Source of the DNA: Plantibacter sp. VKM Ac-2880
GTDB taxonomy: Bacteria > Actinomycetota > Actinomycetes > Actinomycetales > Microbacteriaceae
DNA length: 64,000 nt
Assembly: GCF_015351235.1 (NCBI RefSeq)
Contig: NZ_JADKSJ010000001.1
Location: forward strand, 1,815,668 to 1,879,667
Direction: 5' to 3'
Shown: in pieces, positions 1 to 64,000 of the stretch
How positions within the stretch are numbered: the stretch's first letter is position 1
How the letters are laid out: every line of letters begins with the position of its first letter
The notes under the pieces: generated by a model
The model's database searches: none
The model's input: the letters and a program-made list of their open reading frames with translations, nothing else
Told to the model about the DNA's origin: nothing
Made by a program: the position numbers and the translations under genes

Positions 1-21
1 TGCCAGCGCCGCACCTGACGA

Positions 22-1113
22 TCAGGAGCCGAGTCGTCGCTGCCATTCGGCCGAGTAGCCGATGATGCGGAATGCGAGTCGGTCGTTGATCGCGAGCATG
101 TGGCCGTTCTCGTCCGCGTTCCAGGTGTAGACCCGCGACCGCTCCGGCGCCTGCTCGATCAGCGCCAGCAGGTTGGCAGCCTTCATCCACAGCCCGAGTC
201 GGTGTCCACGGTGGGCCGAGCGGACGAGGGTGTCCCACTGCTCGGCGTGCTCCTTGCCCTCCGTCAGGACGAGCTCGCTGTACCCGGCCACCGATCCGCT
301 GGCGCGGTGCACCGCTGCGACGACGAGGGCATGATCCCCGGCATCGGCCAACTGACGCTCGCGGGCTCGGATCCGTTCGGGTGTCCAGACCTCCGGATCG
401 ATCTCGAGGTCCGCGGCGGGGACGTCGGTGGCCATGTGCTCTCGGGCCGTCGCCAGGGACGCGAGGAACTCGTCCGGGGTCCTGTCGATCCAGTGCACGA
501 GTGCGTAGTCGGGCTCGGCCCGCGAGCGAGCCTCGTGGAGGATCGACGGGAGCTCGTCGGCGATGTCCGCCAACTCGCACCGGTTCGTGCGTTCCACCTG
601 CCCGAGCTTGTACCCGCGCGCCACCGCGAAGCGGGTCGCCTCGGCGCGTGCTGGGACGACCCGATCGCCGACGCTCGCGCCGAGGAGTGGCTCGTCGAGG
701 GGGATGTCCGCGAGGGCGTGCTGGGTGAACGTCGTCACGGTCGGACGTCCGGCAGAGGCCGCGCGCGCCTCGAGTTCGTCGAGGAGTGCCGTCCCGAGAC
801 CGCGCCCCCGGGCACGCGGCAGCACACCGACACTGAGCGACGCGGTCGTCGCAGCCGGTTCGAGCCCGTAGCCCAGCCAGCCTCGACCGACGACCTCCCC
901 GTCCAGTCGTGCAGCAAGGAGGACTCGGCGGTTGAACCGTTGGTCGAGGTACTCCGGCAGCACCATGGTCGGGGTCAGGGAGAAGTCGTCGTTCTTCCAG
1001 ACCTCGGCTTCGAGGGTGTTGGCGACCGCTTGGACGGCGTCGAACACGGCGCCGTCCGACCCCACCGACGCACCGGCCGTCGTGAGGTCCACCTCGTCGA
1101 TCTCGACCCGCAT
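22..1113 (-). CDS. Tandem GNAT-family N-acetyltransferase
   Basis: Predicted 363-residue cytosolic acyl-CoA transferase with two GNAT folds. The N-terminal half holds the acetyl-CoA-binding motif RGRGLGTALLDELE. The C-terminal half has a degenerate copy around HRGHRLGLWMKAANLLAL and ends in a typical GNAT beta strand. Two-domain GNATs of this kind are common in actinobacteria; the mycothiol synthase family has the same layout, but nothing here fixes the substrate. The ATG at 1113 is chosen because GGGGAG lies 6 nt upstream. An ATG at 1143 is open but lacks a ribosome site. The gene is divergent from smc and reaches almost to the window edge. Confidence 0.8.
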   Translation of the reverse strand: MRVEIDEVDLTTAGASVGSDGAVFDAVQAVANTLEAEVWKNDDFSLTPTMVLPEYLDQRFNRRVLLAARLDGEVVGRGWLGYGLEPAATTASLSVGVLPRARGRGLGTALLDELEARAASAGRPTVTTFTQHALADIPLDEPLLGASVGDRVVPARAEATRFAVARGYKLGQVERTNRCELADIADELPSILHEARSRAEPDYALVHWIDRTPDEFLASLATAREHMATDVPAADLEIDPEVWTPERIRARERQLADAGDHALVVAAVHRASGSVAGYSELVLTEGKEHAEQWDTLVRSAHRGHRLGLWMKAANLLALIEQAPERSRVYTWNADENGHMLAINDRLAFRIIGYSAEWQRRLGS

Positions 1114-1201
1114 GCCTGCTCCCCGTCCTCGGCCGACCGTCATTGGCTGTGGCGTCCATGCTACGACCGCCCCGGCGGGCCGACACAGCGTGGTGTCCCT
1201 G

Positions 1202-1225
1202 CCCTGGCCAGGGATTCGCTAGCGT
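1202..1225 (+). promoter_or_regulatory. Candidate smc promoter with palindrome
   Basis: TAGCGT at 1220-1225 fits the actinobacterial TAnnnT -10 pattern. The start of transcription would fall near 1232, giving a leader of about 30 nt that carries the smc ribosome site GAGGAGGT (1251-1258). A perfect 12-bp palindrome, CCCTGGCCAGGG, occupies 1202-1213, where a -35 box or repressor could sit. No clear -35 hexamer is seen. Confidence 0.4.
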
Positions 1226-1262
1226 AGTGGACAGCATCCGCGACGCGGGAGAGGAGGTGCGC

Positions 1263-4200
1263 GTGTACCTGAAGAGCCTGACGCTCAAAGGGTTCAAGTC
1301 CTTCGCGCACCCCACCACCTTCGCGTTCGAGCAGGGCGTCACCTGCGTCGTGGGTCCGAACGGCTCCGGCAAGTCGAACGTCGTCGACGCGCTCGCGTGG
1401 GTGATGGGGGAGCAGGGGGTGAAGACCCTCCGCGGCGGCAAGATGGAGGACGTCATCTTCGCCGGCACGTCGACGAGGGGGCCGCTCGGACGAGCCGAGG
1501 TCACGCTCACCATCGACAACAGCGACGGCGCCCTGCCCATCGAGTACACCGAGGTGACGATCAGCCGGACCCTGTTCCGGAACGGCGGTAGCGAGTACGC
1601 CATCAACGGAGACACCTGCCGGTTGCTGGACGTCCAAGAGTTGCTCAGCGACTCCGGCCTGGGCCGCGAGATGCACGTCATCGTCGGCCAAGGACAGCTC
1701 GACGCCGTGCTCCGCGCGACACCCGAGGAGCGGCGCGGTTTCATCGAGGAGGCGGCGGGGATCCTCAAGCATCGTCGCCGCAAGGAGAAGACCCTCCGGA
1801 AGCTCGAGGCGATGCAGACCAACCTGACGCGACTGAGCGACCTCGCGGGGGAGATCCGGCGGCAGCTGAAGCCGCTCGGACGCCAGGCGGAGATCGCCCG
1901 GGAAGCACAGACGATCGCTGCGGTCGTGCGCGACGCCCGCGCCAGGATCCTCGCCGACGACGTCGTCGGGCTCCGGCGCTCGCTCGACGAGCACAACCGG
2001 TCGGAGAGCGAACGCCACACGGAACGCCTCGTCCTCCAGGAGCAGTTGGAGCAGGCGGAGTCGCGGATCCGCCGGATCGAGCAGACGCAACTGGGCGATG
2101 CGGTCGACGACGCGCGGCGGATCACCTTCGAGCTCGAGAGCGTGCAGGAACGGCTCCGGAACCTCTACACGCTCGCCAATCAGCGTCTGGCGCTCCTCGG
2201 ACCCGCGACCGACGAGGTCGCTGCCGAACCACGGATCACGAGACAGATGGTCGCGGACGCCACCGCGGAGATCGACGGGCTCCGCGCGGCGGTCGTGGAA
2301 GCGGAACTCGCCTTGCGACAGGCGCAGGCGACCACCGCCGAGCAGCGTGCCGCGCTCGACGCGGTGGACGTCGAGATCGCCGCGCAGAGCGCCCTCGTGT
2401 CGAGGCACGACCTGGAGCTGTCGAAACTCGCCGGTGCCGTGGACGCCGCCTCGTCCAAGTTGGCGGCGGTCCGCGGCGAGGCGCTGCGTCAGCAGAACGC
2501 CATCGACGCGGCGGTCCTCCGTCTGGACGCCGCCCGGCTGGAGGTCGAAGCGCTCGGAGACGACCCGACCCTCGCCGACACCGCCGACTCCGGCCTCGAC
2601 GATGCCTACGAGGCGGCCCAGCGCGGTGCGACCGCCGCGGAGGGCGAGATCGAGGGCTTGCGCGAGCAGCTGCACACGCTCGAACGCGAACGAGATTCGC
2701 TCGGTGCCAAGACGAGCGCGCTCTCCCGCGCCCTCGACCTCAAGACCGGGTCGGCGGAACTCGCCGGCAGCGGGCTCGACGGGATCGACGGGATCGTCGC
2801 GGACCGCGTGCAGGTCCGGCCCGGCCACGAGGCGGCCGTGGCGGCAGCGCTCGGGACGCTCGCCGAGGCGGCGGTCGCGGTCGATCGACACGCCGCGCGC
2901 CGAGCGCTCGACCACGCCGCGGACCGCGGGCTGGGCCGGGTCGAGATCGTCATCGCGGAAGGCATCCGCGAGGTGCCGGACGCTCCGGCCGGGTTCACCT
3001 CGGCGGCCGAACTCGTGGACGCACCCCCCGGGGTCCTCGGCATCCTCGCGACGGTCCTCGTCGTCGACTCCCTCGACAAAGCGATCGACGCGTATGACCG
3101 ACTCGGTCCAGCCCTGGCGGCGTTCACGATCGTGACCAGGGACGGCGCCGTCGTCACGGACAGCATCGTCCGCGGGGGGAGTGGTGGCGCGCAGAGTCGC
3201 ATCGAACTTCTCGCCGAACGCGATGCGGCCGCCGACCGACACGGCGAGGTCGAGTCGCTCATCGAACGGGCCCGTTTCGCCCTGGGCGAGCAGCGGACGA
3301 TCCTGCAGGAGGCGAAGCAGACGGCGCAGGCCGCCCTCAACGCCTTGCGCGAGTTCGACGCCAACCGCGCCTCGCAGGCCGAACGGGTCAACCGGGTGAC
3401 CGTCCGGTACGAATCCGCCCAGGCGGAACACGACCGTCTCCTCGCGGCTGCGGCGAACGCCGACGCGGCCGTAGCCGACGCCGTCGTGGCAGCCGACCGC
3501 GCGAGGCAGGAACACGACACCGCCCGGGCGCGTCCACGACCGCTCCTCGACGTGACGGTCCGCGACGCATTGTCCGCCGAACTCGACGCGGCGCGCGAGT
3601 CCGAGGTGCAGCACCGACTGCTCCTGGAGACCGCTCGGGAACGCGTCAGGGCGGAGGAGCTCGCGGTCGCGAACCTCGAGCGGCAGCGGCAGGCCGACGA
3701 GGCCGCCGCGGAGGAGGCGGCACGGCGGGCCGTCATCCGGGCGCGGCAGGCCGCGGCAGCCACCTCCGTCACCGGGGCGCTGCCGCCAGTCCTCGACTCG
3801 GTCGACCGCTCGGTGACCGAGGCGCGGGTCGCCCTCGCGGAAGCCGAGGCGACGAGATCCAGCCGGAACGCCGAACTCGTGCGCTTGCGTGGAGAGGAGC
3901 ACACGCTCCGGCAACGGTTGCAGGTCGTCACCGAGAGCGTCCACGGGCTCGAGCTCCAGATCTACGAGAAGAAGCTGCACCTGTCCGGTCTCCTCGAGCG
4001 CGCCGGGTCGGAGCTGGGACTCGTCGAGGACATCCTGGTCGCCGAGTACGGGCCCGACGTCCCGGTGCCGGTCGACCCTCCGACGCCGCGAGCATCCGCC
4101 CGGACGGCCCCTGAACCAGAGGACGCCGGTCCCGCCGAACCCTCCGACGAGGCGACGGATGCTCCTGCCGATGCGGCTGCTGCGGCGAGCTCGGTCGACG

Positions 4201-4907
4201 AGACGATGGACCTCGACGCGCCCGAGGTGCCGACGACCCCCTACGTCCGCGCGGATCAGCAGAAACGACTCGCCGCCGCCGAGCGCACCTATGCGCAGCT
4301 CGGCCGGGTCAACCCGCTCGCCCTGGAGGAGTTCGCCGCCCTCGAACAACGGCACCGCTTCCTCACCGAACAGCTCGCCGACCTCACCAGCACCCGCGCC
4401 GACCTGTTGTCGATCATCGAGGACATCGACGGGAAGATGGAGGTGATCTTCGCCTCGGCGTTCGCCGACACCGAAGCCGCGTTCACCGAGGTGTTCCCGA
4501 TCCTGTTCCCTGGCGGCACCGGCAGCATCTCGCTCACGGACCCCGACCACATGCTCACCACGGGCATCGAGGTGTCGGTGAAGCCCGCCGGCAAGAAGAT
4601 CGAGCGCCTGTCGCTCCTGTCCGGGGGTGAGCGTTCGCTCGCCGCGGTGGCCCTGCTCATCGCCATCTTCAAAGCCCGGCCGAGCCCCTTCTACATCATG
4701 GACGAGGTGGAGGCGGCCCTCGACGACGCGAACCTCGGGCGGCTGCTCACCATCTTCGAGGACCTCCGACAGACGAGTCAGCTCATCGTGATCACGCACC
4801 AGAAGCGCACGATGGAGATCGCGGACGCCCTCTACGGCGTCTCGATGCGTCAGGACGGCGTGTCGGCCGTGGTCGGTCAACGCGTCGTCGAGGAACGGGC
4901 CGGCTGA
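1263..4907 (+). CDS. smc: Chromosome partition protein SMC
   Basis: ATPase of the condensin-like SMC-ScpAB complex that loops and segregates the chromosome. The 1214-residue protein starts YLKSLTLKGFKSFA, as SMCs do. It has a Walker A GPNGSGKSN near residues 31-39, two long coiled-coil arms, a hinge at about residues 505-640, an ABC signature LLSGGERSL near 1118 and a Walker B with MDEVEAALDD near 1145. The GTG at 1263 is preferred because GAGGAGGT lies 4 nt upstream. An Ala/Pro/Glu-rich stretch at about 930-990 interrupts the returning coiled coil before the C-terminal head. ftsY follows after 51 bp, a common actinobacterial pairing. Confidence 0.97.
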   Translation: MYLKSLTLKGFKSFAHPTTFAFEQGVTCVVGPNGSGKSNVVDALAWVMGEQGVKTLRGGKMEDVIFAGTSTRGPLGRAEVTLTIDNSDGALPIEYTEVTISRTLFRNGGSEYAINGDTCRLLDVQELLSDSGLGREMHVIVGQGQLDAVLRATPEERRGFIEEAAGILKHRRRKEKTLRKLEAMQTNLTRLSDLAGEIRRQLKPLGRQAEIAREAQTIAAVVRDARARILADDVVGLRRSLDEHNRSESERHTERLVLQEQLEQAESRIRRIEQTQLGDAVDDARRITFELESVQERLRNLYTLANQRLALLGPATDEVAAEPRITRQMVADATAEIDGLRAAVVEAELALRQAQATTAEQRAALDAVDVEIAAQSALVSRHDLELSKLAGAVDAASSKLAAVRGEALRQQNAIDAAVLRLDAARLEVEALGDDPTLADTADSGLDDAYEAAQRGATAAEGEIEGLREQLHTLERERDSLGAKTSALSRALDLKTGSAELAGSGLDGIDGIVADRVQVRPGHEAAVAAALGTLAEAAVAVDRHAARRALDHAADRGLGRVEIVIAEGIREVPDAPAGFTSAAELVDAPPGVLGILATVLVVDSLDKAIDAYDRLGPALAAFTIVTRDGAVVTDSIVRGGSGGAQSRIELLAERDAAADRHGEVESLIERARFALGEQRTILQEAKQTAQAALNALREFDANRASQAERVNRVTVRYESAQAEHDRLLAAAANADAAVADAVVAADRARQEHDTARARPRPLLDVTVRDALSAELDAARESEVQHRLLLETARERVRAEELAVANLERQRQADEAAAEEAARRAVIRARQAAAATSVTGALPPVLDSVDRSVTEARVALAEAEATRSSRNAELVRLRGEEHTLRQRLQVVTESVHGLELQIYEKKLHLSGLLERAGSELGLVEDILVAEYGPDVPVPVDPPTPRASARTAPEPEDAGPAEPSDEATDAPADAAAAASSVDETMDLDAPEVPTTPYVRADQQKRLAAAERTYAQLGRVNPLALEEFAALEQRHRFLTEQLADLTSTRADLLSIIEDIDGKMEVIFASAFADTEAAFTEVFPILFPGGTGSISLTDPDHMLTTGIEVSVKPAGKKIERLSLLSGGERSLAAVALLIAIFKARPSPFYIMDEVEAALDDANLGRLLTIFEDLRQTSQLIVITHQKRTMEIADALYGVSMRQDGVSAVVGQRVVEERAG

Positions 4908-4946
4908 TCGTTCGCCGTCCCGCGACGGGACCGCCTCGCCGACGGC

Positions 4947-4952
4947 TACGCT
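4947..4952 (+). promoter_or_regulatory. -10 box of leaderless ftsY
   Basis: TACGCT matches TAnnnT and ends 6 nt before the ftsY ATG. Transcription would then begin at or next to the start codon. There is no ribosome-binding sequence between them and no convincing -35. Confidence 0.5.
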
Positions 4953-4958
4953 GAGACC

Positions 4959-5837
4959 ATGGCTGCACGCACACCCTGGTCGCTCTCCGGTGCCCTCAAA
5001 GGCATGTTCCAACGTCCGACGATCGACGAGACGACGTGGGAGGACCTCGAGGACGCGCTCATCGGCGCCGACTTCGGCCCCGACGTCACCGAGTCGATCG
5101 TCACCGGTCTGCACGCCTCCGTCGACCGCTACCGCACGACCGACCCGCGCGACCTGCAGCGGATGCTCCGCGAGGAGGTCGAGGAGCGGCTGTCGAAGTT
5201 CGACACCACCTTGAAGCTCAGCGAGCGTCCCGCGGTGGTCCTCGTCGTCGGCGTCAACGGGGTCGGCAAGACCACGACCATCGGCAAGTTCGCGAAGTTC
5301 CTCCGCAACTACGACCGCAGCGTCGTCGTCGGGGCGGCCGACACGTTCCGTGCCGCGGCGGTCGAACAGCTCGCGACCTGGGCGGAGCGCGCCGGGGCGC
5401 AGATCGTGCGCCCCCAGCAGCAGGGTCAGGATCCGGCCTCGGTCGCGTTCCAGACGATCGAGTACGCCAAGCGGACGGGAACCGAGATCGTCATCATCGA
5501 CACCGCGGGCCGGCTGCAGACCAAGGGCGGGCTGATGGACGAGCTGTCGAAGATCCGGCGCGTCGTCGAGAAGCAGGCGCCCATCTCGGAGGTGCTCCTC
5601 GTCCTCGACGCGACGACCGGGCAGAACGGCCTGTCGCAGGCGCAGGCGTTCATCGAGCACGCCGGCGTGACGGGGCTCGTCCTGACGAAGCTCGACGGCT
5701 CCGCGAAGGGCGGGTTCGTCCTCGCCGTCCAGGAGAAGACCGGCATCCCGATCAAACTCGTCGGACAGGGTGAGGGGATCGGGGACCTCACCGGGTTCAC
5801 ACCCCACGTCTTCGCACAGAACCTGGTGGGCAACTGA
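4959..5837 (+). CDS. ftsY: Signal recognition particle receptor FtsY
   Basis: GTPase that docks the Ffh-4.5S RNA-ribosome complex at the membrane so that membrane proteins insert co-translationally. The 292 residues comprise the N and G domains with almost no acidic A domain, as is usual in Gram-positive bacteria. The P-loop GVNGVGKTTT is near residues 98-107, DTFRAAA near 128, DTAGRL near 181 and TKLD near 243. The ATG lies 6 nt after a -10 box, so the mRNA is probably leaderless. The stop overlaps the next start by one base, suggesting co-transcription with the small downstream gene. Its partner ffh lies 2.3 kb further on. Confidence 0.97.
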   Translation: MAARTPWSLSGALKGMFQRPTIDETTWEDLEDALIGADFGPDVTESIVTGLHASVDRYRTTDPRDLQRMLREEVEERLSKFDTTLKLSERPAVVLVVGVNGVGKTTTIGKFAKFLRNYDRSVVVGAADTFRAAAVEQLATWAERAGAQIVRPQQQGQDPASVAFQTIEYAKRTGTEIVIIDTAGRLQTKGGLMDELSKIRRVVEKQAPISEVLLVLDATTGQNGLSQAQAFIEHAGVTGLVLTKLDGSAKGGFVLAVQEKTGIPIKLVGQGEGIGDLTGFTPHVFAQNLVGN

Positions 5838-6337
5838 TGGCGATCGAGCATGACTACTTCGGCATCATCGCGACCGAGCCGGGCGGCGGCGTGTACTGGT
5901 CGGACAACATCGACGTGGGCGAGCAGTCCGTGTCCATCTCGCTCAGCGCGCCCGACGAGGACGAGATCCCCGCGGACGCGCTCGACCTCGCGGCCGCGAT
6001 GATCCTGGCCCTCGAGGGCTTCGACCTTCGCTCCCGCGAGGCGATGCTGAGCGAGGTCGACGATCGCACCTCGGAGGTGACGGAGTACATCATCCAGGCC
6101 GTCGAGGAGCTGGGTGAGTCGTTGCCGGACGTCCTCGTCGACGAGTCCGGCGACCGCGACGTCGACGTCATCCGATCAATGACCCTGCTGAGCGTCGGGT
6201 TCGCGCCGCATCAGCACAACGGCGATGAGGCGTTCGCGATCTTCGAGTACTCGCTCGACGCCGACCAGCTCGACGGCGTGCTCATGGTGGCGTACAGCTC
6301 CGACGGCGAGGTCACCGGGGTCACGAGCGAGGACTGA
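5837..6337 (+). CDS. Conserved acidic protein, possibly DUF2004
   Basis: A 166-residue, very acidic soluble protein with no signal peptide, membrane span or catalytic motif. From memory it resembles the actinobacterial DUF2004 family, whose function is unknown; that match is not checked. Its ATG shares a base with the ftsY stop (TGATG), so translation is probably coupled to ftsY. Strong G/C third-position bias supports it as real. It ends convergently with lipA, with a short GTCCCGG/CCGGGAC hairpin (6338-6361) between them. Confidence 0.75.
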   Translation: MAIEHDYFGIIATEPGGGVYWSDNIDVGEQSVSISLSAPDEDEIPADALDLAAAMILALEGFDLRSREAMLSEVDDRTSEVTEYIIQAVEELGESLPDVLVDESGDRDVDVIRSMTLLSVGFAPHQHNGDEAFAIFEYSLDADQLDGVLMVAYSSDGEVTGVTSED

Positions 6338-6361
6338 GTCCCGGAGCCTCGGCCCCGGGAC
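6338..6361. terminator. Short hairpin between convergent genes
   Basis: A 7-bp GC stem GTCCCGG/CCGGGAC with a 10-nt loop starts at the stop codon of the upstream gene and precedes the lipA stop. It has no T-run. It may serve both convergent transcripts, but it is weak. Confidence 0.3.
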
Positions 6362-6374
6362 GCAGCCCCGGCGT

Positions 6375-7391
6375 TCAGACCGCCTGCGCGAACCCGAGCG
6401 AGGAGTCCGCGAGGTGGCGCAGGCCCTCGGGGACCGGCAGACCCTTCGCCGTCATGGACTGCGCCCAGAGACGACCGGCCCGGTACGAGGACCGGACGAG
6501 CGGACCGGCCAGCACGCCGAGGAACCCGACCTCCTCGGCCTCCTCCTTGATCTCGAGGAACTCCTGCGGTTTCACCCATCGGTCGACGGGGAGATGCCGA
6601 GGCGTCGGACGCAGGTACTGCGTGACGGTGATGATGTCCGTGCCCGCCTCGTGCAGGTCCTCGAGCGCCTGGCTGATCTCGCTCCGGTCCTCGCCCATGC
6701 CCAGGATGAGGTTGGACTTCGTGATGAGCCCCGCGGCCCTGGCCTGGGTGAGGACGTCGAGCGACCGCTCGTACCGGAACGCCGGTCTGATCCGTTTGAA
6801 GATGCGGGGGACCGTCTCCACGTTGTGCGCGAACACCTCGGGACGTGAGGCGAACACCTCGCCGAGGAGGTCGGGGTTGCCGGAGAAGTCGGTCGCGAGG
6901 ATCTCCACACCCGTGCCGGGGTTGGTCTCGTGGATGCGGCGGACGGTCTCGGCGTGCAGCCACGCGCCCTCGTCGGGGAGGTCGTCGCGAGCCACACCTG
7001 TCACGGTCGCGTAGCGGAGCCGCATGCGCTGCACGGAGTCGGCGACCCGACGGGGCTCGTCGCGGTCGTAGTCGGCGGGTTTGCCGGTGTCGATCTGGCA
7101 GAAGTCGCACCGCCTGGTGCACTGCGAGCCGCCGATGAGGAAGGTCGCCTCGCGGTCCTCCCAGCACTCGAAGATGTTCGGGCACCCGGCCTCCTGGCAC
7201 ACCGTGTGCAGCCCCTCCTCCTGCACGAGGGTCTGGAGCTGCCGATACTCAGGGCCCATCGTCGCGCGGGTCTTGATCCAGTCGGGCTTCCGCTCGATGG
7301 GCGTCTGGGCGTTGCGGACCTCGAGTCGCAGCAGTTTGCGACCGCCGGTGTCCGCCGCGGCGTCGGGGGCCGGAGCGCCACAGGCGCTCAC
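6375..7391 (-). CDS. lipA: Lipoyl synthase
   Basis: Radical SAM enzyme that inserts two sulfur atoms into octanoyl groups on lipoyl domains of the pyruvate and 2-oxoglutarate dehydrogenases and the glycine cleavage H protein. The 338-residue protein has both expected Fe-S motifs: [12 protein letters not shown] for the auxiliary sacrificial cluster and CTRRCDFC for the SAM cluster. The GTG at 7391 overlaps the lipB stop as GTGA, so translation is coupled; frame extension further upstream runs back into lipB and is unlikely to be used. lipB-lipA form a two-gene operon for lipoate made from octanoyl-ACP. Confidence 0.97.
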
Positions 7392-8062
7392 GCGACGGCT
7401 CCGACCGCAGGGGCGGAGGTGAACCGCCAACCGTGCTGGAGGTCCGCGAACCGTTCCGCCACGCGATGAGCCACGTCAGCCGGCGTGACCGTGCGGCCGA
7501 GCTCGCTGCTGACCGTGGTGACTCCGGCGTCGGCGATGCCGCAGGCGACGATGTGCTCGAACGGCTCGAGCGAATTGCTGCAGTTGAGGGCGAAGCCGTG
7601 GATGGCGACCCCGGCTTGGATGCGCACGCCGACGGCACCGATCTTCGCCGCGGGGCCACCGTCCACGGGATCCACCCAGACGCCGGATCGTCCCTCGATC
7701 CGGCGCCCAGCGATGCCGATTTCGGCGATCGTCCGCAGCATGACCTCCTCGAGCAGACGCACGTGGGCGACGACGTCGACGGGCTCCGGCAGACGGACGA
7801 TGGGGTAGCCGGTGAGCTGTCCGGGGCCGTGCCAGGTGATCCGCCCACCGCGGTCCACGGGGACGACCGGTGTCCCGTCGTCCGGACGTTCGTCGGCGCG
7901 CGTCAGCTTGCCTGCCGTGTACACCGGCTCGTGTTCGCAGAGGATCAACTGTTCGGGGCCGGTGCCTGCGACCACGGCCGCGTGCACCCGGCGCTGCAGC
8001 GCCCAGCCGTCGAGGTAGGGGACGAACGCCGGGGCGAGTCCGGCGAGGAGGAGCTCTGTCAT
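7388..8062 (-). CDS. lipB: Octanoyl-ACP:protein octanoyltransferase
   Basis: Transfers octanoate from acyl carrier protein to the lipoyl-domain lysine, the step before LipA. The 224-residue protein carries the family motif [15 protein letters not shown], the lysine segment [11 protein letters not shown] and the catalytic cysteine in [11 protein letters not shown]. The ATG at 8062 is preferred over an in-frame GTG at 8071, because that GTG lies inside a TATCGT -10 box 7 nt before the ATG and would not be on the transcript. The gene is first in the lipB-lipA operon and divergent from ffh. Confidence 0.95.
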
Positions 8063-8069
8063 GGCGGCC

Positions 8070-8096
8070 ACGATAGCATTCTTGGACGCCGTACAA
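8070..8096 (-). promoter_or_regulatory. lipB promoter, leaderless
   Basis: On the minus strand TTGTAC (8096-8091) and TATCGT (8075-8070) are 15 bp apart, and the -10 ends 7 nt before the lipB ATG. This fits a leaderless transcript and decides the lipB start. Confidence 0.5.
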
Positions 8097-8165
8097 ATAC
8101 TCGCTGGCGGCGGTTCCTGCCGTTCGACGGGACCTGGACGCCGACTGCCCTAAACTGGAGGGATC

Positions 8166-9719
8166 ATGGCAACGTTCGGTACCCTCTCTGACCGCCTCGC
8201 GGACACGTTCAAGAACCTCCGCACCAAGGGCAAGCTCTCCGCTGCCGATGTCGACGGCACCGTCCGCGAGATCCGCCGCGCACTCCTCGACGCGGATGTC
8301 GCACTCGACGTCGTCAAGGACTTCACCGGTCGCGTCCGCGAACGCGCACTCGGCGACGAGGTGAGCAAGGCGCTGAACCCGGCGCAGCAGGTCGTGCAGA
8401 TCGTCAACGACGAGCTCATCACGATCCTCGGCGGCCAGCAGCGGCGGCTCGAGTTCGCGAAGAAGCCACCGACCGTCATCATGCTCGCCGGCCTCCAGGG
8501 TGCCGGAAAGACGACGCTCGCGGGCAAGCTCGGCAAATGGCTCAAGAAGGACGGTCACACGCCGTTGCTCATCGCCTCGGACCTCCAGCGGCCGAACGCG
8601 GTCACGCAGCTCCAGGTCGTCGGTGAACAGGCGGGTGTCCCCGTCTACGCCCCCGAGCCGGGCAACGGTGTCGGCGATCCCGTGAAGGTCGCGCGCGACG
8701 GCGTCAAGTTCGCCGAGCAGAAGCTCTACGACACGGTCATCGTCGACACCGCAGGTCGACTCGGTGTCGACGCCGAGCTCATGAAGCAGGCCTCGAACAT
8801 CCGCAAGGCGGTGGACCCCGACGAGGTGCTCTTCGTCATCGACGCGATGATCGGACAGGACGCGGTCGCGACGGCCAAGGCCTTCCTCGACGGCGTCGAC
8901 TTCACCGGCGTCGTGCTGTCGAAGCTCGACGGCGACGCACGCGGTGGAGCCGCCCTCTCGATCGCCTCGGTCACGGGACGACCCATCATGTTCGCGTCGA
9001 CCGGCGAGGGCCTCGACGACTTCGAGCCCTTCCACCCCGACCGCATGGCCAGCCGGATCCTCGACCTCGGTGACATCCTCACCCTGATCGAGCAGGCGCA
9101 GCAGAACTTCGACGAGGACGAGGCCCGCAAGGTCGCCGAGAAGTTCGCGACCGACTCGTTCACCCTCGACGACTTCCTCAAGCAGATGCAGCAGCTGCGG
9201 GGGATGGGCTCCATCAAGAAGATGATGGGCATGCTCCCGGGCATGGGCCAGATGAAGGAGCAGCTCCAGAACTTCGACGAGCGCGAGATCGTGCGCACCG
9301 AGGCGATCATCCAGTCGATGACGACCGCCGAGCGCACCAACCCGAAGATCCTCAACGGCTCGCGCCGACTGCGGATCGCCAAGGGTTCCGGCATGACGGT
9401 GACCGAGGTCAACGCCCTGGTGAACCGGTTCGAGCAGGCCGCCAAGATGATGAAGACGGTCGCCAAGGGCGGCGTTCCGAACATCCCCGGCATGGGCCCG
9501 GTCCCCGGTGCCCGGACGAACCGTCCGAAGCCCCAGGCGAAGAAGAAGGGTTCCCGTTCGGGGAACCCGGCCAAGCGGGCAGCGGAGAACGCCGGTGTCG
9601 TCGAGGCGCAGGCCCCGGCGACCGGTGCGGGCTTCGGACTCGGTGGCGGCGCGTCGGCGGGCACGAAGGCCCCGACCGAGGCTGAACTCGCCGAACTCCA
9701 GAAGTTCCTGGGTCGCTGA
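8166..9719 (+). CDS. ffh: Signal recognition particle protein Ffh
   Basis: SRP54-type GTPase that binds signal sequences and 4.5S RNA and delivers ribosomes to FtsY. The 517-residue protein has an N domain, a G domain with P-loop GLQGAGKTTL near 109-118 and DTAGRL near 194, and a Met-rich M domain from about 325 (MGSIKKMMGMLPGMGQM). The C-terminal tail after about 450 is Gly/Ala/Lys-rich, a lineage-specific extension. GGAGGG lies 4 nt before the ATG, and TAAACT (8151-8156) is a possible -10, which would leave only a very short leader. Confidence 0.97.
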   Translation: MATFGTLSDRLADTFKNLRTKGKLSAADVDGTVREIRRALLDADVALDVVKDFTGRVRERALGDEVSKALNPAQQVVQIVNDELITILGGQQRRLEFAKKPPTVIMLAGLQGAGKTTLAGKLGKWLKKDGHTPLLIASDLQRPNAVTQLQVVGEQAGVPVYAPEPGNGVGDPVKVARDGVKFAEQKLYDTVIVDTAGRLGVDAELMKQASNIRKAVDPDEVLFVIDAMIGQDAVATAKAFLDGVDFTGVVLSKLDGDARGGAALSIASVTGRPIMFASTGEGLDDFEPFHPDRMASRILDLGDILTLIEQAQQNFDEDEARKVAEKFATDSFTLDDFLKQMQQLRGMGSIKKMMGMLPGMGQMKEQLQNFDEREIVRTEAIIQSMTTAERTNPKILNGSRRLRIAKGSGMTVTEVNALVNRFEQAAKMMKTVAKGGVPNIPGMGPVPGARTNRPKPQAKKKGSRSGNPAKRAAENAGVVEAQAPATGAGFGLGGGASAGTKAPTEAELAELQKFLGR

Positions 9720-9735
9720 CACCGGCGGTGACGGA

Positions 9736-10116
9736 ATGCGCGCGCTGAGGGTGCTGGCGACGGCCATCGGCGTCGTCCTCGCGGCCGCGTTGCTCGCCGC
9801 ATGCTCGGCCGGTGGCCTCGGGGAGCGCGTCGTCGGGACCTGGGGCGACGGCACCAGCGCAGCGGACCCCCACCTGATCTTCTCCGACGACGGTCGGGTC
9901 ACCGGTTCCGACGGGTGCAACAGTCTGTCCGGCTCCTGGCGGGCCGAGGACGACTCGGTCGAGGTCTCCGACGTGGCGGGCACGCTGATGGCGTGCCCTG
10001 GTGTGGACACGTGGCTCCGGGGGATCGCCGAGGTCGCCCTGTCGGACGACGGTGAGCGCTTGGTCGTGACCGACGACGCCGGCGCGCGGATCGGAACGCT
10101 CGACCGCGCGGAGTGA
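9736..10116 (+). CDS. META-domain (HslJ-like) lipoprotein
   Basis: A 126-residue predicted lipoprotein. The N-terminus is a hydrophobic signal ending in the lipobox LLAAC, so lipidation is expected at the cysteine near residue 22. The rest matches the META/HslJ fold, with the pattern GTW, FSDDGRVTGSDGCNSLSG and a later MACPG. E. coli HslJ is a heat-inducible protein linked to novobiocin resistance; the role of actinobacterial members is unclear. It lies 16 bp after ffh, probably on the same transcript, and ends convergently with the next gene. Confidence 0.8.
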   Translation: MRALRVLATAIGVVLAAALLAACSAGGLGERVVGTWGDGTSAADPHLIFSDDGRVTGSDGCNSLSGSWRAEDDSVEVSDVAGTLMACPGVDTWLRGIAEVALSDDGERLVVTDDAGARIGTLDRAE

Positions 10117-10126
10117 CTCCGCCTCC

Positions 10127-11269
10127 TCAGGCGGCCGGCTGGACCCCGTGTCGCAGCTCCTTCGCGAGCGCGCTCACGACCGCCTGCAGGCTGCCGCCGT
10201 TCGCGTGGGCGACGGCGAGCTGACGCTGGTAGCTCGCGCCGTGGTCGATGATCGCGGCGATGCTCGCCAGCTCCTCCGAGCAGCCGAGCCGCCTGGCGAT
10301 CGGCGCGAGGGTGTCGAGCAGATCGTGCAGGTCGTCCGTCACCAACCGTTCGTGACCGGAGGAGTCGAGGATGATCTCCGCGTCGAGCCCGTACCGCGCC
10401 GCGCGCCACTTGTTCTCCCGGACGTACCAGGGCTGCAGGGTCTGTAGTCGCTCGCCGTCGTCCAGGCGATCGGAGAGGTGCTCGGTGAGGCAATGGATGA
10501 GCGAGGCGAGCGCGGCGAACTCGCCGACGGTCGAGGCGCCGTCGCAGGCGCGCATCTCCACGGTGCCCCACTGGGGCGAGGGGCGCACGTCCCAGCGGAC
10601 CTCGGTGTGGTCCTCGATGATGCCCGTCACCGTCAGGTCGTCCACGTACGCCTCGAACTGCTCCCAGTCGGAGAGTTGATAGGGGAGGCCTGCCGTCGGG
10701 AGCTGCTGGAACATGAGTGCGCGGTTCGACGCGTACCCCGTGTCGACACCACCCCAGTAGGGGCTCGACGCGGACAGTGCCTGGAGGTGCGGGAGGTACG
10801 TCAGCAGTCCGTTCATGATCGGGAGGACCTTGTCGACCGTCTCAACGCCGACATGGGCGTGGACGCCCGAGATCATCATGTTCCGGCCCCACCACTGCGT
10901 GCGGTCGATGAGCTTGTGGTACCGCGGCTTGTCGGTCACCTGCTGGTCGTACCACTGCCCGAACGGGTGGGAACCGCTGCAGATGAGCTCCACGCCCATG
11001 GGGTCGGTGATGGCGCGTACCTCGGCCAGCTGTCCCTCGAGGTCGGCGATCGCCTCCGGCACCGTGTGGTGCACCCCGGAGACGAGTTCGAGGGTGTTGA
11101 GCAGCAGTTCGTTCGTGATCTGGGCGTGGTCCGAACCGTCCTCACCGCGCAGTTCCGAGAGCACGGTGTCGGCGGATGCGACGAGATCGCCGGTGTCGCG
11201 GTCGACGAGGGCGACCTCCCATTCGAGGCCGACGGTCGAACGCTCGGAGTTGGCGAACTCGATGGGCAT
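10127..11269 (-). CDS. YbdK-type glutamate-cysteine ligase
   Basis: A 380-residue ATP-grasp-like carboxylate-amine ligase of the YbdK/GCS2 family, which can join glutamate to cysteine or other amines. GLEWEVALVD near the N-terminus, GSHPFGQW, HAHVGV and VEMRACD are the expected family signatures. In E. coli YbdK this activity is weak, and many actinobacteria keep several paralogues with unknown substrates, so a true glutathione role is not implied. The ATG at 11269 is chosen because GGGAGGT lies 9 nt upstream. Longer in-frame extensions lack a ribosome site. The gene is divergent from rpsP. Confidence 0.85.
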   Translation of the reverse strand: MPIEFANSERSTVGLEWEVALVDRDTGDLVASADTVLSELRGEDGSDHAQITNELLLNTLELVSGVHHTVPEAIADLEGQLAEVRAITDPMGVELICSGSHPFGQWYDQQVTDKPRYHKLIDRTQWWGRNMMISGVHAHVGVETVDKVLPIMNGLLTYLPHLQALSASSPYWGGVDTGYASNRALMFQQLPTAGLPYQLSDWEQFEAYVDDLTVTGIIEDHTEVRWDVRPSPQWGTVEMRACDGASTVGEFAALASLIHCLTEHLSDRLDDGERLQTLQPWYVRENKWRAARYGLDAEIILDSSGHERLVTDDLHDLLDTLAPIARRLGCSEELASIAAIIDHGASYQRQLAVAHANGGSLQAVVSALAKELRHGVQPAA

Positions 11270-11520
11270 TGGCGTCGACCTCCCGCAGGGCACGACCGGG
11301 TGCCGTGCGCCAGCCCATCCTTCCACGCGGTACACCGGTCCTTCCGCCCCCGTGTCGCAGGATTACCCAGATCGGCCGATGTCTGGCAGAATAGAGAGTT
11401 GAGTCTGCGCGGAGTTCGACCCTCTATCCGACGCCCGCAGCAACCACAGTTTTCGCGTCGAGCGTGTGGCCCCACCTTTCGGCAGCGAGCACATCAAACA
11501 TCACATCATTCAGGAGAATC

Positions 11521-11943
11521 GTGGCTGTCAAAATCCGTCTCAAGCGTCTCGGCAAGATCCGCGCGCCCTTCTACCGCATCGTCGTCGCCGACTCGCGCAC
11601 GAAGCGCGACGGCCGTGTCATCGAGGAGATCGGCAAGTACCACCCCACCGAGGAGCCCTCGTTCATCGAGGTCGACTCCGAGCGCGCACAGTACTGGCTG
11701 AGCGTCGGCGCGCAGCCGACCGAGCAGGTCGCAGCGCTCCTCAAGCTCACGGGCGACTGGGGCAAGTTCAAGGGCGACAAGGACGCGGTCAGCACCGTCC
11801 GCGTCAAGGAGCCGAAGGCCGCCTTCGTCGCCGACGAGAAGAAGAAGCCCGTCCTCAAGCCGAAGGCCGAGGCTCCGGCCAAGGCTGCTCCGGCCGAGGC
11901 CGAGGCTCCCGCCGCTGACGCCGCCGAAGCAGAGCAGGCGTAG
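11521..11943 (+). CDS. rpsP: 30S ribosomal protein S16
   Basis: Small-subunit assembly protein. The core, [20 protein letters not shown] and onward, is canonical for about 80 residues. It is extended to 140 residues by a Lys/Ala/Glu-rich tail. The GTG at 11521 follows AGGAG by 5 nt. It heads rpsP-khpA-rimM: the next start comes 2 bp after its stop. The 250-bp upstream gap (11270-11520) must hold the promoter and a leader, but no clean -10 could be chosen. Confidence 0.97.
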
Positions 11944-11945
11944 TC

Positions 11946-12197
11946 TTGCTCGCTCCCGCGCTCGAACACCTCGTCAAGGGGATCGTCGATCACCCGGATG
12001 ACGTTCGCGTCACGGCACAGAACTCCGCCCGTGGCGAGGTCCTCGAGGTTCGTGTGAACCCCGAGGACCTCGGCCGGGTCATCGGTCGTGCCGGCCGGAC
12101 GGCCAAGTCCCTCCGCACCCTCGTGGCTGCGTTGGCGGACGGCCGGCGGGTCCGCGTCGACGTGGTCGACACGGACGCCACCGGCGCAAACGCCTAG
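11946..12197 (+). CDS. khpA: KH-domain RNA-binding protein KhpA
   Basis: An 83-residue single KH-domain protein. The GxxG loop lies in VIGRAGRTAKSLRTLV. Relatives next to rpsP and rimM are called KhpA or YlqC; they bind many RNAs and in streptococci affect cell division with KhpB. The only possible start before the domain is TTG at 11946, two bases after the rpsP stop. The stop abuts the rimM GTG exactly, so the three genes are probably translationally linked. Confidence 0.9.
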   Translation: MLAPALEHLVKGIVDHPDDVRVTAQNSARGEVLEVRVNPEDLGRVIGRAGRTAKSLRTLVAALADGRRVRVDVVDTDATGANA

Positions 12198-12866
12198 GTG
12201 GCCGAGGAGACGGAGCCGAAGACCCAATTGCGGGTCGGCCGGCTCACGAAGGCACATGGGCTGAAGGGCGCTCTCAAGGTCGAGCTCTACACGGACGAGC
12301 CGGAACACCGGTTCACCCCGGGTGCGAGCTTCACGCTGCAGGTCCCTGCCGGCTCCAAATGGCGGGGCAAGTCGCTCGAGCTCATCGAGCTCCGCTGGTA
12401 CAACAGCCAGCCGGTGGCGTTCTTCGTCGGGATCACCGATCGGAGCGAGGCCGAGACGTTGGTCAAGGCCATCCTGTGGGTCGAGCAGGACCCCACGGAG
12501 CTGCCGGCCGAGGAAGACGCGTGGTACGACCACCAGCTCGTCGGTCTGGCAGTGCATCGTGACGGTGCGTCGGTCGGAACCGTCGCGCGGGTCGAGCACT
12601 TCCCGTCGCAGGACCTTCTGATCGTCAAGACGCGAGACGGCGAGGTCATGGTCCCGTTCGTCAAGGCCATCGTTCCGGCTGTGGACGTCGCTGCCGGGAT
12701 CGTGACGGTCACGCCGCCGACCGGGCTCTTCGAAGAGCTCCCCGAGGCGGACGACGCTCCGGACGCATCGGTTGCCGATGCCCCGGACGCGGACGCCCCG
12801 GAGGCAGAAGCATCCGAGGAGTCGGAGACGGCTCCGGAGGAGACCGGGACGCCGAAGCCCGAGTAA
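12198..12866 (+). CDS. rimM: 16S rRNA processing protein RimM
   Basis: Ribosome maturation factor that binds S19 and aids 30S head assembly. The N-terminal domain starts LRVGRLTKAHGLKGALKV, and the PRC-barrel domain follows from about residue 100. From about residue 175 the chain becomes an acidic, Ala/Pro/Glu/Asp-rich tail of about 45 residues not needed for the fold. The GTG at 12198 directly follows the khpA stop. In most bacteria trmD comes next; here trmD is 11.5 kb away, beyond the nitrate cluster. Confidence 0.95.
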   Translation: MAEETEPKTQLRVGRLTKAHGLKGALKVELYTDEPEHRFTPGASFTLQVPAGSKWRGKSLELIELRWYNSQPVAFFVGITDRSEAETLVKAILWVEQDPTELPAEEDAWYDHQLVGLAVHRDGASVGTVARVEHFPSQDLLIVKTRDGEVMVPFVKAIVPAVDVAAGIVTVTPPTGLFEELPEADDAPDASVADAPDADAPEAEASEESETAPEETGTPKPE

Positions 12867-12874
12867 CACCGTTC

Positions 12875-12893
12875 CGAGCCGTACACCGGCTCG
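12875..12893. terminator. Weak hairpin after rimM
   Basis: CGAGCCG/CGGCTCG with a 5-nt loop lies in the gap between convergent rimM and the nitrate reductase genes. There is no T-run. It may help end one or both transcripts. Confidence 0.35.
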
Positions 12894-12958
12894 AACCGCA
12901 CGGCGGAGTCGTCAGCTGGAAACAGCAGGCGCCTCCGCCGTCGTCGTTCCCGGGAGCC

Positions 12959-14623
12959 TCACACGGCGATCGGCTCGCCTTGATGCTTGACCGCCGCGAC
13001 GCGCTCCAACACCGTCGTGATCCGGTCGGTGCACCCGCCGCACCCGGTGCCGGCGCGGGTCGCCTTCCCGATGCAGGAGACCGTGATGTTGCCGGCCTCC
13101 GCAGCCTCCTGGATCCTGCCGACGGTCACGCCGTTGCAGGTGCAGACGGTCGTGGTCGGCGCGAAGGCGTCGGCTGACGTCGCGCCTACGGCGTCCGGCC
13201 CGTCCAGACGGAGCAGCACGGAACGGTCCGCGGGCAGCTCGCCACCGCTCTCGTAGAGGAGGGTCAGCTCGGCCGCGGCCCGAGGCATCCCGACCGCCAC
13301 GAACGCGCTCAAGACGCCGGCGCGGGTGACCATCTTCACGTACCGGCCGTGGTCGGGGTCCGCCCAGACCGAGACGCTGCGCCTCGCCGAGCCGTGTAGC
13401 CCGCAGGGGTCCGCAGTCTCAGGGGAGACGTCCCAGGGGTCGACCTGGACGTCTCCGACCGCGACCACGTCGACTCCTGTGGCCTTGAGTGCGACCGGGC
13501 TCGATCGCTCGACGGGCGGGGGCGTGAGCAGACCTCGCCGGTCGTCGGCCGCCGCACCCGCTCGGAGGAGGTGGGCAGCGAGCCACTCCGCCTGCCGCCA
13601 CCCCGGACCGATGAGCCCGGAGGGGCCACCGGGCATGACCCGTTCATTGCGGCGCTCCGGCGTCGGGGTGAGGACGTGCGCGCAGTCTCCGATCGCCGAG
13701 ATCCGCTCGTCGGACCAGCTGGTGAGCGCTTCATCGACGAGGACGCCGGCGCCGACTCGGAGCCCGGCGAGGACCGCGAGGTCCGACCGGGCGCTCACGC
13801 CGCACGACAACAGGAGCAGGTCTCCCGCGATCCGTTTGCCGTCCGCGGTGATGAGCGCGTCGAACCGGCGACCGCCGGTGGGGTCGTCCCGGTAGCCCAC
13901 CGCCTCCGCTCGACTGTTCGCCACGACCTCGACGCCCGCCGCACGGAGCGCGCCGGACAGGACGGAGCCGGCGCCGCGATCGAGGTTGCGTGGCATGGGC
14001 GTCGGGCCGTGGTGCACGACGACCACGTCGGCCCCGGCCTTCGCCGCCGCAAGAGCCGTCTCGAGGCCCAGCACACCCGCGCCGAGGACGACGATCCGTC
14101 CGCCAGTCCGTACGACTGCAGCGACGGTGTCGGCGTCGTCGAGGTCGCGCATGGCGCACACCCCGGCCGGGAGGGCGTGATCCGACCCCATGAGACGCGC
14201 ACCGTACTTCTCCAGTGCCGGGAGGTCTCGTCTCCACCGGTCGACGCCGTCGAGGGTCGGGACGTTCGCCCGTGCTCCGGTCGCGAGGACGAGATGGTCG
14301 TAGGGGAGTGCGTCTCCACGGTCGAGTTCCACCGTCCGGCCTGCGCGATCGATCCGGGTCGCGGTCGCACCGAGGAGCACCCCGATGCCGTCGTCGGCCA
14401 GGTCCCGCGCGCTGACGAGGGTCATGTCGGCGAGTTGTGCGGAACCGGTGGCGTGTTCGGCGACGAGGACACGGTTGTAGGCGTCGACCGGCTCCTGGCC
14501 GATCACGGTCAGCGCGACGTCGCCTGCGCGGACGCCGGGGGCGAGCTCCTCGGCGAACCGCGCGCCCACCGGCCCGAAACCGATGAGGACGATCCGGAGG
14601 GGGTCGCTCCTCTGGGCGTTCAT
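12959..14623 (-). CDS. nasB: Nitrate reductase electron-transfer subunit (FAD + BFD)
   Basis: A 554-residue flavoprotein expected to pass electrons from NAD(P)H to the nitrate reductase catalytic subunit, as B. subtilis NasB does. It has an N-terminal FAD site (VLIGFGPVGARFAEEL), a second dinucleotide site (VLGAGVLGLETALAAAK), a central FAD/NAD domain and a C-terminal BFD-type [2Fe-2S] domain with CTCNGVTVG and GTGCGGC. It resembles the front half of NirB but lacks the siroheme domains. Its ATG overlaps the catalytic-subunit stop as ATGA, so the two are translated together. It is the last gene of narK-nasC-nasB. The symbol follows Bacillus naming. Confidence 0.85.
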   Translation of the reverse strand: MNAQRSDPLRIVLIGFGPVGARFAEELAPGVRAGDVALTVIGQEPVDAYNRVLVAEHATGSAQLADMTLVSARDLADDGIGVLLGATATRIDRAGRTVELDRGDALPYDHLVLATGARANVPTLDGVDRWRRDLPALEKYGARLMGSDHALPAGVCAMRDLDDADTVAAVVRTGGRIVVLGAGVLGLETALAAAKAGADVVVVHHGPTPMPRNLDRGAGSVLSGALRAAGVEVVANSRAEAVGYRDDPTGGRRFDALITADGKRIAGDLLLLSCGVSARSDLAVLAGLRVGAGVLVDEALTSWSDERISAIGDCAHVLTPTPERRNERVMPGGPSGLIGPGWRQAEWLAAHLLRAGAAADDRRGLLTPPPVERSSPVALKATGVDVVAVGDVQVDPWDVSPETADPCGLHGSARRSVSVWADPDHGRYVKMVTRAGVLSAFVAVGMPRAAAELTLLYESGGELPADRSVLLRLDGPDAVGATSADAFAPTTTVCTCNGVTVGRIQEAAEAGNITVSCIGKATRAGTGCGGCTDRITTVLERVAAVKHQGEPIAV

Positions 14624-16782
14624 GATCGTGCACCGACCCCGGCGGCAACGGGCACGGGGGATCCGCCGTGCACGGCCGGACGCACGCGGACCGCCGCGCG
14701 TTTGAAGTCGGGCATGCCGGAGACCGGGTCCACGGCGTCCTGCGTCAGGAGGTTCGCCGAGGCCGCACCGGCATAGTGGAACGGGAGGAACACCGTGTCG
14801 TGACGGATGTCGAGGTCGATGCTCGCCCGCGCGGTGAGGGTTCCACGACGGTTCGACAGCTCGACCATTCCGCCCTCGACGATGCCGAGACGCGCAGCGG
14901 TTGCCGGGTGGAGCTGGACGAACACGGCGGGGCGCGCGTCGTCGAGCTCCGGGACGCGGCGTGTCTGGGTCCCGGACTGGTAGTGCTCGAGCAGCCGTCC
15001 GGTCGTGAGGGTGAGCTCGTGTTCTGCGTCGACGGACTCCGATCCGACGGCGGGACGGACGGGGACGAGACGGGCCAGACCGTCGTCGTGGGCGAACCGT
15101 TCGCTGAACAGCCGTGGGGTGCCGGAACCGCCCGCCGGGAACGGCCAATGGGCGGCGATGCCGGTGTCGAGCAGGGCGTGGCTGAGACCCGAGTAGTCGG
15201 CGACACCACCGGCCGACGCTGCCGCCAGCTCGTCGAAGACCAGGGCCGGGTCCACGTCGAACCGGCCGGGGGCGTCGAGTCGACGCGCCAGCTCGCGCAT
15301 GATCCAGAGTTCGCTCCGGACACCCGCCGGCGGATCGACGGCCAGCCGTCGGCGGATGACCCGGCCCTCCAAGGACGTCATGGTGCCCTCCTCTTCAGCC
15401 CACTGGGTGGTGGGGAGGACGACATCGGCGAGCGCGCCGGTCTCGGAGAGGAAGAAGTCGCACACCACCAGCAGTTCGAGACGCTCCAGGCGATCGCGGA
15501 CCGTCTGCACGTTGGGTGCCGAGACGACGACGTTCGAGCCGTGGACGAGGAGCGCGTGCACGCCGTCGGGGTCGCCGAGCGTGTTCAGCAGGGCGACGGC
15601 CGGGAGACCGGGGCCGGGGATCGACTCGACGGGGACGCCCCAGACGCCCGCGACGTGACGGCGGGCTTCGGGATCGGTGATCTTCCGATACCCCGGCAGC
15701 TGATCGCACTTCTGCCCGTGCTCCCGACCGCCCTGACCGTTGCCCTGACCGGTGAGGGTGCCGTAGCCGGACCCCGGCCGGCCAGGCAGGCCGAGGACGA
15801 GCGCGAGGTTGATGGCCGCGGTGGCCGTGTCGGTGCCGTCGACGTGCTGCTCGACGCCCCGACCAGTGAGGATGTAGGTGCCCCCGCCGGACGTGGCGAG
15901 TCGATGCGCGACCTCGCGGAGCACCGTGGTGGGCACGCCCGTGACCGACTGGACCCGTTCCGGCCACCAGGCGCTCACGCTGCGCCGAAGCGCACCCAGC
16001 CCCGTCGTGCGGCGCTCGAGGTAGTCGAGGTCGGCGAGCCCCTCGGCGAGGACGAGGTGCGTCAGTCCCAGCAGGAGGACGAGGTCGGTGCCCGGGGCGG
16101 GTTGCACGTGCATGCCACGCTGCTGCTCGGTCAGTCGGGCGGTCGCCGAACGACGCGGGTCGACGACGATCAGACCGCCGGCGGCTTGCGCACCCGTGAG
16201 ATGACCGATGAACGGCGGCATGGTCTCCGCGACGTTCGACCCGAGGAGGAGGACGGTCGATGCGCCGTCGAGGTCCTCGAGCGGGAACGGCAGCCCCCGG
16301 TCGATCCCGAAGGCCCGGTTGCCCGCGGCCGCCGCGGACGACATGCAGAACCGCCCGTTGTAGTCGATCCGACTCGTCCCGATCGCGATCCTCGCGAACT
16401 TGCCCAGCTGGTAGGCCTTCTCGTTCGTGAGTCCGCCGCCTCCGAACACCCCGACGGCGTCCGCTCCGCGTGCCTCGCGGATCCGCAGGACGGTCGAGGC
16501 GACGAGATCCAACGCGGCGTCCCAGCTCGTCTCGACCAGCACCCCGGCGGCGTTCCGCACGAGCGGGGCCGTGAGGCGGTCGCCCCGCCCGAGGAGTTCG
16601 CCGGACGTCCATCCCTTCTTGCAGAGGCCTCCCCGGTTCGTCGGGAAGTCCCGTCCCGAGACCTCGAGTGGGAGCCGCGGAGCCACGCCGTCCACCGTTG
16701 GTGCCCGGGTGAGGGACATCGCGCACTGGAGGGCGCAGTAGGGGCAGTGGGTGTCGGTCGCCGGGGCGGTGGAACGCGGCAT
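14620..16782 (-). CDS. nasC: Assimilatory nitrate reductase catalytic subunit
   Basis: A 720-residue molybdopterin (bis-MGD) oxidoreductase that reduces nitrate to nitrite in the cytoplasm. Four cysteines, at about residues 13, 16, 20 and 54 (CPYCALQC, then CKKGW), bind a [4Fe-4S] cluster. Cys 146 in GRFCMSSA is the likely molybdenum ligand, as in NarB and NapA. There is no twin-arginine signal, so the enzyme is cytoplasmic. A GAAGGA ribosome site lies 7 nt before the ATG. It sits 37 bp after narK and overlaps the electron-transfer gene by 4 bp. Other names in use are NarB and NasA; the symbol here follows Bacillus. Confidence 0.9.
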   Translation of the reverse strand: MPRSTAPATDTHCPYCALQCAMSLTRAPTVDGVAPRLPLEVSGRDFPTNRGGLCKKGWTSGELLGRGDRLTAPLVRNAAGVLVETSWDAALDLVASTVLRIREARGADAVGVFGGGGLTNEKAYQLGKFARIAIGTSRIDYNGRFCMSSAAAAGNRAFGIDRGLPFPLEDLDGASTVLLLGSNVAETMPPFIGHLTGAQAAGGLIVVDPRRSATARLTEQQRGMHVQPAPGTDLVLLLGLTHLVLAEGLADLDYLERRTTGLGALRRSVSAWWPERVQSVTGVPTTVLREVAHRLATSGGGTYILTGRGVEQHVDGTDTATAAINLALVLGLPGRPGSGYGTLTGQGNGQGGREHGQKCDQLPGYRKITDPEARRHVAGVWGVPVESIPGPGLPAVALLNTLGDPDGVHALLVHGSNVVVSAPNVQTVRDRLERLELLVVCDFFLSETGALADVVLPTTQWAEEEGTMTSLEGRVIRRRLAVDPPAGVRSELWIMRELARRLDAPGRFDVDPALVFDELAAASAGGVADYSGLSHALLDTGIAAHWPFPAGGSGTPRLFSERFAHDDGLARLVPVRPAVGSESVDAEHELTLTTGRLLEHYQSGTQTRRVPELDDARPAVFVQLHPATAARLGIVEGGMVELSNRRGTLTARASIDLDIRHDTVFLPFHYAGAASANLLTQDAVDPVSGMPDFKRAAVRVRPAVHGGSPVPVAAGVGARS

Positions 16783-16819
16783 GTGGTGTCCTTCGGTCAG
16801 ACGTGGACGGGACGGTCGC

Positions 16820-18238
16820 TCACAGTCGTTGACCGGCCAGCGAGGCGTTCCTCCGGAAGTAGACGAGGAAGGTGATCGCGAAGAGGACGACGTACGCCCC
16901 GACGAACCCGATGAACGCGGACGAGTAGCTGCCGGTGGCGCCGTGCGAGAGGCCGAGGATCTGCGGGATCACGAAGCCGCCGTACGCGCCGATCGCGGAG
17001 ATGAGCCCCAGCGCGGCGGCCGCCTTCCGCTGCGTCGTCACGTCGCCGCCCCGGTGGTGGGCGTCGTGCAGACCGGAACGCGCGGCGAACACGCTGGGGA
17101 TCATCCGGTACGTCGAGCCGTTGCCGACGCCGGCGGCCACGAACAGGAGCAGGAAACAGCCGAGGAACAGCCAGAAGTTCGCCATCGGGAGGGTCCACAG
17201 CACCGCGAGCGCTCCGAGCGCCATGACCGCGAACGCACTCATCGTCACGACCGCGCCGCCGAAGCGGTCCGCGAGCCGCCCGCCGAAGGGCCGCGCCAGG
17301 GAGCCGATCAACGCTCCGAGGAACGCGAGGGAGATCGAGGCGGAACCCACCGCGAAGGTCGAGAATGCGGGGAACTGGTCCGCGATGAGCTTCGGGAACA
17401 CGCTCGCGAAGCCGATGAAGGATCCGAAGGTGCCGATGTAGAGCACGGCGAGGATCCAGAGGTGCGGTTCGCGGAGCGCCGCCGCGGACCCGCGGAGGTC
17501 GGCCTTCGCGGACGACAGGTTGTCCATGGACCGGTACGCGCCGACCATCGCCACCAGGATGAGCGGCACCCAGATCCATCCGGCGAGGCTCAGGTTGAGG
17601 GTGGCCGCTGCACCGATCGTGACCGCGATGGGCACGACGAACTGTGCGACGGCGGCGCCGAGGTTGCCTCCGGCCGCGTTCAAGCCGAGCGCCCATCCCT
17701 TCTCCCGCTGCGGGTAGAAGTAGGTGATGTTCGACATGGAGCTGGCGAAGTTGCCGCCGCCGAAGCCGGCGAGTCCGGCGACGACGAGCATGACGCCGAA
17801 AGGGGTGTCCGGATTGCCCACGCAGAGCGCAAGCGCGATCGACGGGATGAGGAGCAGCCCGGCGGAGATGATCGTCCAATTGCGGCCGCCGAACTTCGGG
17901 ACCATGAACGAGTACGGGAACCGGAGGGTGGCGCCCACGAGACTCGGCATGGAGATCAGCCAGAACGTCTCAGCGGTGGAGAAGGAGAACCCCGCGCTCG
18001 GCAGCATCACGACGACGATGCTCCAGAGCTGCCAGACGACGAATCCGAGGAACTCGGCGAAGATCGACCACCGGAGGTTCCTCCCGGCGATACTCCGACC
18101 CTCACGCTCCCAGAAGCCGGTGTCCTCAGGGTTCCAGCCGTCGATCCAGCGCCCCGGGCGGTGGATCAGGGTGACCGCGGCACCGGCTGTCGGGGCGGTG
18201 GTCGGCGTCGTTTCTGCTGCGTCGAGGTTCGTGGTCAT
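16820..18238 (-). CDS. narK: MFS nitrate/nitrite transporter
   Basis: A 472-residue major facilitator protein with about 12 membrane spans. The nitrate signature regions are present: GGGNFASSMSNITYF followed by GWALGLNAAGGNLG in the first half, and GVGNGSTYRMIPSVF in the second. It likely imports nitrate, possibly exchanging nitrite, for the reductase encoded directly downstream. GGAG lies 6 nt before the ATG. The upstream region has a phased GlnR-like box and a TAGCGT -10, so the narK-nasC-nasB operon should respond to nitrogen supply. Confidence 0.9.
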   Translation of the reverse strand: MTTNLDAAETTPTTAPTAGAAVTLIHRPGRWIDGWNPEDTGFWEREGRSIAGRNLRWSIFAEFLGFVVWQLWSIVVVMLPSAGFSFSTAETFWLISMPSLVGATLRFPYSFMVPKFGGRNWTIISAGLLLIPSIALALCVGNPDTPFGVMLVVAGLAGFGGGNFASSMSNITYFYPQREKGWALGLNAAGGNLGAAVAQFVVPIAVTIGAAATLNLSLAGWIWVPLILVAMVGAYRSMDNLSSAKADLRGSAAALREPHLWILAVLYIGTFGSFIGFASVFPKLIADQFPAFSTFAVGSASISLAFLGALIGSLARPFGGRLADRFGGAVVTMSAFAVMALGALAVLWTLPMANFWLFLGCFLLLFVAAGVGNGSTYRMIPSVFAARSGLHDAHHRGGDVTTQRKAAAALGLISAIGAYGGFVIPQILGLSHGATGSYSSAFIGFVGAYVVLFAITFLVYFRRNASLAGQRL

Positions 18239-18282
18239 GACTGCTCCGAGCGTTCGGTGAAGCGGGAGAGGTGCTGTCTCCG

Positions 18283-18336
18283 ACGCTATCGACGCCGTGT
18301 TTCGGCGTCCGACCGCTCAGGTAACACCTGCGTCAC
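18283..18336 (-). promoter_or_regulatory. narK promoter with GlnR-like box
   Basis: Read on the minus strand, 18336-18299 is GTGAC-N6-GTTAC-N6-GGTCG-N6-GAAAC. Half-sites therefore repeat every 11 bp, as in known GlnR sites (GTnAC-N6-GAAAC). Ten bases later comes TAGCGT (18288-18283), a TAnnnT -10. Transcription would start near 18276, leaving a leader of about 38 nt. The same layout and spacing recur at nirB and nirD. The third half-site is poor. Confidence 0.65.
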
Positions 18337-18428
18337 CTCCTGCTCACACCGCTCGTCGACGACCGTGAGGACGCAGACCGTCGGGACGCGGTCGGGCTCG
18401 GTCGGCCGCGGTCGTCGGCTCGACCGGG

Positions 18429-19592
18429 TCAGACGTCGAGTCGGTAGCCGCGCTTGACGATGGTGTTGATGAGGCCGGGCACGCCGAGCGCCTGGCGCAA
18501 CCGGCTCATCTGCACTTCGAGGGCGTGGTGATCAGCCGCTGCCGGGAGGGCGTCGGCGAGGGCAGACCGTGAGAGGACCGCGCCGTTGGCGCGCACGAGC
18601 GCTCGCAGCAGCGCGAGTGAGTTCGGGGGGAGCCGCACGCGCGACCCGGGGAGTTCGACGATGGCACCGCGGATGGCGATGGGACCGTGCAGCGTCTCGG
18701 CGCGCAGGATCGCGTGCTGTTCCAAGTGTTCGCAGAGGAGTCGGATGAGCGCCCCCATGCGGAACCGCTCGGGGACGATGGGCTCGATGTCCTGCGCCAG
18801 CAGCGGTGCGGCCGTGACGGGGCCGACCGCCGCGCAGAGGACGTCGTGGCGGAAGGCGTCGACGACGGCGTCCTCGAGTCCGAGGGCCTCGGCGGCGGTC
18901 AAGAGGGCGACGACCGATGGTGCACTCGTGAAGGTGACGGCGTCGAGGGATCCGCTCACGATGGCGTCCACGAGGCGGCGCACGCGTTCGTCGGTGGCAT
19001 CCGGGTCCGTCCAGCGGTACGGGGCGACCGTGTGCACCTCCGGATGTACGGCGCGGAGGCGCTCGAGCTGTCGCTCATCGGTGTACCCGTGCAGTTGGAC
19101 GGCGACCCGGAGGCCGGCCGGGTACTCGGCGAGGACCTTGTTGACGAGGGAGGCGGTGGTCTCGCGGTCGCTCATGCCGACGTCGTTCAGGCCCGCAGCC
19201 CGGACGGCCCCACGCGCCTTCGGGCCGCGGACGAGGATGTCCGTGTCGGCGAGCGCATCGACGAGCTCGTCGCCGAGTCCGGCGGCGTCGGCCACCTCGA
19301 ACCACCGGCGGACGCCGTACGAGGTCGTGGCGAGGAGGACGTGCGGACGTGCCGCGATGATGTCGCGCGTGTCGTCGATGAGGGGTTCGTCGTGTTGGGC
19401 GTGGGCGATCCGGAGCGTCGGTGCGTGCACGACCGTGGCGCCTCGCCGCTCGAAGGCGTCGATGAGGTCCTGCGACCGGCGGTCGCTCGTCACGCCGATC
19501 CGGAACCCCTCGAGCTGGTCCGCGCGGAACCCCGGTACCGGCGAGGTGACGTCGGGGCCGGCGTCCGGCGATCCCGCCGTGGCGTCGGTCAT
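18429..19592 (-). CDS. nnaR: HemD-like nitrate/nitrite regulator NnaR
   Basis: A 387-residue two-part protein. Residues about 25-275 resemble uroporphyrinogen-III synthase (HemD). Residues about 290-387 are an OmpR/PhoB-type winged helix (LPPNSLALLRALVRANGAV, then QMSRLRQALG and VKRGYRLDV). Proteins of this shape in Streptomyces and mycobacteria, called NnaR, act together with GlnR on nitrate/nitrite genes. Whether the HemD half is catalytic or senses a tetrapyrrole is not known from sequence. The ATG overlaps the cobA stop as ATGA, so it is the last gene of nirB-cobA-nnaR. Confidence 0.8.
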   Translation of the reverse strand: MTDATAGSPDAGPDVTSPVPGFRADQLEGFRIGVTSDRRSQDLIDAFERRGATVVHAPTLRIAHAQHDEPLIDDTRDIIAARPHVLLATTSYGVRRWFEVADAAGLGDELVDALADTDILVRGPKARGAVRAAGLNDVGMSDRETTASLVNKVLAEYPAGLRVAVQLHGYTDERQLERLRAVHPEVHTVAPYRWTDPDATDERVRRLVDAIVSGSLDAVTFTSAPSVVALLTAAEALGLEDAVVDAFRHDVLCAAVGPVTAAPLLAQDIEPIVPERFRMGALIRLLCEHLEQHAILRAETLHGPIAIRGAIVELPGSRVRLPPNSLALLRALVRANGAVLSRSALADALPAAADHHALEVQMSRLRQALGVPGLINTIVKRGYRLDV

Positions 19593-20368
19593 ACCGTCGC
19601 CGCCAGGCGTTCTGCCCGCTCCAGGAGCTCGGCGGCCTCGGCGTCGCCGTCGAACGCGAAGGAGACGACGTGGCCGATCACGATGACCGCCGGGGATCGC
19701 ACCCCGGCAGCCGCCGCGACGTGGAGGATCGAACCGAGGTCCGCGATCGTCGTCCGCTGGGTCTCGCTGTACCCGCGCTCGATGATCGCGACCGGGGTGT
19801 CGGCGGCGAGCCCCGCGGTGAGCAGACCCTGGGAGACGGAGGGCAGGGTGCCGACGCCCATGAGGACCACGATCGTCCCGCCCAGCCCGGCGAGGTGACG
19901 GTGTTCGTCATCGGAGAGCGGCACGTGGCCGCTCACCACCGTGAAGAGCCGGCTCAGGTTCCGATGGGTGAGGGGGATCCCGGCGGCGGCGGGCACGGCG
20001 ACGGCGCTCGAGACGCCCGGGATGACGCGGACGGGGACACCGGCACGGTGGCAGGCGAGCACCTCTTCACTGCCGCGGCCGAAGACGTACGGGTCGCCGC
20101 CCTTGAACCGGACGACGGCCGCACCGTCCAGGGCGTGCTGGACCATGACGGTCTCGATGCCCTCCTGCCCGATCGGGTGGTGGCCCGGGCGTTTGCCGAC
20201 ATCGATGAGGAGGGCGTTCGGTGCGAGGGAAGGGAGGGCGTCGTGCGGGGCGAGTCGGTCGTAGAGCACGACGTCGGCGTCGCGTAGGGCTTCCACCGCG
20301 GCGACGGTCAGCAATGCGGGATCGCCCGGTCCGCCACCGACGAGGGTGACCCTGCCTGCATGCGACAT
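19589..20368 (-). CDS. cobA: Uroporphyrinogen-III C-methyltransferase
   Basis: SAM-dependent methyltransferase (SUMT, 259 residues) that turns uroporphyrinogen III into precorrin-2, the first committed step to siroheme. It carries the glycine-rich VTLVGGGPGDPALLT at the N-terminus and RFKGGDPYVFGRG, both typical of SUMT. No precorrin-2 dehydrogenase domain is fused to it, unlike CysG. It starts directly at the nirB stop with no gap and overlaps nnaR. This placement fits a role in making the siroheme that NirB needs. Confidence 0.93.
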   Translation of the reverse strand: MSHAGRVTLVGGGPGDPALLTVAAVEALRDADVVLYDRLAPHDALPSLAPNALLIDVGKRPGHHPIGQEGIETVMVQHALDGAAVVRFKGGDPYVFGRGSEEVLACHRAGVPVRVIPGVSSAVAVPAAAGIPLTHRNLSRLFTVVSGHVPLSDDEHRHLAGLGGTIVVLMGVGTLPSVSQGLLTAGLAADTPVAIIERGYSETQRTTIADLGSILHVAAAAGVRSPAVIVIGHVVSFAFDGDAEAAELLERAERLAATV

Positions 20369-22969
20369 CTACGCCCCTTCTCTCACTGGAATGGTAGGCC
20401 CTGCGACGTAGACGGCCTCGCCGCGGTCGATCTCCGCAGCCGTGGCCGGTCGGTACTGGCCGCGTTCGGCCACGCGCGCCAACCCGGGCTCCGCCTCGCC
20501 CGGTTCGTTCACGAAGGAACGGAACCGTCGGAGGCGCTCCGGGTCGGCGAGGGTGGCGGCCCACTCGTCCTCGTAGCCGTCGACATGGGCGGCCATCGCC
20601 TGTTCGAGATCGGCGGCGAGCCCGAGCGAGTCCTCGACGACGACCTCCCGGACGTGGTCGAGTCCGCCCTCGAGGTCCTCCATCCACCGTGCCGTGCGCT
20701 GGAGACGGTCGGCCGTGCGGATGTAGTACATGAGGTACCGGTCGATGTACCGGATGAGCGTCTCGTCGTCGAGGTCACCGGCGAGGAGCTGCGCGTGGGT
20801 CGGCTGGAACCCGCCGTTGCCGCCCACGTACAGGTTCCACCCCTGCTCGGTCGCGATGATCCCGACGTCCTTCCCACGAGCCTCAGCGCACTCACGGGCA
20901 CAACCGGACACGCCGAACTTGAACTTGTGCGGCGCCCGAAGCCCCCGGTAGCGGAGTTCGAGGAAGACCGCCATGGAGACGGAGTCCTGCACCCCGAACC
21001 GGCACCAGCTCGACCCGACGCAGCTCTTCACATTGCGGAGCGACTTGCCGTAGGCCTGGCCGGACTCGAACCCCGCGTCGACCAGGATGCGCCAGATCTC
21101 CGGCAACTGCTCGAGTCGGGCCCCGAACAGGTCGATGCGCTGCCCACCCGTGATCTTCGTGTAGAGCCCGTAGTCGGTGGCGACCTGCGCGATCACCGCG
21201 AGCTTCTTGGGCGTGATCTCACCGCCGGGGATCCGCGGGACCACCGAGTAGGTGCCGTCCTTCTGCATGTTCGCCAGGGCACGGTCGTTCGTGTCCTGGA
21301 GCGTGCCGCGCCCACCGTCGAGGATGTAGCCGCCCTGCTGACTCGCGAGGATGGAGCCGACCACGGGCTTGCAGACGTCGCAACCGCGACCGACCCCGAA
21401 CCGGGCGAGGATGTCGTCGAAGGAGGTGAGGCCGAGCACCCGGATGGACTCGAACAGCTCCTGCCGGGACAGGGCGAAGTGCTCGCAGAGGGCGCGTGAC
21501 ACGGCGATCCCGGACTTGGTCAGCTCCGTCTCGAGGATCTTCTTGACGAGCGGGACGCAGGAGCCGCACTGGGTGCCGGCCCGTGAACAGGCCTTGAGTG
21601 CGCCGAGCTCCGTGCAGGCCTCGCCGTGCACGCCGGCGATCGCCTCGCGGACCGAGCCCGCCGTGACCGCGTTGCATGCGCAGACGAGCGCCGCGTCGGG
21701 CAGCTCGTCTCCGGCCGGCGCCTCGATCCCGGAGGCCGAGAGGTAGGCCGCGGGTTCGCTCGACAGCTCACTCCCGAGGAGCGGGCGCAACGCGGCGTAG
21801 GGCGAGGCGTCGCCGACGAAGATGCCACCGAGGAGCGTCTTCGCGTCGTCGGTCATCACGAGCTTCTGGTACAGCCCCCGTGCAGGGTCGGCGTAGACGA
21901 TCTCGAGGCTGTGCTCCGTCCGCGCGAGGGCGTCGCCGAAGCTCGCGACGTCGACGCCGGAGAGCTTCAGTTTGGTCGCGTCGTCGACCGTCGTGAACTC
22001 CGCCTCGCCGCCGAGCAGCCGGTCGGCGACGACCTCCGCCATCGCGTTCGCCGGGGCCACGAGCCCGGTACAGCGTCCCTCGAAGCAGGCGACCTCGCCG
22101 ATCGCCCAGACCCCGGCCGCCGAGGTCCTGCAGTCGGTCCCGATGACCACGCCACCGCGCTCGCCGAGGTCGATCCCGGCGTCGCGCGCGAGTTCGTCCC
22201 GCGCCCGGATGCCGATCGCGAAGACCACGATGTCCACCTCGACCTGTTGGCCGCTCGAGAACCTCACCCCCGAGACGGCGCCGTCCTCGTCGAGGAGGAT
22301 CGAGCGAGGACGGGTCCCCAGATGCAAGGCGATGCCCTGTGCGCCGATGATCCGGCCGAGTGCCCGCCCGGCTCCCTCGTCGAGTTGTGCAGACATGAGC
22401 CACGAACCGGAGTGCACGACGCTCGCGTCGGCGCCGAGGCGAGCGGCGCCACCGGCGGCCTCGAGTCCGAGGAGTCCACCGCCGGCGACGATCACGCGAG
22501 CGGGACGTCCCCGCAGTCTTCCGATGCGCTCGATCTCGGAGACGACGAGGTCCACGTCGTCGAGCGTGCGGTAGACGAGTGCGTGCTCGGCGCCGTCGAT
22601 CTCCGGCACCGGCGCCGAGGACCCGGTCGCGAGGATCAGCTCGTCCCACTCCACGAGCCGACCGAGCGAGGTGTGCACCGTCCGTGCGTCACGATCGATG
22701 CGCTCCGCACGCTCGCCCAGGAGCAGGGAGACGTGGCGTTCGTCCCAGACGGCGGACGGGGCCAGGGTGAGGTCGATCGAGGCGTCGTCGAGTCGCTTGC
22801 TCAGCGCGACGCGGTCGTAGGGGCGGTGCAGCTCCTCGCAGATGACGGTGATGTGCGTCCGTTCCCCGCCGTCACGGCTGTGCAGGGCGTCGACCAACCG
22901 GTGCGCGGCCGGTCCGCCGCCGACGACGACGATGCGGCGTGGTCGGCCCTGTGGAGTGCGATCGGTCAT
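20369..22969 (-). CDS. nirB: Assimilatory nitrite reductase large subunit
   Basis: An 866-residue siroheme/Fe-S/FAD enzyme that reduces nitrite to ammonium with NAD(P)H in the cytoplasm. In order it has FAD and NAD domains (VVVGGGPAAHRLVDAL; VIVAGGGLLGLEAAGG), a BFD [2Fe-2S] region (VCACNAVTAG, then CGSC), a second Cys motif (GCDVCKP), the nitrite/sulfite reductase repeat region and the siroheme/[4Fe-4S] motif (SCVGSSWC, then VSGCARECAEA). GAGGGGG lies 6 nt before the ATG. It heads nirB-cobA-nnaR on the minus strand. Its small subunit gene nirD is on the opposite strand across a shared 211-bp control region, rather than directly downstream. Confidence 0.96.
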   Translation of the reverse strand: MTDRTPQGRPRRIVVVGGGPAAHRLVDALHSRDGGERTHITVICEELHRPYDRVALSKRLDDASIDLTLAPSAVWDERHVSLLLGERAERIDRDARTVHTSLGRLVEWDELILATGSSAPVPEIDGAEHALVYRTLDDVDLVVSEIERIGRLRGRPARVIVAGGGLLGLEAAGGAARLGADASVVHSGSWLMSAQLDEGAGRALGRIIGAQGIALHLGTRPRSILLDEDGAVSGVRFSSGQQVEVDIVVFAIGIRARDELARDAGIDLGERGGVVIGTDCRTSAAGVWAIGEVACFEGRCTGLVAPANAMAEVVADRLLGGEAEFTTVDDATKLKLSGVDVASFGDALARTEHSLEIVYADPARGLYQKLVMTDDAKTLLGGIFVGDASPYAALRPLLGSELSSEPAAYLSASGIEAPAGDELPDAALVCACNAVTAGSVREAIAGVHGEACTELGALKACSRAGTQCGSCVPLVKKILETELTKSGIAVSRALCEHFALSRQELFESIRVLGLTSFDDILARFGVGRGCDVCKPVVGSILASQQGGYILDGGRGTLQDTNDRALANMQKDGTYSVVPRIPGGEITPKKLAVIAQVATDYGLYTKITGGQRIDLFGARLEQLPEIWRILVDAGFESGQAYGKSLRNVKSCVGSSWCRFGVQDSVSMAVFLELRYRGLRAPHKFKFGVSGCARECAEARGKDVGIIATEQGWNLYVGGNGGFQPTHAQLLAGDLDDETLIRYIDRYLMYYIRTADRLQRTARWMEDLEGGLDHVREVVVEDSLGLAADLEQAMAAHVDGYEDEWAATLADPERLRRFRSFVNEPGEAEPGLARVAERGQYRPATAAEIDRGEAVYVAGPTIPVREGA

Positions 22970-22998
22970 CGTGGGCCCCCTCGGCTCGTGTTCCAGCG

Positions 22999-23041
22999 AG
23001 CGTACTGAGGCGGCGTTTCCGGACCGTTGCCCGGATGTGTC
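22999..23041 (-). promoter_or_regulatory. nirB promoter with GlnR-like box
   Basis: On the minus strand 23041-23015 reads GACAC-N6-GCAAC-N6-GAAAC. Exactly 10 bases later is TACGCT (23004-22999), a TAnnnT -10. The expected start of transcription is near 22992, with a short leader carrying the ribosome site. Every half-site ends in AC, with 11-bp phase. The match is weaker than at nirD, but the spacing to the -10 is the same. Confidence 0.55.
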
Positions 23042-23091
23042 CCCGACGGGTCGAGGACCGCACAGACGGTGAGATGCGATGTGAGGTCGGT

Positions 23092-23145
23092 TTCACCTCA
23101 CCGAAACCTCGCGGGTGATCAGCCGAAACACCCTGCCCGTAGCGT
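23092..23145 (+). promoter_or_regulatory. nirD promoter with GlnR-like box
   Basis: TTCAC-N6-GAAAC-N6-GGTGA-N6-GAAAC spans 23092-23129. After 10 bases comes TAGCGT (23140-23145), the same -10 hexamer as at narK. Three of the four half-sites keep the AC core. Transcription would start near 23152, with CAGGAGG (23168-23174) in the leader before the ATG at 23181. Confidence 0.65.
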
Positions 23146-23180
23146 CGGTGCTCCGACGCACGACCAGCAGGAGGCCGACG

Positions 23181-23555
23181 ATGAGCGTGACGACACCGGA
23201 GCAGACCGCGCGGACGGCGCTCGCCGACTGGCGACGGGTCTGCGCCATCGACGATCTCGAGCTGTCGTGGGGCGAGGTGGCGCTGCTCCGCGCACGCCAG
23301 ATCGCCGTCTTCCGCATCGGCGCCGAGGAGGTGTACGCGGTCGACCACCGAGACCCCCAGACGGCGGCGCCAGTGATGGCCCGCGGCATCGTCGGCTCAC
23401 GCGGAGAGCGTCCGACCATCGCCTCGCCGTTGCACAAGCAGGTCTACGACCTCGGAACCGGCGAGTGCTTCACCGACCCGAACCTGTTCCTCAGGACCTT
23501 CAGCACCCGCATCGTCGGGGGCTTCGTCGAGATCGAGCTGGGGGAGGAGCGATGA
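23181..23555 (+). CDS. nirD: Nitrite reductase small subunit
   Basis: A 124-residue NirD protein with the Rieske-like beta fold but no Cys/His cluster ligands; the usual position reads SPLHKQVYDLGTGECF. This is normal for NirD, which supports NirB activity without its own iron-sulfur centre. AGGAGG precedes the ATG at 23181; open frame further upstream covers the GlnR-like box and is not coding. The stop overlaps the chelatase start as ATGA. nirB is on the opposite strand, so subunit balance depends on two separate promoters. Confidence 0.9.
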   Translation: MSVTTPEQTARTALADWRRVCAIDDLELSWGEVALLRARQIAVFRIGAEEVYAVDHRDPQTAAPVMARGIVGSRGERPTIASPLHKQVYDLGTGECFTDPNLFLRTFSTRIVGGFVEIELGEER

Positions 23556-24310
23556 CCTTGCTCGCCCCCGGTGTCCGCCGAGCGGAGCCCGTCACCCGGA
23601 CGACGCCGGCCCTCGTCGCGGTCTCGCACGGGACGAGTTGTCCCATCGGTCAGGCGTCGGTCGCCGCGCTCGTCACCGCCGTCGAGCACGCCAGGGCCGA
23701 CCTCCACGTCGCCGGTGGCTTCGTGGACGTCCAGCAGCCCGACGTCCCCGCCACGCTCGGCTCCGTGGAGTCGGGCCGTCCGGCCGTCGTCGTGCCGCTG
23801 CTCCTGTCCGCGGGCTTCCACGTCCACGTGGACCTCGTGGAGGACCTCGAGGCGACGGAGCGATCGACCGCCCTGGGGCGCGCGATGGGGCCCGACGACC
23901 GCCTTGTCGCGGTGCTGGCCCGCCGGCTCGAGGCGCTGCGCGTGACGCCCGACGACCGCATCGTCCTCGCCGCAGCCGGCTCGACGGATGCGCGTGCCGT
24001 CGCGGACTGCTTCGAGATGGGACGGCGCCTGGAGGCGCGATTGCGCGTCCCGGTGGTGACCGCGTTCGTCTCCGCAGCCAGCCCGGCGGTGCCCGAGGCG
24101 GTCGCGGACACCCGAGCGAGCCGACCGCGCGGGCGGGTCGTCATCGCGACCTATCTGCTGGCACCCGGATACTTCGCGCGGCTGCTCGAGGAGGCCGGGG
24201 CCGACGCGGTGACGTCGCCGCTCCTCCACCCGGGCGAGGCGCCGGATGCAGGCATCGTCGACCTCGTGATCGATCGCTACGAGGAGGCGTCGGCCGGGCT
24301 GTCCGACTGA
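23552..24310 (+). CDS. Sirohydrochlorin chelatase (CbiX/SirB family)
   Basis: A 252-residue class II chelatase-like protein. [11 protein letters not shown] at the start holds the metal-binding histidine typical of CbiX/SirB. A second half with [18 protein letters not shown] repeats the fold, so the length fits a two-domain chelatase. It likely inserts iron into sirohydrochlorin to give siroheme for NirB. Cobalt insertion is the alternative in this family, but the overlap with nirD favours siroheme. The ATG at 23552 overlaps the nirD stop and follows GGAGGAG. It is the last gene before trmD. Confidence 0.85.
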
Positions 24311-24343
24311 TCGACGCGACCGGGAGGCCGACCCGCGCGCGAA

Positions 24344-24349
24344 TAGACT
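24344..24349 (+). promoter_or_regulatory. -10 box of leaderless trmD
   Basis: TAGACT ends 7 nt before the trmD ATG, with no ribosome site between. It gives trmD its own promoter, in keeping with its separation from rimM. Confidence 0.5.
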
Positions 24350-24356
24350 GCTCCTC

Positions 24357-25064
24357 ATGCGCATCGACATCGTCACGATCTTCCCGACCTTCTTCGATGC
24401 CCTGGACCTCTCCCTGCTCGGCAAGGCCAAGCAGAGCGGGCTGATCGATCTGGACGTCCACGATCTCCGCGACTCGACGCACGACCGTCACCGCACCGTC
24501 GACGACACCCCGTACGGCGGAGGGGCGGGGATGGTCATGAAGCCGGAGCCCTGGGGTGAGGCGCTCGACGGCATCCTGGGAGACGACACCGAGGACGAGC
24601 CGCTCGTCATCTTCCCCTCGCCGGCGGGCGAGGTCTTCACCCAGGCGATGGCCCGCGAACTCGCATTCGAGCCACACCTCGTGTTCGGCTGCGGCCGGTA
24701 CGAGGGCATCGACCACCGCGTCTTCGAGCACACGGCCAGCCGGGCACGCGTCCGTCTCGTGAGCCTCGGCGACTACGTCCTCAACGGCGGCGAGGTCGCG
24801 GTCATGGCCATGATCGAGGCGATCGGTCGGCTGGTCCCCGGCGTGGTCGGCAATCCCGAGAGTCTCATCGAAGAGTCGCACGAGGACGGCTTGCTCGAAT
24901 ACCCGAGCTACACGAAGCCGTCCGAATGGCGAGGGCTGGCGGTCCCGCCGGTGCTCCTGAGCGGCAACCACGGTGCCATCGCGACGTGGCGGCGCCAGCA
25001 GCAGCTCGAGCGGACCCGCGAGGTCCGGCCCGACCTGCTGCCGGACGACGTCACCGGCGGCTGA
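24357..25064 (+). CDS. trmD: tRNA (guanine-37-N1)-methyltransferase
   Basis: SPOUT-family enzyme that methylates G37 next to the anticodon and prevents frameshifts. The 235-residue chain starts [15 protein letters not shown], has [12 protein letters not shown], and carries the trefoil-knot SAM site [11 protein letters not shown] followed by LVPGVVGN. The helical C-terminal domain ends the chain. It normally follows rimM directly; here the nitrate cluster intervenes, and trmD appears to use its own leaderless promoter. It ends convergently with a small membrane gene 27 bp away. Confidence 0.97.
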
Positions 25065-25091
25065 GCGGTTCGCGCTCGAGCGTCCCTGGTC

Positions 25092-25424
25092 TCAGGGTCG
25101 CCGGCGCACCGCGGCCGCGATGCCTGCGACGACGAGGACCGCTCCGGTCGCGATGATCGCGCCGGTGATCCAGCCGAGCGGGTCGATGCGCACCTCGGTG
25201 AGGTTGGTGACCAGCATGGCCCCGGCGAACACGAGCAGGAGCACGCCCCAGAGGATCGTGCCGAACCGCGGCGCCCGACCACCTCGACCCGTCTCATCGG
25301 GACCGCTCTTCGCCTCATGGCGCGTCCGCTCGGACGTGGTCGTCTGATCGGTCGCCGGTGGAGTCGGCTCCGTCGTCGGCTCGGTCCAGTCGTCCCGCTC
25401 GGACCGGTCGTCTTGCCCGCTCAT
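25092..25424 (-). CDS. Small two-span membrane protein
   Basis: A 110-residue protein with a polar, Thr/Glu/Arg-rich N-terminal half of about 50 residues and two C-terminal membrane spans (ILWGVLLLVFAGAMLV and ITGAIIATGAVLVVAGIAAA). No family is recognised with certainty. The ATG at 25424 overlaps the stop of the PspC/LiaF-like gene as ATGA, so it is the second gene of that operon and probably belongs to the same envelope-stress module. Confidence 0.7.
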   Translation of the reverse strand: MSGQDDRSERDDWTEPTTEPTPPATDQTTTSERTRHEAKSGPDETGRGGRAPRFGTILWGVLLLVFAGAMLVTNLTEVRIDPLGWITGAIIATGAVLVVAGIAAAVRRRP

Positions 25425-26926
25425 CGTCCCGCCTCCGCTTCCTCGGTCACGACCGCGCTTCCGGCGACCGTCCACACCCGGACCCGCGTCGTGTCACTCG
25501 ACGTCGTCCGTCCATACCGGGCCTCGTCCTGGAAGAGGGCTCCACCGCGTCGATCCGTTCCGTCCCGATCACCGCGTCCCGTGTCCAGGGTGCCCGCGAT
25601 GGCCGAGAACTCGACGATCACCGGCACGTCCTCGGGGATGAGCACGTCGACCTCGCCGGCGACGATCCACACGTCGATCGTCCCACCGCGCAACGCATCG
25701 TCGTCGGCGAGTTCACCGAGGTCGAGCGTGGGTTGGCCGGCGATCATCACGTATCCGCGCCGGTCGTCCGCATCGCTCGACGTCACGGTCCAGGTCGCGC
25801 GTCCGACCGGCAGGAAGGAGGAGCCGAGCGGGAACACCCCGGTGGCGAGCAAAGAGATCACGGCGGCCCAGGTGAAGAGGCCGAGCCAACCGCTCTCCCG
25901 TCCGCTGATCCCCGCGATGATCGTCGCGACGGCGAGCGCACCGAGCGCCGTGGCGAGGCCGATGACGACGACGACCGGGATCGAGAATCCGGCGCTCGCT
26001 GCGACGACGGCCGCGCCGGCACCGGCGAGCAGCGCCAGTCCGAGGGTGATCGCCACGAAGGCCGCTCCCGGGTGCTGCGCACGCCGCTCTCGAGCCTTCG
26101 TCTCGCGCTCAGCCTGCTGCTCGGCGCGCTGGCGGCTCATCTCGTCCCGGAACTCCTGGCTCGTCCAGCCGCGCTGCTCGCTCGGAGCCCCGTCCCAGAC
26201 GGTGGTGGGCGTGGCGCCAGGGAGCGGCATGGTCGTGCCCGGGTCACCCGGCGAACCGGCGACCTTCGCGAGCGACACCGGCGCCGTGGCACCGGGGGAG
26301 GCCGGCGCCTGATCGGGAGAGCCGGATGCGGAGGATGCGGGTGTCGGTGCTGACGGCTTCAGGGTCGAGGCGTCGCTCGTCCACGGGTCGCGCTGCGGCG
26401 GTGTCTCGGAGGGAGCCGCCCGCTCGGGGTCGCGTCGCGAGAACATGACGATCAGCCACACCGACGCGACGATCAGGGCGATCACCCAGCCGGCGGTCAT
26501 GGTCGACTCCAGCCAGCCCGGGAGGTTCCAGGCGTGTGGCACGCCGTCCCACCAGAGACCACGCATAAACGGCACGGCGGTGAGCACCGCCAGGATGCCG
26601 ATGGCGACGATCGCCGGGTCGAACACCCCACGGATCGCCCGTTCGAGATGGATCCGGCCCTGCTGGTCGGGGATGAGCGCCCAGCCCGCGGCGTAGACGA
26701 AGAGGACCGGTCCGCCCAGGATCGCGATGACGATGAGGGCGCCGCGCACGATCATCGGATCGAGGCCGAGCCGGGTCGCGACACCGCCGGCGACACCACC
26801 GAGCCAGGAGTCGGCCGAGCGACGGAGACCGGTGGACCGCCACCAGTCGAAGAAGCGGGTCGTCGGATCCTGCGGGGCGGGTGCACCCGGTTCTGCTCCG
26901 GCGGGTGGCGTGCTGTGGTTCGTCAT
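25421..26926 (-). CDS. PspC-domain, LiaF-like membrane protein
   Basis: A 501-residue membrane protein. A PspC domain lies near the N-terminus (SWLGGVAGGVATRLGLDPM, then VYAAGWALIPDQQG). After it come a second pair of spans, a Pro/Ala/Ser-rich cytoplasmic linker, more spans around residues 320-420 and a C-terminal soluble beta-rich region like the DUF2154 domain of LiaF. LiaF proteins restrain a LiaS/LiaR-type kinase pair; the divergent gene here encodes just such a kinase. CAGAAT (26938-26933) ends 6 nt before the ATG, so the start may be leaderless. Function is inferred from domain order and neighbours. Confidence 0.8.
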   Translation of the reverse strand: MTNHSTPPAGAEPGAPAPQDPTTRFFDWWRSTGLRRSADSWLGGVAGGVATRLGLDPMIVRGALIVIAILGGPVLFVYAAGWALIPDQQGRIHLERAIRGVFDPAIVAIGILAVLTAVPFMRGLWWDGVPHAWNLPGWLESTMTAGWVIALIVASVWLIVMFSRRDPERAAPSETPPQRDPWTSDASTLKPSAPTPASSASGSPDQAPASPGATAPVSLAKVAGSPGDPGTTMPLPGATPTTVWDGAPSEQRGWTSQEFRDEMSRQRAEQQAERETKARERRAQHPGAAFVAITLGLALLAGAGAAVVAASAGFSIPVVVVIGLATALGALAVATIIAGISGRESGWLGLFTWAAVISLLATGVFPLGSSFLPVGRATWTVTSSDADDRRGYVMIAGQPTLDLGELADDDALRGGTIDVWIVAGEVDVLIPEDVPVIVEFSAIAGTLDTGRGDRDGTDRRGGALFQDEARYGRTTSSDTTRVRVWTVAGSAVVTEEAEAGR

Positions 26927-26970
26927 GATCCGATTCTGGCGAAGCGTCCCGGTCCGGCCCATCCGGCATG

Positions 26971-27023
26971 ACCCTGAGCGCACCCTGAACCTGCCGTCCC
27001 AGGGTGCCGACCGCACCCTGAAC
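26971..27023. repeat. Three phased ACCCTGA repeats, likely operator
   Basis: ACCCTGA begins at 26971, 26982 and 27015, so the copies are 11 and 33 bp apart and on the same face of the helix. The last two extend to ACCCTGAAC. An inverted AGGGT lies at 27001-27005. They fill the gap between the divergent PspC/LiaF-like gene and the kinase gene. The most likely reader is the LuxR-type response regulator encoded next door, but this is an inference. Confidence 0.5.
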
Positions 27024-27030
27024 TGCTTGG

Positions 27031-28293
27031 ATGGGCTCCATGGGAACCGAGGTGATGATCCGTCCGAGGCGCCGCCTGCTCGGCGGCGTCTGCGCCGGCT
27101 TCGCCGAACACACCGGCCTCCCCGTCGGAGCGGTGCGCACGGCGACGGTCATCCTCGCCTGCTGCGGCGGAGCGGGCCTGCTCCTCTACGTGTGGCTGTG
27201 GGTCATGACGCCGACGCAGGGTGTCGACGGACCGATCGATCCTCGGGATCACCTGCTGCGGCCTGCCTCGACCGATGGCGCAGCCGACTCCGACGTCCCC
27301 CGTCGGGCGCCGATCACGGAGGTGCTCCTCGGGATCGCCCTGCTCGCGGCCGGGACCGCGCTGATCGCGACGCGGACCGGATTGGACATCCCGCTCGAGG
27401 CGGTCATCCCCGTGATCGTCGTCCTCGCGGGTGCCGCGCTCGCGTGGAGGCAGTTCGGCGAGCGTGGTCGTGGTGAGGGCTCCCGCGCGCTCCTGATCCG
27501 CGTGCTCGGAGCACTCGTCCTCGTCGTCCTCGGCATCCTCCTGTTCTTCGTGACGGGCGACCGCCCGAACATGTGGACGGTCATCGTCGCCGCGCTCGCC
27601 GTACTCCTCGGGGTCGCGGTGGTGATCGCCCCCTGGGCGCTCCAGCTCAATCGCGACCTCGCGGACGAGCGTGCCGCGCGGATGCGGGAGGCCGACCGGG
27701 CGGAGATCGCGGCGCACCTGCACGACTCGGTGCTCCAGACGCTCGCGCTCATCCAGCAGCAGGCCGGGCCCGGCAGCGAAGCGTCCCGTCTGGCCAGGGC
27801 GCAAGAGCGCGAGCTGCGGAACTGGCTCTTCTCCGGCGGGGCTGCTCCGACGGGCGATCTGGCGACCGAACTGCGGACCATCGCCGCCGCGGTGGAAGCC
27901 GACCACGCGGTGCGCGTCGACGTCGTGGCGGTCGGGCAGGCGGTCGACGACGCTCCGGAGCCGCTCCTCGCCGCGGCGCGGGAGGCCGTGCTCAACGCGG
28001 CGCGTCACGCCGGCGGCGACGTCTCCGTCTATCTCGAGACGGCACCGCAGCGGATCGAGGTGTCGATCTCCGACCGCGGCCCCGGCTTCGACCTGGAGCA
28101 GGTCCCGCGGGACCGCCTCGGGGTCCGGGAGTCGATCATCGGCCGCATGCAGCGGATCGGTGGCGAAGCGACCATCCGTTCGCGGCCCGGGGGACGAGGC
28201 ACCGAGGTCCGTCTCGTCCTGCCCGTCCACGACGCCGCGCCGCCTGCGCCGCAGAGCGCAATCGTCCAGACCGTTCCGAGGAGCCGACCATGA
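27031..28293 (+). CDS. PspC-containing sensor histidine kinase
   Basis: A 420-residue NarL-family (HisKA_3) sensor kinase. An N-terminal PspC domain (RRRLLGGVCAGFAEHTGL) is followed by several membrane spans. Then comes the dimerisation helix with the phospho-acceptor histidine, about residue 231, in HLHDSVLQTLALIQQ, and an ATPase domain with EAVLNAARHAGG, DRGPGFDL and GRGTEVRLVLP. The sensor part is membrane-embedded, so an envelope signal is likely. ATGs at 27031, 27040 and 27055 are all possible starts; none has a strong ribosome site. The stop overlaps the regulator start as ATGA. Confidence 0.88.
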   Translation: MGSMGTEVMIRPRRRLLGGVCAGFAEHTGLPVGAVRTATVILACCGGAGLLLYVWLWVMTPTQGVDGPIDPRDHLLRPASTDGAADSDVPRRAPITEVLLGIALLAAGTALIATRTGLDIPLEAVIPVIVVLAGAALAWRQFGERGRGEGSRALLIRVLGALVLVVLGILLFFVTGDRPNMWTVIVAALAVLLGVAVVIAPWALQLNRDLADERAARMREADRAEIAAHLHDSVLQTLALIQQQAGPGSEASRLARAQERELRNWLFSGGAAPTGDLATELRTIAAAVEADHAVRVDVVAVGQAVDDAPEPLLAAAREAVLNAARHAGGDVSVYLETAPQRIEVSISDRGPGFDLEQVPRDRLGVRESIIGRMQRIGGEATIRSRPGGRGTEVRLVLPVHDAAPPAPQSAIVQTVPRSRP

Positions 28294-28952
28294 GCGAACG
28301 ACCACCACTGACCGTCGTGATCGTCGACGACCACTCGATCTTCCGTTCCGGACTCCGCAGCGAGCTCGGGCCCGGGATCGACGTCCTGGGTGAGGCGGGA
28401 GACGTGGAGGAGGCGATCCGGGTCATCGCCGACACCCGCCCGCAGGTCGTGTTGCTCGACGTCCACCTGCCGGGCGGCTCCGGCGGTGGTGGCGCCGACG
28501 TCATCACCGGTTCGGTAGCAATCGTGCCCGCGACGCGGTTCCTCGCACTCAGCGTGTCGGACGCCGCCGAAGACGTGGTCCGGGTCATCAGGGCGGGGGC
28601 GCGGGGCTACATCACGAAGAGCTCCTCGGGGGCGGAGGTCGCGGAGGCGGCCAGACGCGTCGACGACGGCGATGCCGTCTTCTCACCGCGTCTGGCCGGC
28701 TTCGTGCTCGACGCCTTCGGTGCCGTGGCGGGGGAGACGGCCCAGTCCGTCGACGAACTCGACCGCCTCTCCGCCCGCGAGCAGGAGGTCATGCGGCTCA
28801 TCGCGCGCGGATACGCCTACAAGGAGGTCGCGACCGAGCTGTTCATCTCCGTCAAGACCGTCGAGACCCACGTCTCGAGCGTCCTCCGCAAGCTCCAGCT
28901 GTCCTCACGCCACGAGCTCGCCGCCTGGGCGCTGCAACGCAAACTGCTCTGA
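28290..28952 (+). CDS. LuxR/NarL-family response regulator
   Basis: A 220-residue two-component regulator. The receiver domain has the acidic pair in IVDDHSIF (residues 13-14), the phospho-acceptor Asp near residue 57 in VVLLDVHLPGG and a lysine in YITKSS. A Gly-rich stretch (GGSGGGGADV) follows the phosphorylation site. The C-terminal LuxR helix-turn-helix is LSAREQEVMRLIARGYAYKE with SVKTVETHVSSV. It overlaps the kinase gene by 4 bp and is its obvious partner. Likely targets are the divergent PspC/LiaF-like operon and its own operon, via the phased repeats between them. Confidence 0.92.
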   Translation: MSERPPLTVVIVDDHSIFRSGLRSELGPGIDVLGEAGDVEEAIRVIADTRPQVVLLDVHLPGGSGGGGADVITGSVAIVPATRFLALSVSDAAEDVVRVIRAGARGYITKSSSGAEVAEAARRVDDGDAVFSPRLAGFVLDAFGAVAGETAQSVDELDRLSAREQEVMRLIARGYAYKEVATELFISVKTVETHVSSVLRKLQLSSRHELAAWALQRKLL

Positions 28953-29027
28953 CGGGTCCGACCAAGGCCTGGACTGCCGCGGCTCGGCCGTGAGCGAACG
29001 CCCAGCGCACGCCAGGGGACCCGACGG

Positions 29028-29033
29028 TACCCT
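29028..29033 (+). promoter_or_regulatory. -10 box of leaderless membrane gene
   Basis: TACCCT ends 6 nt before the ATG at 29040, with no room for a separate ribosome site. Only the -10 is recognisable. Confidence 0.45.
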
Positions 29034-29039
29034 GGGGAC

Positions 29040-29567
29040 ATGATCATCCGGCGGGCGTTCTTCTACTGGCGATTCATCGCGATCTTCGTCCTGCCCGCCT
29101 GGCCGTTCGTCGGGTGGGGCCTGTTCGGCGAGAGCGGCTGGAGCCTCGTCGGGCTGTTCATCGCGATGCCGATCCTCGCCATCGCGCTCGCCGCGATCGC
29201 CTTCCTCATCTCGGCGCGTGCGAGTGTCCGTACCACTCGCCTCGTCTCCTGGACCGACGTCGGCCTGCTCGCCCTCTGGCACCTCACGATCATCTGCTTC
29301 GGCTCGTTCAGCTCGGGCGTTGCCCTCTGGGCCGTGCTCGGCGTCGTCGCCGGGCTCGCCGCGTTCTGGGGCGTCATCGCCCAGCTCATCTCCGAGACGA
29401 CGCGTCGTGCACGCGAGACCATGGCGGAGTTCGAGCGCATGGCCGCCGCCGCTCCGGGAACGGTACCCGGATCCTCGATCCCGCCCGCGCAACGGTTCGA
29501 ACCCGGGCCGATCGATGGTGGCGAGTTCATCGTCATCGAGGAGAAGAAGCCCGACGAACGCCGCTGA
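29040..29567 (+). CDS. Hypothetical four-span membrane protein
   Basis: A 175-residue protein with about four membrane spans: [50 protein letters not shown] and [19 protein letters not shown] polar C-terminal tail of about 45 residues contains Pro and Glu-rich segments. No family is recognised. It appears to start leaderless from its own promoter and lies between the two-component genes and rplS. Its role is unknown. Confidence 0.7.
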
Positions 29568-29754
29568 GGAAGGCATGGCGCGCGACGCCGACCCGCCCCC
29601 GACCGGCCCGGTTACCCATCCGGAACGCTTTCATGACACAATTGCTGTTTGTGCCTCCGCAGTTCTGCCACAGGGGAACGCCGGCAACGGGCACACTCTT
29701 CCTTCCGAACGTATTCAGCGGTCGACCTGTGGCGGTCGCAGAGATGGAATCATC

Positions 29755-30102
29755 ATGCACATTCTCGACTCAGTCGATGCAGCATCCCTCAAGTCGGACA
29801 TCCCCGACTTCCGCGCCGGCGACAACGTCAAGGTGCACGTGAACATCATCGAGGGCAACAAGTCCCGTATCCAGGTCTTCCAGGGTGTCGTCATCGGCCG
29901 CTCCAACGAGGGCGTCCGCGAGACCTTCACCGTCCGCAAGGTGAGCTACCAGGTCGGCGTCGAGCGCACCTTCCCGGTCCACTCCCCGAACATCGACCAC
30001 ATCGAGGTCGTCACCCGCGGTGACGTCCGTCGCGCCAAGCTGTACTACCTGCGCGAACTGCGTGGCAAGAAGGCGAAGATCAAGGAGAAGCGCGACAACT
30101 AG
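29755..30102 (+). CDS. rplS: 50S ribosomal protein L19
   Basis: A 115-residue large-subunit protein at the 30S-50S interface. The core, [20 protein letters not shown] then [11 protein letters not shown] and [11 protein letters not shown], is canonical. The ATG at 29755 gives the usual length; the ribosome site (GATGGA) is poor. A gap of 187 bp upstream (29568-29754) must hold its promoter and a leader, but no clear -10 could be picked. In many bacteria rplS closes the rpsP-rimM-trmD operon; here it stands alone, 4.7 kb beyond trmD. Confidence 0.97.
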
Positions 30103-30131
30103 TCGTCCTCCCGGTCGCCTGCGCGATCATT

Positions 30132-30170
30132 CCTGAGCTCCCCACCGGATAAGCTGGTGGGGAGCTCAGG
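30132..30170. terminator. Perfect 15-bp inverted repeat before lepB
   Basis: CCTGAGCTCCCCACC and its exact complement flank a 9-nt loop, GGATAAGCT. There is no T-run. It may end rplS transcription, but its 3' arm ends only 7 nt before the lepB ATG and contains GGGGAG, the only ribosome-site-like sequence there. It could therefore also control lepB translation. The loop includes TAAGCT, which fits TAnnnT. Confidence 0.6.
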
Positions 30171-30177
30171 CGGTTAA

Positions 30178-30927
30178 ATGACAGACAATTCCCTGGCGGC
30201 AGACGCGTCGCCCGACCACAAGCAGCGCCCACGCGGGAAACGCGGAGCGCTGCTCTTCCTTCGCGACCTCCTCATCATCTTCGTGGTCGCGTTGTTGGTC
30301 TCCTTCCTCATCAAGACCTTCCTCGTCCGGTCGTTCTACATCCCCTCCGGGTCGATGGAGAACACCCTGCAGATCCAGGACCGCATCCTGGTGAACGAGC
30401 TCGTCCCCGACGTGGTCGCGCTGAACCGCGGCGACGTCGTCGTCTTCCAGGATCCGGGCGGCTGGCTGCCGCAGACGGTCGAGCCCCCGCAGCCGCCGGC
30501 CACCGCTGCTGTCGAATGGGTCCTGTCGATCTTCGGCCTCGTCGCCCCCGACAGCGACGACCACCTCATCAAGCGCGTCATCGGGCTCCCGGGCGACCAC
30601 GTCACCTGCTGCAATCCGCTCGGCCAGATGACGGTCAACGGCGTGCCGCTCAACGAGCCGTACGTGAAGCTCCCGGCGGGTACCGAGAAGGTATCCGGCG
30701 ACGCGTTCGACATCGTGGTGCCGGAGGGTTCGCTCTGGGTCATGGGCGACAACCGGTACAACTCGAAGGACTCCCGGTACAACGCCGACACGCCCGGGGG
30801 CGGCTTCGTGCCGATCGACAACGTCGTCGGGCGGGCGTTCGTCATCACCTGGCCGTCCAGCAACTGGGCCTGGCTCGACAACTACCCCTCGGTGTTCCAG
30901 GGCATCCCCGCTCCAGAGAAGGAGTGA
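30178..30927 (+). CDS. lepB: Signal peptidase I
   Basis: Membrane serine protease that cleaves signal peptides from Sec- and Tat-exported proteins. The 249-residue chain has one N-terminal membrane anchor (about residues 25-48). The nucleophile is Ser 59 in IPSGSM and the general base Lys 132 in DDHLIKRVIGLPGD. The later motifs GSLWVMGDNRYNSKDSR and GRAFVITWP are also present. The start overlaps the foot of a strong hairpin. Its stop shares one base with the rnhB start. Confidence 0.95.
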   Translation: MTDNSLAADASPDHKQRPRGKRGALLFLRDLLIIFVVALLVSFLIKTFLVRSFYIPSGSMENTLQIQDRILVNELVPDVVALNRGDVVVFQDPGGWLPQTVEPPQPPATAAVEWVLSIFGLVAPDSDDHLIKRVIGLPGDHVTCCNPLGQMTVNGVPLNEPYVKLPAGTEKVSGDAFDIVVPEGSLWVMGDNRYNSKDSRYNADTPGGGFVPIDNVVGRAFVITWPSSNWAWLDNYPSVFQGIPAPEKE

Positions 30928-31571
30928 TGGCGGTCAGCGAACCGACCCTCGAGGTCGAGCACGGACTGTTCGCCGCCGGGGTCCCGTCGGTCATCGGCAT
31001 GGACGAGGTCGGCCGGGGTGCCATCGCCGGTCCGGTGGCCGTCGGCGCGGCGGTCGTCGCCCCGACGTGTGGTCCGTTCCCCGTCGGGCTCCGCGACTCC
31101 AAGCTGTTGAGTGAACAGGCCAGGACCCGCATGGAGCCGCTCACCCGCGAGTGGGTGTTGTACGGCGCGGTCGGGCTGGCGAGTCCGGCGGAGGTCGACG
31201 AACTCGGCATCACGGCCTGCCTCGGCCTGGCGGGGCGCCGCGCGTTGCTCGAGCTCCACGCCGTCGGAGCCGACGTCACGGGGTCGACGGTGCTCCTCGA
31301 CGGCAACAGCGACTGGCTGAGCCGTTCGCTCCAGCGGCCGCTCACGATCACCACCCGCGTGAAGGCGGACCGCGACTGCGCGTCCGTCGCGGCGGCGTCG
31401 GTGCTCGCCAAGGTGCATCGGGATCGGCTCATGATCGAGCTGCACGAGACGCTGCCGGAATACGGTTGGCAGGGGAACAAGGGGTACGGCTCGGTCCACC
31501 ACCTGGCGGCGCTGACGGAGCACGGCCTGACGCTCCACCACCGGAGCAGCTGGCTGCCGGCCTACACGTAG
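30927..31571 (+). CDS. rnhB: Ribonuclease HII
   Basis: Removes ribonucleotides from DNA and RNA primers. The 214-residue protein has the acidic active-site segment VIGMDEVGRGAIAGPV, then RDSKLLS, and RVKADRDCASVAAASVLAK, followed by the late motif YGWQGNKGYGS. The ATG at 30927 overlaps the lepB stop by one base and follows AAGGAG. The order lepB-rnhB-DUF2469-yraN-comM-dprA is the usual actinobacterial arrangement. Confidence 0.95.
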   Translation: MAVSEPTLEVEHGLFAAGVPSVIGMDEVGRGAIAGPVAVGAAVVAPTCGPFPVGLRDSKLLSEQARTRMEPLTREWVLYGAVGLASPAEVDELGITACLGLAGRRALLELHAVGADVTGSTVLLDGNSDWLSRSLQRPLTITTRVKADRDCASVAAASVLAKVHRDRLMIELHETLPEYGWQGNKGYGSVHHLAALTEHGLTLHHRSSWLPAYT

Positions 31572-31583
31572 GATAGAGAGACC

Positions 31584-31907
31584 ATGGACGAAGACGAGTT
31601 CGAAGACTACGACCGCGAGGTCGAACTGGCCCTCTACCGCGAATACCGCGACGTCGTGGGGCAGTTCAAGTACGTGATCGAGACCGAGCGCCGGTTCTAC
31701 CTCGCCAACGAGGTCGAGCTCGTTCGACGCGACACGGCGAACGACTTCTACTTCGAGCTCTCGATGACCGACGTCTGGGTGTGGGACGTGTACCGCTCCG
31801 ACCGCTTCGTCAAGAGCGTCCGCGTCCTCACCTTCAAGGACGTCAACGTGGAGCAGCTCTCCTCGCGCGACTTCGAGCTCCCGAAGGAACTCACGCTCGA
31901 CGAGTAG
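31584..31907 (+). CDS. DUF2469 family protein
   Basis: A 107-residue acidic soluble protein (DEDEFEDYDREVELALYRE at the start) that matches, from memory, the DUF2469 family found between rnhB and yraN across actinobacteria. It has no catalytic motif or membrane span and its function is unknown. TAGGAT (31569-31574) lies 9 nt before the ATG and could be its own -10, giving a very short leader. A 123-bp gap separates it from yraN. Confidence 0.85.
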   Translation: MDEDEFEDYDREVELALYREYRDVVGQFKYVIETERRFYLANEVELVRRDTANDFYFELSMTDVWVWDVYRSDRFVKSVRVLTFKDVNVEQLSSRDFELPKELTLDE

Positions 31908-32030
31908 CCGGCACTCGCTCGCCGCTGACTCCGCTCCACAGGACGGTCCGTCGCCCCAGTCCTCGCTCCCACGTCACTCCGCGCATCCGAGCCTCCTCCG
32001 CCCCGCTTGGCTGGGTGCCAGGAGGTGCAC

Positions 32031-32387
32031 ATGGCACGGAAGGACGAGCTCGGCCGACGCGGCGAGCAGGTGGCGACGGAACATCTCGAGGCATGCGGGT
32101 TCCGCATCCTCGATCGCAACTGGCGATGCCCGCAGGGCGAGCTCGACGTGGTCGCCGACGACGGCGGCACCCTCGTCTTCGTCGAGGTGAAGACCCGTTC
32201 CGGTGTCGGGTTCGGGGACCCGACGGAGGCGGTCACCGCTCGCAAGCTCGCGAGGATCGGCCGCCTTGCCGGGGCCTGGTGCGCCGAGCACCACCCACGC
32301 TCGAGGCGGATGCGCGTCGACGTCGTCGGGATCGTGCTGCCGCCGGAGGGCGGCGTGCGTCTCGAGCACCTCCGAGGGGTGTCCTGA
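32031..32387 (+). CDS. YraN family (UPF0102) endonuclease-like protein
   Basis: A 118-residue member of the UPF0102/YraN family, which has a Holliday-junction-resolvase or restriction-like nuclease fold. The likely metal-binding residues are in GELDVVADDGG and LVFVEVKTRS, a D...ExK pattern. Its cellular role is not settled. AGGAGGTG lies 4 nt before the ATG at 32031. The stop shares a base with the next start, so it is coupled to the comM-like gene, consistent with a shared role in DNA uptake or recombination. Confidence 0.92.
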   Translation: MARKDELGRRGEQVATEHLEACGFRILDRNWRCPQGELDVVADDGGTLVFVEVKTRSGVGFGDPTEAVTARKLARIGRLAGAWCAEHHPRSRRMRVDVVGIVLPPEGGVRLEHLRGVS

Positions 32388-33916
32388 TGGCCGTGGCACG
32401 TACCTGGTCCGTCGCCCTCGCCGGTCTCACGGGTTCGATCGTGGAGGTCGAGGCGTCGGCGTCCGCGACGGTCCCCGGCATGGCGATCGTCGGACTCCCC
32501 GACAAATCCCTCGGCGAAGCCGCGCATCGGATCAAGAGCGCGACGGCGAACTCGGGTTGCCCGTTGCCGGGCGGCAAGCTCACGATCAACCTGTCGCCGG
32601 CGTCGTTGCCGAAGCAGGGGAGCGCGTTCGACCTCTCCATCGCCATCGCCTGTCTCGCCGTCGGCGGCCTCGTCCGTCGGGAGTCGGCCGAGCGGGTGGT
32701 GCACCTCGGTGAGCTCGGGCTCGACGGCCGGCTGCGGCCGCTCTCCGGGGTGCTCCCTGCGGTGCTCGCCGTGGCTCGCGCGGGCTACGACGCGGTCATG
32801 GTGCCGACCGCCAACGTCGCGGAGGCACAGCTCGTCCCCGGGGTCACCGTCGTCGGTGCGACGTCGCTCCGCGACGCGGCGATCTGGCACGGTGCCGAAC
32901 TGACGCCCATCGATCTGGAGCCGGTCCGGCAGCGCATCGAGAAACTGCCGGAGCCGGACCCGCTCGACCTGGCCGACGTCGTCGGTCAGCCGGACGCGGT
33001 CGACGCGATGGTCGCCGCGGCCGCCGGCGGTCACCACGTCATGATGGTCGGACCACCGGGCGCGGGCAAGACCATGCTCGCGGCCCGGCTGCCGGAGATC
33101 CTGCCGGATCTCGGCCCGGACGCCGCCGTCGAGGTCAGCTGTCTCCGGTCCCTGATCGGCCTCCCGCCGGACGGGGGCCTCGTGCGGAGACCGCCCTGGG
33201 AGAGCCCGCACCACTCGTCCTCGGCTGCGGCGATCATCGGCGGAGGCTCTCGGCAGATCCGGCCGGGCGCTGCGGCGCGCGCGGCGCACGGGGTGCTCTT
33301 CCTCGACGAGGCACCGGAGTTCCGGGCGGACGTCCTCGACTCGTTGCGGCAACCGCTCGAGTCGGGTGTCGTCACCGTCCACCGCGCGCACGGCAGCGCC
33401 ACGTTCCCCGCCGCCTTCCAGCTCGTCCTCGCGGCGAACCCGTGCCCCTGCGGGCAGTACGGCACGGCGGACGGCGTCTGCACCTGTCCACCGCAGGCCA
33501 GGAGGCGGTATCTCGGACGCGTGTCGGGTCCGCTCCTCGACCGCATCGACATCCGGGTCCGCGTCCAACGGATCACCTCGGCGCTGTCCGGACTCTCGCA
33601 GGAGGGCGGACTCTCGACCGCCGAGGCCCGCGCCCGGGTCGAAGCCGTCCGGAGCGCGAGCGCCGAACGATTGGCCGGCACCGGCTGGACGACGAACGCA
33701 CAGGCGAGCGGCACCTGGCTCCGCAGTCCGCGGATGCGCCTCGCCAGATCGGTCACGGCCGCGCTCGACCGTTCGCTGGAGCGCGGCGGGATCACGATGC
33801 GCGGGTACGACCGGATCCTCCGACTGGCGTGGACGCTCGCCGACCTCGATGGCGCCGACAGCCCGACGGCGGAGCATCTCGGGCGGGCCCTCTTCCTCCG
33901 GAAAGGCATCTCATGA
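32387..33916 (+). CDS. YifB/ComM Mg-chelatase-like AAA+ ATPase
   Basis: A 509-residue AAA+ protein of the YifB/ComM family. In naturally competent bacteria ComM is a helicase that speeds branch migration during transformation. An N-terminal Lon-protease-like domain comes first (VGLPDKSLGEAAHRIKSA). The ATPase domain has Walker A VGPPGAGKTMLAARLP near residue 220 and Walker B GVLFLDEAPEF near 305. ANPCPCGQYG and a Cys pair (CTCPP) mark a zinc-binding segment, and the C-terminal Mg-chelatase domain closes the chain. Its stop overlaps the dprA start as ATGA. The 3' end looks native, so the disturbance begins just after it. Confidence 0.93.
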   Translation: MAVARTWSVALAGLTGSIVEVEASASATVPGMAIVGLPDKSLGEAAHRIKSATANSGCPLPGGKLTINLSPASLPKQGSAFDLSIAIACLAVGGLVRRESAERVVHLGELGLDGRLRPLSGVLPAVLAVARAGYDAVMVPTANVAEAQLVPGVTVVGATSLRDAAIWHGAELTPIDLEPVRQRIEKLPEPDPLDLADVVGQPDAVDAMVAAAAGGHHVMMVGPPGAGKTMLAARLPEILPDLGPDAAVEVSCLRSLIGLPPDGGLVRRPPWESPHHSSSAAAIIGGGSRQIRPGAAARAAHGVLFLDEAPEFRADVLDSLRQPLESGVVTVHRAHGSATFPAAFQLVLAANPCPCGQYGTADGVCTCPPQARRRYLGRVSGPLLDRIDIRVRVQRITSALSGLSQEGGLSTAEARARVEAVRSASAERLAGTGWTTNAQASGTWLRSPRMRLARSVTAALDRSLERGGITMRGYDRILRLAWTLADLDGADSPTAEHLGRALFLRKGIS

Positions 33917-35226
33917 GCTCCTGGTTCGGCTTGGACCGCGAGTTGGTCGAACGCCTCGTCTTGGGTATCAGTGGAGAGCGTCCGATGGGTGAGTCGTCGG
34001 CATCGACCAGTGAGGCGGCTGGCGAGGCTGACACCGTCTGTGCCGCCTTCGCGCGGGCTGCGTGGACGATGATTGCTGAGCCCGGTGATGGCGTGGCCGG
34101 CCTGGTCGTCGACGCATTGGGTCCTGCGGAGGCGTTGGCGGCCGTGCTGGATCGTGTCGGGCCGACGGAGTTGCAACGCCGGGTTCTGGCCAGCGGCTGG
34201 GAAGGCGACCCAGACGGTGGTGACGCGACGGCGTCGCTGGACGAGCCTCCCGCAACCACACCGGGATCGCGGGTACTGGGCAACGCGCTCGCTCGCTGGA
34301 CGCCACGGTTGGTCGCGGCCGAGGTCGTGGGAGCATGTGAGGCGGCAATCCGCGTCGGCGCTCGGCTCGTTCTCCCGGGGAGCGCGGGCTGGCATGCCGG
34401 GCTGGACTCGCTCGGGATGCATCGACCACACGCACTCTGGCGCCGTGGTACGAGTGAGGCTGCGGCCGTGGAGCGCACGATCGCGCTCGTCGGCGCAAGA
34501 GCAGCGACCGGATACGGCGAGCACATCACATTCGAGGCAGCATCAGGACTCGTGGACCGCGGGTTCACGATCGTCTCGGGTGCTGCGTACGGCGTCGACG
34601 GTACGGCGCATCGAGCTGCTCTGGGGAGCGGTGGGGTGACGGTGGCCTACCTCGCCGGCGGTGTCGACCGTCCGTATCCTGCGGGTCACGACGCGTTGAT
34701 ACGTCGGATTACGGAGGAGGGCGGCGCGGTCCTGAGCGAGTCGCCGTGTGGCTCGACGCCGTCTAAATGGAGGTTCTTACAACGCAACCGATTGATTGCA
34801 GCGGCGTCCGCCGCGACGGTGGTTCTCGAGGCCGGCAGCCGGTCGGGGTCGATCAATACGGCGGGGCATGCGGCGTCGCTTGGACGCGCGCTCGGGGCAG
34901 TCCCGGGCCCAGTGACGAGTCCGGCCTCGGCAGGCTGTCACCGGCTCATCCGTGAATACGCCGCAACCTGTGTGACGAACGCCGAACAGATGGCCGAGCT
35001 CGCCGGCTGGGCCGCGGCCGATCCTCAGGATGGGGCCTTCGCCTCGCCTGAAGAGCGACGCGTCCGTGATGCACTGAGCACGCGCTCACCTCGTACGATC
35101 GAGCAAATCGCGAAGGTGGCCGGCCTGACACCTAAGGAGGTCGCCGGAGTCATCGGTATGCTCGACCTCGCCGGAGCGGTTGAGGAACGCGAACATGGAT
35201 GGGTCTTGAGCGCAAGCGTCAGGTGA
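33913..35226 (+). CDS. dprA: DNA-processing protein DprA (complete copy)
   Basis: A 437-residue DprA, which loads RecA on incoming single-stranded DNA. The Rossmann-fold core has IALVGARAATGYGEHITFEA, IVSGAAYGVDGTAHRA, WRFLQRNRLIAAAS and EAGSRSGSINTAGHA. A C-terminal winged helix follows (about 370-437). It overlaps comM by 4 bp as in other actinobacteria. Its DNA uses more A/T-ending codons than its neighbours (for example ttgattgca, gatacgtcgg). A second, broken dprA starts right after its stop; the two differ at 9 of 64 residues over the first shared core. It therefore looks like an acquired copy that replaced the front of the resident gene. Confidence 0.92.
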   Translation: MSSWFGLDRELVERLVLGISGERPMGESSASTSEAAGEADTVCAAFARAAWTMIAEPGDGVAGLVVDALGPAEALAAVLDRVGPTELQRRVLASGWEGDPDGGDATASLDEPPATTPGSRVLGNALARWTPRLVAAEVVGACEAAIRVGARLVLPGSAGWHAGLDSLGMHRPHALWRRGTSEAAAVERTIALVGARAATGYGEHITFEAASGLVDRGFTIVSGAAYGVDGTAHRAALGSGGVTVAYLAGGVDRPYPAGHDALIRRITEEGGAVLSESPCGSTPSKWRFLQRNRLIAAASAATVVLEAGSRSGSINTAGHAASLGRALGAVPGPVTSPASAGCHRLIREYAATCVTNAEQMAELAGWAAADPQDGAFASPEERRVRDALSTRSPRTIEQIAKVAGLTPKEVAGVIGMLDLAGAVEEREHGWVLSASVR

Positions 35227-35227
35227 G

Positions 35228-35616
35228 TCGTCGCAGCGCCTGGTGGCTCCTTCTGCCCTCTGGCTGCTGGGTCCACCCGACGTGCCTGCGGGAGAACGCG
35301 CCATCGCGTTGGTGGGGGCCCGGGCTGCGTCCGGTTACGGCGAGCACATCACCCTCGAGGCGGCGGCCGGGCTCGTCGATCAGGGCTTCGCAATCGTGTC
35401 GGGTGCCGCGTACGGCATCGACGGCGCGGGGCACCGAGCCGCCCTCGGGAGCGGAGGCGTGACCGTGGCCTACCTCGCAGGGGGGGGGGGGGCGACCGGC
35501 CTTACCCTGCCGGTCACGACGCGCTCATCCGTCGGATCCGGGAGGCCAGCGGAGCCGTCATCAGCGAATCACCGTGCGGGTCCACACCGTCCAAATGGCG
35601 ATTCCTGCAGCAGCGA
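35228..35616 (+). pseudogene. dprA: dprA remnant, middle part (frameshifted)
   Basis: Reading from the stop of the complete dprA, the frame resumes another DprA at ALWLLGPPDVPAGERAIALV and continues through the Rossmann core. The first 160 or so codons are absent. At 35480-35492 a run of 13 G shifts the frame; reading on in the corrected frame gives DRPYPAGHDALIRRI, then SESPCGSTPSKWRFLQQR, after which homology stops abruptly at about 35616. Codon use is high-GC like the neighbouring chromosome, so this is probably the resident gene. Its 3' end is at 39670-39993. About 40 codons between the two parts are missing. Confidence 0.85.
35480..35492 (+). repeat. Run of 13 guanines
   Basis: A homopolymer of 13 G inside the broken dprA. 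Eleven or 14 G would keep the DprA frame. It may be a true slippage mutation in a gene no longer selected, or a sequencing or assembly artefact. Confidence 0.9.
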
Positions 35617-35700
35617 GTCAAGTCGTATGCTCCAAGATGAGCCACCTACGCGATAGTGTGGCGAGACTTCTAATATCTGCTTGATTGCCCGATTGGACAC

Positions 35701-36327
35701 ATGTTGCCAGAGATTTTCACGAATCGGGTAGACATCTCTGGGGAGGTCGTAGAGCTGTTTTCGGCGGCTTCCGTCGTTCATCGAATCGTCTATCGGATGT
35801 TGGACGACGAGCCGGGAACTCCGTTCGTGATGCATCTCAAAGGAACCTCGGTAGACAACAAGCAGTTCGACCGTAAGACAGTTGATGAGTTGCGGAACGT
35901 GATGGAGGCGAACCGTGCCGAGGTGTCAACGATCCACTCCATCGTCTTCGCGGATTCAAGCGACCACTATCCCGCGGTGATGTACTTTATCTGGCCTACG
36001 GAGATTTCAATCTCGGTGACCGGCACAAGCCGCATAGCTCTGGACCGCATTGCTCACCATCTGCTCGAGGAGCTCCGGGAGTCCAGAGCGCTTGCTGCAG
36101 CCCAACCGGGTGGCGAGTTCGTTGTGAGAGAGCAGACAGTCTCTTCACACGAGGACCCACCAACTGCACCCACCGCTCCACCCGCAATGCCCGAACCTGT
36201 ATCGGAACCGCAACCCGGCTGGTGGAAGCGCACCTGGCGGGAGCACACCGCGCTGCTCGTCGTCACGATCGTGGGAGGAGTGGCTGTCCTGGTCATAGGA
36301 GCGAAACTGCTCGGGATCGGTGGCTAG
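35701..36327 (+). CDS. Orphan protein with C-terminal membrane anchor
   Basis: A 208-residue protein of unknown family. Residues 1-140 form a soluble alpha/beta domain (for example PAVMYFIWPTEISISVTGTS). A Pro/Ala/Glu-rich linker of about 35 residues follows. Near the C-terminus WWKRTWREHTA leads into one membrane span (LLVVTIVGGVAVLVIGAKLL), so the soluble domain most likely faces the cytoplasm as a tail-anchored protein. Base use is lower-GC than the chromosome. There is only a weak ribosome site (TTGGA). No catalytic motif was recognised. Confidence 0.6.
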   Translation: MLPEIFTNRVDISGEVVELFSAASVVHRIVYRMLDDEPGTPFVMHLKGTSVDNKQFDRKTVDELRNVMEANRAEVSTIHSIVFADSSDHYPAVMYFIWPTEISISVTGTSRIALDRIAHHLLEELRESRALAAAQPGGEFVVREQTVSSHEDPPTAPTAPPAMPEPVSEPQPGWWKRTWREHTALLVVTIVGGVAVLVIGAKLLGIGG

Positions 36328-36465
36328 CCGATTCTCTCGGCCCGCGCTGATGTTGTCCAGCACGTCGAGGAAGCCCTCTGGGGGCGCCTGGGAATCGTCG
36401 ATCCTGGCTTCCACCTGCCGGCTGACGAAAGACGCATAGGTGTCCCTGACCTTGACTGGAGCCAT
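36328..36465 (-). pseudogene. Short coding fragment, N-terminal part of lost gene
   Basis: On the minus strand an ATG at 36465 opens a frame starting MAPVKVRDTYASFVSRQVEA with strong G/C third positions for about 46 codons. The frame then runs into the antisense of the neighbouring gene's 3' end, where it loses meaning. It reads like the front of a real protein cut off near 36327. The family is unknown. Confidence 0.35.
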
Positions 36466-36519
36466 CGTTCTTTCAGCCTCACAGAGTGGCTGGTCAAGCG
36501 CCCGGAGTTATCCACAGGG

Positions 36520-37377
36520 TTAGTGCCCATCCTCGGAGCTCGTAAGTTCGGCTGCAACGGACTGCGGCGGCATGGCTTCGGGCTGCTCTGGTTTCAATCT
36601 GGCCATCACTCGTTCGATCTGCTCAGCGTCCTCGTCGAACATGCGATACACGCGTGTATCTCGCGCCAGCTGGTCTACCTCGACGATGTCCTTCGCCAGC
36701 TTGGACAGATACGCTTCGCCATCCGATTGAATCTGTCTTGCCTCCAGAAGGCGTTTGTCTGATCTGTCCACCATTTGCTTCCGCGTCTCAAGGAGAGCGG
36801 CGAGCGCGTCGGTGCGTCTGCCCCGTTCTTCCGGCAAAAGCCCGGGTTCAGCCGCTACGCGTGCGATCAGCCCACGCGTACCTTCGACGACCCTGTCGAA
36901 ACTGCGTCTGTCGGCTTCTTCCTTCCGGATAATCCTGACAAGTCGATCGTTCTGCTTCATGAGGTCCCTGCGCGCCTTTCGCTGCGTGCGGCGAAGCTCT
37001 CGGAGACGCTTGCGGTGCACTTGCCAGTCTGATCCTCGCTCCAGCCGATTGAGCATCACGCCGACCTCAGGTATTCCTGCACCCACCAGGAAACTGATGG
37101 GCTGGAACGCTAGAACGAAGACCACAGCACCCACTGTGAAGAGAGCGATCCAGACTTGAAGGTGAGTCGAGGTGCCCGTCGCCATCGAACTAAGCGCCCA
37201 CAACTCGGCGTTGAACATTCCGGCTGCGAGGAAGAAAATCCCGATGGCCTGGCCGAGGCGAGACTTGTTCTCTCTGCGCCACTTCATGGCGATCCTGCGG
37301 GATTCAATCACGAAGGCAAGCGCGAGGACCGGAATGATCTGCGAAACCGGCACCCAGAAGTTCGAAACTTGGGTCAT
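36520..37377 (-). CDS. Orphan membrane/coiled-coil protein
   Basis: About 285 residues. Three membrane spans occupy the first third (VSQIIPVLALAFVIES; LGQAIGIFFLAAGMFNAEL; VWIALFTVGAVVFVLAFQPI). From about residue 115 the rest is long, charged, helical coiled coil (RLRELRRTQRKARRDLMKQN and onward) that should lie in the cytoplasm. The ATG at 37377 is used here; a GTG at 37398 and a TTG at 37440 are possible longer starts, and none has a strong ribosome site. No family is recognised. It converges on the orphan membrane-anchored gene across a 190-bp gap. Confidence 0.6.
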   Translation of the reverse strand: MTQVSNFWVPVSQIIPVLALAFVIESRRIAMKWRRENKSRLGQAIGIFFLAAGMFNAELWALSSMATGTSTHLQVWIALFTVGAVVFVLAFQPISFLVGAGIPEVGVMLNRLERGSDWQVHRKRLRELRRTQRKARRDLMKQNDRLVRIIRKEEADRRSFDRVVEGTRGLIARVAAEPGLLPEERGRRTDALAALLETRKQMVDRSDKRLLEARQIQSDGEAYLSKLAKDIVEVDQLARDTRVYRMFDEDAEQIERVMARLKPEQPEAMPPQSVAAELTSSEDGH

Positions 37378-37461
37378 GGGGTCTATGTCGCTGAGCACCT
37401 GCCGATCATATTGGCCGGGTGTCTGACGCAGGTACCTCAACCTTCGGGACTCGCGGGTTCG

Positions 37462-37593
37462 TCAGCTCGGAAGTTGCGCGTTCGTCATGTCTCGACCTCG
37501 GATGGTCATCTCGTCGTTGTCGAAGTCGAAGCGGTTTGAGGACACGCGTCCGGCCTGAGAGGTCGTTGACGGGTATCGGACGTTCAACGCCAT
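37462..37593 (-). pseudogene. 43-codon coding-like fragment
   Basis: An ATG at 37593 gives a 43-residue product ending FDFDNDEMTIRGRDMTNAQL and a stop. Third positions are mostly G or C, and in-frame sequence upstream (TDIRPGMALNVRYPSTTS) also reads naturally. It is probably the C-terminal piece of a lost protein. There is no ribosome site. Confidence 0.3.
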
Positions 37594-37778
37594 GCCAGGG
37601 CGGATGTCAGTGCTCCTCCCAGCTGTCCACCTGATCGGGATGAGCAGCGAGGGTGTTCGGGCTGGTAGGCCTCGATCTGCCCGTGGACTGCGCGGTCGTA
37701 CTAGTGGCCGACGACGAAGGAGTCCCCGGTTTAGATGACACGGCCGGGTCTGGCACAGGGGAGTCAGTCGCGCGGAGC

Positions 37779-37964
37779 TCAGCCCTCTAACCAGGCCTTC
37801 GCCTCGTCGACGCCGTCCTCGGCCATCGAGAACACCTCGCCGTTCATCTGGTGCGGCCACACGCTGAACTCGTCCGCGAAGCTGTCGATGGCGACCGAGG
37901 GCCCGGAACCAGGGGTGAGCGAGCTGCAGAAGCCCCAGACGCCGACGTCGGGTTCGTCTTCCAA
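37779..37964 (-). CDS. Small acidic ORF or gene fragment
   Basis: A 61-codon frame, from a TTG three codons after an in-frame stop, encodes an acidic peptide (EDEPDVGVWGFCSSL at the start, DGVDEAKAWLEG at the end). Almost every third position is G or C, unlike much of the island, so it has been under coding selection in a high-GC host. It may be a small gene or a remnant of a longer one. No family is recognised. Confidence 0.4.
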   Translation of the reverse strand: MEDEPDVGVWGFCSSLTPGSGPSVAIDSFADEFSVWPHQMNGEVFSMAEDGVDEAKAWLEG

Positions 37965-38026
37965 GTGCCATCATCCTCGGCGTAGGTTCCTACTCAACTG
38001 TGAGGCTTCTAACGCATCTCCGTAGG

Positions 38027-39073
38027 TCAGCGCCGGCGGTTTCTCCAGTTCATGGACTCCCTGGCAGCCGCCAGCGACTCCAACTGGTCAAAGCGGAGGC
38101 CAGGTGGGAAGTAGGAGAGAGCCAGTTCCAAACCCACCTTTCCGCCGAAGAACCAGTGGTTCTGAAGTTTTGTTCCATTGGGGAGCACGGTCCAGCCTGG
38201 ATGTAGTTGGAACGATCCCGCACAGCCGACGCTAGTCAGATCAACCACCGTCACTGGGAAGCTGTTGACTTCGAGCGGAATCGCAGCCTGACGAAGCCGT
38301 GGAAAACGTGTTGCGAACGACGCGAGATTTGGATGTTCCGTGAACGTAACGGCGAAACGAGCACCGCTCTTGTGGCGGACATCGAGTGAGCGACCGCCAG
38401 GCTTGCAGATCACCTGCTCGAGCTCGTGTTGTGGTACCACCCAACTGTTGTTGGTGATGACTGCCTCGTCACGGAGCCCATAATTCAGCATGAGTTCGCC
38501 GTACTCGTTCCGCTCGAACCAGATGAGAGGAAGGCCGGTCATCGCGACGAGTATCGGCGTGTCAACGTAGAAGTTGCCCCCTAGATGCGCGACGATTTTG
38601 TTCCGCATCCAGCCAAACTCGCCTCGAATCGCAGCCGCTGATTCCGGTCCCATCTGCTTAAATCGGCGCAGCTGGTCGTTTGTGTACGAGCCGTTATCAG
38701 CCTTGTCAGCGTGTTCTCTGCACAGAGCGATCATTCCATCCACTCGATGATGGTGCTCCTTGTGCCAAGGAGGATCGAAGTGGTGCCAGGACAAGTAGGG
38801 GCTGCCGCAAATGCCCTCCGCCGTCGCAACGGGGCAATGAAACCTCACTTCACTTCGCAGTGCGTCGAGGACGTCGGCGGGGGGTGTCCTTGTGAGAATA
38901 CCGGTCACGATCAGAGAATACCGTCCCTGATAGCATGCCGCCGAGGTTGGAAGGTCGTCCAGCGTCACGACGAAGAAACTCAGTCGGCTACTGTCCGCGT
39001 CTTCAACGCTGGGTTTGGTGTCAGCAGGTCCGATGCACAGTAATCGAGACTGTTTCGCGAACCTCGGGCTCAT
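38027..39073 (-). CDS. HNH nuclease-like protein with beta-rich C-terminus
   Basis: A 348-residue protein. Residues 80-140 form a Cys/His-rich, HNH-like module: Cys 80 and Cys 89 (CPVATAEGICG), LSWHHFDPPW at 95-103, a His run at 107-109, then GMIALCREHADKAD with Cys 118 and His 121. The pattern fits an HNH endonuclease fold with zinc ligands. The C-terminal 190 residues have no recognised domain and look beta-rich. Such proteins occur in mobile and defence-linked regions, but no partner for a known system is present. The ATG at 39073 overlaps the upstream pseudogene by 53 bp and lacks a ribosome site, so the true start may be further in. Confidence 0.65.
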   Translation of the reverse strand: MSPRFAKQSRLLCIGPADTKPSVEDADSSRLSFFVVTLDDLPTSAACYQGRYSLIVTGILTRTPPADVLDALRSEVRFHCPVATAEGICGSPYLSWHHFDPPWHKEHHHRVDGMIALCREHADKADNGSYTNDQLRRFKQMGPESAAAIRGEFGWMRNKIVAHLGGNFYVDTPILVAMTGLPLIWFERNEYGELMLNYGLRDEAVITNNSWVVPQHELEQVICKPGGRSLDVRHKSGARFAVTFTEHPNLASFATRFPRLRQAAIPLEVNSFPVTVVDLTSVGCAGSFQLHPGWTVLPNGTKLQNHWFFGGKVGLELALSYFPPGLRFDQLESLAAARESMNWRNRRR

Positions 39074-39669
39074 CGAACGCGAACCGGTGGACGGCTATCG
39101 GCATCTCACTCGTCCCGCACGGCGCTGTTGCAGCCGCCGGGAATTGAAGCGTGAATTGTATGAGGAAGTTACCGCCTGGTGCGTACGAACTGACATCGAC
39201 ACCGGATGTTACGAGTCCATCGCTGATGGGGACGCCGTCTGGGTCCTTGCCGTTCGCAAGGACGCTAGTGTCGGGGACCAGGGCGACCCCATTCGGCAGG
39301 AGCATCTTCACGGAGACGTTGTCTTGCTATCCATCTGGGAGGTTGCGCCACCCAAGAAGACCACTGAAGTCCTGCCCCTCGAATACTTCAGTTCCCGTGG
39401 AGGTGAAGCATCCGGATGAGGTTGAGGGACGCTGCAGCAGTTGGAGTCCGGAGTTGATCCCGTGATCATATTCGAGTCGCGTGGGGGTATCCGAGCAGGG
39501 CGCTGCGACTTTCGGTACGAAATGTGCGACGACTCTCTCGCCGATCGAGGAAGCGATCGAGGTAAGTATGATCCCGCCGACGGCGCCTAAGGTTGCCCAG
39601 AAAGTCTCCGAACGCCAAGGGTAGGTTACCCGCGGGGAGTTAAGACCGGCTAACTGGCTCGACTCAAAA
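39021..39669 (-). pseudogene. Surface-type (DUF11-like) protein remnant with in-frame TAG
   Basis: One continuous frame on the minus strand is interrupted only by a TAG at 39329-39327. Before it lie a membrane span (FWATLGAVGGIILTSI) and a variable region ending GLLGWRNLPDG; after it comes QDNVSVKMLLPNGVALVP followed by SDGLVTSGVDVSSYAPGG. The second part resembles the repeat domain DUF11 of Gram-positive surface proteins. No start codon exists inside the island, and the frame runs straight into the dprA sequence at 39670, so the 5' end was cut by the junction. Readthrough cannot be excluded but is unlikely. Confidence 0.6.
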
Positions 39670-39993
39670 CCCGGCCCGGTCACGAGTCCGTCGTCGGCGG
39701 GCTGTCACCGGCTGATTCGTGAGTACGCCGCCATCTGCGTGACGAACGCCGCGCAGATGGCGGAGCTCGCCGGGTGGACCGCGGTCGACGCGGACGCGCA
39801 GGCGTTCGCCTCACCGGAGGAACGCCGGGTCCGTGATGTGATGAGCGCTCGCTCGCCGTGTACCGTCGAGGCGCTTGCGAAAGCGAGTGGTCTGAGTCCT
39901 CGTGAGGTGACCAGCGTGCTCGGTGCGCTCGATCTCGCCGGGGCCGTCGAGGAACGCGAACGAGGGTGGGTGCTCGTCGGCGGACGGGCGTGA
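39670..39993 (+). pseudogene. dprA: dprA remnant, 3' part
   Basis: From 39670 the frame reads PGPVTSPSSAGCHRLIREY, clearly the C-terminal third of DprA, and ends in a winged-helix domain with LDLAGAVEERERGWVL and a stop. It is in the usual place directly before xerC and has high-GC codon use, so it is the back end of the resident dprA whose middle lies at 35228-35616. A GTG or ATG could in theory start translation inside it, but a functional product is not expected. Confidence 0.85.
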
Positions 39994-40050
39994 GGTGATC
40001 GGTCGGCGGGGGAAGGCCACGGCGTCGGACGCGTGGGGCATGCTGTCCAC

Positions 40051-40980
40051 GTGGACATCTGGAGCAGCATCGATGGGTTCTCGGAGCACCTCGCTTCCGA
40101 GCGTCGGCTGTCGCCGCAGACCGTTCGCGCCTACGCATCCGATCTCCGGCAGCTCGCCGACTTCGCCAGCGGACGCGACATCGACGACGTGAGCGGTGTG
40201 ACCCTCGACCTCCTGCGTGACTGGCTCTGGATGGCGTCCGAATCGGGCTCGTCCAAGGCGACGCTCGCCAGACGAACCGCCACGGCCAAGGCCTGGAGCG
40301 CCTGGCTCCTCCGGACGGGCAGGATCGAGGCGGACGTCGCGGCGCGCCTCCGGAGCCCGAAGACCGGTCGGACCCTTCCCCGGGTCGTCGGACGTGGGCC
40401 CTTCGACGAGCTGCTCGCCGGGCTCGAGGACCGTGCAGCGTCGGGGGAACCGAACGCGCTCCGTGACCTCGCCGTCGTCGAACTGCTGTACGCGTCGGCG
40501 CTGCGCGTCTCCGAGCTCTGCGGCCTCGACCGGGACGACCTCGATCTCGACCGACTCACCGTCCGCGTGACCGGGAAGGGTGACAAGGAGCGCGTGGTGC
40601 CGTTCGGTGTCCCCGCGCAGTCGGCGATCGTCGACTACCTCACGAGCGCTCGACCGCAGCTCGCGGCTCGGGCCCGCTCGGGCGACGGTCGCCCGGCGCC
40701 CGGCGCGGCCCTGTTCCTCGGCGCCCGCGGTGGCCGACTCGGCTCGCGCTCCGTCTACACGCTCGTCGCCCGGCTCCTCGACGCCGTGCCAGGCGGCGGC
40801 CCGGCGGGACCCCACGCCCTGCGTCACACCGCGGCGACGCACCTCCTCGACGGCGGGGCAGACCTCCGAGCGGTCCAGGAACTCCTGGGTCACGCCAGCC
40901 TCGCGACGACGCAGATCTATACGCACGTCTCCGTCGAGCGCATCAAGGAGAGCTACCGCAGCGCCCACCCACGGGCCTGA
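40051..40980 (+). CDS. xerC: Tyrosine recombinase XerC
   Basis: Site-specific recombinase that, with XerD, resolves chromosome dimers at dif. The 309-residue chain has an N-terminal SAM-like domain ([20 protein letters not shown]) and the catalytic residues Arg ([11 protein letters not shown]), Lys ([13 protein letters not shown]), His/Arg ([17 protein letters not shown]), His ([16 protein letters not shown]) and the nucleophile Tyr in that last motif. The GTG at 40051 gives a standard N-terminus; another GTG at 40033 is in frame. Its place between dprA and rpsB is the normal chromosomal one, so it is not the integrase of the adjacent island. Its 3' end overlaps the convergent M23 gene by 28 bp. 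Confidence 0.95.
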
Positions 40981-41480
40981 GCCGCCGCCGTCGCTGTCAG
41001 CGGGAGCAGGACGGCCGGTGGCACCTCGCCGAGCAGCAGCATCGGGTTGACGTAGACGCCGTCGAGCCGGACCCCGAAGTGCACGCAGCCGTCCGCGCAA
41101 TGCCCGCCCGTGCCGACCGTCCCGATCTGCGCTCCGCGGGCCACGGAGCTCCCGACCTCGACCGAGCCGACGACCGGCTCGATGCTGGAGACGTGTCCGT
41201 CGTCGTGCCGGATCACGACCAGCGGGCGGTCGACCACCGTCCCGCTGAAGGTCACGACGCCGGCGGCCGCTGCCAAGACCTGCGCTCCTGGACTCGCCGC
41301 GATGTCGATTCCGCGATGGCCCGCCGAGTATGGATCCGGAGGAGCGACGAAGGGGGCGACGACCGGGTGCGGGGGAGCGACGGGCCAGGACCAGGGCGGT
41401 GTCACCGCGGAACCACTCGACGGCGTGCCGAGCAGCAGGCAGACGGAGAGCAGGCGGAGCGCGATGGAGATGGTCATCAT
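40953..41480 (-). CDS. Secreted M23-family peptidase-like protein
   Basis: A 175-residue exported protein with a signal peptide ([18 protein letters not shown] to about residue 25). The LytM/M23 fold shows the first metal motif as HRGIDI, with His and Asp. The second motif, normally HxH, reads GCVHFGVRL, so the first histidine is replaced by cysteine. This may be a reduced-activity or activator-type member, or one that uses Cys as ligand. GGGAG lies 7 nt before the ATG at 41480. The gene is convergent with xerC and divergent from rpsB, a common actinobacterial placement. Confidence 0.85.
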
Positions 41481-41791
41481 CCGAGGCTCCCGGAAGTGGG
41501 ACACCCTGGTTCTTCAGGGGATCGGGGGAGCGCAGAGCGCGAGATGTCGAGGCGCTTGTGGAGCGCGGTCGTCACGGTGACCTGCTGCTATGCTGAACGG
41601 AGCACCTCGCTCGTCGGGGTGACTACGCGTGCCATTTCGGCCTCCACTTCCAATCGGTCCTCGCTCTCCGGAGCGTGGCGGACGTGCGCCGGGCACCAGG
41701 GACGAGGCCATCCGGTCCGTCAGACAACCGAGGCACTCCCACCCGTCCGCGCCAGCGGTGCGGTGGCGAGCGCAGAACAGGAGAACGGCTC
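41481..41791 (+). other. rpsB upstream region with long leader
   Basis: This 311-bp gap separates the divergent M23 gene and rpsB. TATGCT at 41589-41594 fits TAnnnT and could be the rpsB -10. That would give a leader of about 190 nt ending in ACAGGAG before the ATG. Long leaders upstream of rpsB can carry S2-binding structures, but no specific fold was identified here. Confidence 0.4.
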
Positions 41792-42718
41792 ATGGCCGTC
41801 GTAACCATCCGCCAGCTGCTCGACAGCGGCGTGCACTTCGGGCACCAGACCCGCCGTTGGAACCCGAAGATGAAGCGCTTCATCTTCACCGAGCGTTCCG
41901 GCATCTACATCATCGACCTGCAGCAGTCGCTCGGCTACATCGACCAGGCCTTCGACTTCGTCAAGGAGACGGTCGCCCACGGTGGCACCATCCTCTTCGT
42001 CGGAACGAAGAAGCAGGCGCAGGAAGTCATCGCCGAGCAGGCGACGCGCGTCGGCCAGCCCTACGTCAACCAGCGTTGGCTCGGTGGCCTCCTCACCAAC
42101 TTCCAGACGGTGTCGAAGCGACTCGCCCGCATGAAGGAGCTCGAGGAGCTCGACTTCGAAGACGCCTCCAAGAGCGGCTTCACCAAGAAGGAACTCCTCA
42201 TCAAGAAGCGCGAGCTGGACAAGCTCCACAAGTCGCTCGGTGGTATCCGCAACCTCTCGAAGACGCCGTCCGCCCTCTGGGTCGTCGACACGAAGAAGGA
42301 GCACCTCGCGATCGACGAGGCGCGCAAGCTCGGCATCCCCGTCATCGGCATCCTCGACACCAACTGCGACCCCGACGAGGTCACCTACCCGATCCCGGGT
42401 AACGACGACGCGATCCGTTCCGTCGGCCTGCTGACGCGCATCATCGCCGACGCCGCCGCCGAGGGGCTCATCCAGCGCCACCAGAAGCCGACCGAGGGTG
42501 ACGCCCCGGCCGAGCCGCTCGCCGAGTGGGAGCAGGAGCTGCTCCAGGGTGGCGAGCAGGGTTCCGCCGAGACCGCGAAGGTCGCCGATGAGGCGATCGC
42601 CGCGACCGACGCCGTCGAGTCCGCCCCCGCCGTCGAAGACGTCGAGGTCGCCGCAACCGAGTCCGCCGACGACGCCGCGGGTGCAGCTGCAGCTGAGCCC
42701 GTCGCCGACGAGAAGTAA
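41792..42718 (+). CDS. rpsB: 30S ribosomal protein S2
   Basis: Small-subunit protein of 308 residues. The canonical start [20 protein letters not shown], the motif [10 protein letters not shown] and [12 protein letters not shown] identify it. After about residue 255 an Ala/Glu-rich acidic tail of about 50 residues extends it beyond the usual length. ACAGGAG precedes the ATG. tsf follows after 18 bp, so the two are co-transcribed, and the strong hairpin after tsf ends the operon. Confidence 0.97.
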
Positions 42719-42736
42719 TCAAGGAGATCACCAGCA

Positions 42737-43564
42737 ATGGCAAACTTTTCTCTTGCTGACCTGAAGGTGCTGCGCGAGCAGCTCGGCACCGGCATGGTCG
42801 ACACCAAGAACGCTCTCGTCGAAGCCGATGGCGACGTCGAGAAGGCGACCGAGATCCTCCGCCTCAAGGGTGCGAAGGGCAACGCGAAGCGTGCCGACCG
42901 CTCCACGAGCGAGGGCCTCGTCGCCGCGAAGGAGAACGGCGACACCGCCACCCTCATCGAGCTCGCCTGCGAGACCGACTTCGTCGCGAAGGGTGAGAAG
43001 TTCCTCGCCCTCGCCGACCTCGTCCTCGACGCGGTCGTCGCCGCCGGCGCGACCACCGTCGAGGAGGGGAACGCGGCTCCGGCCGACGGCAAGACCGTCG
43101 CCGAGGTCATCGCGGACTCCGCAGCGATCATCGGTGAGAAGTTCGAACTCCGCCGCCTCGCGGTGGTCCAGGGCGAGCACTTCGCCGTGTACCTCCACAA
43201 GACCAACAAGGACCTGCCCGCGCAGGTCGGCGTGGTCGTCGGCTACACGGGTGACGACGCGGAGACGGCTCGCAGCATCGCGCAGCACATCTCCTTCGCC
43301 AACCCGTCCTACCTCAGCCGCGACGACGTCCCGGCCGACGAGGTCGAGAAGGAGCGCGAGATCGTCACCGAGATCTCGAAGAACGAGGGCAAGCCCGAGG
43401 CGGCTCTGCCGAAGATCGTCGAAGGCCGAGTGACCTCGTACTTCAAGCAGGTGGCGCTCCTCGAGCAGGACTATGCCAAGGACAACAAGCTGTCCGTGCA
43501 GAAGGTGCTCGCTGACGCGGGCCTCACCGTGACCGGGTTCGCCCGCTTCAAGGTCGGCGCGTAG
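42737..43564 (+). CDS. tsf: Elongation factor Ts
   Basis: Nucleotide-exchange factor for EF-Tu. The 275-residue chain starts FSLADLKVLREQLGTGMVDT, has the TDFVAKGEKF segment typical of the core domain, and ends with VSSYFKQV-like VTSYFKQVALLEQ. AAGGAG lies 10 nt before the ATG. It is the second gene of rpsB-tsf and is followed at once by a strong hairpin terminator. Confidence 0.97.
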   Translation: MANFSLADLKVLREQLGTGMVDTKNALVEADGDVEKATEILRLKGAKGNAKRADRSTSEGLVAAKENGDTATLIELACETDFVAKGEKFLALADLVLDAVVAAGATTVEEGNAAPADGKTVAEVIADSAAIIGEKFELRRLAVVQGEHFAVYLHKTNKDLPAQVGVVVGYTGDDAETARSIAQHISFANPSYLSRDDVPADEVEKEREIVTEISKNEGKPEAALPKIVEGRVTSYFKQVALLEQDYAKDNKLSVQKVLADAGLTVTGFARFKVGA

Positions 43565-43574
43565 CAGTTGTGAC

Positions 43575-43610
43575 GGGGTCCGGATCGCCAGTGGCGATCC
43601 GGACCCCTTT
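43575..43610 (+). terminator. Terminator after tsf
   Basis: GGGGTCCGGATCGCC and its exact complement form a 15-bp stem with a 3-nt AGT loop, followed by TTT. It lies 10 bp after the tsf stop and separates rpsB-tsf from pyrH. Confidence 0.85.
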
Positions 43611-43700
43611 GCGTGCACGGGCATACCCGTGCATGCCGGATCGGTGACGATCCAGCCGAGGAGTCGCCGCTTGTCGCGGACAGGGCGTGGCTCCGGGCAC

Positions 43701-43706
43701 TAGGTT
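43701..43706 (+). promoter_or_regulatory. Candidate pyrH -10 box
   Basis: TAGGTT fits TAnnnT, lies after the tsf terminator, and leaves a leader of about 20 nt that contains GGGAGGACAGG ahead of the pyrH ATG. Confidence 0.4.
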
Positions 43707-43733
43707 GTGTGAGGGACGAGGGAGGACAGGCGG

Positions 43734-44447
43734 ATGCCGGAGAAGAAGCGCAGGGTACTGCTCAAGCTGTCAGGTGAGGCGTTCGGAGGCGGCCAGCTGG
43801 GCGTCAATCCTGACGTCGTCGGGTCGATCGCCCGGGAGATCGCCGAAGCGACCGCCGAGGTCGAGGTCGCCGTGGTCGTCGGAGGAGGCAACTTCTTCCG
43901 TGGCGCGGAGCTCAGCCAGCGCGGGATGGACCGCGGGCGAGCCGATTACATGGGCATGCTCGGAACGGTGATGAACGCCCTCGCACTCCAGGACTTCCTG
44001 GAGCAGGCCGGCGCCGCGACCCGCGTGCAGTCCGCCATCGCCATGACGCAGGTCGCCGAGCCGTACATTCCACTCCGCGCCGAGCGACACCTCGAGAAGG
44101 GTCGCGTCGTGATCTTCGGCGCCGGCGCCGGATTGCCCTACTTCTCGACCGACACCGTCTCGGCGCAGCGCGCGCTGGAGATCGGCGCTGTCGAGGTGCT
44201 CGTCGCGAAGAACGGTGTCGACGGGGTCTACACCGCCGACCCGCGCGTCGACCCGACCGCGACGAAGATCGACACGATCTCCTACCAAGAGGCACTCCAG
44301 CAGAGCCTCAAGGTCGTCGACTCGACGGCGTTCAGCCTCTGCATGGACAACGGGATGCCGATGCGGGTCTTCGGCATGGAACCCGCCGGGAACGTGACGG
44401 CAGCCATCCGTGGCGCCGCGATCGGCACCCTCGTCACCTCGGCGTAG
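43734..44447 (+). CDS. pyrH: UMP kinase
   Basis: Amino-acid-kinase family enzyme converting UMP to UDP. The 237-residue chain starts [14 protein letters not shown] and has [11 protein letters not shown] and [16 protein letters not shown], all typical of bacterial PyrH hexamers. A GGGAGGA ribosome site precedes the ATG. frr follows 72 bp later with its own likely -10 box, so pyrH and frr may be transcribed both together and separately. Confidence 0.97.
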
Positions 44448-44483
44448 GCGGCAGGGCGGCCCGGCTCTGCGTCGTCGCCCGAC

Positions 44484-44489
44484 TAGACT
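44484..44489 (+). promoter_or_regulatory. Candidate frr -10 box
   Basis: TAGACT fits TAnnnT. Transcription would start near 44496, giving a leader of about 24 nt containing the AAAGGAG ribosome site of frr. Confidence 0.45.
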
Positions 44490-44519
44490 GAACCCAGTAA
44501 TGCAATCAAAGGAGTGCTC

Positions 44520-45074
44520 GTGATCGCGGATGTCCTCTCGGATGTTGGTACCCGGATGTCGAAGGCCGTCGAGGCCGCGAAGGATGACTTCGCCACGGTG
44601 CGTACGGGTCGCGCCAACCCCCAGCTGTTCCAGAAGGTGCTGGTGAGCTACTACGGCACGCCGACCCCGCTCGCCCAGCTCGCCTCCCTGCAGAACCAGG
44701 AGGCGCGCACCATCGTCGTGACACCCTACGACAAGACCGCGCTGCGCGACATCGAGCAGGCGATCCGGGACATCCCGAACCTCGGCGCCAATCCGACGAA
44801 CGACGGCACGGTCATCCGGGTCACGATGCCGGAGCTGACCGCCGAGCGTCGCAAGGAGTACGTGAAGATCGTCCGCGGTAAGGGCGAAGACGCCAAGGTC
44901 TCCATCCGGAACATCCGTCGCAAGGGCAAGGACGACCTCGAAGCCCTCAAGAGCGAGGTCGGGGATGACGACGTCGCGCGCGGGGAGAAGGAGCTCGAGG
45001 CCGTCACCAAGTCGCACATCGACGCCGTCGACGCCGCGCTGAAGGCCAAGGAGACCGAGCTGCTCTCGATCTGA
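44520..45074 (+). CDS. frr: Ribosome recycling factor
   Basis: Splits ribosomes after termination together with EF-G. The 184-residue helical chain has the standard [20 protein letters not shown], then [16 protein letters not shown] and [19 protein letters not shown]. The GTG at 44520 is preferred because AAAGGAG lies 5 nt upstream; a GTG at 44514 overlaps that site. It sits between pyrH and cdsA as in most bacteria. Confidence 0.97.
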
Positions 45075-45145
45075 GCCGCTGTCCGTCTGCTGATTCCGTT
45101 CGCCGCCCGGTCAATCGATCGACGGCCGGCCCGCTGGAGGTACCT

Positions 45146-46192
45146 GTGGAAGACGATGTCGCTTCCGGGCGGTCGACTGAACCGGCGACGCCGGAACCCG
45201 GCAAAGCCGGCAAGGTCGGACCGCAGGAGCTGCGGTCGCAGCTGAAGGACCGTCGGGCGAAGTTCGAGCGCCAGGTCGAGGTCACCAGAGCCGACATCGA
45301 GCGCCAGGTCCAGGCTACGAAGGCGCAGTTCGACGCGACGAACGAGCGCATCGAAGCCCGTGTCGGCCGCAACCTGGTCAACGCCATCCTCATCGGGGTG
45401 GCAGCCGGCGGCATCATGCTCGTGAGCCTCATCATCTTCAAGGTGATCTTCGTGGTGCTCGCGTCGGCCGTCGTGGCCTTCGCAACACTGGAACTGCGCA
45501 AGGCCCTGGAGCACACCGGCCGTCGGGTTCCGGCGATCCCGACGGTGATCTCGGCGGTCGCCATGCAACCGGCCGCCTTCTTCCTGCACGACGTGTGGCG
45601 GTGGTCTGTCGTCCTCCTCGGCATCCTGCTGGTCATCGTCTGGCGGGTGGCCGAGCAGCTCATCGCCACCAGGCGCACGGATCTCCCGACACTCGTCCGC
45701 GATCTGGCATCGGGGACCTTCATCCAGGTCTACGTGCCGTTCCTCGCGTCCTTCGCCGTCTACCTCGTCGCCCAACCGGACGGCGAGTGGTGGACGCTCG
45801 CCTTCCTGATCCTCGTCATCTGCGTCGATGTCGGCGCCTACGCGAGCGGTCTGTCCTTCGGCAAGCACAAGATGGCGCCCGTGATCAGCCCGAACAAGAC
45901 GTGGGAGGGCTTCGCCGGGGCCGGTGTCGCGGCGGTCGTGGCAGGTGTCCTCCTCGCCATCCTGATGCTCGGCGTCCCGTGGTGGGTGGGCGTCCTCCTC
46001 GGTCTCCTGCTCCTCGGGAGCGCGACGGTCGGCGACCTCGCCGAGTCGCTCATCAAACGCGACATCGGCGTGAAGGACATGAGTTCGTGGCTTCCCGGGC
46101 ACGGTGGATTCCTGGATCGACTCGACTCCATCCTGCCCTCGGCCGTCGTCGCCTACGTGGTCTACCTGCTCTTCGGCGGGCTCGCGAGTTGA
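45146..46192 (+). CDS. cdsA: Phosphatidate cytidylyltransferase
   Basis: Integral membrane enzyme making CDP-diacylglycerol for phospholipid synthesis. The 348-residue chain has a charged, coiled-coil-prone N-terminal extension of about 75 residues, about eight membrane spans, and the C-terminal signature VGDLAESLIKRDIGVKD followed by LPGHGGFLDRLDS. The GTG at 45146 follows GGAGGT. The N-terminal extension is longer than in E. coli but common in actinobacteria. Confidence 0.94.
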   Translation: MEDDVASGRSTEPATPEPGKAGKVGPQELRSQLKDRRAKFERQVEVTRADIERQVQATKAQFDATNERIEARVGRNLVNAILIGVAAGGIMLVSLIIFKVIFVVLASAVVAFATLELRKALEHTGRRVPAIPTVISAVAMQPAAFFLHDVWRWSVVLLGILLVIVWRVAEQLIATRRTDLPTLVRDLASGTFIQVYVPFLASFAVYLVAQPDGEWWTLAFLILVICVDVGAYASGLSFGKHKMAPVISPNKTWEGFAGAGVAAVVAGVLLAILMLGVPWWVGVLLGLLLLGSATVGDLAESLIKRDIGVKDMSSWLPGHGGFLDRLDSILPSAVVAYVVYLLFGGLAS

Positions 46193-46247
46193 GCCGTCGG
46201 CCAGCTCGGTTTCGCCTGATCAGTCCGTGATGGGGGAGAATGGTCCG

Positions 46248-46805
46248 GTGAGCACGATCTTCCCCACCTCCAAGCGTTCGAAGCGTGGCTACGATCCGGC
46301 CGAGGTCGACGAATTCCTCGACCGCGCTCGCGCGGCCTACGCACAGGACGCCGAGGCCGACGCCGACACGCTGCTGTCCGCTGGGGACATCCGTCAGGTG
46401 GCCTTTCGACTGGTGCGCGGTGGGTACAGCACCGAGCACGTCGATGCCGCGCTGGAGCGCCTCGAGGACGCCTTCTCCCTCCGGGAGCGCGAGCGGTCCG
46501 TGGAGGAGCGAGGCGCGAAGGAGTGGCTTCGCGACGCCCGTGGCACCGCGCAGGTCATCCTCAACCGGCTGACCCGTCCCGAGGGTCAACGGTTCAACCG
46601 GGTGAGTTTCCTCGCGCGGGGGTACAGCCGGAAGGACGTCGACGCTTTAGCCGACCGCCTCGTCGCCTACTTCCACGACGGGACGCCGCTCAGTGTCGAC
46701 CGTGTGCGGACCGCCGTGTTCCGTAATGAATGGGCCGGCTATCGCGAGTCGCAGGTCGACGCCCTGCTCGACAGCGTCGTCGACGTCATGCTGGCGGTTC
46801 GCTGA
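46248..46805 (+). CDS. DivIVA-like protein with four DivI1A repeats
   Basis: A 185-residue soluble protein made of four copies of a short DivI1A-type motif: GYDPAEVDEFLDRARAAY, GYSTEHVDAALERLEDAF, GYSRKDVDALADRLVAYF and GYRESQVDALLDSVVDVM. Such proteins are found in actinobacteria and are linked by name to the DivIVA polar-growth family, but this type lacks DivIVA's long coiled coil. The GTG at 46248 is chosen because GGGGGAG lies 8 nt upstream; an ATG at 46230 is in frame. It follows cdsA and precedes a cell-wall hydrolase-like gene. Confidence 0.8.
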   Translation: MSTIFPTSKRSKRGYDPAEVDEFLDRARAAYAQDAEADADTLLSAGDIRQVAFRLVRGGYSTEHVDAALERLEDAFSLRERERSVEERGAKEWLRDARGTAQVILNRLTRPEGQRFNRVSFLARGYSRKDVDALADRLVAYFHDGTPLSVDRVRTAVFRNEWAGYRESQVDALLDSVVDVMLAVR

Positions 46806-46859
46806 GGGTCCTCCTCTGCGGTGGCCTGTTCCGGTGTTCTCGGCTACCATCGATGCATC

Positions 46860-47549
46860 GTGCCTCAACACTCAACTGACGTGACTCCATGGAAACCATC
46901 AGCCCAGCCGAACTCCGGCAAGGCTGTTCAGTCCTACCGTCGTCCGCGTTCGCGTGGCAAGAAGGTCCTCGGGATCTTCGCGGCCACTGCGGCGTTCGGC
47001 TTCGTGGCGGTGACGATGGTCGACCCGACCTCGAGCGTGGTGGCATCCTCCTACGCTGAGAAGCAGGCACAGTTCGGCGGGAACGCCGCGCAGTCGGTGG
47101 TGGCCAGCTCGAACTTCCAGTACACCTTCGCTCGCGACAGCTACGAGGTCGTCGCCCCGCCGCCCCCGCCGCCACCCGTGGCCGCTCCGGCCGCGACGGA
47201 CAAGGGCTCCTCGTCGGGCAGTGCTCCCGCGGCGGGAACGCCCGACCCGGGTACGGCTCAGGCCATCGCCTATGACATGGTGATGGCGAACGGCTGGGGA
47301 GAGGGCGAGTACAGCTGCCTCGTGTCCCTCTGGAACCGTGAGTCCGGCTGGAACGTGTACGCGTACAACGCGAGTTCCGGCGCGACCGGTATCCCGCAGG
47401 CGCTGCCGGGCTCGAAGATGGCTTCCGCAGGTGCGGACTGGGCGACCAACCCGGCCACGCAGATCACCTGGGGGCTCGGGTACATCACGAGCCGCTACAG
47501 CACTCCGTGCGGTGCGTGGGCCCATTCGGAGTCGAACGGCTGGTACTGA
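46860..47549 (+). CDS. Secreted lytic-transglycosylase-like protein
   Basis: A 229-residue exported protein. A basic stretch and membrane span (KVLGIFAATAAFGFVAVTMV) near residues 35-55 act as signal or anchor. A Pro-rich linker with PPPPPPP follows, then a C-terminal domain of about 95 residues resembling SLT-like cell-wall hydrolases (SLWNRESGWNVYAYNASSGA with the likely catalytic Glu, then TWGLGYITSRY and a Cys pair). TACCAT (46845-46850) ends 9 nt before the GTG at 46860, so the leader is minimal or absent; a GTG at 46881 is also possible. Confidence 0.75.
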   Translation: MPQHSTDVTPWKPSAQPNSGKAVQSYRRPRSRGKKVLGIFAATAAFGFVAVTMVDPTSSVVASSYAEKQAQFGGNAAQSVVASSNFQYTFARDSYEVVAPPPPPPPVAAPAATDKGSSSGSAPAAGTPDPGTAQAIAYDMVMANGWGEGEYSCLVSLWNRESGWNVYAYNASSGATGIPQALPGSKMASAGADWATNPATQITWGLGYITSRYSTPCGAWAHSESNGWY

Positions 47550-47593
47550 TCCGACCCGCGCGCCCGCTCGACGGGTGTCGGAGAGGCTGTGCC

Positions 47594-47599
47594 TAGACT
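47594..47599 (+). promoter_or_regulatory. -10 box of leaderless zinc-ribbon gene
   Basis: TAGACT ends 6 nt before the ATG at 47606 with no ribosome site between them. Confidence 0.5.
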
Positions 47600-47605
47600 T
47601 GACCC

Positions 47606-47896
47606 ATGCCTCGACATCACCGCCATCGGCCTCGGCCAGGCGACGACGAGGGCAACGGGCTCGACCGGCTGCTGGCGGGGTGGAAGCGCACCGAGGACCA
47701 CCGGGACGGTTCCTGGCATGTCCAGCCGGTGTCCGGTTCCAGCGCACAGAAGACCTACATCTGCCCGGGCTGCGGGCAGACGATCCCGCCCGGTACCGCG
47801 CACGTGGTGACCTGGCGTGCGGACGGGGTGCTGGGGGATCAGGCGGACATCGCCGCCCGTCGCCATTGGCATGACCGTTGTTGGCGGATCCGTTGA
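47606..47896 (+). CDS. Small zinc-ribbon protein
   Basis: A 96-residue basic protein. The C-terminal half has a CPGC pair and later HWHDRCW, giving Cys/His ligands for one zinc. The N-terminal half is rich in Arg, His and Asp. Close relatives in actinobacteria are sometimes labelled ATP/GTP-binding protein without evidence; no P-loop is present here. The start is probably leaderless. Function is unknown. Confidence 0.75.
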   Translation: MPRHHRHRPRPGDDEGNGLDRLLAGWKRTEDHRDGSWHVQPVSGSSAQKTYICPGCGQTIPPGTAHVVTWRADGVLGDQADIAARRHWHDRCWRIR

Positions 47897-47951
47897 GCCC
47901 GGTCCGGTCGACCGGTGACGCGAACGTTCCGCTCCGAGGAGGAGACACCCC

Positions 47952-48695
47952 ATGACCGACACCATCGAGATCCGCGGCGGGACCGAGCTGCCCGCCGTCC
48001 GCGAGGACATCGAGCTGCGCACCAGCGACGGCCTGACCCTCGTCGGCGAACTCGCCGTGCCGGCGGACGGCCCGATCGTCGCGACCCTGGTGACCCTGCA
48101 CCCGCTGCCGACCGCCGGCGGATTCATGGACTCCCATGTGCTCCGCAAGGCCGCCGCGCGCCTGCCGGCCCTGGCGGGGGTCGCCGTCCTCCGGTTCAAC
48201 ACGCGGGGGACCTCGTCGCCGCGCGGGACGAGCGACGGCGCTTTCGACGGCGGCGTGGCTGAACGGGCGGACGTCGAGGCCGCGTTGGCCTTCGTCGCGG
48301 AGCGCGGACTCCCGCACCCCTGGTTGCTCGGGTGGTCGTTCGGAACCGAGTTGGCGTTGAAGTACGGACGCGAGGCGGCCGTCGACGGGGTGATCCTCCT
48401 CTCGCCGCCGCTCCATCGGACCACCGAAGACGAGTTGCGCGCATGGGCCGACGACGAACGCCCGATGATCGTGCTCGTCCCGGAGTTCGACGACTTCCTC
48501 CGGCCACCGGAGGCGGCGGAGCGCTTCAACGTCCTCCCTCGGGCGACACTCGTACCGGTCGACGGCGCGAAGCACCTCTGGGTGGGGGAGAGCCAGACCC
48601 GACGCGTCCTCACCGAGATCGTGGCAGCGGTGCACCCCGAGGCGTTACCGCTGCCGACGGAGTGGCCGACGCCCGATCGTTCAGCGGCCGTCTAG
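47952..48695 (+). CDS. Alpha/beta hydrolase
   Basis: A 247-residue cytosolic hydrolase. The nucleophile Ser is in GWSFGTELALKYG, the oxyanion region precedes it at HPLPTAGGFMDS, an Asp candidate is in LVPEFDDFLRPP and the His is in DGAKHLWVGE. The family includes serine hydrolases active on short acyl or dipeptidyl substrates; the substrate cannot be assigned. GGAGGAG lies 7 nt before the ATG. It stands as a single gene between the zinc-ribbon gene and a large membrane protein gene. Confidence 0.85.
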   Translation: MTDTIEIRGGTELPAVREDIELRTSDGLTLVGELAVPADGPIVATLVTLHPLPTAGGFMDSHVLRKAAARLPALAGVAVLRFNTRGTSSPRGTSDGAFDGGVAERADVEAALAFVAERGLPHPWLLGWSFGTELALKYGREAAVDGVILLSPPLHRTTEDELRAWADDERPMIVLVPEFDDFLRPPEAAERFNVLPRATLVPVDGAKHLWVGESQTRRVLTEIVAAVHPEALPLPTEWPTPDRSAAV

Positions 48696-48814
48696 CCGCC
48701 TCCCAGTCACGTCCGATAGCCTGAACCACCTGCGTCTCGTGCCGGCCCGACCCGCCGGAGCCCGTCGGGCGCATGATCACCCGCGTCGTCCCCGGCGCCA
48801 GAGGAGAGTATTCC

Positions 48815-50683
48815 GTGCGTTTCGTTCTCGCCATCGCCGCGTTCGTCGTGGCTGCCGTCATGATCGTGACCGGCATCGCGCAACGGACCGTGTTCCTCCA
48901 ACCGGGCACGTTCAGCCTGTCGGCGACGGTGGACGACGGCGACCGCTTCATCGTCGTCCCCGGGAGTGTGCTGCAGTCGCAGCCGGGTGCGCAGTCCATC
49001 GTCGCGAGTGCCGGCGGTGACACACAGGTGTTCATGAGCTACGGACGCGCGGACGACATCACCGCCTGGCTGGGGGACGAGCCGTACAGCCGGGTCGGCG
49101 TGAACAGTGCCGGGACCGCGCTGACGACGACGAGCGTCGTCCCAGACGCCGACGGCTCCACGGACGACGGCGACGCGTCACCGAGCGACCAGCCCTCGAC
49201 CGCTCCCTCCCCGGAGCCGACCGCAGCCACCCCCACCGACGACAAGGGTCCCGACCCGCGCGGGTCGGACCTCTGGCTCGGTGAGTACGACGAGGCGGGC
49301 GCCGTCATCGCGACGGTGAACCTTCCGAAGGACATCGACGTCCTCATCGCGACCGACGGCAGCGCGGCCGCCCCAGACTCCCTCCGCCTCTCCTGGCCGC
49401 TCGACAACGCCACACCGTGGGCGGGGCCGCTGATCGCGGGCGGCATCGTCGTCCTGCTGGCCGGCATCGTGTTGTACCTCTCGGGCATCCAGCGGATGCG
49501 TCGCTCCCGCGGCCCGCGCCGCAAGGGTCCCGGCCAAGGACAGAAGGGCCTCACCAAGATGTCGAGACAGCCGAAGCCGCGTCGTCCCCGAGAGCTCGGC
49601 GCCGGCAAGACCAAGGGCGGTCCGCTCCGCCGTTCCCTGGTGATCGGGGTGCCCCTCGTCCTCGTCGGGACGCTCGGGCTGAGCGGATGTTCGCAGGACT
49701 ACTGGCCCACGATCGGTGCGCCGTCCCCGACGCCGACGGTGACTGCGACCGACCTCCCGGCTGACAGCCAGGATCAGGACTTCGCTGCCCCCGTCGTCAC
49801 CGTTCCGCAGGTGGAGCGCATCGTGTCGCGCATCTCGACCGCTGCCTCCGAGGCCGACGCCGCGCTCGACGGCACCGCCGCAGCGGTCCGGTTCGCCGGT
49901 CCGGCGCTCGCGGAACGCACCGCGAACTACGCCCTCCGTGCGAAGGTCGCCGACGCCGCCGGTGCGACGCCCATCCCGGCGTCGCCCGTCACCCTCACCC
50001 TGCCGCAGGCGACCGACGCGTGGCCGCGCACCGTGATGACCGCGATCCAGGACAAGTCGGACGAGACGGTGTCGCCGACGGTCCTCGTCATGACGCAAGA
50101 GGACCCGCGGTCGAACTACCAGGTCGTCTACGCGGAGAAGCTCCTCGAAGGCGCACGGCTCGAGAACGTGGCTCCGGCGACGATCGGCGCTGCGAGTGTC
50201 CCGCCGGATTCGAAGCTGCTCGTCATGCCACCCGAGCAGATCGCCGCGGCGTACGCCGACATCATCACCAACGGTGACGCGAGTTCGTTCGCCGGTCTCT
50301 TCGACGCCGACGGCGACGTCTTCCGCACGCAGGTCGCCGCCGACCGCGCGACGAAGGCCGCCGGCCTGCCGACGACCGCGAGCATCGCCTTCTCGGCCGC
50401 CGCCGGGACCGGGCCGAACGTCGCACTGGCGACCAACGACTCGGGTGCGATCGTGGCGGTCAACGTCCAGGAGGGTGAGACGGTCAGCGTCGTCACCGCC
50501 GGTGCTACCGTGAAACCTCAGGGTGCTGTCGCCGCGCTCTCGGGGATCACCGAGAGCGCGAAGGGCACGCAGGCCACTTACGGCGACCAGCTCCTGTTCT
50601 ACGTGCCAGCCGTCAACTCCGGAGAGAAGATCACTTTGCTCGGTTTCACCCAGACCCTCACCGCCGCATCGGAGCTCCCGTGA
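48815..50683 (+). CDS. Two-part membrane/lipoprotein-like protein
   Basis: A 622-residue protein of uncertain family. The first half has an N-terminal span (FVLAIAAFVVAAVMIVTG), an external Ser/Thr/Pro-rich domain and a second span (LIAGGIVVLLAGIVLYLSGI). A strongly basic, Arg/Lys/Gly-rich stretch follows. Then, in mid-chain near residues 275-290, comes a hydrophobic segment ending LGLSGC, just like a lipoprotein signal, and a 330-residue domain follows it. It looks like a membrane protein fused to a lipoprotein. The GTG at 48815 has GAGGAG 8 nt upstream; the ATG at 48773 has none. Its stop overlaps the thioredoxin-TPR gene as GTGA. Confidence 0.75.
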   Translation: MRFVLAIAAFVVAAVMIVTGIAQRTVFLQPGTFSLSATVDDGDRFIVVPGSVLQSQPGAQSIVASAGGDTQVFMSYGRADDITAWLGDEPYSRVGVNSAGTALTTTSVVPDADGSTDDGDASPSDQPSTAPSPEPTAATPTDDKGPDPRGSDLWLGEYDEAGAVIATVNLPKDIDVLIATDGSAAAPDSLRLSWPLDNATPWAGPLIAGGIVVLLAGIVLYLSGIQRMRRSRGPRRKGPGQGQKGLTKMSRQPKPRRPRELGAGKTKGGPLRRSLVIGVPLVLVGTLGLSGCSQDYWPTIGAPSPTPTVTATDLPADSQDQDFAAPVVTVPQVERIVSRISTAASEADAALDGTAAAVRFAGPALAERTANYALRAKVADAAGATPIPASPVTLTLPQATDAWPRTVMTAIQDKSDETVSPTVLVMTQEDPRSNYQVVYAEKLLEGARLENVAPATIGAASVPPDSKLLVMPPEQIAAAYADIITNGDASSFAGLFDADGDVFRTQVAADRATKAAGLPTTASIAFSAAAGTGPNVALATNDSGAIVAVNVQEGETVSVVTAGATVKPQGAVAALSGITESAKGTQATYGDQLLFYVPAVNSGEKITLLGFTQTLTAASELP

Positions 50684-51669
50684 GCGCCGCGGAGCCGAGC
50701 GCGGCGCACCTGCGCGGCGCCGTCGACCTGTCCGGCCTCGCGCGTCGCCACCAGGCGCCGCCCGCCGGAGCACCGGCTCAGCCGGGTCAGCCGGGCGCTC
50801 CCGCCGAGGCACCAGGCGCAACCACCGGACAGACCGTCGAGGTCCCGTCACTCGTCTTCGACGCGACGGACGACGGATTCGGGCAGGTCGTCGAACTCTC
50901 CTCCGTCGTCCCGGTCGTGATCGACCTGTGGGCCGAATGGTGCGGGCCCTGCAAGCAGCTCTCGCCGGTACTCGAACGTCTCGCCGCGGAGTACGCCGGT
51001 CGATTCGTGCTCGCCAAGGTCGACGTCGATGCGAACCCGCAGCTCTCGCAGGCGTTCCAGGCCCAGTCGATCCCGATGGTCGTCGCAGTCGTCGGTGGTC
51101 GTCCCGTGCCGATGTTCAACGGTGCGATCCCCGAGTCCCAGGTGCGTGAGGTCATCGAGCAGCTGCTCCAGTTGGCCGCACAGAACGGTGTCTCAGGCCG
51201 TGCCATCGTCGCCGAGGGAGCGGCCGCAGCCGAGGCGGAGCCGGTGGAAGCACCCCTCCCGCCGTTGCACGCCGAGGCGTACGAGGCCATCGAACGAGCG
51301 GACTACCCCACCGCCATCGCCGCATACGAGAAGGCCATCGCGCAGAACCCGAAGGACGACATGGCGGTGGCCGGCCTCGCTCAGGTGCGACTCCTGCACC
51401 GTCTCGGCGGGAAGACGCTCGAGGAGATCCGCAGCCGCGCTGCGGCTGCTCCCGACGACCTCGAGGCCCAGTTGGCGGTCGCCGACCTCGATCTGTCCGG
51501 CGGACACGTCGACGACGCCTTCGACCGACTGCTCACGATGTTCCCCGAGCTCGACCAGACGGACAAGGACACGGTCCGGACGCGCCTCCTCGAGCTGTTC
51601 CAGGTCGCCGGCGTCACCGATCCCCGCGTGATGCGGGCGCGGGCTCGGTTGACCGGCCTGCTCTACTGA
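50680..51669 (+). CDS. Thioredoxin-TPR protein (CnoX/YbbN-like)
   Basis: A 329-residue cytosolic protein. A Pro/Ala/Gly-rich leader of about 60 residues precedes a thioredoxin domain with the active site WAEWCGPCKQL. A C-terminal helical, TPR-like region starts near residue 195 (HAEAYEAIERADYPTAIAAY). This layout matches E. coli CnoX/YbbN, a chaperone-redox protein that protects clients from oxidation, although CnoX lacks the second active cysteine. Keeping both cysteines suggests reductase activity here. The GTG overlaps the previous stop. A strong hairpin follows the gene. Confidence 0.88.
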   Translation: MSAAEPSAAHLRGAVDLSGLARRHQAPPAGAPAQPGQPGAPAEAPGATTGQTVEVPSLVFDATDDGFGQVVELSSVVPVVIDLWAEWCGPCKQLSPVLERLAAEYAGRFVLAKVDVDANPQLSQAFQAQSIPMVVAVVGGRPVPMFNGAIPESQVREVIEQLLQLAAQNGVSGRAIVAEGAAAAEAEPVEAPLPPLHAEAYEAIERADYPTAIAAYEKAIAQNPKDDMAVAGLAQVRLLHRLGGKTLEEIRSRAAAAPDDLEAQLAVADLDLSGGHVDDAFDRLLTMFPELDQTDKDTVRTRLLELFQVAGVTDPRVMRARARLTGLLY

Positions 51670-51690
51670 TCCGTCCCGATCCAGCCAACG

Positions 51691-51726
51691 ACGAAGGCCC
51701 GCCTCCCTCAGGAGGCGGGCCTTCGT
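51691..51726. terminator. Bidirectional terminator
   Basis: A perfect 16-bp stem, ACGAAGGCCCGCCTCC against its complement, with loop CTCA, sits between the convergent thioredoxin-TPR gene and glgB. There is no long T-run, as is usual in high-GC genomes. Confidence 0.8.
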
Positions 51727-51754
51727 GCTGCAGCAGGGGTGCGACCGCCCTGGC

Positions 51755-54037
51755 TCAGTCGACGTGCTTCAACCAGATCATGCCGAGCGGGGGGAGGGTG
51801 AGCTCCGCGGAGGCCGGACGGCCGGCCCACGGCGCCGCCGTGGCCTCGATCGATCCATAGTTCCCGACACCCGAACCGCCGTACTCGACGGCGTCCGTGT
51901 TGAGCAGTTCCTCCCACCGGCCGGCACGCGGGAGGCCGATCCGATATGGCCCGACGGGCGCTCCGGAGAAGTTGACGAGCGCGGCGATGACGTTGCCCTC
52001 GTCGTCGGAGCGGATGAACGACAGCACGCTGTTCTGCGCGTCGCCGGCATCGAGCCACTCGAAGCCGGCGGGGTCGTGGTCGAGCGCCCAGAGCGCGGGA
52101 TGCTGCGTGTACACCGCGTTGAGCCGCGCGACGAGCCCGAGCAGGGCTCGGTGGCTCGGCTGATCGAGGATCCACCAGTCCAGCCCGCGCTCCTCCGACC
52201 ATTCGGACGGTTGACCGAACTCCTGGCCCATGAAGAGGAGCTGCTTGCCCGGGTGGGCCCACATGAATGCGAGGTACGCGCGCATGTTCGCGAGCTGCTG
52301 CCAGTGGTCACCCGGCATCTTCGCCAGCAGTGAGCCCTTGCCGTGGACGACCTCGTCGTGGCTGATCGGCAGGAGGAAGTTCTCGCTGTACGCGTAGACC
52401 ATCGAGAACGTGATCTCACCGTGGTGGTGCGAGCGGTAGAGCGGGTCGTACTGCATGTACTGGAGCGAGTCGTGCATCCAGCCCATGTTCCACTTCAACC
52501 CGAAGCCGAGACCGCCCTCGCTCGTGGGCGCGGTGACGCCGGGCCAGCTGGTCGACTCCTCGGCGATCATCACGATGCCGGGGTTCCGGCGATACGCGGT
52601 CGCGTTCGCCTCCTGGAGGAGGCTGATGGCCTCGAGGTTTTCTCGTCCTCCGTGGACGTTCGGGAGCCACTCGCCGTCCTTCCGCGAGTAGTCGAGGTAG
52701 AGCATCGAGGCGACGGCGTCGACGCGGAGACCGTCGACGTGGAACTCCTCGAGCCAGTAGAGGGCGTTGGCCACGAGGAAGTTCTTGACCTGCGGCTGGC
52801 CGAAGTCGAACACGAGGGTGCCCCAGTCCGGCTGCTCGCCGCGTCGCGGGTCCGGGTGCTCGTACAACGGCTGACCGTCGAAGTTGGCGAGGGCCCACTC
52901 GTCCTTGGGGAAGTGGCCGGGGACCCAGTCCATGAGCACGCCGATCCCGGCGCCGTGGAGCCGGTCGATCAGGTACTTCAGGTCATCGCTCGAACCGAAG
53001 CGGCTCGTCGGTGCGTAGTAGCCGGTCACCTGGTAGCCCCACGAGCCGCCGAAGGGGTGCTCGGCGAGCGGCATGAACTCCACGTGCGTGTATCCGAGCT
53101 CGCGGATGTACTCGATGAGCTGGTCGGCGAGGTCTCGGTAGCCGAGGCCGGGACGCCACGACCCCACGTGGAGCTCGTAGACGCTCATCGGGCCGTTGTG
53201 CGGGTCGCTGGCGGCCCGACGCTCCATCCAGTCGGCGTCGTTCCAACGGTGGTCGCTGACACCCGTCACGGATGCGGTCGCAGGGGACCGCTCGGTGAAC
53301 CGGGCCATGGGGTCGGACCGTCGGACCCAGCGGCCGTCCTGGGCCAGGATCTCGAACCGGTACAGCTCGCCAGGACCGATGCCCGGGATGAACAGCTCCC
53401 AGACTCCGGTTGCGCCCATGTTCCGCATCGCGTGTGCGGTGCCGTCCCAGGAGTTGAGGTCGCCGATGACGCGGACGGCCCGCGCGTGCGGAGCCCAGAC
53501 GGCGAATGCGGTACCGGCGACACCCTGCTGCTCGGTCACGTGTGCGCCGAGGGCATCCCAGAGCCGCTCGTGGCGTCCCTCCCCGATGAGGTGGAGGTCG
53601 AGCTCGCCGATGGACGGGGCGAAACGGTAGGGGTCGTCTGCGCTCCAGATGGAGCCGTCCCCGTACCGTGCGTCGAGCGTGTAGTCGAGGATGCCGTCGA
53701 TGTGGAAGCCCTGCCAGATGCCGGAGCGGACGTGGGCGAGCTCCACGCGTGCTCCGTTGGCGAGGACCGCCGTGACCTGTTCGGCCAGAGGACGACGCGC
53801 TCGCACCACGACGAGGGGGTCGCTCACCCCGCCCAGGTCGACGAGGTGCTGCCCGAGGATCTGGTGCGGATCGTGGTAGCGGCCTTCCGAGACCGCGTCG
53901 AGGATCCAGTCGTCGACGGACGGCAGTGGGAGCTCGCGCGGTGCCGGGGCCACCTCGGCTGCCGGGGGAGCGGCAGCCCGGCGACCCGAGCGCTTCGGAA
54001 CCGCGGCACCGTCGGCGGATGGGGGGATGGTCGTCAT
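51755..54037 (-). CDS. glgB: 1,4-alpha-glucan branching enzyme
   Basis: GH13 enzyme that introduces alpha-1,6 branches into glycogen-like glucan. The 760-residue chain has an N-terminal extension rich in Ala/Pro, a CBM48 region, and the catalytic barrel with [20 protein letters not shown], the nucleophile Asp in [14 protein letters not shown], the acid Glu in [13 protein letters not shown] and [14 protein letters not shown]. The ATG at 54037 overlaps the glgE stop as ATGA. GlgE and GlgB together build branched alpha-glucan from maltose-1-phosphate, so the tight coupling fits their joint job. Confidence 0.96.
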
Positions 54038-56088
54038 GGTCGGATCCTCACGCTCAGGATGTGCACGGGTTCGGTGAAGGCGTCGAGGCGCACGAAGTTG
54101 CTGTCGGACCAGATCCACTCGGCCCCGGTCACGAGGTCAGTGACGTCGAAGGTGCCTCCCGGCACGCCGCCGAAGACCGTCTGGTCGAGGTGCACCATGG
54201 TCTGTCGTACGGAGTGCGGGTCGAGGTTGGCGACGACGACGATCGTGTCCGGCTCACCCGTCCCGGTGAACTGCTCGTCGAGGTGCTTGCTGTAGACGAG
54301 GATCTGGTCGTCGTCGCTCCAGTGGAAGCTGATGTTGCGCAGCTGCCGGAGCGCGGGGTGCGTCCGTCGGATCTGGTTGAGGAGGGTGAGGTACGGCGAC
54401 AACGACGTCCCGGCCTCGTCGGCCGCCGCCCAGTCCCGCGGCCGGTACTCGAACTTCTCGCTGTCGATGTTCTCCTCCGCGCCCGGGCGGGCGACGTTCT
54501 CGATGAGCTCGTACCCGGCGTACACCCCCCAAGTGGGTGCTGCCGTCGCAGCGATGGCCGCACGAACCTTGTACGCGGCCCGTCCGCCGAACTGGAGGTA
54601 TTCCGTCAGGATGTCGGGCGTGTTCACAAACAGGTTCGGGCGGAGGAAGTCGGCGGTCTCGGTGGCCGCCGCGCCGAGGAACTCCTCGAGTTCCTCCTTG
54701 GTGTTCCGCCACGTGAAGTACGTGTAGCTCTGCTGGAAGCCCACCTTCGCGAGCCCCTGCAGGAGCGCCGGACGGGTGAACGCCTCCGCGAGGAAGACGA
54801 CGTCGGGGTCGGTGCGGTTGACCGTCGCGAGGAGCCACTCCCAGAAGTCGAGCGGCTTCGTGTGCGGGTTGTCGACCCGGAAGATGCGGACGCCGAGCGA
54901 GATCCAGTGGCGGACGATGCGTAGCACCTCGGTGCGGATGCCCTCCGGGTCGTTGTCGAAGTTCACCGGGTAGATGTCCTGGTACTTCTTCGGCGGGTTC
55001 TCCGCGTACGCGATCGTGCCGTCCGGCAGTGTCGTGAACCACTCGGGGTGCTCGGTCACCCAGGGGTGGTCGGGCGAGGCCTGCAGGGCGAGGTCCAGTG
55101 CGATCTCCAGGCCGAACTTCTTCGCCTGACGGACGAAGGAGACGAAGTCCTTCTCGGTCCCGAGGTCGGGGTGGATCGCGTCGTGGCCGCCGGCGGCACC
55201 ACCGATGGCCCAGGGCGATCCCGGGTCGTGTTCGCCGGGGGTCAGGGTGTTGTTGGGTCCCTTACGGAACGTCTCGCCGATCGGGTGGATGGGTGGCAGG
55301 TACAGGACGTCGAAGCCCATCGCGGCCACGGCGGGGAGGCGCGCTGCGGCCGTCCGGAAGGTGCCGGAGGCCCAGGACCCGTCCGGGCGCTGCTCGGCAC
55401 CCTCCGACCGGGGGAAGAACTCGTACCACGAGCCGACGCCGGCCCGCGTACGTTCGACCCTGATGCGTCGCTGCTCACTGGTGCTGGCGAGCCCCGCGAA
55501 CGGACGTCGTGCGGCGATGGCGAGCAGTTCCGCATCGTCGAGGACGGCGAACCTCGCGTCCGGATCGGCATCGGCGTCGCGGAGCAGCTTGGCGGCTGCG
55601 GTGAGGAACCGGCGGTCCTTGGCTGGTCGGAGCTTGTCGGTCGTGGCCCGCTCGAGCAGTTCCGCTCCGATGAGGTACATGAGCTCGACGTCGACGTCGG
55701 CCTCGATCTTCACCCGGGCGTTGTGCTCCCAGGTGCCGAACTCGTCGGCGAAGGCGCGCACCTGGTAGCTCCAGGTCCCCTCGGTGGCGAGCTGGACCTG
55801 GACCTCGAAGCGGTCGGTACCCGCGGCGCCGGGCGCCATCCGATGGGCCGCCGTCTTCCCGCGGGGGTCGGTGAGCAGGAGTTCGACCCCGATGAGGTCA
55901 TGGCCTTCTCGGAACGCGGTCGCCCCGAAGGGCACCACCTCTCCCGAGAACGCCTTGGCCGGCCAACGCCCGCCTTCGACGGAGGGGGTCGGATCGAGGA
56001 TCGGGATGCGCCCGATGTTCGGGGTGAGTGTGAGCGACACCGTTCCGGCGTCGTCGACGGTGGAGGACTGCGGTACTGACTTCGGCAT
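54034..56088 (-). CDS. glgE: Maltose-1-phosphate maltosyltransferase GlgE
   Basis: GH13_3 enzyme that extends alpha-1,4-glucan using maltose-1-phosphate, the pathway first described in mycobacteria. The 684-residue chain has an N-terminal all-beta domain ([16 protein letters not shown]), YEFFPRSEG, then the active-site Asp in [17 protein letters not shown] and Glu in [11 protein letters not shown], followed by [14 protein letters not shown]. The ATG at 56088 is preferred, with AAGGAG 12 nt upstream; other in-frame starts at 56100 and 56115 are less likely. It heads glgE-glgB and is divergent from glgP. The genes making maltose-1-phosphate (treS, pep2 or glgM) are not in the window. Confidence 0.94.
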
Positions 56089-56260
56089 AGTGCGTTCCAT
56101 CTCCTTCGGTGCCACTCGTCCGACCGTACCGCGAAACGTGGGCCGATGAAGGGCCGCGCGGGGTGTCGCGCGTCATGCTAAGGCCGACGGTGTGGTGCGG
56201 TTCCCGCAGGCTGGGTGGCGGTGGGCCGGACCGCCGGTCGGGCCGCAGATGGGGGTGCCC

Positions 56261-56266
56261 TAGAGT
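56261..56266 (+). promoter_or_regulatory. -10 box of leaderless glgP
   Basis: TAGAGT ends 6 nt before the glgP GTG, so transcription should start at the codon itself. The rest of the 184-bp divergent gap to glgE shows no clear operator. Confidence 0.5.
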
Positions 56267-56272
56267 GAGCCC

Positions 56273-58846
56273 GTGAAGGCTATCCGCAGGTTTACCGTCC
56301 GTGCACTCATCCCGGAGTCCCTGACCTCGCTGACCGCCCTCGCGGCGAACCTCCGGTGGTCGTGGCATCAGCCGACGCAGCGCCTCTTCGACGAGATCGC
56401 CCCCGACGTCTGGCGGGAGTCCGGACACGACCCGATCACGGGCCTCGGCCTCGTCACTCCGGAACGGCTGGCCGAGCTCGCCGCGGATGCGGACTTCGTC
56501 GGTCGCGCCGACGCACTCCACGCCGACCTCCGCCGGTACCTGGAGGAGCCACGCTGGTACCAGGGTCTTCCCGACCCGAAGCCGCAGACGATCGCCTACT
56601 TCTCTCCCGAGTTCGGTGTCGCCGCCGCGCTCCCGCAATACTCGGGCGGCCTCGGGATCCTCGCCGGAGACCACCTGAAGAGCGCGTCGGACCTCGGGGT
56701 GCCCCTCGTCGGTGTCGGCCTCCTGTACCGCTCGGGGTACTTCGCCCAGTCGATCACGAACGACGGGTGGCAGCAGGAGTCCTATCCCGTGCAGGACCCC
56801 GACGGGCTCCCGCTCACGGTCCTCCGGGAACCGGACGGGACGCCGGTCACGGTCACCCTGGCCCTGCCCGACGACCGCAGCCTGTCCGCGCGGGTCTGGA
56901 TCGCCGAGGTCGGACGCGTCCCACTCCTGTTGCTCGACACCGACATCCCCGAGAACGTCGCGGAGTTGCGTGCGGTCACCGACCGGTTGTACGGCGGCGG
57001 CGGTGAGCATCGCCTCCACCAGGAGCTCCTCCTCGGCATCGGCGGTGTCCGGGCGATCAAGCAGTGGAGTGAATTGACGGACCACCCGCTCCCGCAGGTG
57101 TACCACTCGAACGAAGGTCACGCCGGCTTCCTCGGCCTGGAACGGATCAGCGACCTCGTCGGGAACGGCCTCTCCTTCGACGAGGCGCTGCAGCTCGTTC
57201 GTGGTGGCACGGTGTTCACCACTCACACGCCAGTGCCCGCCGGCATCGACCGCTTCGAGAACGACGTGATCGAGCGGTACTTCTCGGGCGACCTGCTCCC
57301 CGGCGTGGCCGCACCGGACGTCCTCGCGCTCGGCGACGAGACCGCGAACGGCGGCTCGCCGGAGGTCTTCAACCTGGCGATCATGGGACTCCGTCTGGCG
57401 CAGCGCGCGAACGGCGTGAGCCGACTCCACGGGGAGGTCAGTCGTGCGATGTTCCGAGGCCTCTGGCCGGGGTTCGACGTCTCCGACGTGCCCATCACCT
57501 CCATCACGAACGGCGTGCACGCCCCGAGCTGGACGGACCCGGCCCTCATCGGGTTCGCCGACGAACGGTGGGGTGGGATCGAGCCGGGCCGCGCCGACTG
57601 GGCCGGTCCGTCGGTATCCGACGACGAGCTCTGGGCGCTCAAGCGGGGGATGCGCGAGCGCCTGGTCGCCGATGTGCGCCGTCGGATCGCCGAGGGCTAC
57701 CGTGCGCAGAATCCGCTCGCCGTCGTGCCGTCCTGGATCGACGACCTCCTCGACCCGGAGGTCCTGACCATCGGGTTCGCCCGACGGGTGCCGGGGTACA
57801 AGCGCCTCACCCTCATGATGCGCGACCCGGACCGACTCCGCTCGCTGCTCCTACACTCGGATCGACCGATCCAGATCGTCGTCGCCGGGAAGGCACACCC
57901 CGCGGACGACGAGGGGAAGCGCCTCATCCAACGGCTCGTGCAGTTCGCCCAGGACCCGCTTCTGCGCGCACGCATCGTCTTCCTGCCGGACTACGGCATC
58001 GGGATGGCCAAGACCCTCTACCCGGGTTGCGACGTGTGGTTGAACAACCCCCTCCGGCCACTCGAGGCCTGCGGGACGTCGGGCATGAAGGCGGCGCTCA
58101 ACGGGGCGCTCAACCTGTCGATCCTCGACGGCTGGTGGAACGAGTACGCGGACGGGGAGAACGGGTGGGCGATCCCTTCCGCCGACGGCACGCCGGACGA
58201 CGACGAGCGCGACGCCCTCGAGGCCGCGTCGCTCTACGACGTCATCGAACACCAGCTCGCGCCCCGCTACTACGACCGCGAGCACGGTGCACCGCCGTGG
58301 CGCTGGTTGCAGATGGTGCGGCACACGATCTCCACGCTGTCGGAGCCGCTCAGCGCCGACCGGATGGTGCGCGAGTACACCGAGCGGATGTACCTTCCGG
58401 CGGCGGCGATGGAACGTGCGTTGTCCGCGTCCGATCAGCTCGGCGCCCGCGATCTGGCGGCCTACAAACGACGCGTGCGGGACGCCTGGCCGCAGTTGGC
58501 CGTCGCCCACGTCGAGAGCGGCGGTGTCGACGAGGTCCCGCAGGTCGGCGACGTGCTGCGGTTGCGCGCATACGTCCAGCTCGGCACGCTGTCACCGGAC
58601 GATGTGACCGTCGAGGTGGTCTCGGGGGTCCCCGGTCCAGCGGGCGAGCTGCTCGACGTCGGTTCGCAGCCGCTCGATCAGCAGCAGACCCCGTCCACGA
58701 GCCGACCGGAGCACACGCTCGAATACGCGGGCACCCTGCCGCTCGATCGCGCGGGCGGCTTCGGGTACACGGTCCGCATCGTCCCGAAGCACGAGTTGCT
58801 GCTCACGCCGGCGGAACTCGGACTGGTGGCCCTGGCCGACCAGTAG
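56273..58846 (+). CDS. glgP: Alpha-glucan phosphorylase
   Basis: PLP enzyme that releases glucose-1-phosphate from alpha-1,4-glucan. The 857-residue chain is of the actinobacterial/archaeal-type phosphorylase class with an N-terminal DUF3417-like region (LTALAANLRWSWHQPTQRLF). Catalytic segments include EFGVAAALPQYSGGLGILAG, QVYHSNEGHAGFLGLERI and the PLP lysine in EACGTSGMKAALNGALNLS. It starts leaderless at the GTG. It faces glgE-glgB across a divergent promoter region, so glucan synthesis and breakdown are under separate control. Confidence 0.94.
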   Translation: MKAIRRFTVRALIPESLTSLTALAANLRWSWHQPTQRLFDEIAPDVWRESGHDPITGLGLVTPERLAELAADADFVGRADALHADLRRYLEEPRWYQGLPDPKPQTIAYFSPEFGVAAALPQYSGGLGILAGDHLKSASDLGVPLVGVGLLYRSGYFAQSITNDGWQQESYPVQDPDGLPLTVLREPDGTPVTVTLALPDDRSLSARVWIAEVGRVPLLLLDTDIPENVAELRAVTDRLYGGGGEHRLHQELLLGIGGVRAIKQWSELTDHPLPQVYHSNEGHAGFLGLERISDLVGNGLSFDEALQLVRGGTVFTTHTPVPAGIDRFENDVIERYFSGDLLPGVAAPDVLALGDETANGGSPEVFNLAIMGLRLAQRANGVSRLHGEVSRAMFRGLWPGFDVSDVPITSITNGVHAPSWTDPALIGFADERWGGIEPGRADWAGPSVSDDELWALKRGMRERLVADVRRRIAEGYRAQNPLAVVPSWIDDLLDPEVLTIGFARRVPGYKRLTLMMRDPDRLRSLLLHSDRPIQIVVAGKAHPADDEGKRLIQRLVQFAQDPLLRARIVFLPDYGIGMAKTLYPGCDVWLNNPLRPLEACGTSGMKAALNGALNLSILDGWWNEYADGENGWAIPSADGTPDDDERDALEAASLYDVIEHQLAPRYYDREHGAPPWRWLQMVRHTISTLSEPLSADRMVREYTERMYLPAAAMERALSASDQLGARDLAAYKRRVRDAWPQLAVAHVESGGVDEVPQVGDVLRLRAYVQLGTLSPDDVTVEVVSGVPGPAGELLDVGSQPLDQQQTPSTSRPEHTLEYAGTLPLDRAGGFGYTVRIVPKHELLLTPAELGLVALADQ

Positions 58847-58860
58847 GGGCGACTCCAGGA

Positions 58861-59352
58861 TCAGCGCGCGATCGGAGCCACCACCGCGGACGTTGCTGTA
58901 CGTAGCCCCTCCGGGTCGAGTTCGAGGTCGAAGCCCCGCCGCCCACCGGACACGAACACCGTCTCGTGGTCCGTCGCGCTCGCATCCAGGACGGTCGGTA
59001 TCGCCGTCCGCTGGCCGATCGGGCTGATGCCGCCGACCACGTACCCGGTCTTGCGCTCCGCGACAGCTGGATCGGCCAGACGCGCGCGTTTCCCGCCGAC
59101 CGCTGTGGCGAGCACCTTCAGGTCGAGCTGCCCGGAGACCGGGACGACGGCCACGACGAGCGACCCGTCGACCTCGGCCATGAGGGTCTTGAAGACACGG
59201 GACGGATCGACGCCGAGCGCTGCGGCGGCTTCGAGCCCGAACGCGGTCGTCGACGAGTCGTGCTGGTATGGCCGCGGGGTGAAGGCGATCCCGAGGTCGA
59301 TCAACGCGAGCGTCGCCGGCGTGCTCGCGCCCTCGGCCTTCCGTCGCGCCAC
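58861..59352 (-). CDS. YbaK-type aminoacyl-tRNA deacylase
   Basis: A 163-residue member of the YbaK/ProX family, which hydrolyses Cys-tRNA(Pro) or related mischarged tRNAs in trans. The core has VFKTLMAEVDGSLVVAVVPV with the conserved lysine, GYVVGGISPIGQR and a C-terminal VFVSGGRRGFDLEL. The GTG at 59352 lies two bases after the glgX stop, so translation is probably coupled to glgX; no better start was seen. Pairing of glgX and ybaK is probably incidental in function. Confidence 0.88.
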   Translation of the reverse strand: MARRKAEGASTPATLALIDLGIAFTPRPYQHDSSTTAFGLEAAAALGVDPSRVFKTLMAEVDGSLVVAVVPVSGQLDLKVLATAVGGKRARLADPAVAERKTGYVVGGISPIGQRTAIPTVLDASATDHETVFVSGGRRGFDLELDPEGLRTATSAVVAPIAR

Positions 59353-59354
59353 CG

Positions 59355-61397
59355 TCAGACGGCCTGAAACAGCTGCATGGACGTGGCGGCGACCGAGACC
59401 GTGCGCCCGGGGGAGAACTCGTCCTCGCCGGCCACCGGGACGTCGTCCGCGGAGTTCCAGATGCGTCGGTAGGCGGTCACCCCGTCGTGTTCCGGCAACG
59501 TGACGTCGACCGGTTGCTCGACCCCGTGCACGATGAGCAGGACGCGGTCGAGCGCCTCGGACTCCGGCGTGCTCGTCGAGAAGAACTGCAGGGTCCGGTT
59601 CCGGGGGCTCGTCCAGTCGTCCGTGCTCATCGTCCCGCCGGTCGCGTCGAACCAGTCCATGGCGCTCGCGCCGGGCACCGACGTCCCTGCCGCCCCGAAG
59701 TGCTCGGGACGGAGTGCCGGATGCTCCCGCCGCAGCTCGAGGAGCCTGCGGCTGTGCGCGAGGAGCTGATCCTGCCAGGGTTCCCGCGCCCACCCGACCC
59801 AGGTCAGTTCGGAATCGTGACAGTAGGCGTTGTTGTTGCCCCGCTGGCTGCGCCCGAACTCGTCACCCGCGGTGATCATCGGGATGCCGGCCGACAGCAG
59901 GAGCGTCCCGAGCAGGTTGCGCATCGCCTTCCGGCGGGCCGCGAGGATCGCCTCGTCGTCCGTCGGACCCTCGGCGCCGTGGTTGAACGACCGGTTGTTG
60001 TCGGTCCCGTCCCGGTTCGACTCGCCGTTGCCGACGTTGTGCTTCACGTCATACGACACGAGGTCGGCGAGCGTGAAGCCGTCGTGGGCCGTGATGAAGT
60101 TGACCGAAGCGAGCGGCCCGCGCTCGGCGGAGAAGGTGTTGCTCGATCCGGCCAGCCGTGTCGCGAAGCCGCCGATACCCACGGGGGCGTCGGCGCGTCT
60201 GGCGTAGTCGATGTCGGAGAGCCAGAAGTTGCGCACACGGTCGCGGTACCGGTCGTTCCACTCGTGCCAGCCGCTCGGAAAGTTGCCGGTCTGCCAACCG
60301 CCCATCCCGACGTCCCAGGGCTCGGCGATCATCTTCGCGTCGACCAGCGCCGGATCGCTGATGATCGCGCCGAGCAGCGGGTGGTCCGGGGTGAACTCGA
60401 CCGCCTCGTTCCGACCGAGCGTCGCGGCCAGGTCGAAGCGGAACCCGTCGATCTGCACCTCCTCCGCCCAGTAGCGCAAGGAGTCGAGCACCAGGCGCTG
60501 GGGGACCGGGTGGCCGAAGTCGACGGTGTTGCCGCACCCGGTCACGTCGATGTACGCGCCGGTGGCGTCCTGGCGGTAGTAGCTCGCGTTGTCGATCCCG
60601 CGGAGGCTCGTGCGTGGGCCGCCCGGCCCCTCCTCGGCGGTGTGGTTGTAGACGACGTCGAGGATGACCTCGAGCCCCGCCTCGTGGAGCAGCTTGACCA
60701 TGCCCTTGAACTCACGGAGCACCGCGTCGGCGCCACCCGCCTGGGCGGCCTTCGTGGCGTACGCGGCATGTGGGCTGAAGAAGTTGAGGGTGTTGTAGCC
60801 CCAGTAGTTGACGAGGCCCTGCTTGATGAGGCGCTGCTCCGAGGTGTACGCGTGCACCGGCAGGAGTTCGACGCTCGTCACGCCCAGGTCGTGCAGGTGC
60901 GCGATCATCGCGGGATGGGCGAGCCCGGCGTAGGTTCCGCGCAGCTCCTCGGGGACGTCGGGGTGCAACTTGCTGAGCCCCTTGACGTGCGCCTCGTACA
61001 CCACGGTGCGGTCGAGCGGGATACGCGGTTTCTGCACACCGCCCCAGTCGAACGCGTCGTCGACGACGACGGAGCGCCACTGCTCGGCGGACACCCGCGC
61101 GAGACCGCGAGCATACGGATCGAGGAGCAGCAGGTGCGGGTCGAAGGCGTTGTTCGGTGTCGACGGCCCGGACGCACGAACGGCGTAGCGTCGACCGTGC
61201 ACGAGCTCGTCGGACCGCGCGCTCCACACCGCACCCTCGTCGCGGGTCATTTCGACCGACTGGGTGATCCAGTTCAGATCCTTGTCGTCGAAGATCACGA
61301 GTTCGAGTGCATCTGCATGCTCCGACCACAGACGGAGCTCACCACCGGACGGGCCGAGGCGGACGCCGAGATCGTGGAGGGGGTCACCAGCGTTCAT
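59355..61397 (-). CDS. glgX: Glycogen debranching protein GlgX
   Basis: GH13_11 isoamylase-type enzyme that removes alpha-1,6 branches left by phosphorylase. The 680-residue chain has a CBM48 region, VYEAHVKGLSKLHPDVP, ELLPVHAYTSEQ, the nucleophile Asp in IDGFRFDLAATLGRNE, Glu in KMIAEPWDVGMGG and FITAHDGFTLADLVSY. The ATG at 61397 lies 7 nt after TACTGT on the minus strand, so the transcript is probably leaderless. It follows the glgE-glgB/glgP block and completes it. Confidence 0.93.
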   Translation of the reverse strand: MNAGDPLHDLGVRLGPSGGELRLWSEHADALELVIFDDKDLNWITQSVEMTRDEGAVWSARSDELVHGRRYAVRASGPSTPNNAFDPHLLLLDPYARGLARVSAEQWRSVVVDDAFDWGGVQKPRIPLDRTVVYEAHVKGLSKLHPDVPEELRGTYAGLAHPAMIAHLHDLGVTSVELLPVHAYTSEQRLIKQGLVNYWGYNTLNFFSPHAAYATKAAQAGGADAVLREFKGMVKLLHEAGLEVILDVVYNHTAEEGPGGPRTSLRGIDNASYYRQDATGAYIDVTGCGNTVDFGHPVPQRLVLDSLRYWAEEVQIDGFRFDLAATLGRNEAVEFTPDHPLLGAIISDPALVDAKMIAEPWDVGMGGWQTGNFPSGWHEWNDRYRDRVRNFWLSDIDYARRADAPVGIGGFATRLAGSSNTFSAERGPLASVNFITAHDGFTLADLVSYDVKHNVGNGESNRDGTDNNRSFNHGAEGPTDDEAILAARRKAMRNLLGTLLLSAGIPMITAGDEFGRSQRGNNNAYCHDSELTWVGWAREPWQDQLLAHSRRLLELRREHPALRPEHFGAAGTSVPGASAMDWFDATGGTMSTDDWTSPRNRTLQFFSTSTPESEALDRVLLIVHGVEQPVDVTLPEHDGVTAYRRIWNSADDVPVAGEDEFSPGRTVSVAATSMQLFQAV

Positions 61398-61404
61398 GGG
61401 TTCT

Positions 61405-61410
61405 ACAGTA
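61405..61410 (-). promoter_or_regulatory. -10 box of leaderless glgX
   Basis: On the minus strand TACTGT (61410-61405) ends 7 nt before the glgX ATG, with no ribosome site between them. Confidence 0.5.
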
Positions 61411-61464
61411 GTGAGTGCAGCAGTCGCCGAGATCCGCGGACGCGGCGACGAGAGGAGGGGCGGC

Positions 61465-62688
61465 ATGGTGGTGTACCTGGACCACGCCGCCACGACCCCC
61501 GTGCGTCCCGAGGTCATCGACGCCTACGCGGCCGCCATGGCCACCGTCGGGAACCCCGCATCGATCCACGGACCTGGGCAACAGGCTCGCCGGTTCCTCG
61601 AGGAGGCTCGGGAGCGGATCGCACAGACCCTCGGCTGCGATCCGATCGAACTCGTCTTCACCTCGGGCGGCACCGAGTCCATCAACCTCGCGCTGAAGGG
61701 GCTCTACTGGCACCGCCAACGGGACCGTCGCCGCCCCGCGGTCCTCGCACCCGCCGGCGAGCACCACGCCACCCTCGACACCGTCGAATGGCTCGAACGC
61801 CACGAGGCCGCAAGGCCGTTGTGGGCCCCGCTCGACCACCTCGGAGCCGTCTCGCTCGAGCGCACGGCGGAGCTCTACGCCGAACACGGCGACGACATCG
61901 CCGTCGCCACGGCCCTGTGGGCGAACAACGAGGTCGGCACCATCCAGCCCGCCGGACGACTCGCGGCGCTCGCCGCAGCAGCGGGCGTGCCGTTCCACCT
62001 GGACGCCGTGTCGGCATACGGTCATCTGCCGATCGACCTGGCCGGCCTGCGTGCCGCGTCCGGTTCGACCGGGGCCGGCGGTCTTGTGGCCATCAGCGTG
62101 TCCGCGCACAAGATCGGCGGGCCGGTGGGGGTCGGCGCTTTGGTGGTCAGCCGGGCGGCGGTCGTGGAGCCGTTGCAGCACGGTGGCGGCCAGCAGCGTG
62201 GCCTCCGCTCGGGTACGCAGGACGTCGCAGCCGCGATCGGGTTCGCCGTGGCCGCCGAGGCGACTGAGCGGGAGCGGGTCGCCGAGCAGCAGCGGTTGCA
62301 GGCGCTCCGGGACCGGCTCATCGCGGGCGTACGTTCCTCGGTGCCTGAGGCCGAACTCACCGGCGACCCGGTGGAACGACTGGCCTCGAACGTGCACCTC
62401 GTCCTTCCGGGGACCCAGGGCGACTCCATGCTCTTCCTCCTCGACCTCGCCGGGGTCGCCGTGTCGACGGGCTCTGCGTGTCAGGCCGGTGTCCCCGAAC
62501 CGTCCCACGTCCTGCTCGCCATGGGGCGCTCGGAGTCGGACGCCCGCGCGGCCCTGCGGATCACGCTTGGCAGGACGACGACGCAGGACGACGTCGACCG
62601 CTTCCTGCAGGCGCTTCCCTCGGCCTACGCGCAGGCGAGCCGGGCCGGCTCCGCGGATCGCGACACGGCACTCGGCGCGCGACCCTGA
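61465..62688 (+). CDS. Cysteine desulfurase (IscS/NifS type)
   Basis: PLP enzyme of 407 residues that takes sulfur from cysteine as a persulfide. It starts VYLDHAATTPVRPEVIDAY, has the PLP lysine in VSAHKIGGPVGVGAL and the catalytic Cys in STGSACQAGVPEPSHVL on the long loop typical of group I enzymes. GAGGAGGGG lies 4 nt before the ATG at 61465. It is followed after 61 bp by mnmA, so its main task here is probably to feed sulfur to tRNA thiolation, as the Bacillus YrvO-MnmA pair does. Confidence 0.93.
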   Translation: MVVYLDHAATTPVRPEVIDAYAAAMATVGNPASIHGPGQQARRFLEEARERIAQTLGCDPIELVFTSGGTESINLALKGLYWHRQRDRRRPAVLAPAGEHHATLDTVEWLERHEAARPLWAPLDHLGAVSLERTAELYAEHGDDIAVATALWANNEVGTIQPAGRLAALAAAAGVPFHLDAVSAYGHLPIDLAGLRAASGSTGAGGLVAISVSAHKIGGPVGVGALVVSRAAVVEPLQHGGGQQRGLRSGTQDVAAAIGFAVAAEATERERVAEQQRLQALRDRLIAGVRSSVPEAELTGDPVERLASNVHLVLPGTQGDSMLFLLDLAGVAVSTGSACQAGVPEPSHVLLAMGRSESDARAALRITLGRTTTQDDVDRFLQALPSAYAQASRAGSADRDTALGARP

Positions 62689-62737
62689 GTCGGCGCGCGC
62701 CTGATCTCTTGCGGGTGGCTGTCCGGCGACTGGCGCG

Positions 62738-62743
62738 TAGACT
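62738..62743 (+). promoter_or_regulatory. -10 box of leaderless mnmA
   Basis: TAGACT ends 6 nt before the mnmA GTG, so mnmA may also be transcribed on its own as a leaderless message. Confidence 0.5.
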
Positions 62744-62749
62744 TGCCCG

Positions 62750-63862
62750 GTGAAGGTTCTGGCAGCGATGAGTGGTGGAGTCGATTCCGCCGTGGCAGCG
62801 GCGCGCGCCGTCGACGCAGGCCACGAGGTGGTCGGGGTCCACCTGGCCCTCAGCCGGATGCCGGGCACGCTCCGGACCGGCAGCCGGGGGTGCTGCACCA
62901 TCGAGGATTCGATGGACGCCCAGCGCGCGGCGAACCTCATCGGCATCCCGTATTACGTCTGGGACTTCTCCGAGCGGTTCAAGCTCGACGTCGTCGATGA
63001 CTTCATCGCGGAGTATCGGGCGGGCCGCACGCCGAACCCCTGCATGCGCTGCAACGAGAAGATCAAGTTCGCCGCACTCCTGGAGAAGGCGCTCGACCTC
63101 GGCTTCGACGCGGTCGTGACCGGGCACTACGCCACGATCGTGACGAGCCCGGACGGCGACCGCGAACTCCATCGTGCGAGCGCCTGGGCGAAGGACCAGT
63201 CCTACGTCCTGGGCGTGCTCACCGCCGAGCAGCTGGCGCACTCGATGTTCCCGCTGGGCGCGACCCCGTCCAAGGCCGAGGTGCGTGCAGAGGCCGCGGA
63301 GCGCGGCTTCACCGTCGCGAACAAGCCCGACAGTCACGACATCTGCTTCATCCCGGACGGCGACACGAAGGGTTGGCTGGGGGAGCGGGTCGGCACCGAG
63401 ACCGGCCAGGTCCTCGACCGCGATGGCGCGGTCGTCGGCTCGCACGAGGGTGCGCACGCCTTCACCGTCGGACAGCGCAAGGGCCTGCACCTCGGCGTGC
63501 CGGCTCCGGACGGACGTCCACGCTTCGTCCTCGAGGTGCGCCCCAAGGACAACACCGTCGTGGTGGGGCCGAAGGAGGCGCTCGCCATCGGCGAGATCGC
63601 CGGCTCCCGGTACACCTGGGCCGGCCGTGCACCGGCGGTGGGCGTGGACCCGATCGCGTGCGACGTCCAGATCCGTGCCCACGCCGACCCGGTTCCCGCC
63701 GCGCTGGCCCTCGTCGACGGCGAACTCGTCGTCCACCCGGAGACGCCGCTCGACGGCGTCGCGCCCGGACAGACCGCGGTGCTGTACAGCGGAACGCGCG
63801 TGCTGGGACAGTTCACGATCGACCGCACGGTCAGCGTCGTGCCCGTCGGCGTCAGCGCCTGA
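62750..63862 (+). CDS. mnmA: tRNA-specific 2-thiouridylase
   Basis: Thiolates U34 of Glu, Gln and Lys tRNAs. The 370-residue chain has the PP-loop [18 protein letters not shown], the nucleophile Cys in [19 protein letters not shown] with GHYATIV after it, and the second Cys in [11 protein letters not shown]. The C-terminal beta domains follow. The GTG start lies directly after a -10 box. Sulfur probably comes from the cysteine desulfurase encoded upstream. A strong hairpin ends the transcript. Confidence 0.96.
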
Positions 63863-63877
63863 CACCCCGGAACGACC

Positions 63878-63910
63878 GAACGCCCGGCGAGCGATGCTCG
63901 CCGGGCGTTC
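63878..63910. terminator. Bidirectional terminator after mnmA
   Basis: GAACGCCCGGCGAGC and its complement form a perfect 15-bp stem with a GAT loop. It lies between mnmA and the convergent partial gene at the window edge. Confidence 0.8.
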
Positions 63911-63922
63911 CGTGTCAGATGG

Positions 63923-64000
63923 TCAGGCTCCGGCGGTCGTCCCCGCCTTCGAGCCCTTGGCCTTCTTGGGCTTCTTGACGAACAGCGTCTCGGCCTCTTC
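63923..64000 (-). CDS. C-terminal end of unidentified gene (cut by window)
   Basis: The last 25 codons and stop of a minus-strand gene that continues past the window. The visible tail is Lys-rich (LFVKKPKKAKGSKAGTTAGA) with coding-like third positions and ends just before a bidirectional terminator. Lys/Ala/Gly tails occur on many nucleic-acid-binding proteins; nothing more can be said. Confidence 0.5.
   Translation of the reverse strand, partial: EEAETLFVKKPKKAKGSKAGTTAGA

Follow-up and report, generated by a model that had tools for sequence, protein, structure and literature searches.

Competence genes are known targets of mobile elements, and interruptions of comYC, comEC, comFA, comK, radC and comM have been described; elements that attack such genes have also served as an argument that transformation clears mobile DNA (PMC4774983). 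In Acinetobacter baumannii, comM is interrupted by AbaR and by defence-carrying elements, and the study concerned reports no excess of recombination salvaging this gene (PMC11472951). The window analysed here, a 64,000-nt stretch of Plantibacter sp. VKM Ac-2880, resembles the former cases in that a transformation gene is interrupted by an element within its coding sequence, that the orthologous site is hit in several genera and that unrelated integrases converge on the gene. It differs in its target, dprA, which is not among the targets in the accessible part of PMC4774983 (its two mentions there are reference titles), in the four positions used within one gene and in the foreign intact copy beside the broken one. 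With A. baumannii comM it shares the neighbouring competence gene, defence-type cargo (in a related genome, see below) and the notion that recombination restores broken genes. As opposed to the Tn7-like elements of that system, serine and tyrosine integrases are involved here, the hosts are actinobacteria, and both comM and dprA are targeted.

The locus sits within a 2.54-Mb contig, and its flanks are 93–99% identical to those of the relative G005. The intact comM (32,387–33,916, plus strand, 509 aa) is native to this lineage, with 98% amino acid identity to G005 and 82% identity at fourfold sites, as is xerC (40,033–40,980, plus strand, Pfam Phage_integrase domain), with 93% nucleotide identity and 87% at fourfold sites. 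Between them lie two copies of dprA. As the initial annotation had described, a complete frame (copy 1, 33,913–35,226, plus strand) overlaps the comM stop; it encodes 437 aa, ends with a stop codon at 35,224–35,226 and matches DNA_processg_A (8.6e-60) and DprA_WH (1.7e-7). Both domains occur in one open frame in copy 1 only, not in copy 2, and copy 1 most likely supplies DprA and would thereby rescue its function. The second dprA was likewise correctly recognised as lacking its front and being cut at the WRFLQ codons: the middle part of copy 2 (35,243–35,609, plus strand, clear homology from about 35,255) lacks roughly the first 170 codons and breaks off at WRFLQ/QR (35,591–35,609), and its tail (39,657–39,993, plus strand) resumes about 4 kb on, before xerC. 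The estimate of about 40 missing codons also agrees with the sequence, where 36–40 codons are absent at the left edge of the tail, that is, at the right edge of the intervening island. Copy 2 matches copy 1 in three blocks of 230 nt (35,255–35,484), 125 nt (35,485–35,609, register shifted by 5) and 300 nt (39,657–39,956), in the same order, on one strand and with 74–75% identity. A 13-G run in copy 2 (35,480–35,492, plus strand), which is 5 nt longer than the homologous stretch and shifts the frame, was absent from the initial annotation.

Since the flanks are G005-like and copy 2 is of the type of the G001 clade, both dprA copies are foreign to this lineage. The middle part and the tail of copy 2 are 90–97% identical to G001–G004 and G006 but only 79–80% to G005 (middle, 90–93% to the G001 clade and 80% to G005; tail, 97% to G001 and 79% to G005), and in the trees copy 2 falls within the G001 clade, the sister clade to the flank-type relative G005. 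Over the front and middle segments compared, copy 1 shares 65–78% identity with each of the six remaining genomes of the genus, and it falls on a deeper, unsampled Plantibacter-type branch with weak support for its exact place (0.66 and 0.64). Its identity to G005 is 72% at the amino acid level and 44% at fourfold sites, compared with 82% for comM and 87% for xerC, and fast vertical evolution of copy 1 was rejected on these grounds. With copy 2 of the sister-clade type and copy 1 on a deeper branch, the native allele has therefore been lost, and a foreign intact dprA stands in its place. An insertion into the resident dprA with a divergent rescue copy had been proposed earlier; the insertion and the divergent neighbouring copy stand, but the broken copy is not the resident allele, given flanks 93–99% and a copy 2 only 79–80% identical to G005. 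Similarly, the richness of copy 1 in A/T-ending codons is real (GC3 of 0.72, compared with 0.89 for comM and 0.87 for xerC) but not special to it, because in five relatives this gene, whose frames were taken over-long at the 5' end, likewise reaches only 0.71–0.81.

The island between the two parts of copy 2 (35,610–39,656, 4.05 kb) has a GC content of 59.2% compared with 69.1% for the whole window; in 500-base windows it ranges from 56 to 64%, with 62–75% on either side. Most of its ORFs have no assigned function in Pfam, PHROGs or PADLOC. A 208-aa ORF (35,701–36,327, plus strand) with a C-terminus that appears hydrophobic by eye and a 306-aa ORF (36,520–37,440, minus strand) that looks hydrophobic and coiled-coil-like had no family above the cut-off, and a 118-aa ORF (39,327–39,683, minus strand) has no family. 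The 348-aa product (38,027–39,073, minus strand) belongs to the phage protein family phrog_6544 of unknown function (E 3.7e-30), with one distant match in the phage collection. Two minus-strand segments are related to a dprA-borne element of G001: 36,322–36,519 to its ORF14 (56% amino acid identity over 48 residues, 53% over 66 codons) and 187 bp at 37,779–37,965 to the 3' end of its ORF15 (91% identical).

The left edge of the island is an attL-like junction (35,591–35,630, plus strand), which consists of the dprA codons W-R-F-L as the host half, the core dinucleotide CA and an element arm with AGTCGTATGC, at a site used by related elements. Aligned in register, this arm agrees at 15 of 23 positions with the attL arm of the G356 insertion and at as many with that of G274; for the G356 arm this score was reached at one of 63,977 positions in the window, the junction itself, whereas the G274 arm reached it once more, at one of 3,987 positions in the interior of the island. 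The G356 result and the three collinear blocks of copy 2 speak against a chance resemblance. An attR is absent, and the right junction, without the core and without the 36–40 codons, is read as a deletion. No Resolvase + Recombinase protein was found among the five island ORFs searched against Pfam, and neither the site-C integrase profile (E ≤ 1e-70) nor the G001 integrase (E ≤ 1e-60) found a match in this genome, although short remnants could escape these searches. For this reason the island is called a remnant, and the case for its site-specific origin is built on its left edge, the site used and the comparison. The best reading is that a large serine integrase inserted an element here, of which the island is the decayed remainder.

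The suggestion that dprA may be an integration hotspot was supported across the family. Besides this remnant, at least 12 of the 398 Microbacteriaceae genomes searched, no two from one genus, have an interrupted dprA, with four insertion positions in all. In seven genomes (G274, G031, G247, G344, G328, G289 and G356) the gene is cut at the codons where the island begins (site C) by inserts of 8.5–18 kb and resumes beyond them; all seven inserts encode a Resolvase + Recombinase protein, and these serine integrases are related. Two genomes are interrupted at another serine-integrase site, and tyrosine-type recombinases accompany the remaining two sites. Several genera carry insertions within the coding sequence of this competence gene at one orthologous site. 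When the 398 genomes were searched with a profile, the seven site-C integrases were the seven best matches (577–769 bits), all in dprA, and the next scored 380; comM or dprA lay within 1.5 kb at three (L090, L098 and L104) of 23 lower-scoring loci (L088–L110). Beyond the family, a search of 295 genomes of the order recovered G328 once more, together with a weaker hit in G632 (344 bits). A site-C-type integrase at E ≤ 1e-70 is absent from all seven genomes of the genus. Another member of the genus, G001, has its dprA interrupted at a different position (site D) by a 32-kb element with a serine integrase, a relaxase, MobC and two SIR2 proteins, one of them Dsr1-like. Ten family genomes match the integrase of this element at E ≤ 1e-60, and dprA lies within 1.5 kb in just the two highest-scoring, G001 and G133. 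This site-D element is the only one found to share cargo with the island; none common to the island and the seven site-C elements was found. Moreover, comM is interrupted in at least six family genomes, and in G031 both comM and dprA are.

The history that we consider probable starts with an element with a large serine integrase, which would have entered dprA at a fixed crossover, the core CA of the Gln codon in WRFL-Q-RN, and broken the gene. The broken allele, of the sister-clade type, would have been imported between the native comM and xerC, and the element would have decayed, losing attR, the integrase and 36–40 dprA codons and leaving 4 kb of cargo. A complete dprA of a third, more diverged lineage now stands directly before the wreck, in register with comM, as the likely source of DprA. 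The order of these steps is conjectural; among the genomes searched, no intermediate was found with a broken dprA without copy 1, or with copy 1 and a whole copy 2. Breakage of dprA may favour the elements, leaving the host less able to recombine them away.

A tandem duplication within the lineage, with the second copy decaying and an unrelated insertion, would explain why the copies are adjacent and on one strand; however, the segment identities and the tree separate the two copies, which are not each other's closest relatives, and the insertion point coincides with a recurrent integrase site. This explanation, which had been named beforehand as one that would overturn the proposal, is highly improbable, and a simple duplication was not seen, the copies belonging to different lineages. 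Even less probable is a misassembly of two loci, to which the poly-G run and the foreign segments might point; native flanks lie on both sides within the 2.54-Mb contig, and insertions of this kind occur on single contigs in 11 other genomes. A single transfer from an unsampled species that brought in both copies together with the island, with no rescue in this lineage, would account for two copies foreign relative to their flanks, but copy 2 has a tail 97% identical to G001 and copy 1 falls on no sampled branch, so that a single donor would itself have to be a mosaic; we regard it as doubtful. That the element brought copy 1 as a replacement, by which the host keeps DprA and the element its site, had also been offered earlier. 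The direct abutment of copy 1 on the broken copy and the rare codons at its site C, as a copy proof against re-entry might have, would agree with it, but positive evidence is lacking: no second dprA was found in or beside the 11 other single-contig insertions among the matches listed, no repeat linking copy 1 to the island stands out except the dprA homology, and intact alleles commonly vary silently at site C. This makes a replacement carried by the element quite unlikely.

The same codons bear on whether copy 1 evades the integrase. Its site C (WRFLQRNRLIA, 34,768–34,800, plus strand), with the rare synonymous codons AGG, TTA, CAA, TTG and ATT, is the rarest-codon stretch of the gene (permutation p 0.00135). 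The comparison covered 33 sequences, or 30 distinct alleles after removal of three duplicates, and this set contains copy 1 as well as the allele of G001, whose insertion lies at a different site. Against the 23-base consensus, copy 1 differs at 4 positions and the other alleles at 0–8; because other intact alleles show silent variation just as large, a recoded attB was rejected as a strong claim and kept as a possibility. All seven interrupted site-C alleles, their halves read apart, contain the core CTGCAG, as do 16 of the 30 compared, counted by eye; the corresponding Fisher value of 0.017 is too favourable, because it was computed with 8/8, counting the left half from this window, and the intact-allele set is biased towards relatives of copy 1. 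Copy 1 may nonetheless resist the integrase. A broader reading would make comM–dprA a battleground, on which unrelated elements converge since its loss would leave the host unable to recombine them out, while hosts respond by importing diverged dprA alleles with a silently recoded attB that the integrase no longer fits; this reading, with copy 1 and the rare codons on its crossover site as such an escape allele, seems unlikely to us.

The nearest actinophage integrase record is that of Arthrobacter phage Soondubu, 53% identical to the integrase of G247 and 45% to that of G356. It is of the same large serine type, with a dyad, seen by eye, directly upstream of the integrase start, and the 13-mer CATATAACTTGAC occurs both in Soondubu and in the attR arm found at the G356 insertion. 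The 6.4 kb of the record that were examined carry no attB annotation, and dprA is its predicted attB.

Insertion into competence genes is already known; dprA as a recurrent target appears to be a new aspect, for which a literature search found no report. To our knowledge, transformation has been little studied in this group. Four positions in dprA, at least two serine and two tyrosine-type recombinase systems and 12 genera point to independent convergence on this gene, and the defined attB sites, together with the cultured phage Soondubu, make the idea that transformation clears mobile DNA testable.

The comM-xerC interval of the window, within a 2.54-Mb contig of the 4.03-Mb genome, has the gene order described in the initial annotation: the complete dprA (copy 1, 33913-35226) overlaps the stop codon of comM (33914-33916) and is directly followed by a 5'-truncated dprA (copy 2, homology from ~35255 to 35609), an island of 4.05 kb, the tail of copy 2 (39657-39993) and xerC (from 40033), all four genes lying on the forward strand. 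The GC content of the island is 59.2% compared to 69.1% in the window. The absence of about 40 codons from the broken gene was also borne out, with 36-40 codons missing at the island's right edge. Copy 2 has a run of 13 G (35480-35492) containing 5 extra nucleotides; this homopolymer inside a pseudogene may reflect slippage or a sequencing error. Elsewhere in the genome, a 108-kb contig encodes a second DprA-family protein, 38% identical to copy 1 (L002, G000:C3:50575-51186).

Six other genomes of the genus (G001-G006) were compared with that of the window (G000). In the flanks, the window and G005 share 97% (lepB-rnhB), 94% (comM), 93% (xerC) and 99% (rpsB) identity. The broken dprA had been taken for the resident copy, which did not hold: despite the 93-99% flanks, copy 2 is only 79-80% identical to G005, compared to 90-97% with the other five genomes, and trees of two segments placed it inside the G001 clade (support 0.97 and 0.95). 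The complete dprA is divergent, as had been proposed. Its front and middle parts are 65-78% identical to all six genomes, and it agrees with G005 at 44% of fourfold sites (comM 82%, xerC 87%). In the trees it forms a long branch within the genus group (support 1.0) apart from G005, its exact position being unsupported (0.66 and 0.64). The G005 allele itself looks vertically inherited because its fourfold-site agreement with G003 (58%) resembles that of comM (54%) and xerC (58%). Judged by these comparisons, neither dprA copy is native to the window's lineage.

Copy 1 was used as a query against 398 family genomes, with a DprA-family match in 388 among the matches listed. Match positions were inspected in 99 genomes picked because their matches were multiple, weak or absent (49 among the matches listed and 50 others, 6 of these 50 without a match). 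dprA was interrupted in 12 of these, representing 12 different genera. Together with the window, at least 13 of the 398 genomes have an interrupted dprA, a lower bound set by the 99 genomes inspected by place. Thus, dprA is an integration target, and its suggested role as a hotspot gained support. Four insertion positions were distinguished: site A near codons 181-190 (G310 and G151, the latter spread over two contigs), site B near codon 225 (G101), site C at the WRFL/Q codons, where the window's island sits (G274, G031, G247, G344, G328, G289 and G356), and site D at INTAG/H (G001 and G133). G222 and G301, with dprA fragments at contig ends, were left unclassed. Three genomes at least 99% complete (G029, G204 and G302) had no dprA match; comM was weak in G029 and G302 and unmatched at E<=1e-12 in G204.

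dprA is used by at least four recombinase systems, counting two serine-integrase groups at sites C and D, a tyrosine recombinase at site A and, by adjacency only, the neighbors of the right end at site B. In all seven site-C genomes the break falls at identical codons, with CA in the Gln codon taken as the core, and every insert encodes a Resolvase+Recombinase protein, its gene lying beside the right junction (attR) in six and beside the left one (attL) in G356. A profile built from these seven integrases and run on the 398 genomes ranked the same seven first (577-769 bits; next 380 bits). At site D, a single G001 contig has dprA in two parts, residues 1-323 and 308-433, separated by ~31.7 kb. 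A large serine recombinase, 29% identical to the first site-C protein, adjoins the right end of the insert; an integrase 71% identical to it adjoins the tail of the split dprA in G133, a member of another genus. The G001 insert also encodes a MobA-type relaxase, MobC and two SIR2-domain proteins, one of them Dsr1-like. The site-A evidence comes from G310, with the tyrosine recombinase near the right end. In G101, three adjacent large proteins lie next to the right end, one above the curated Phage_integrase cut-off, one below it (21.6 vs 27.1 bits) and one without a match.

The 32-kb Plantibacter element in dprA carries the Dsr1-like protein, the other SIR2 protein and also a HEPN protein (L018 11163-14858; L017 9396-13385; L017 14131-15711), and the G310 element a FokI-like nuclease (L066 3971-5533). 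Among the 8.5-11 kb elements, those of G031, G247 and G344 all encode a major head protein (phrog_283; L060 3832-4722, L061 6707-7615, L062 8033-8926), and one of them also the small subunit of a terminase (phrog_1496). The proteins tested included no further structural ones; the three elements are possible capsid-encoding phage satellites. The 17-18 kb inserts of G328 and G356 (L063, L065), with a phage-like gene order by eye, are apparently small prophages. In G010, a dprA that is complete in other respects has a serine integrase just upstream of its start (L090); the 1.5-kb flank concerned gave no comM match.

The window's island appears to be a remnant of a serine-integrase element, as attL is kept, attR is absent and no recombinase was found in it. 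The sequence after the core, GCAGCGAGTCAAGTCGTATGC, matches in register 15 of 23 positions of the corresponding arms (the element halves of the junction) of both G356 (CCACAAAGTACAGTCGTATGC) and G274 (CCAGAAAGTCGACTTGTATAC). Of 63,977 window positions, only the site itself matched the G356 arm this well; for the G274 arm, one of 3,987 positions in the island's interior did so too. No cargo shared with the seven site-C elements was found; the only sharer was the G001 element, with 187 bp in common at 91% and a second related segment at 53-56% amino acid identity.

In copy 1, the stretch of rarest codons coincides exactly with site C (AGG TTC TTA CAA ... TTG ATT; permutation p 0.00135), and its TTA is the sole one in the gene (background 2 TTA in 15,396 codons). 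Such codon choice might silently protect the gene from the integrase, an idea weakened by the other alleles differing equally at the site (0-8 mismatches to the consensus, against 4 in copy 1).

The cultured Arthrobacter phage Soondubu has a serine integrase with 53% identity to the G247 and 45% to the G356 integrase. The start of the phage gene is directly preceded by a dyad (by eye) with CATATAACTTGAC (L117 2435-2474), a sequence that in G356 also makes up the attR arm of the insert in dprA. We predict that Soondubu integrates in dprA. Three Microbacterium phages with ~43% identical integrases showed no such arm in the upstream regions by eye. Insertion into dprA was not found reported in the literature searched; subscription papers and preprints were outside the search, and absence is unproven. 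A dprA carried by a resistance island has been reported (PMC5341023).

comM had a match at E<=1e-12 in 360 of the 398 genomes. Its fragments adjoin serine integrases in G085, G277, G123 and G031 (L111, L112, L113, L098; interrupted at about residues 308 and 483), with both parts present ~13-14 kb apart in G085 and G031; in G031, comM and dprA are both interrupted. At least two matches with a weakened best score, picked by eye, occurred in 33 of the 360, which is not a count of interruptions: among six checked by place, four were split, their parts lying 8-68 kb from each other (G092, G237, G142, G131), and two were not (G030, G309). Six comM interruptions are certain and more are likely.

Most likely, the native allele in the comM-xerC interval was lost to a sister-clade dprA that a site-C element had already broken. 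This element would then have decayed, and an intact dprA of a third lineage would have been fixed ahead of the wreck, deleting its first part. Decay before or after this fixation and a joint arrival are all compatible with the data. For comM, broken by elements bearing defense genes, recovery by recombination has been tested with no excess seen (PMC11472951). Incoming single strands are protected by DprA, which also recruits RecA (same source), and loss of DprA should therefore lower the chance of a host removing an element by transformation, the same argument as made for other competence genes in PMC4774983.
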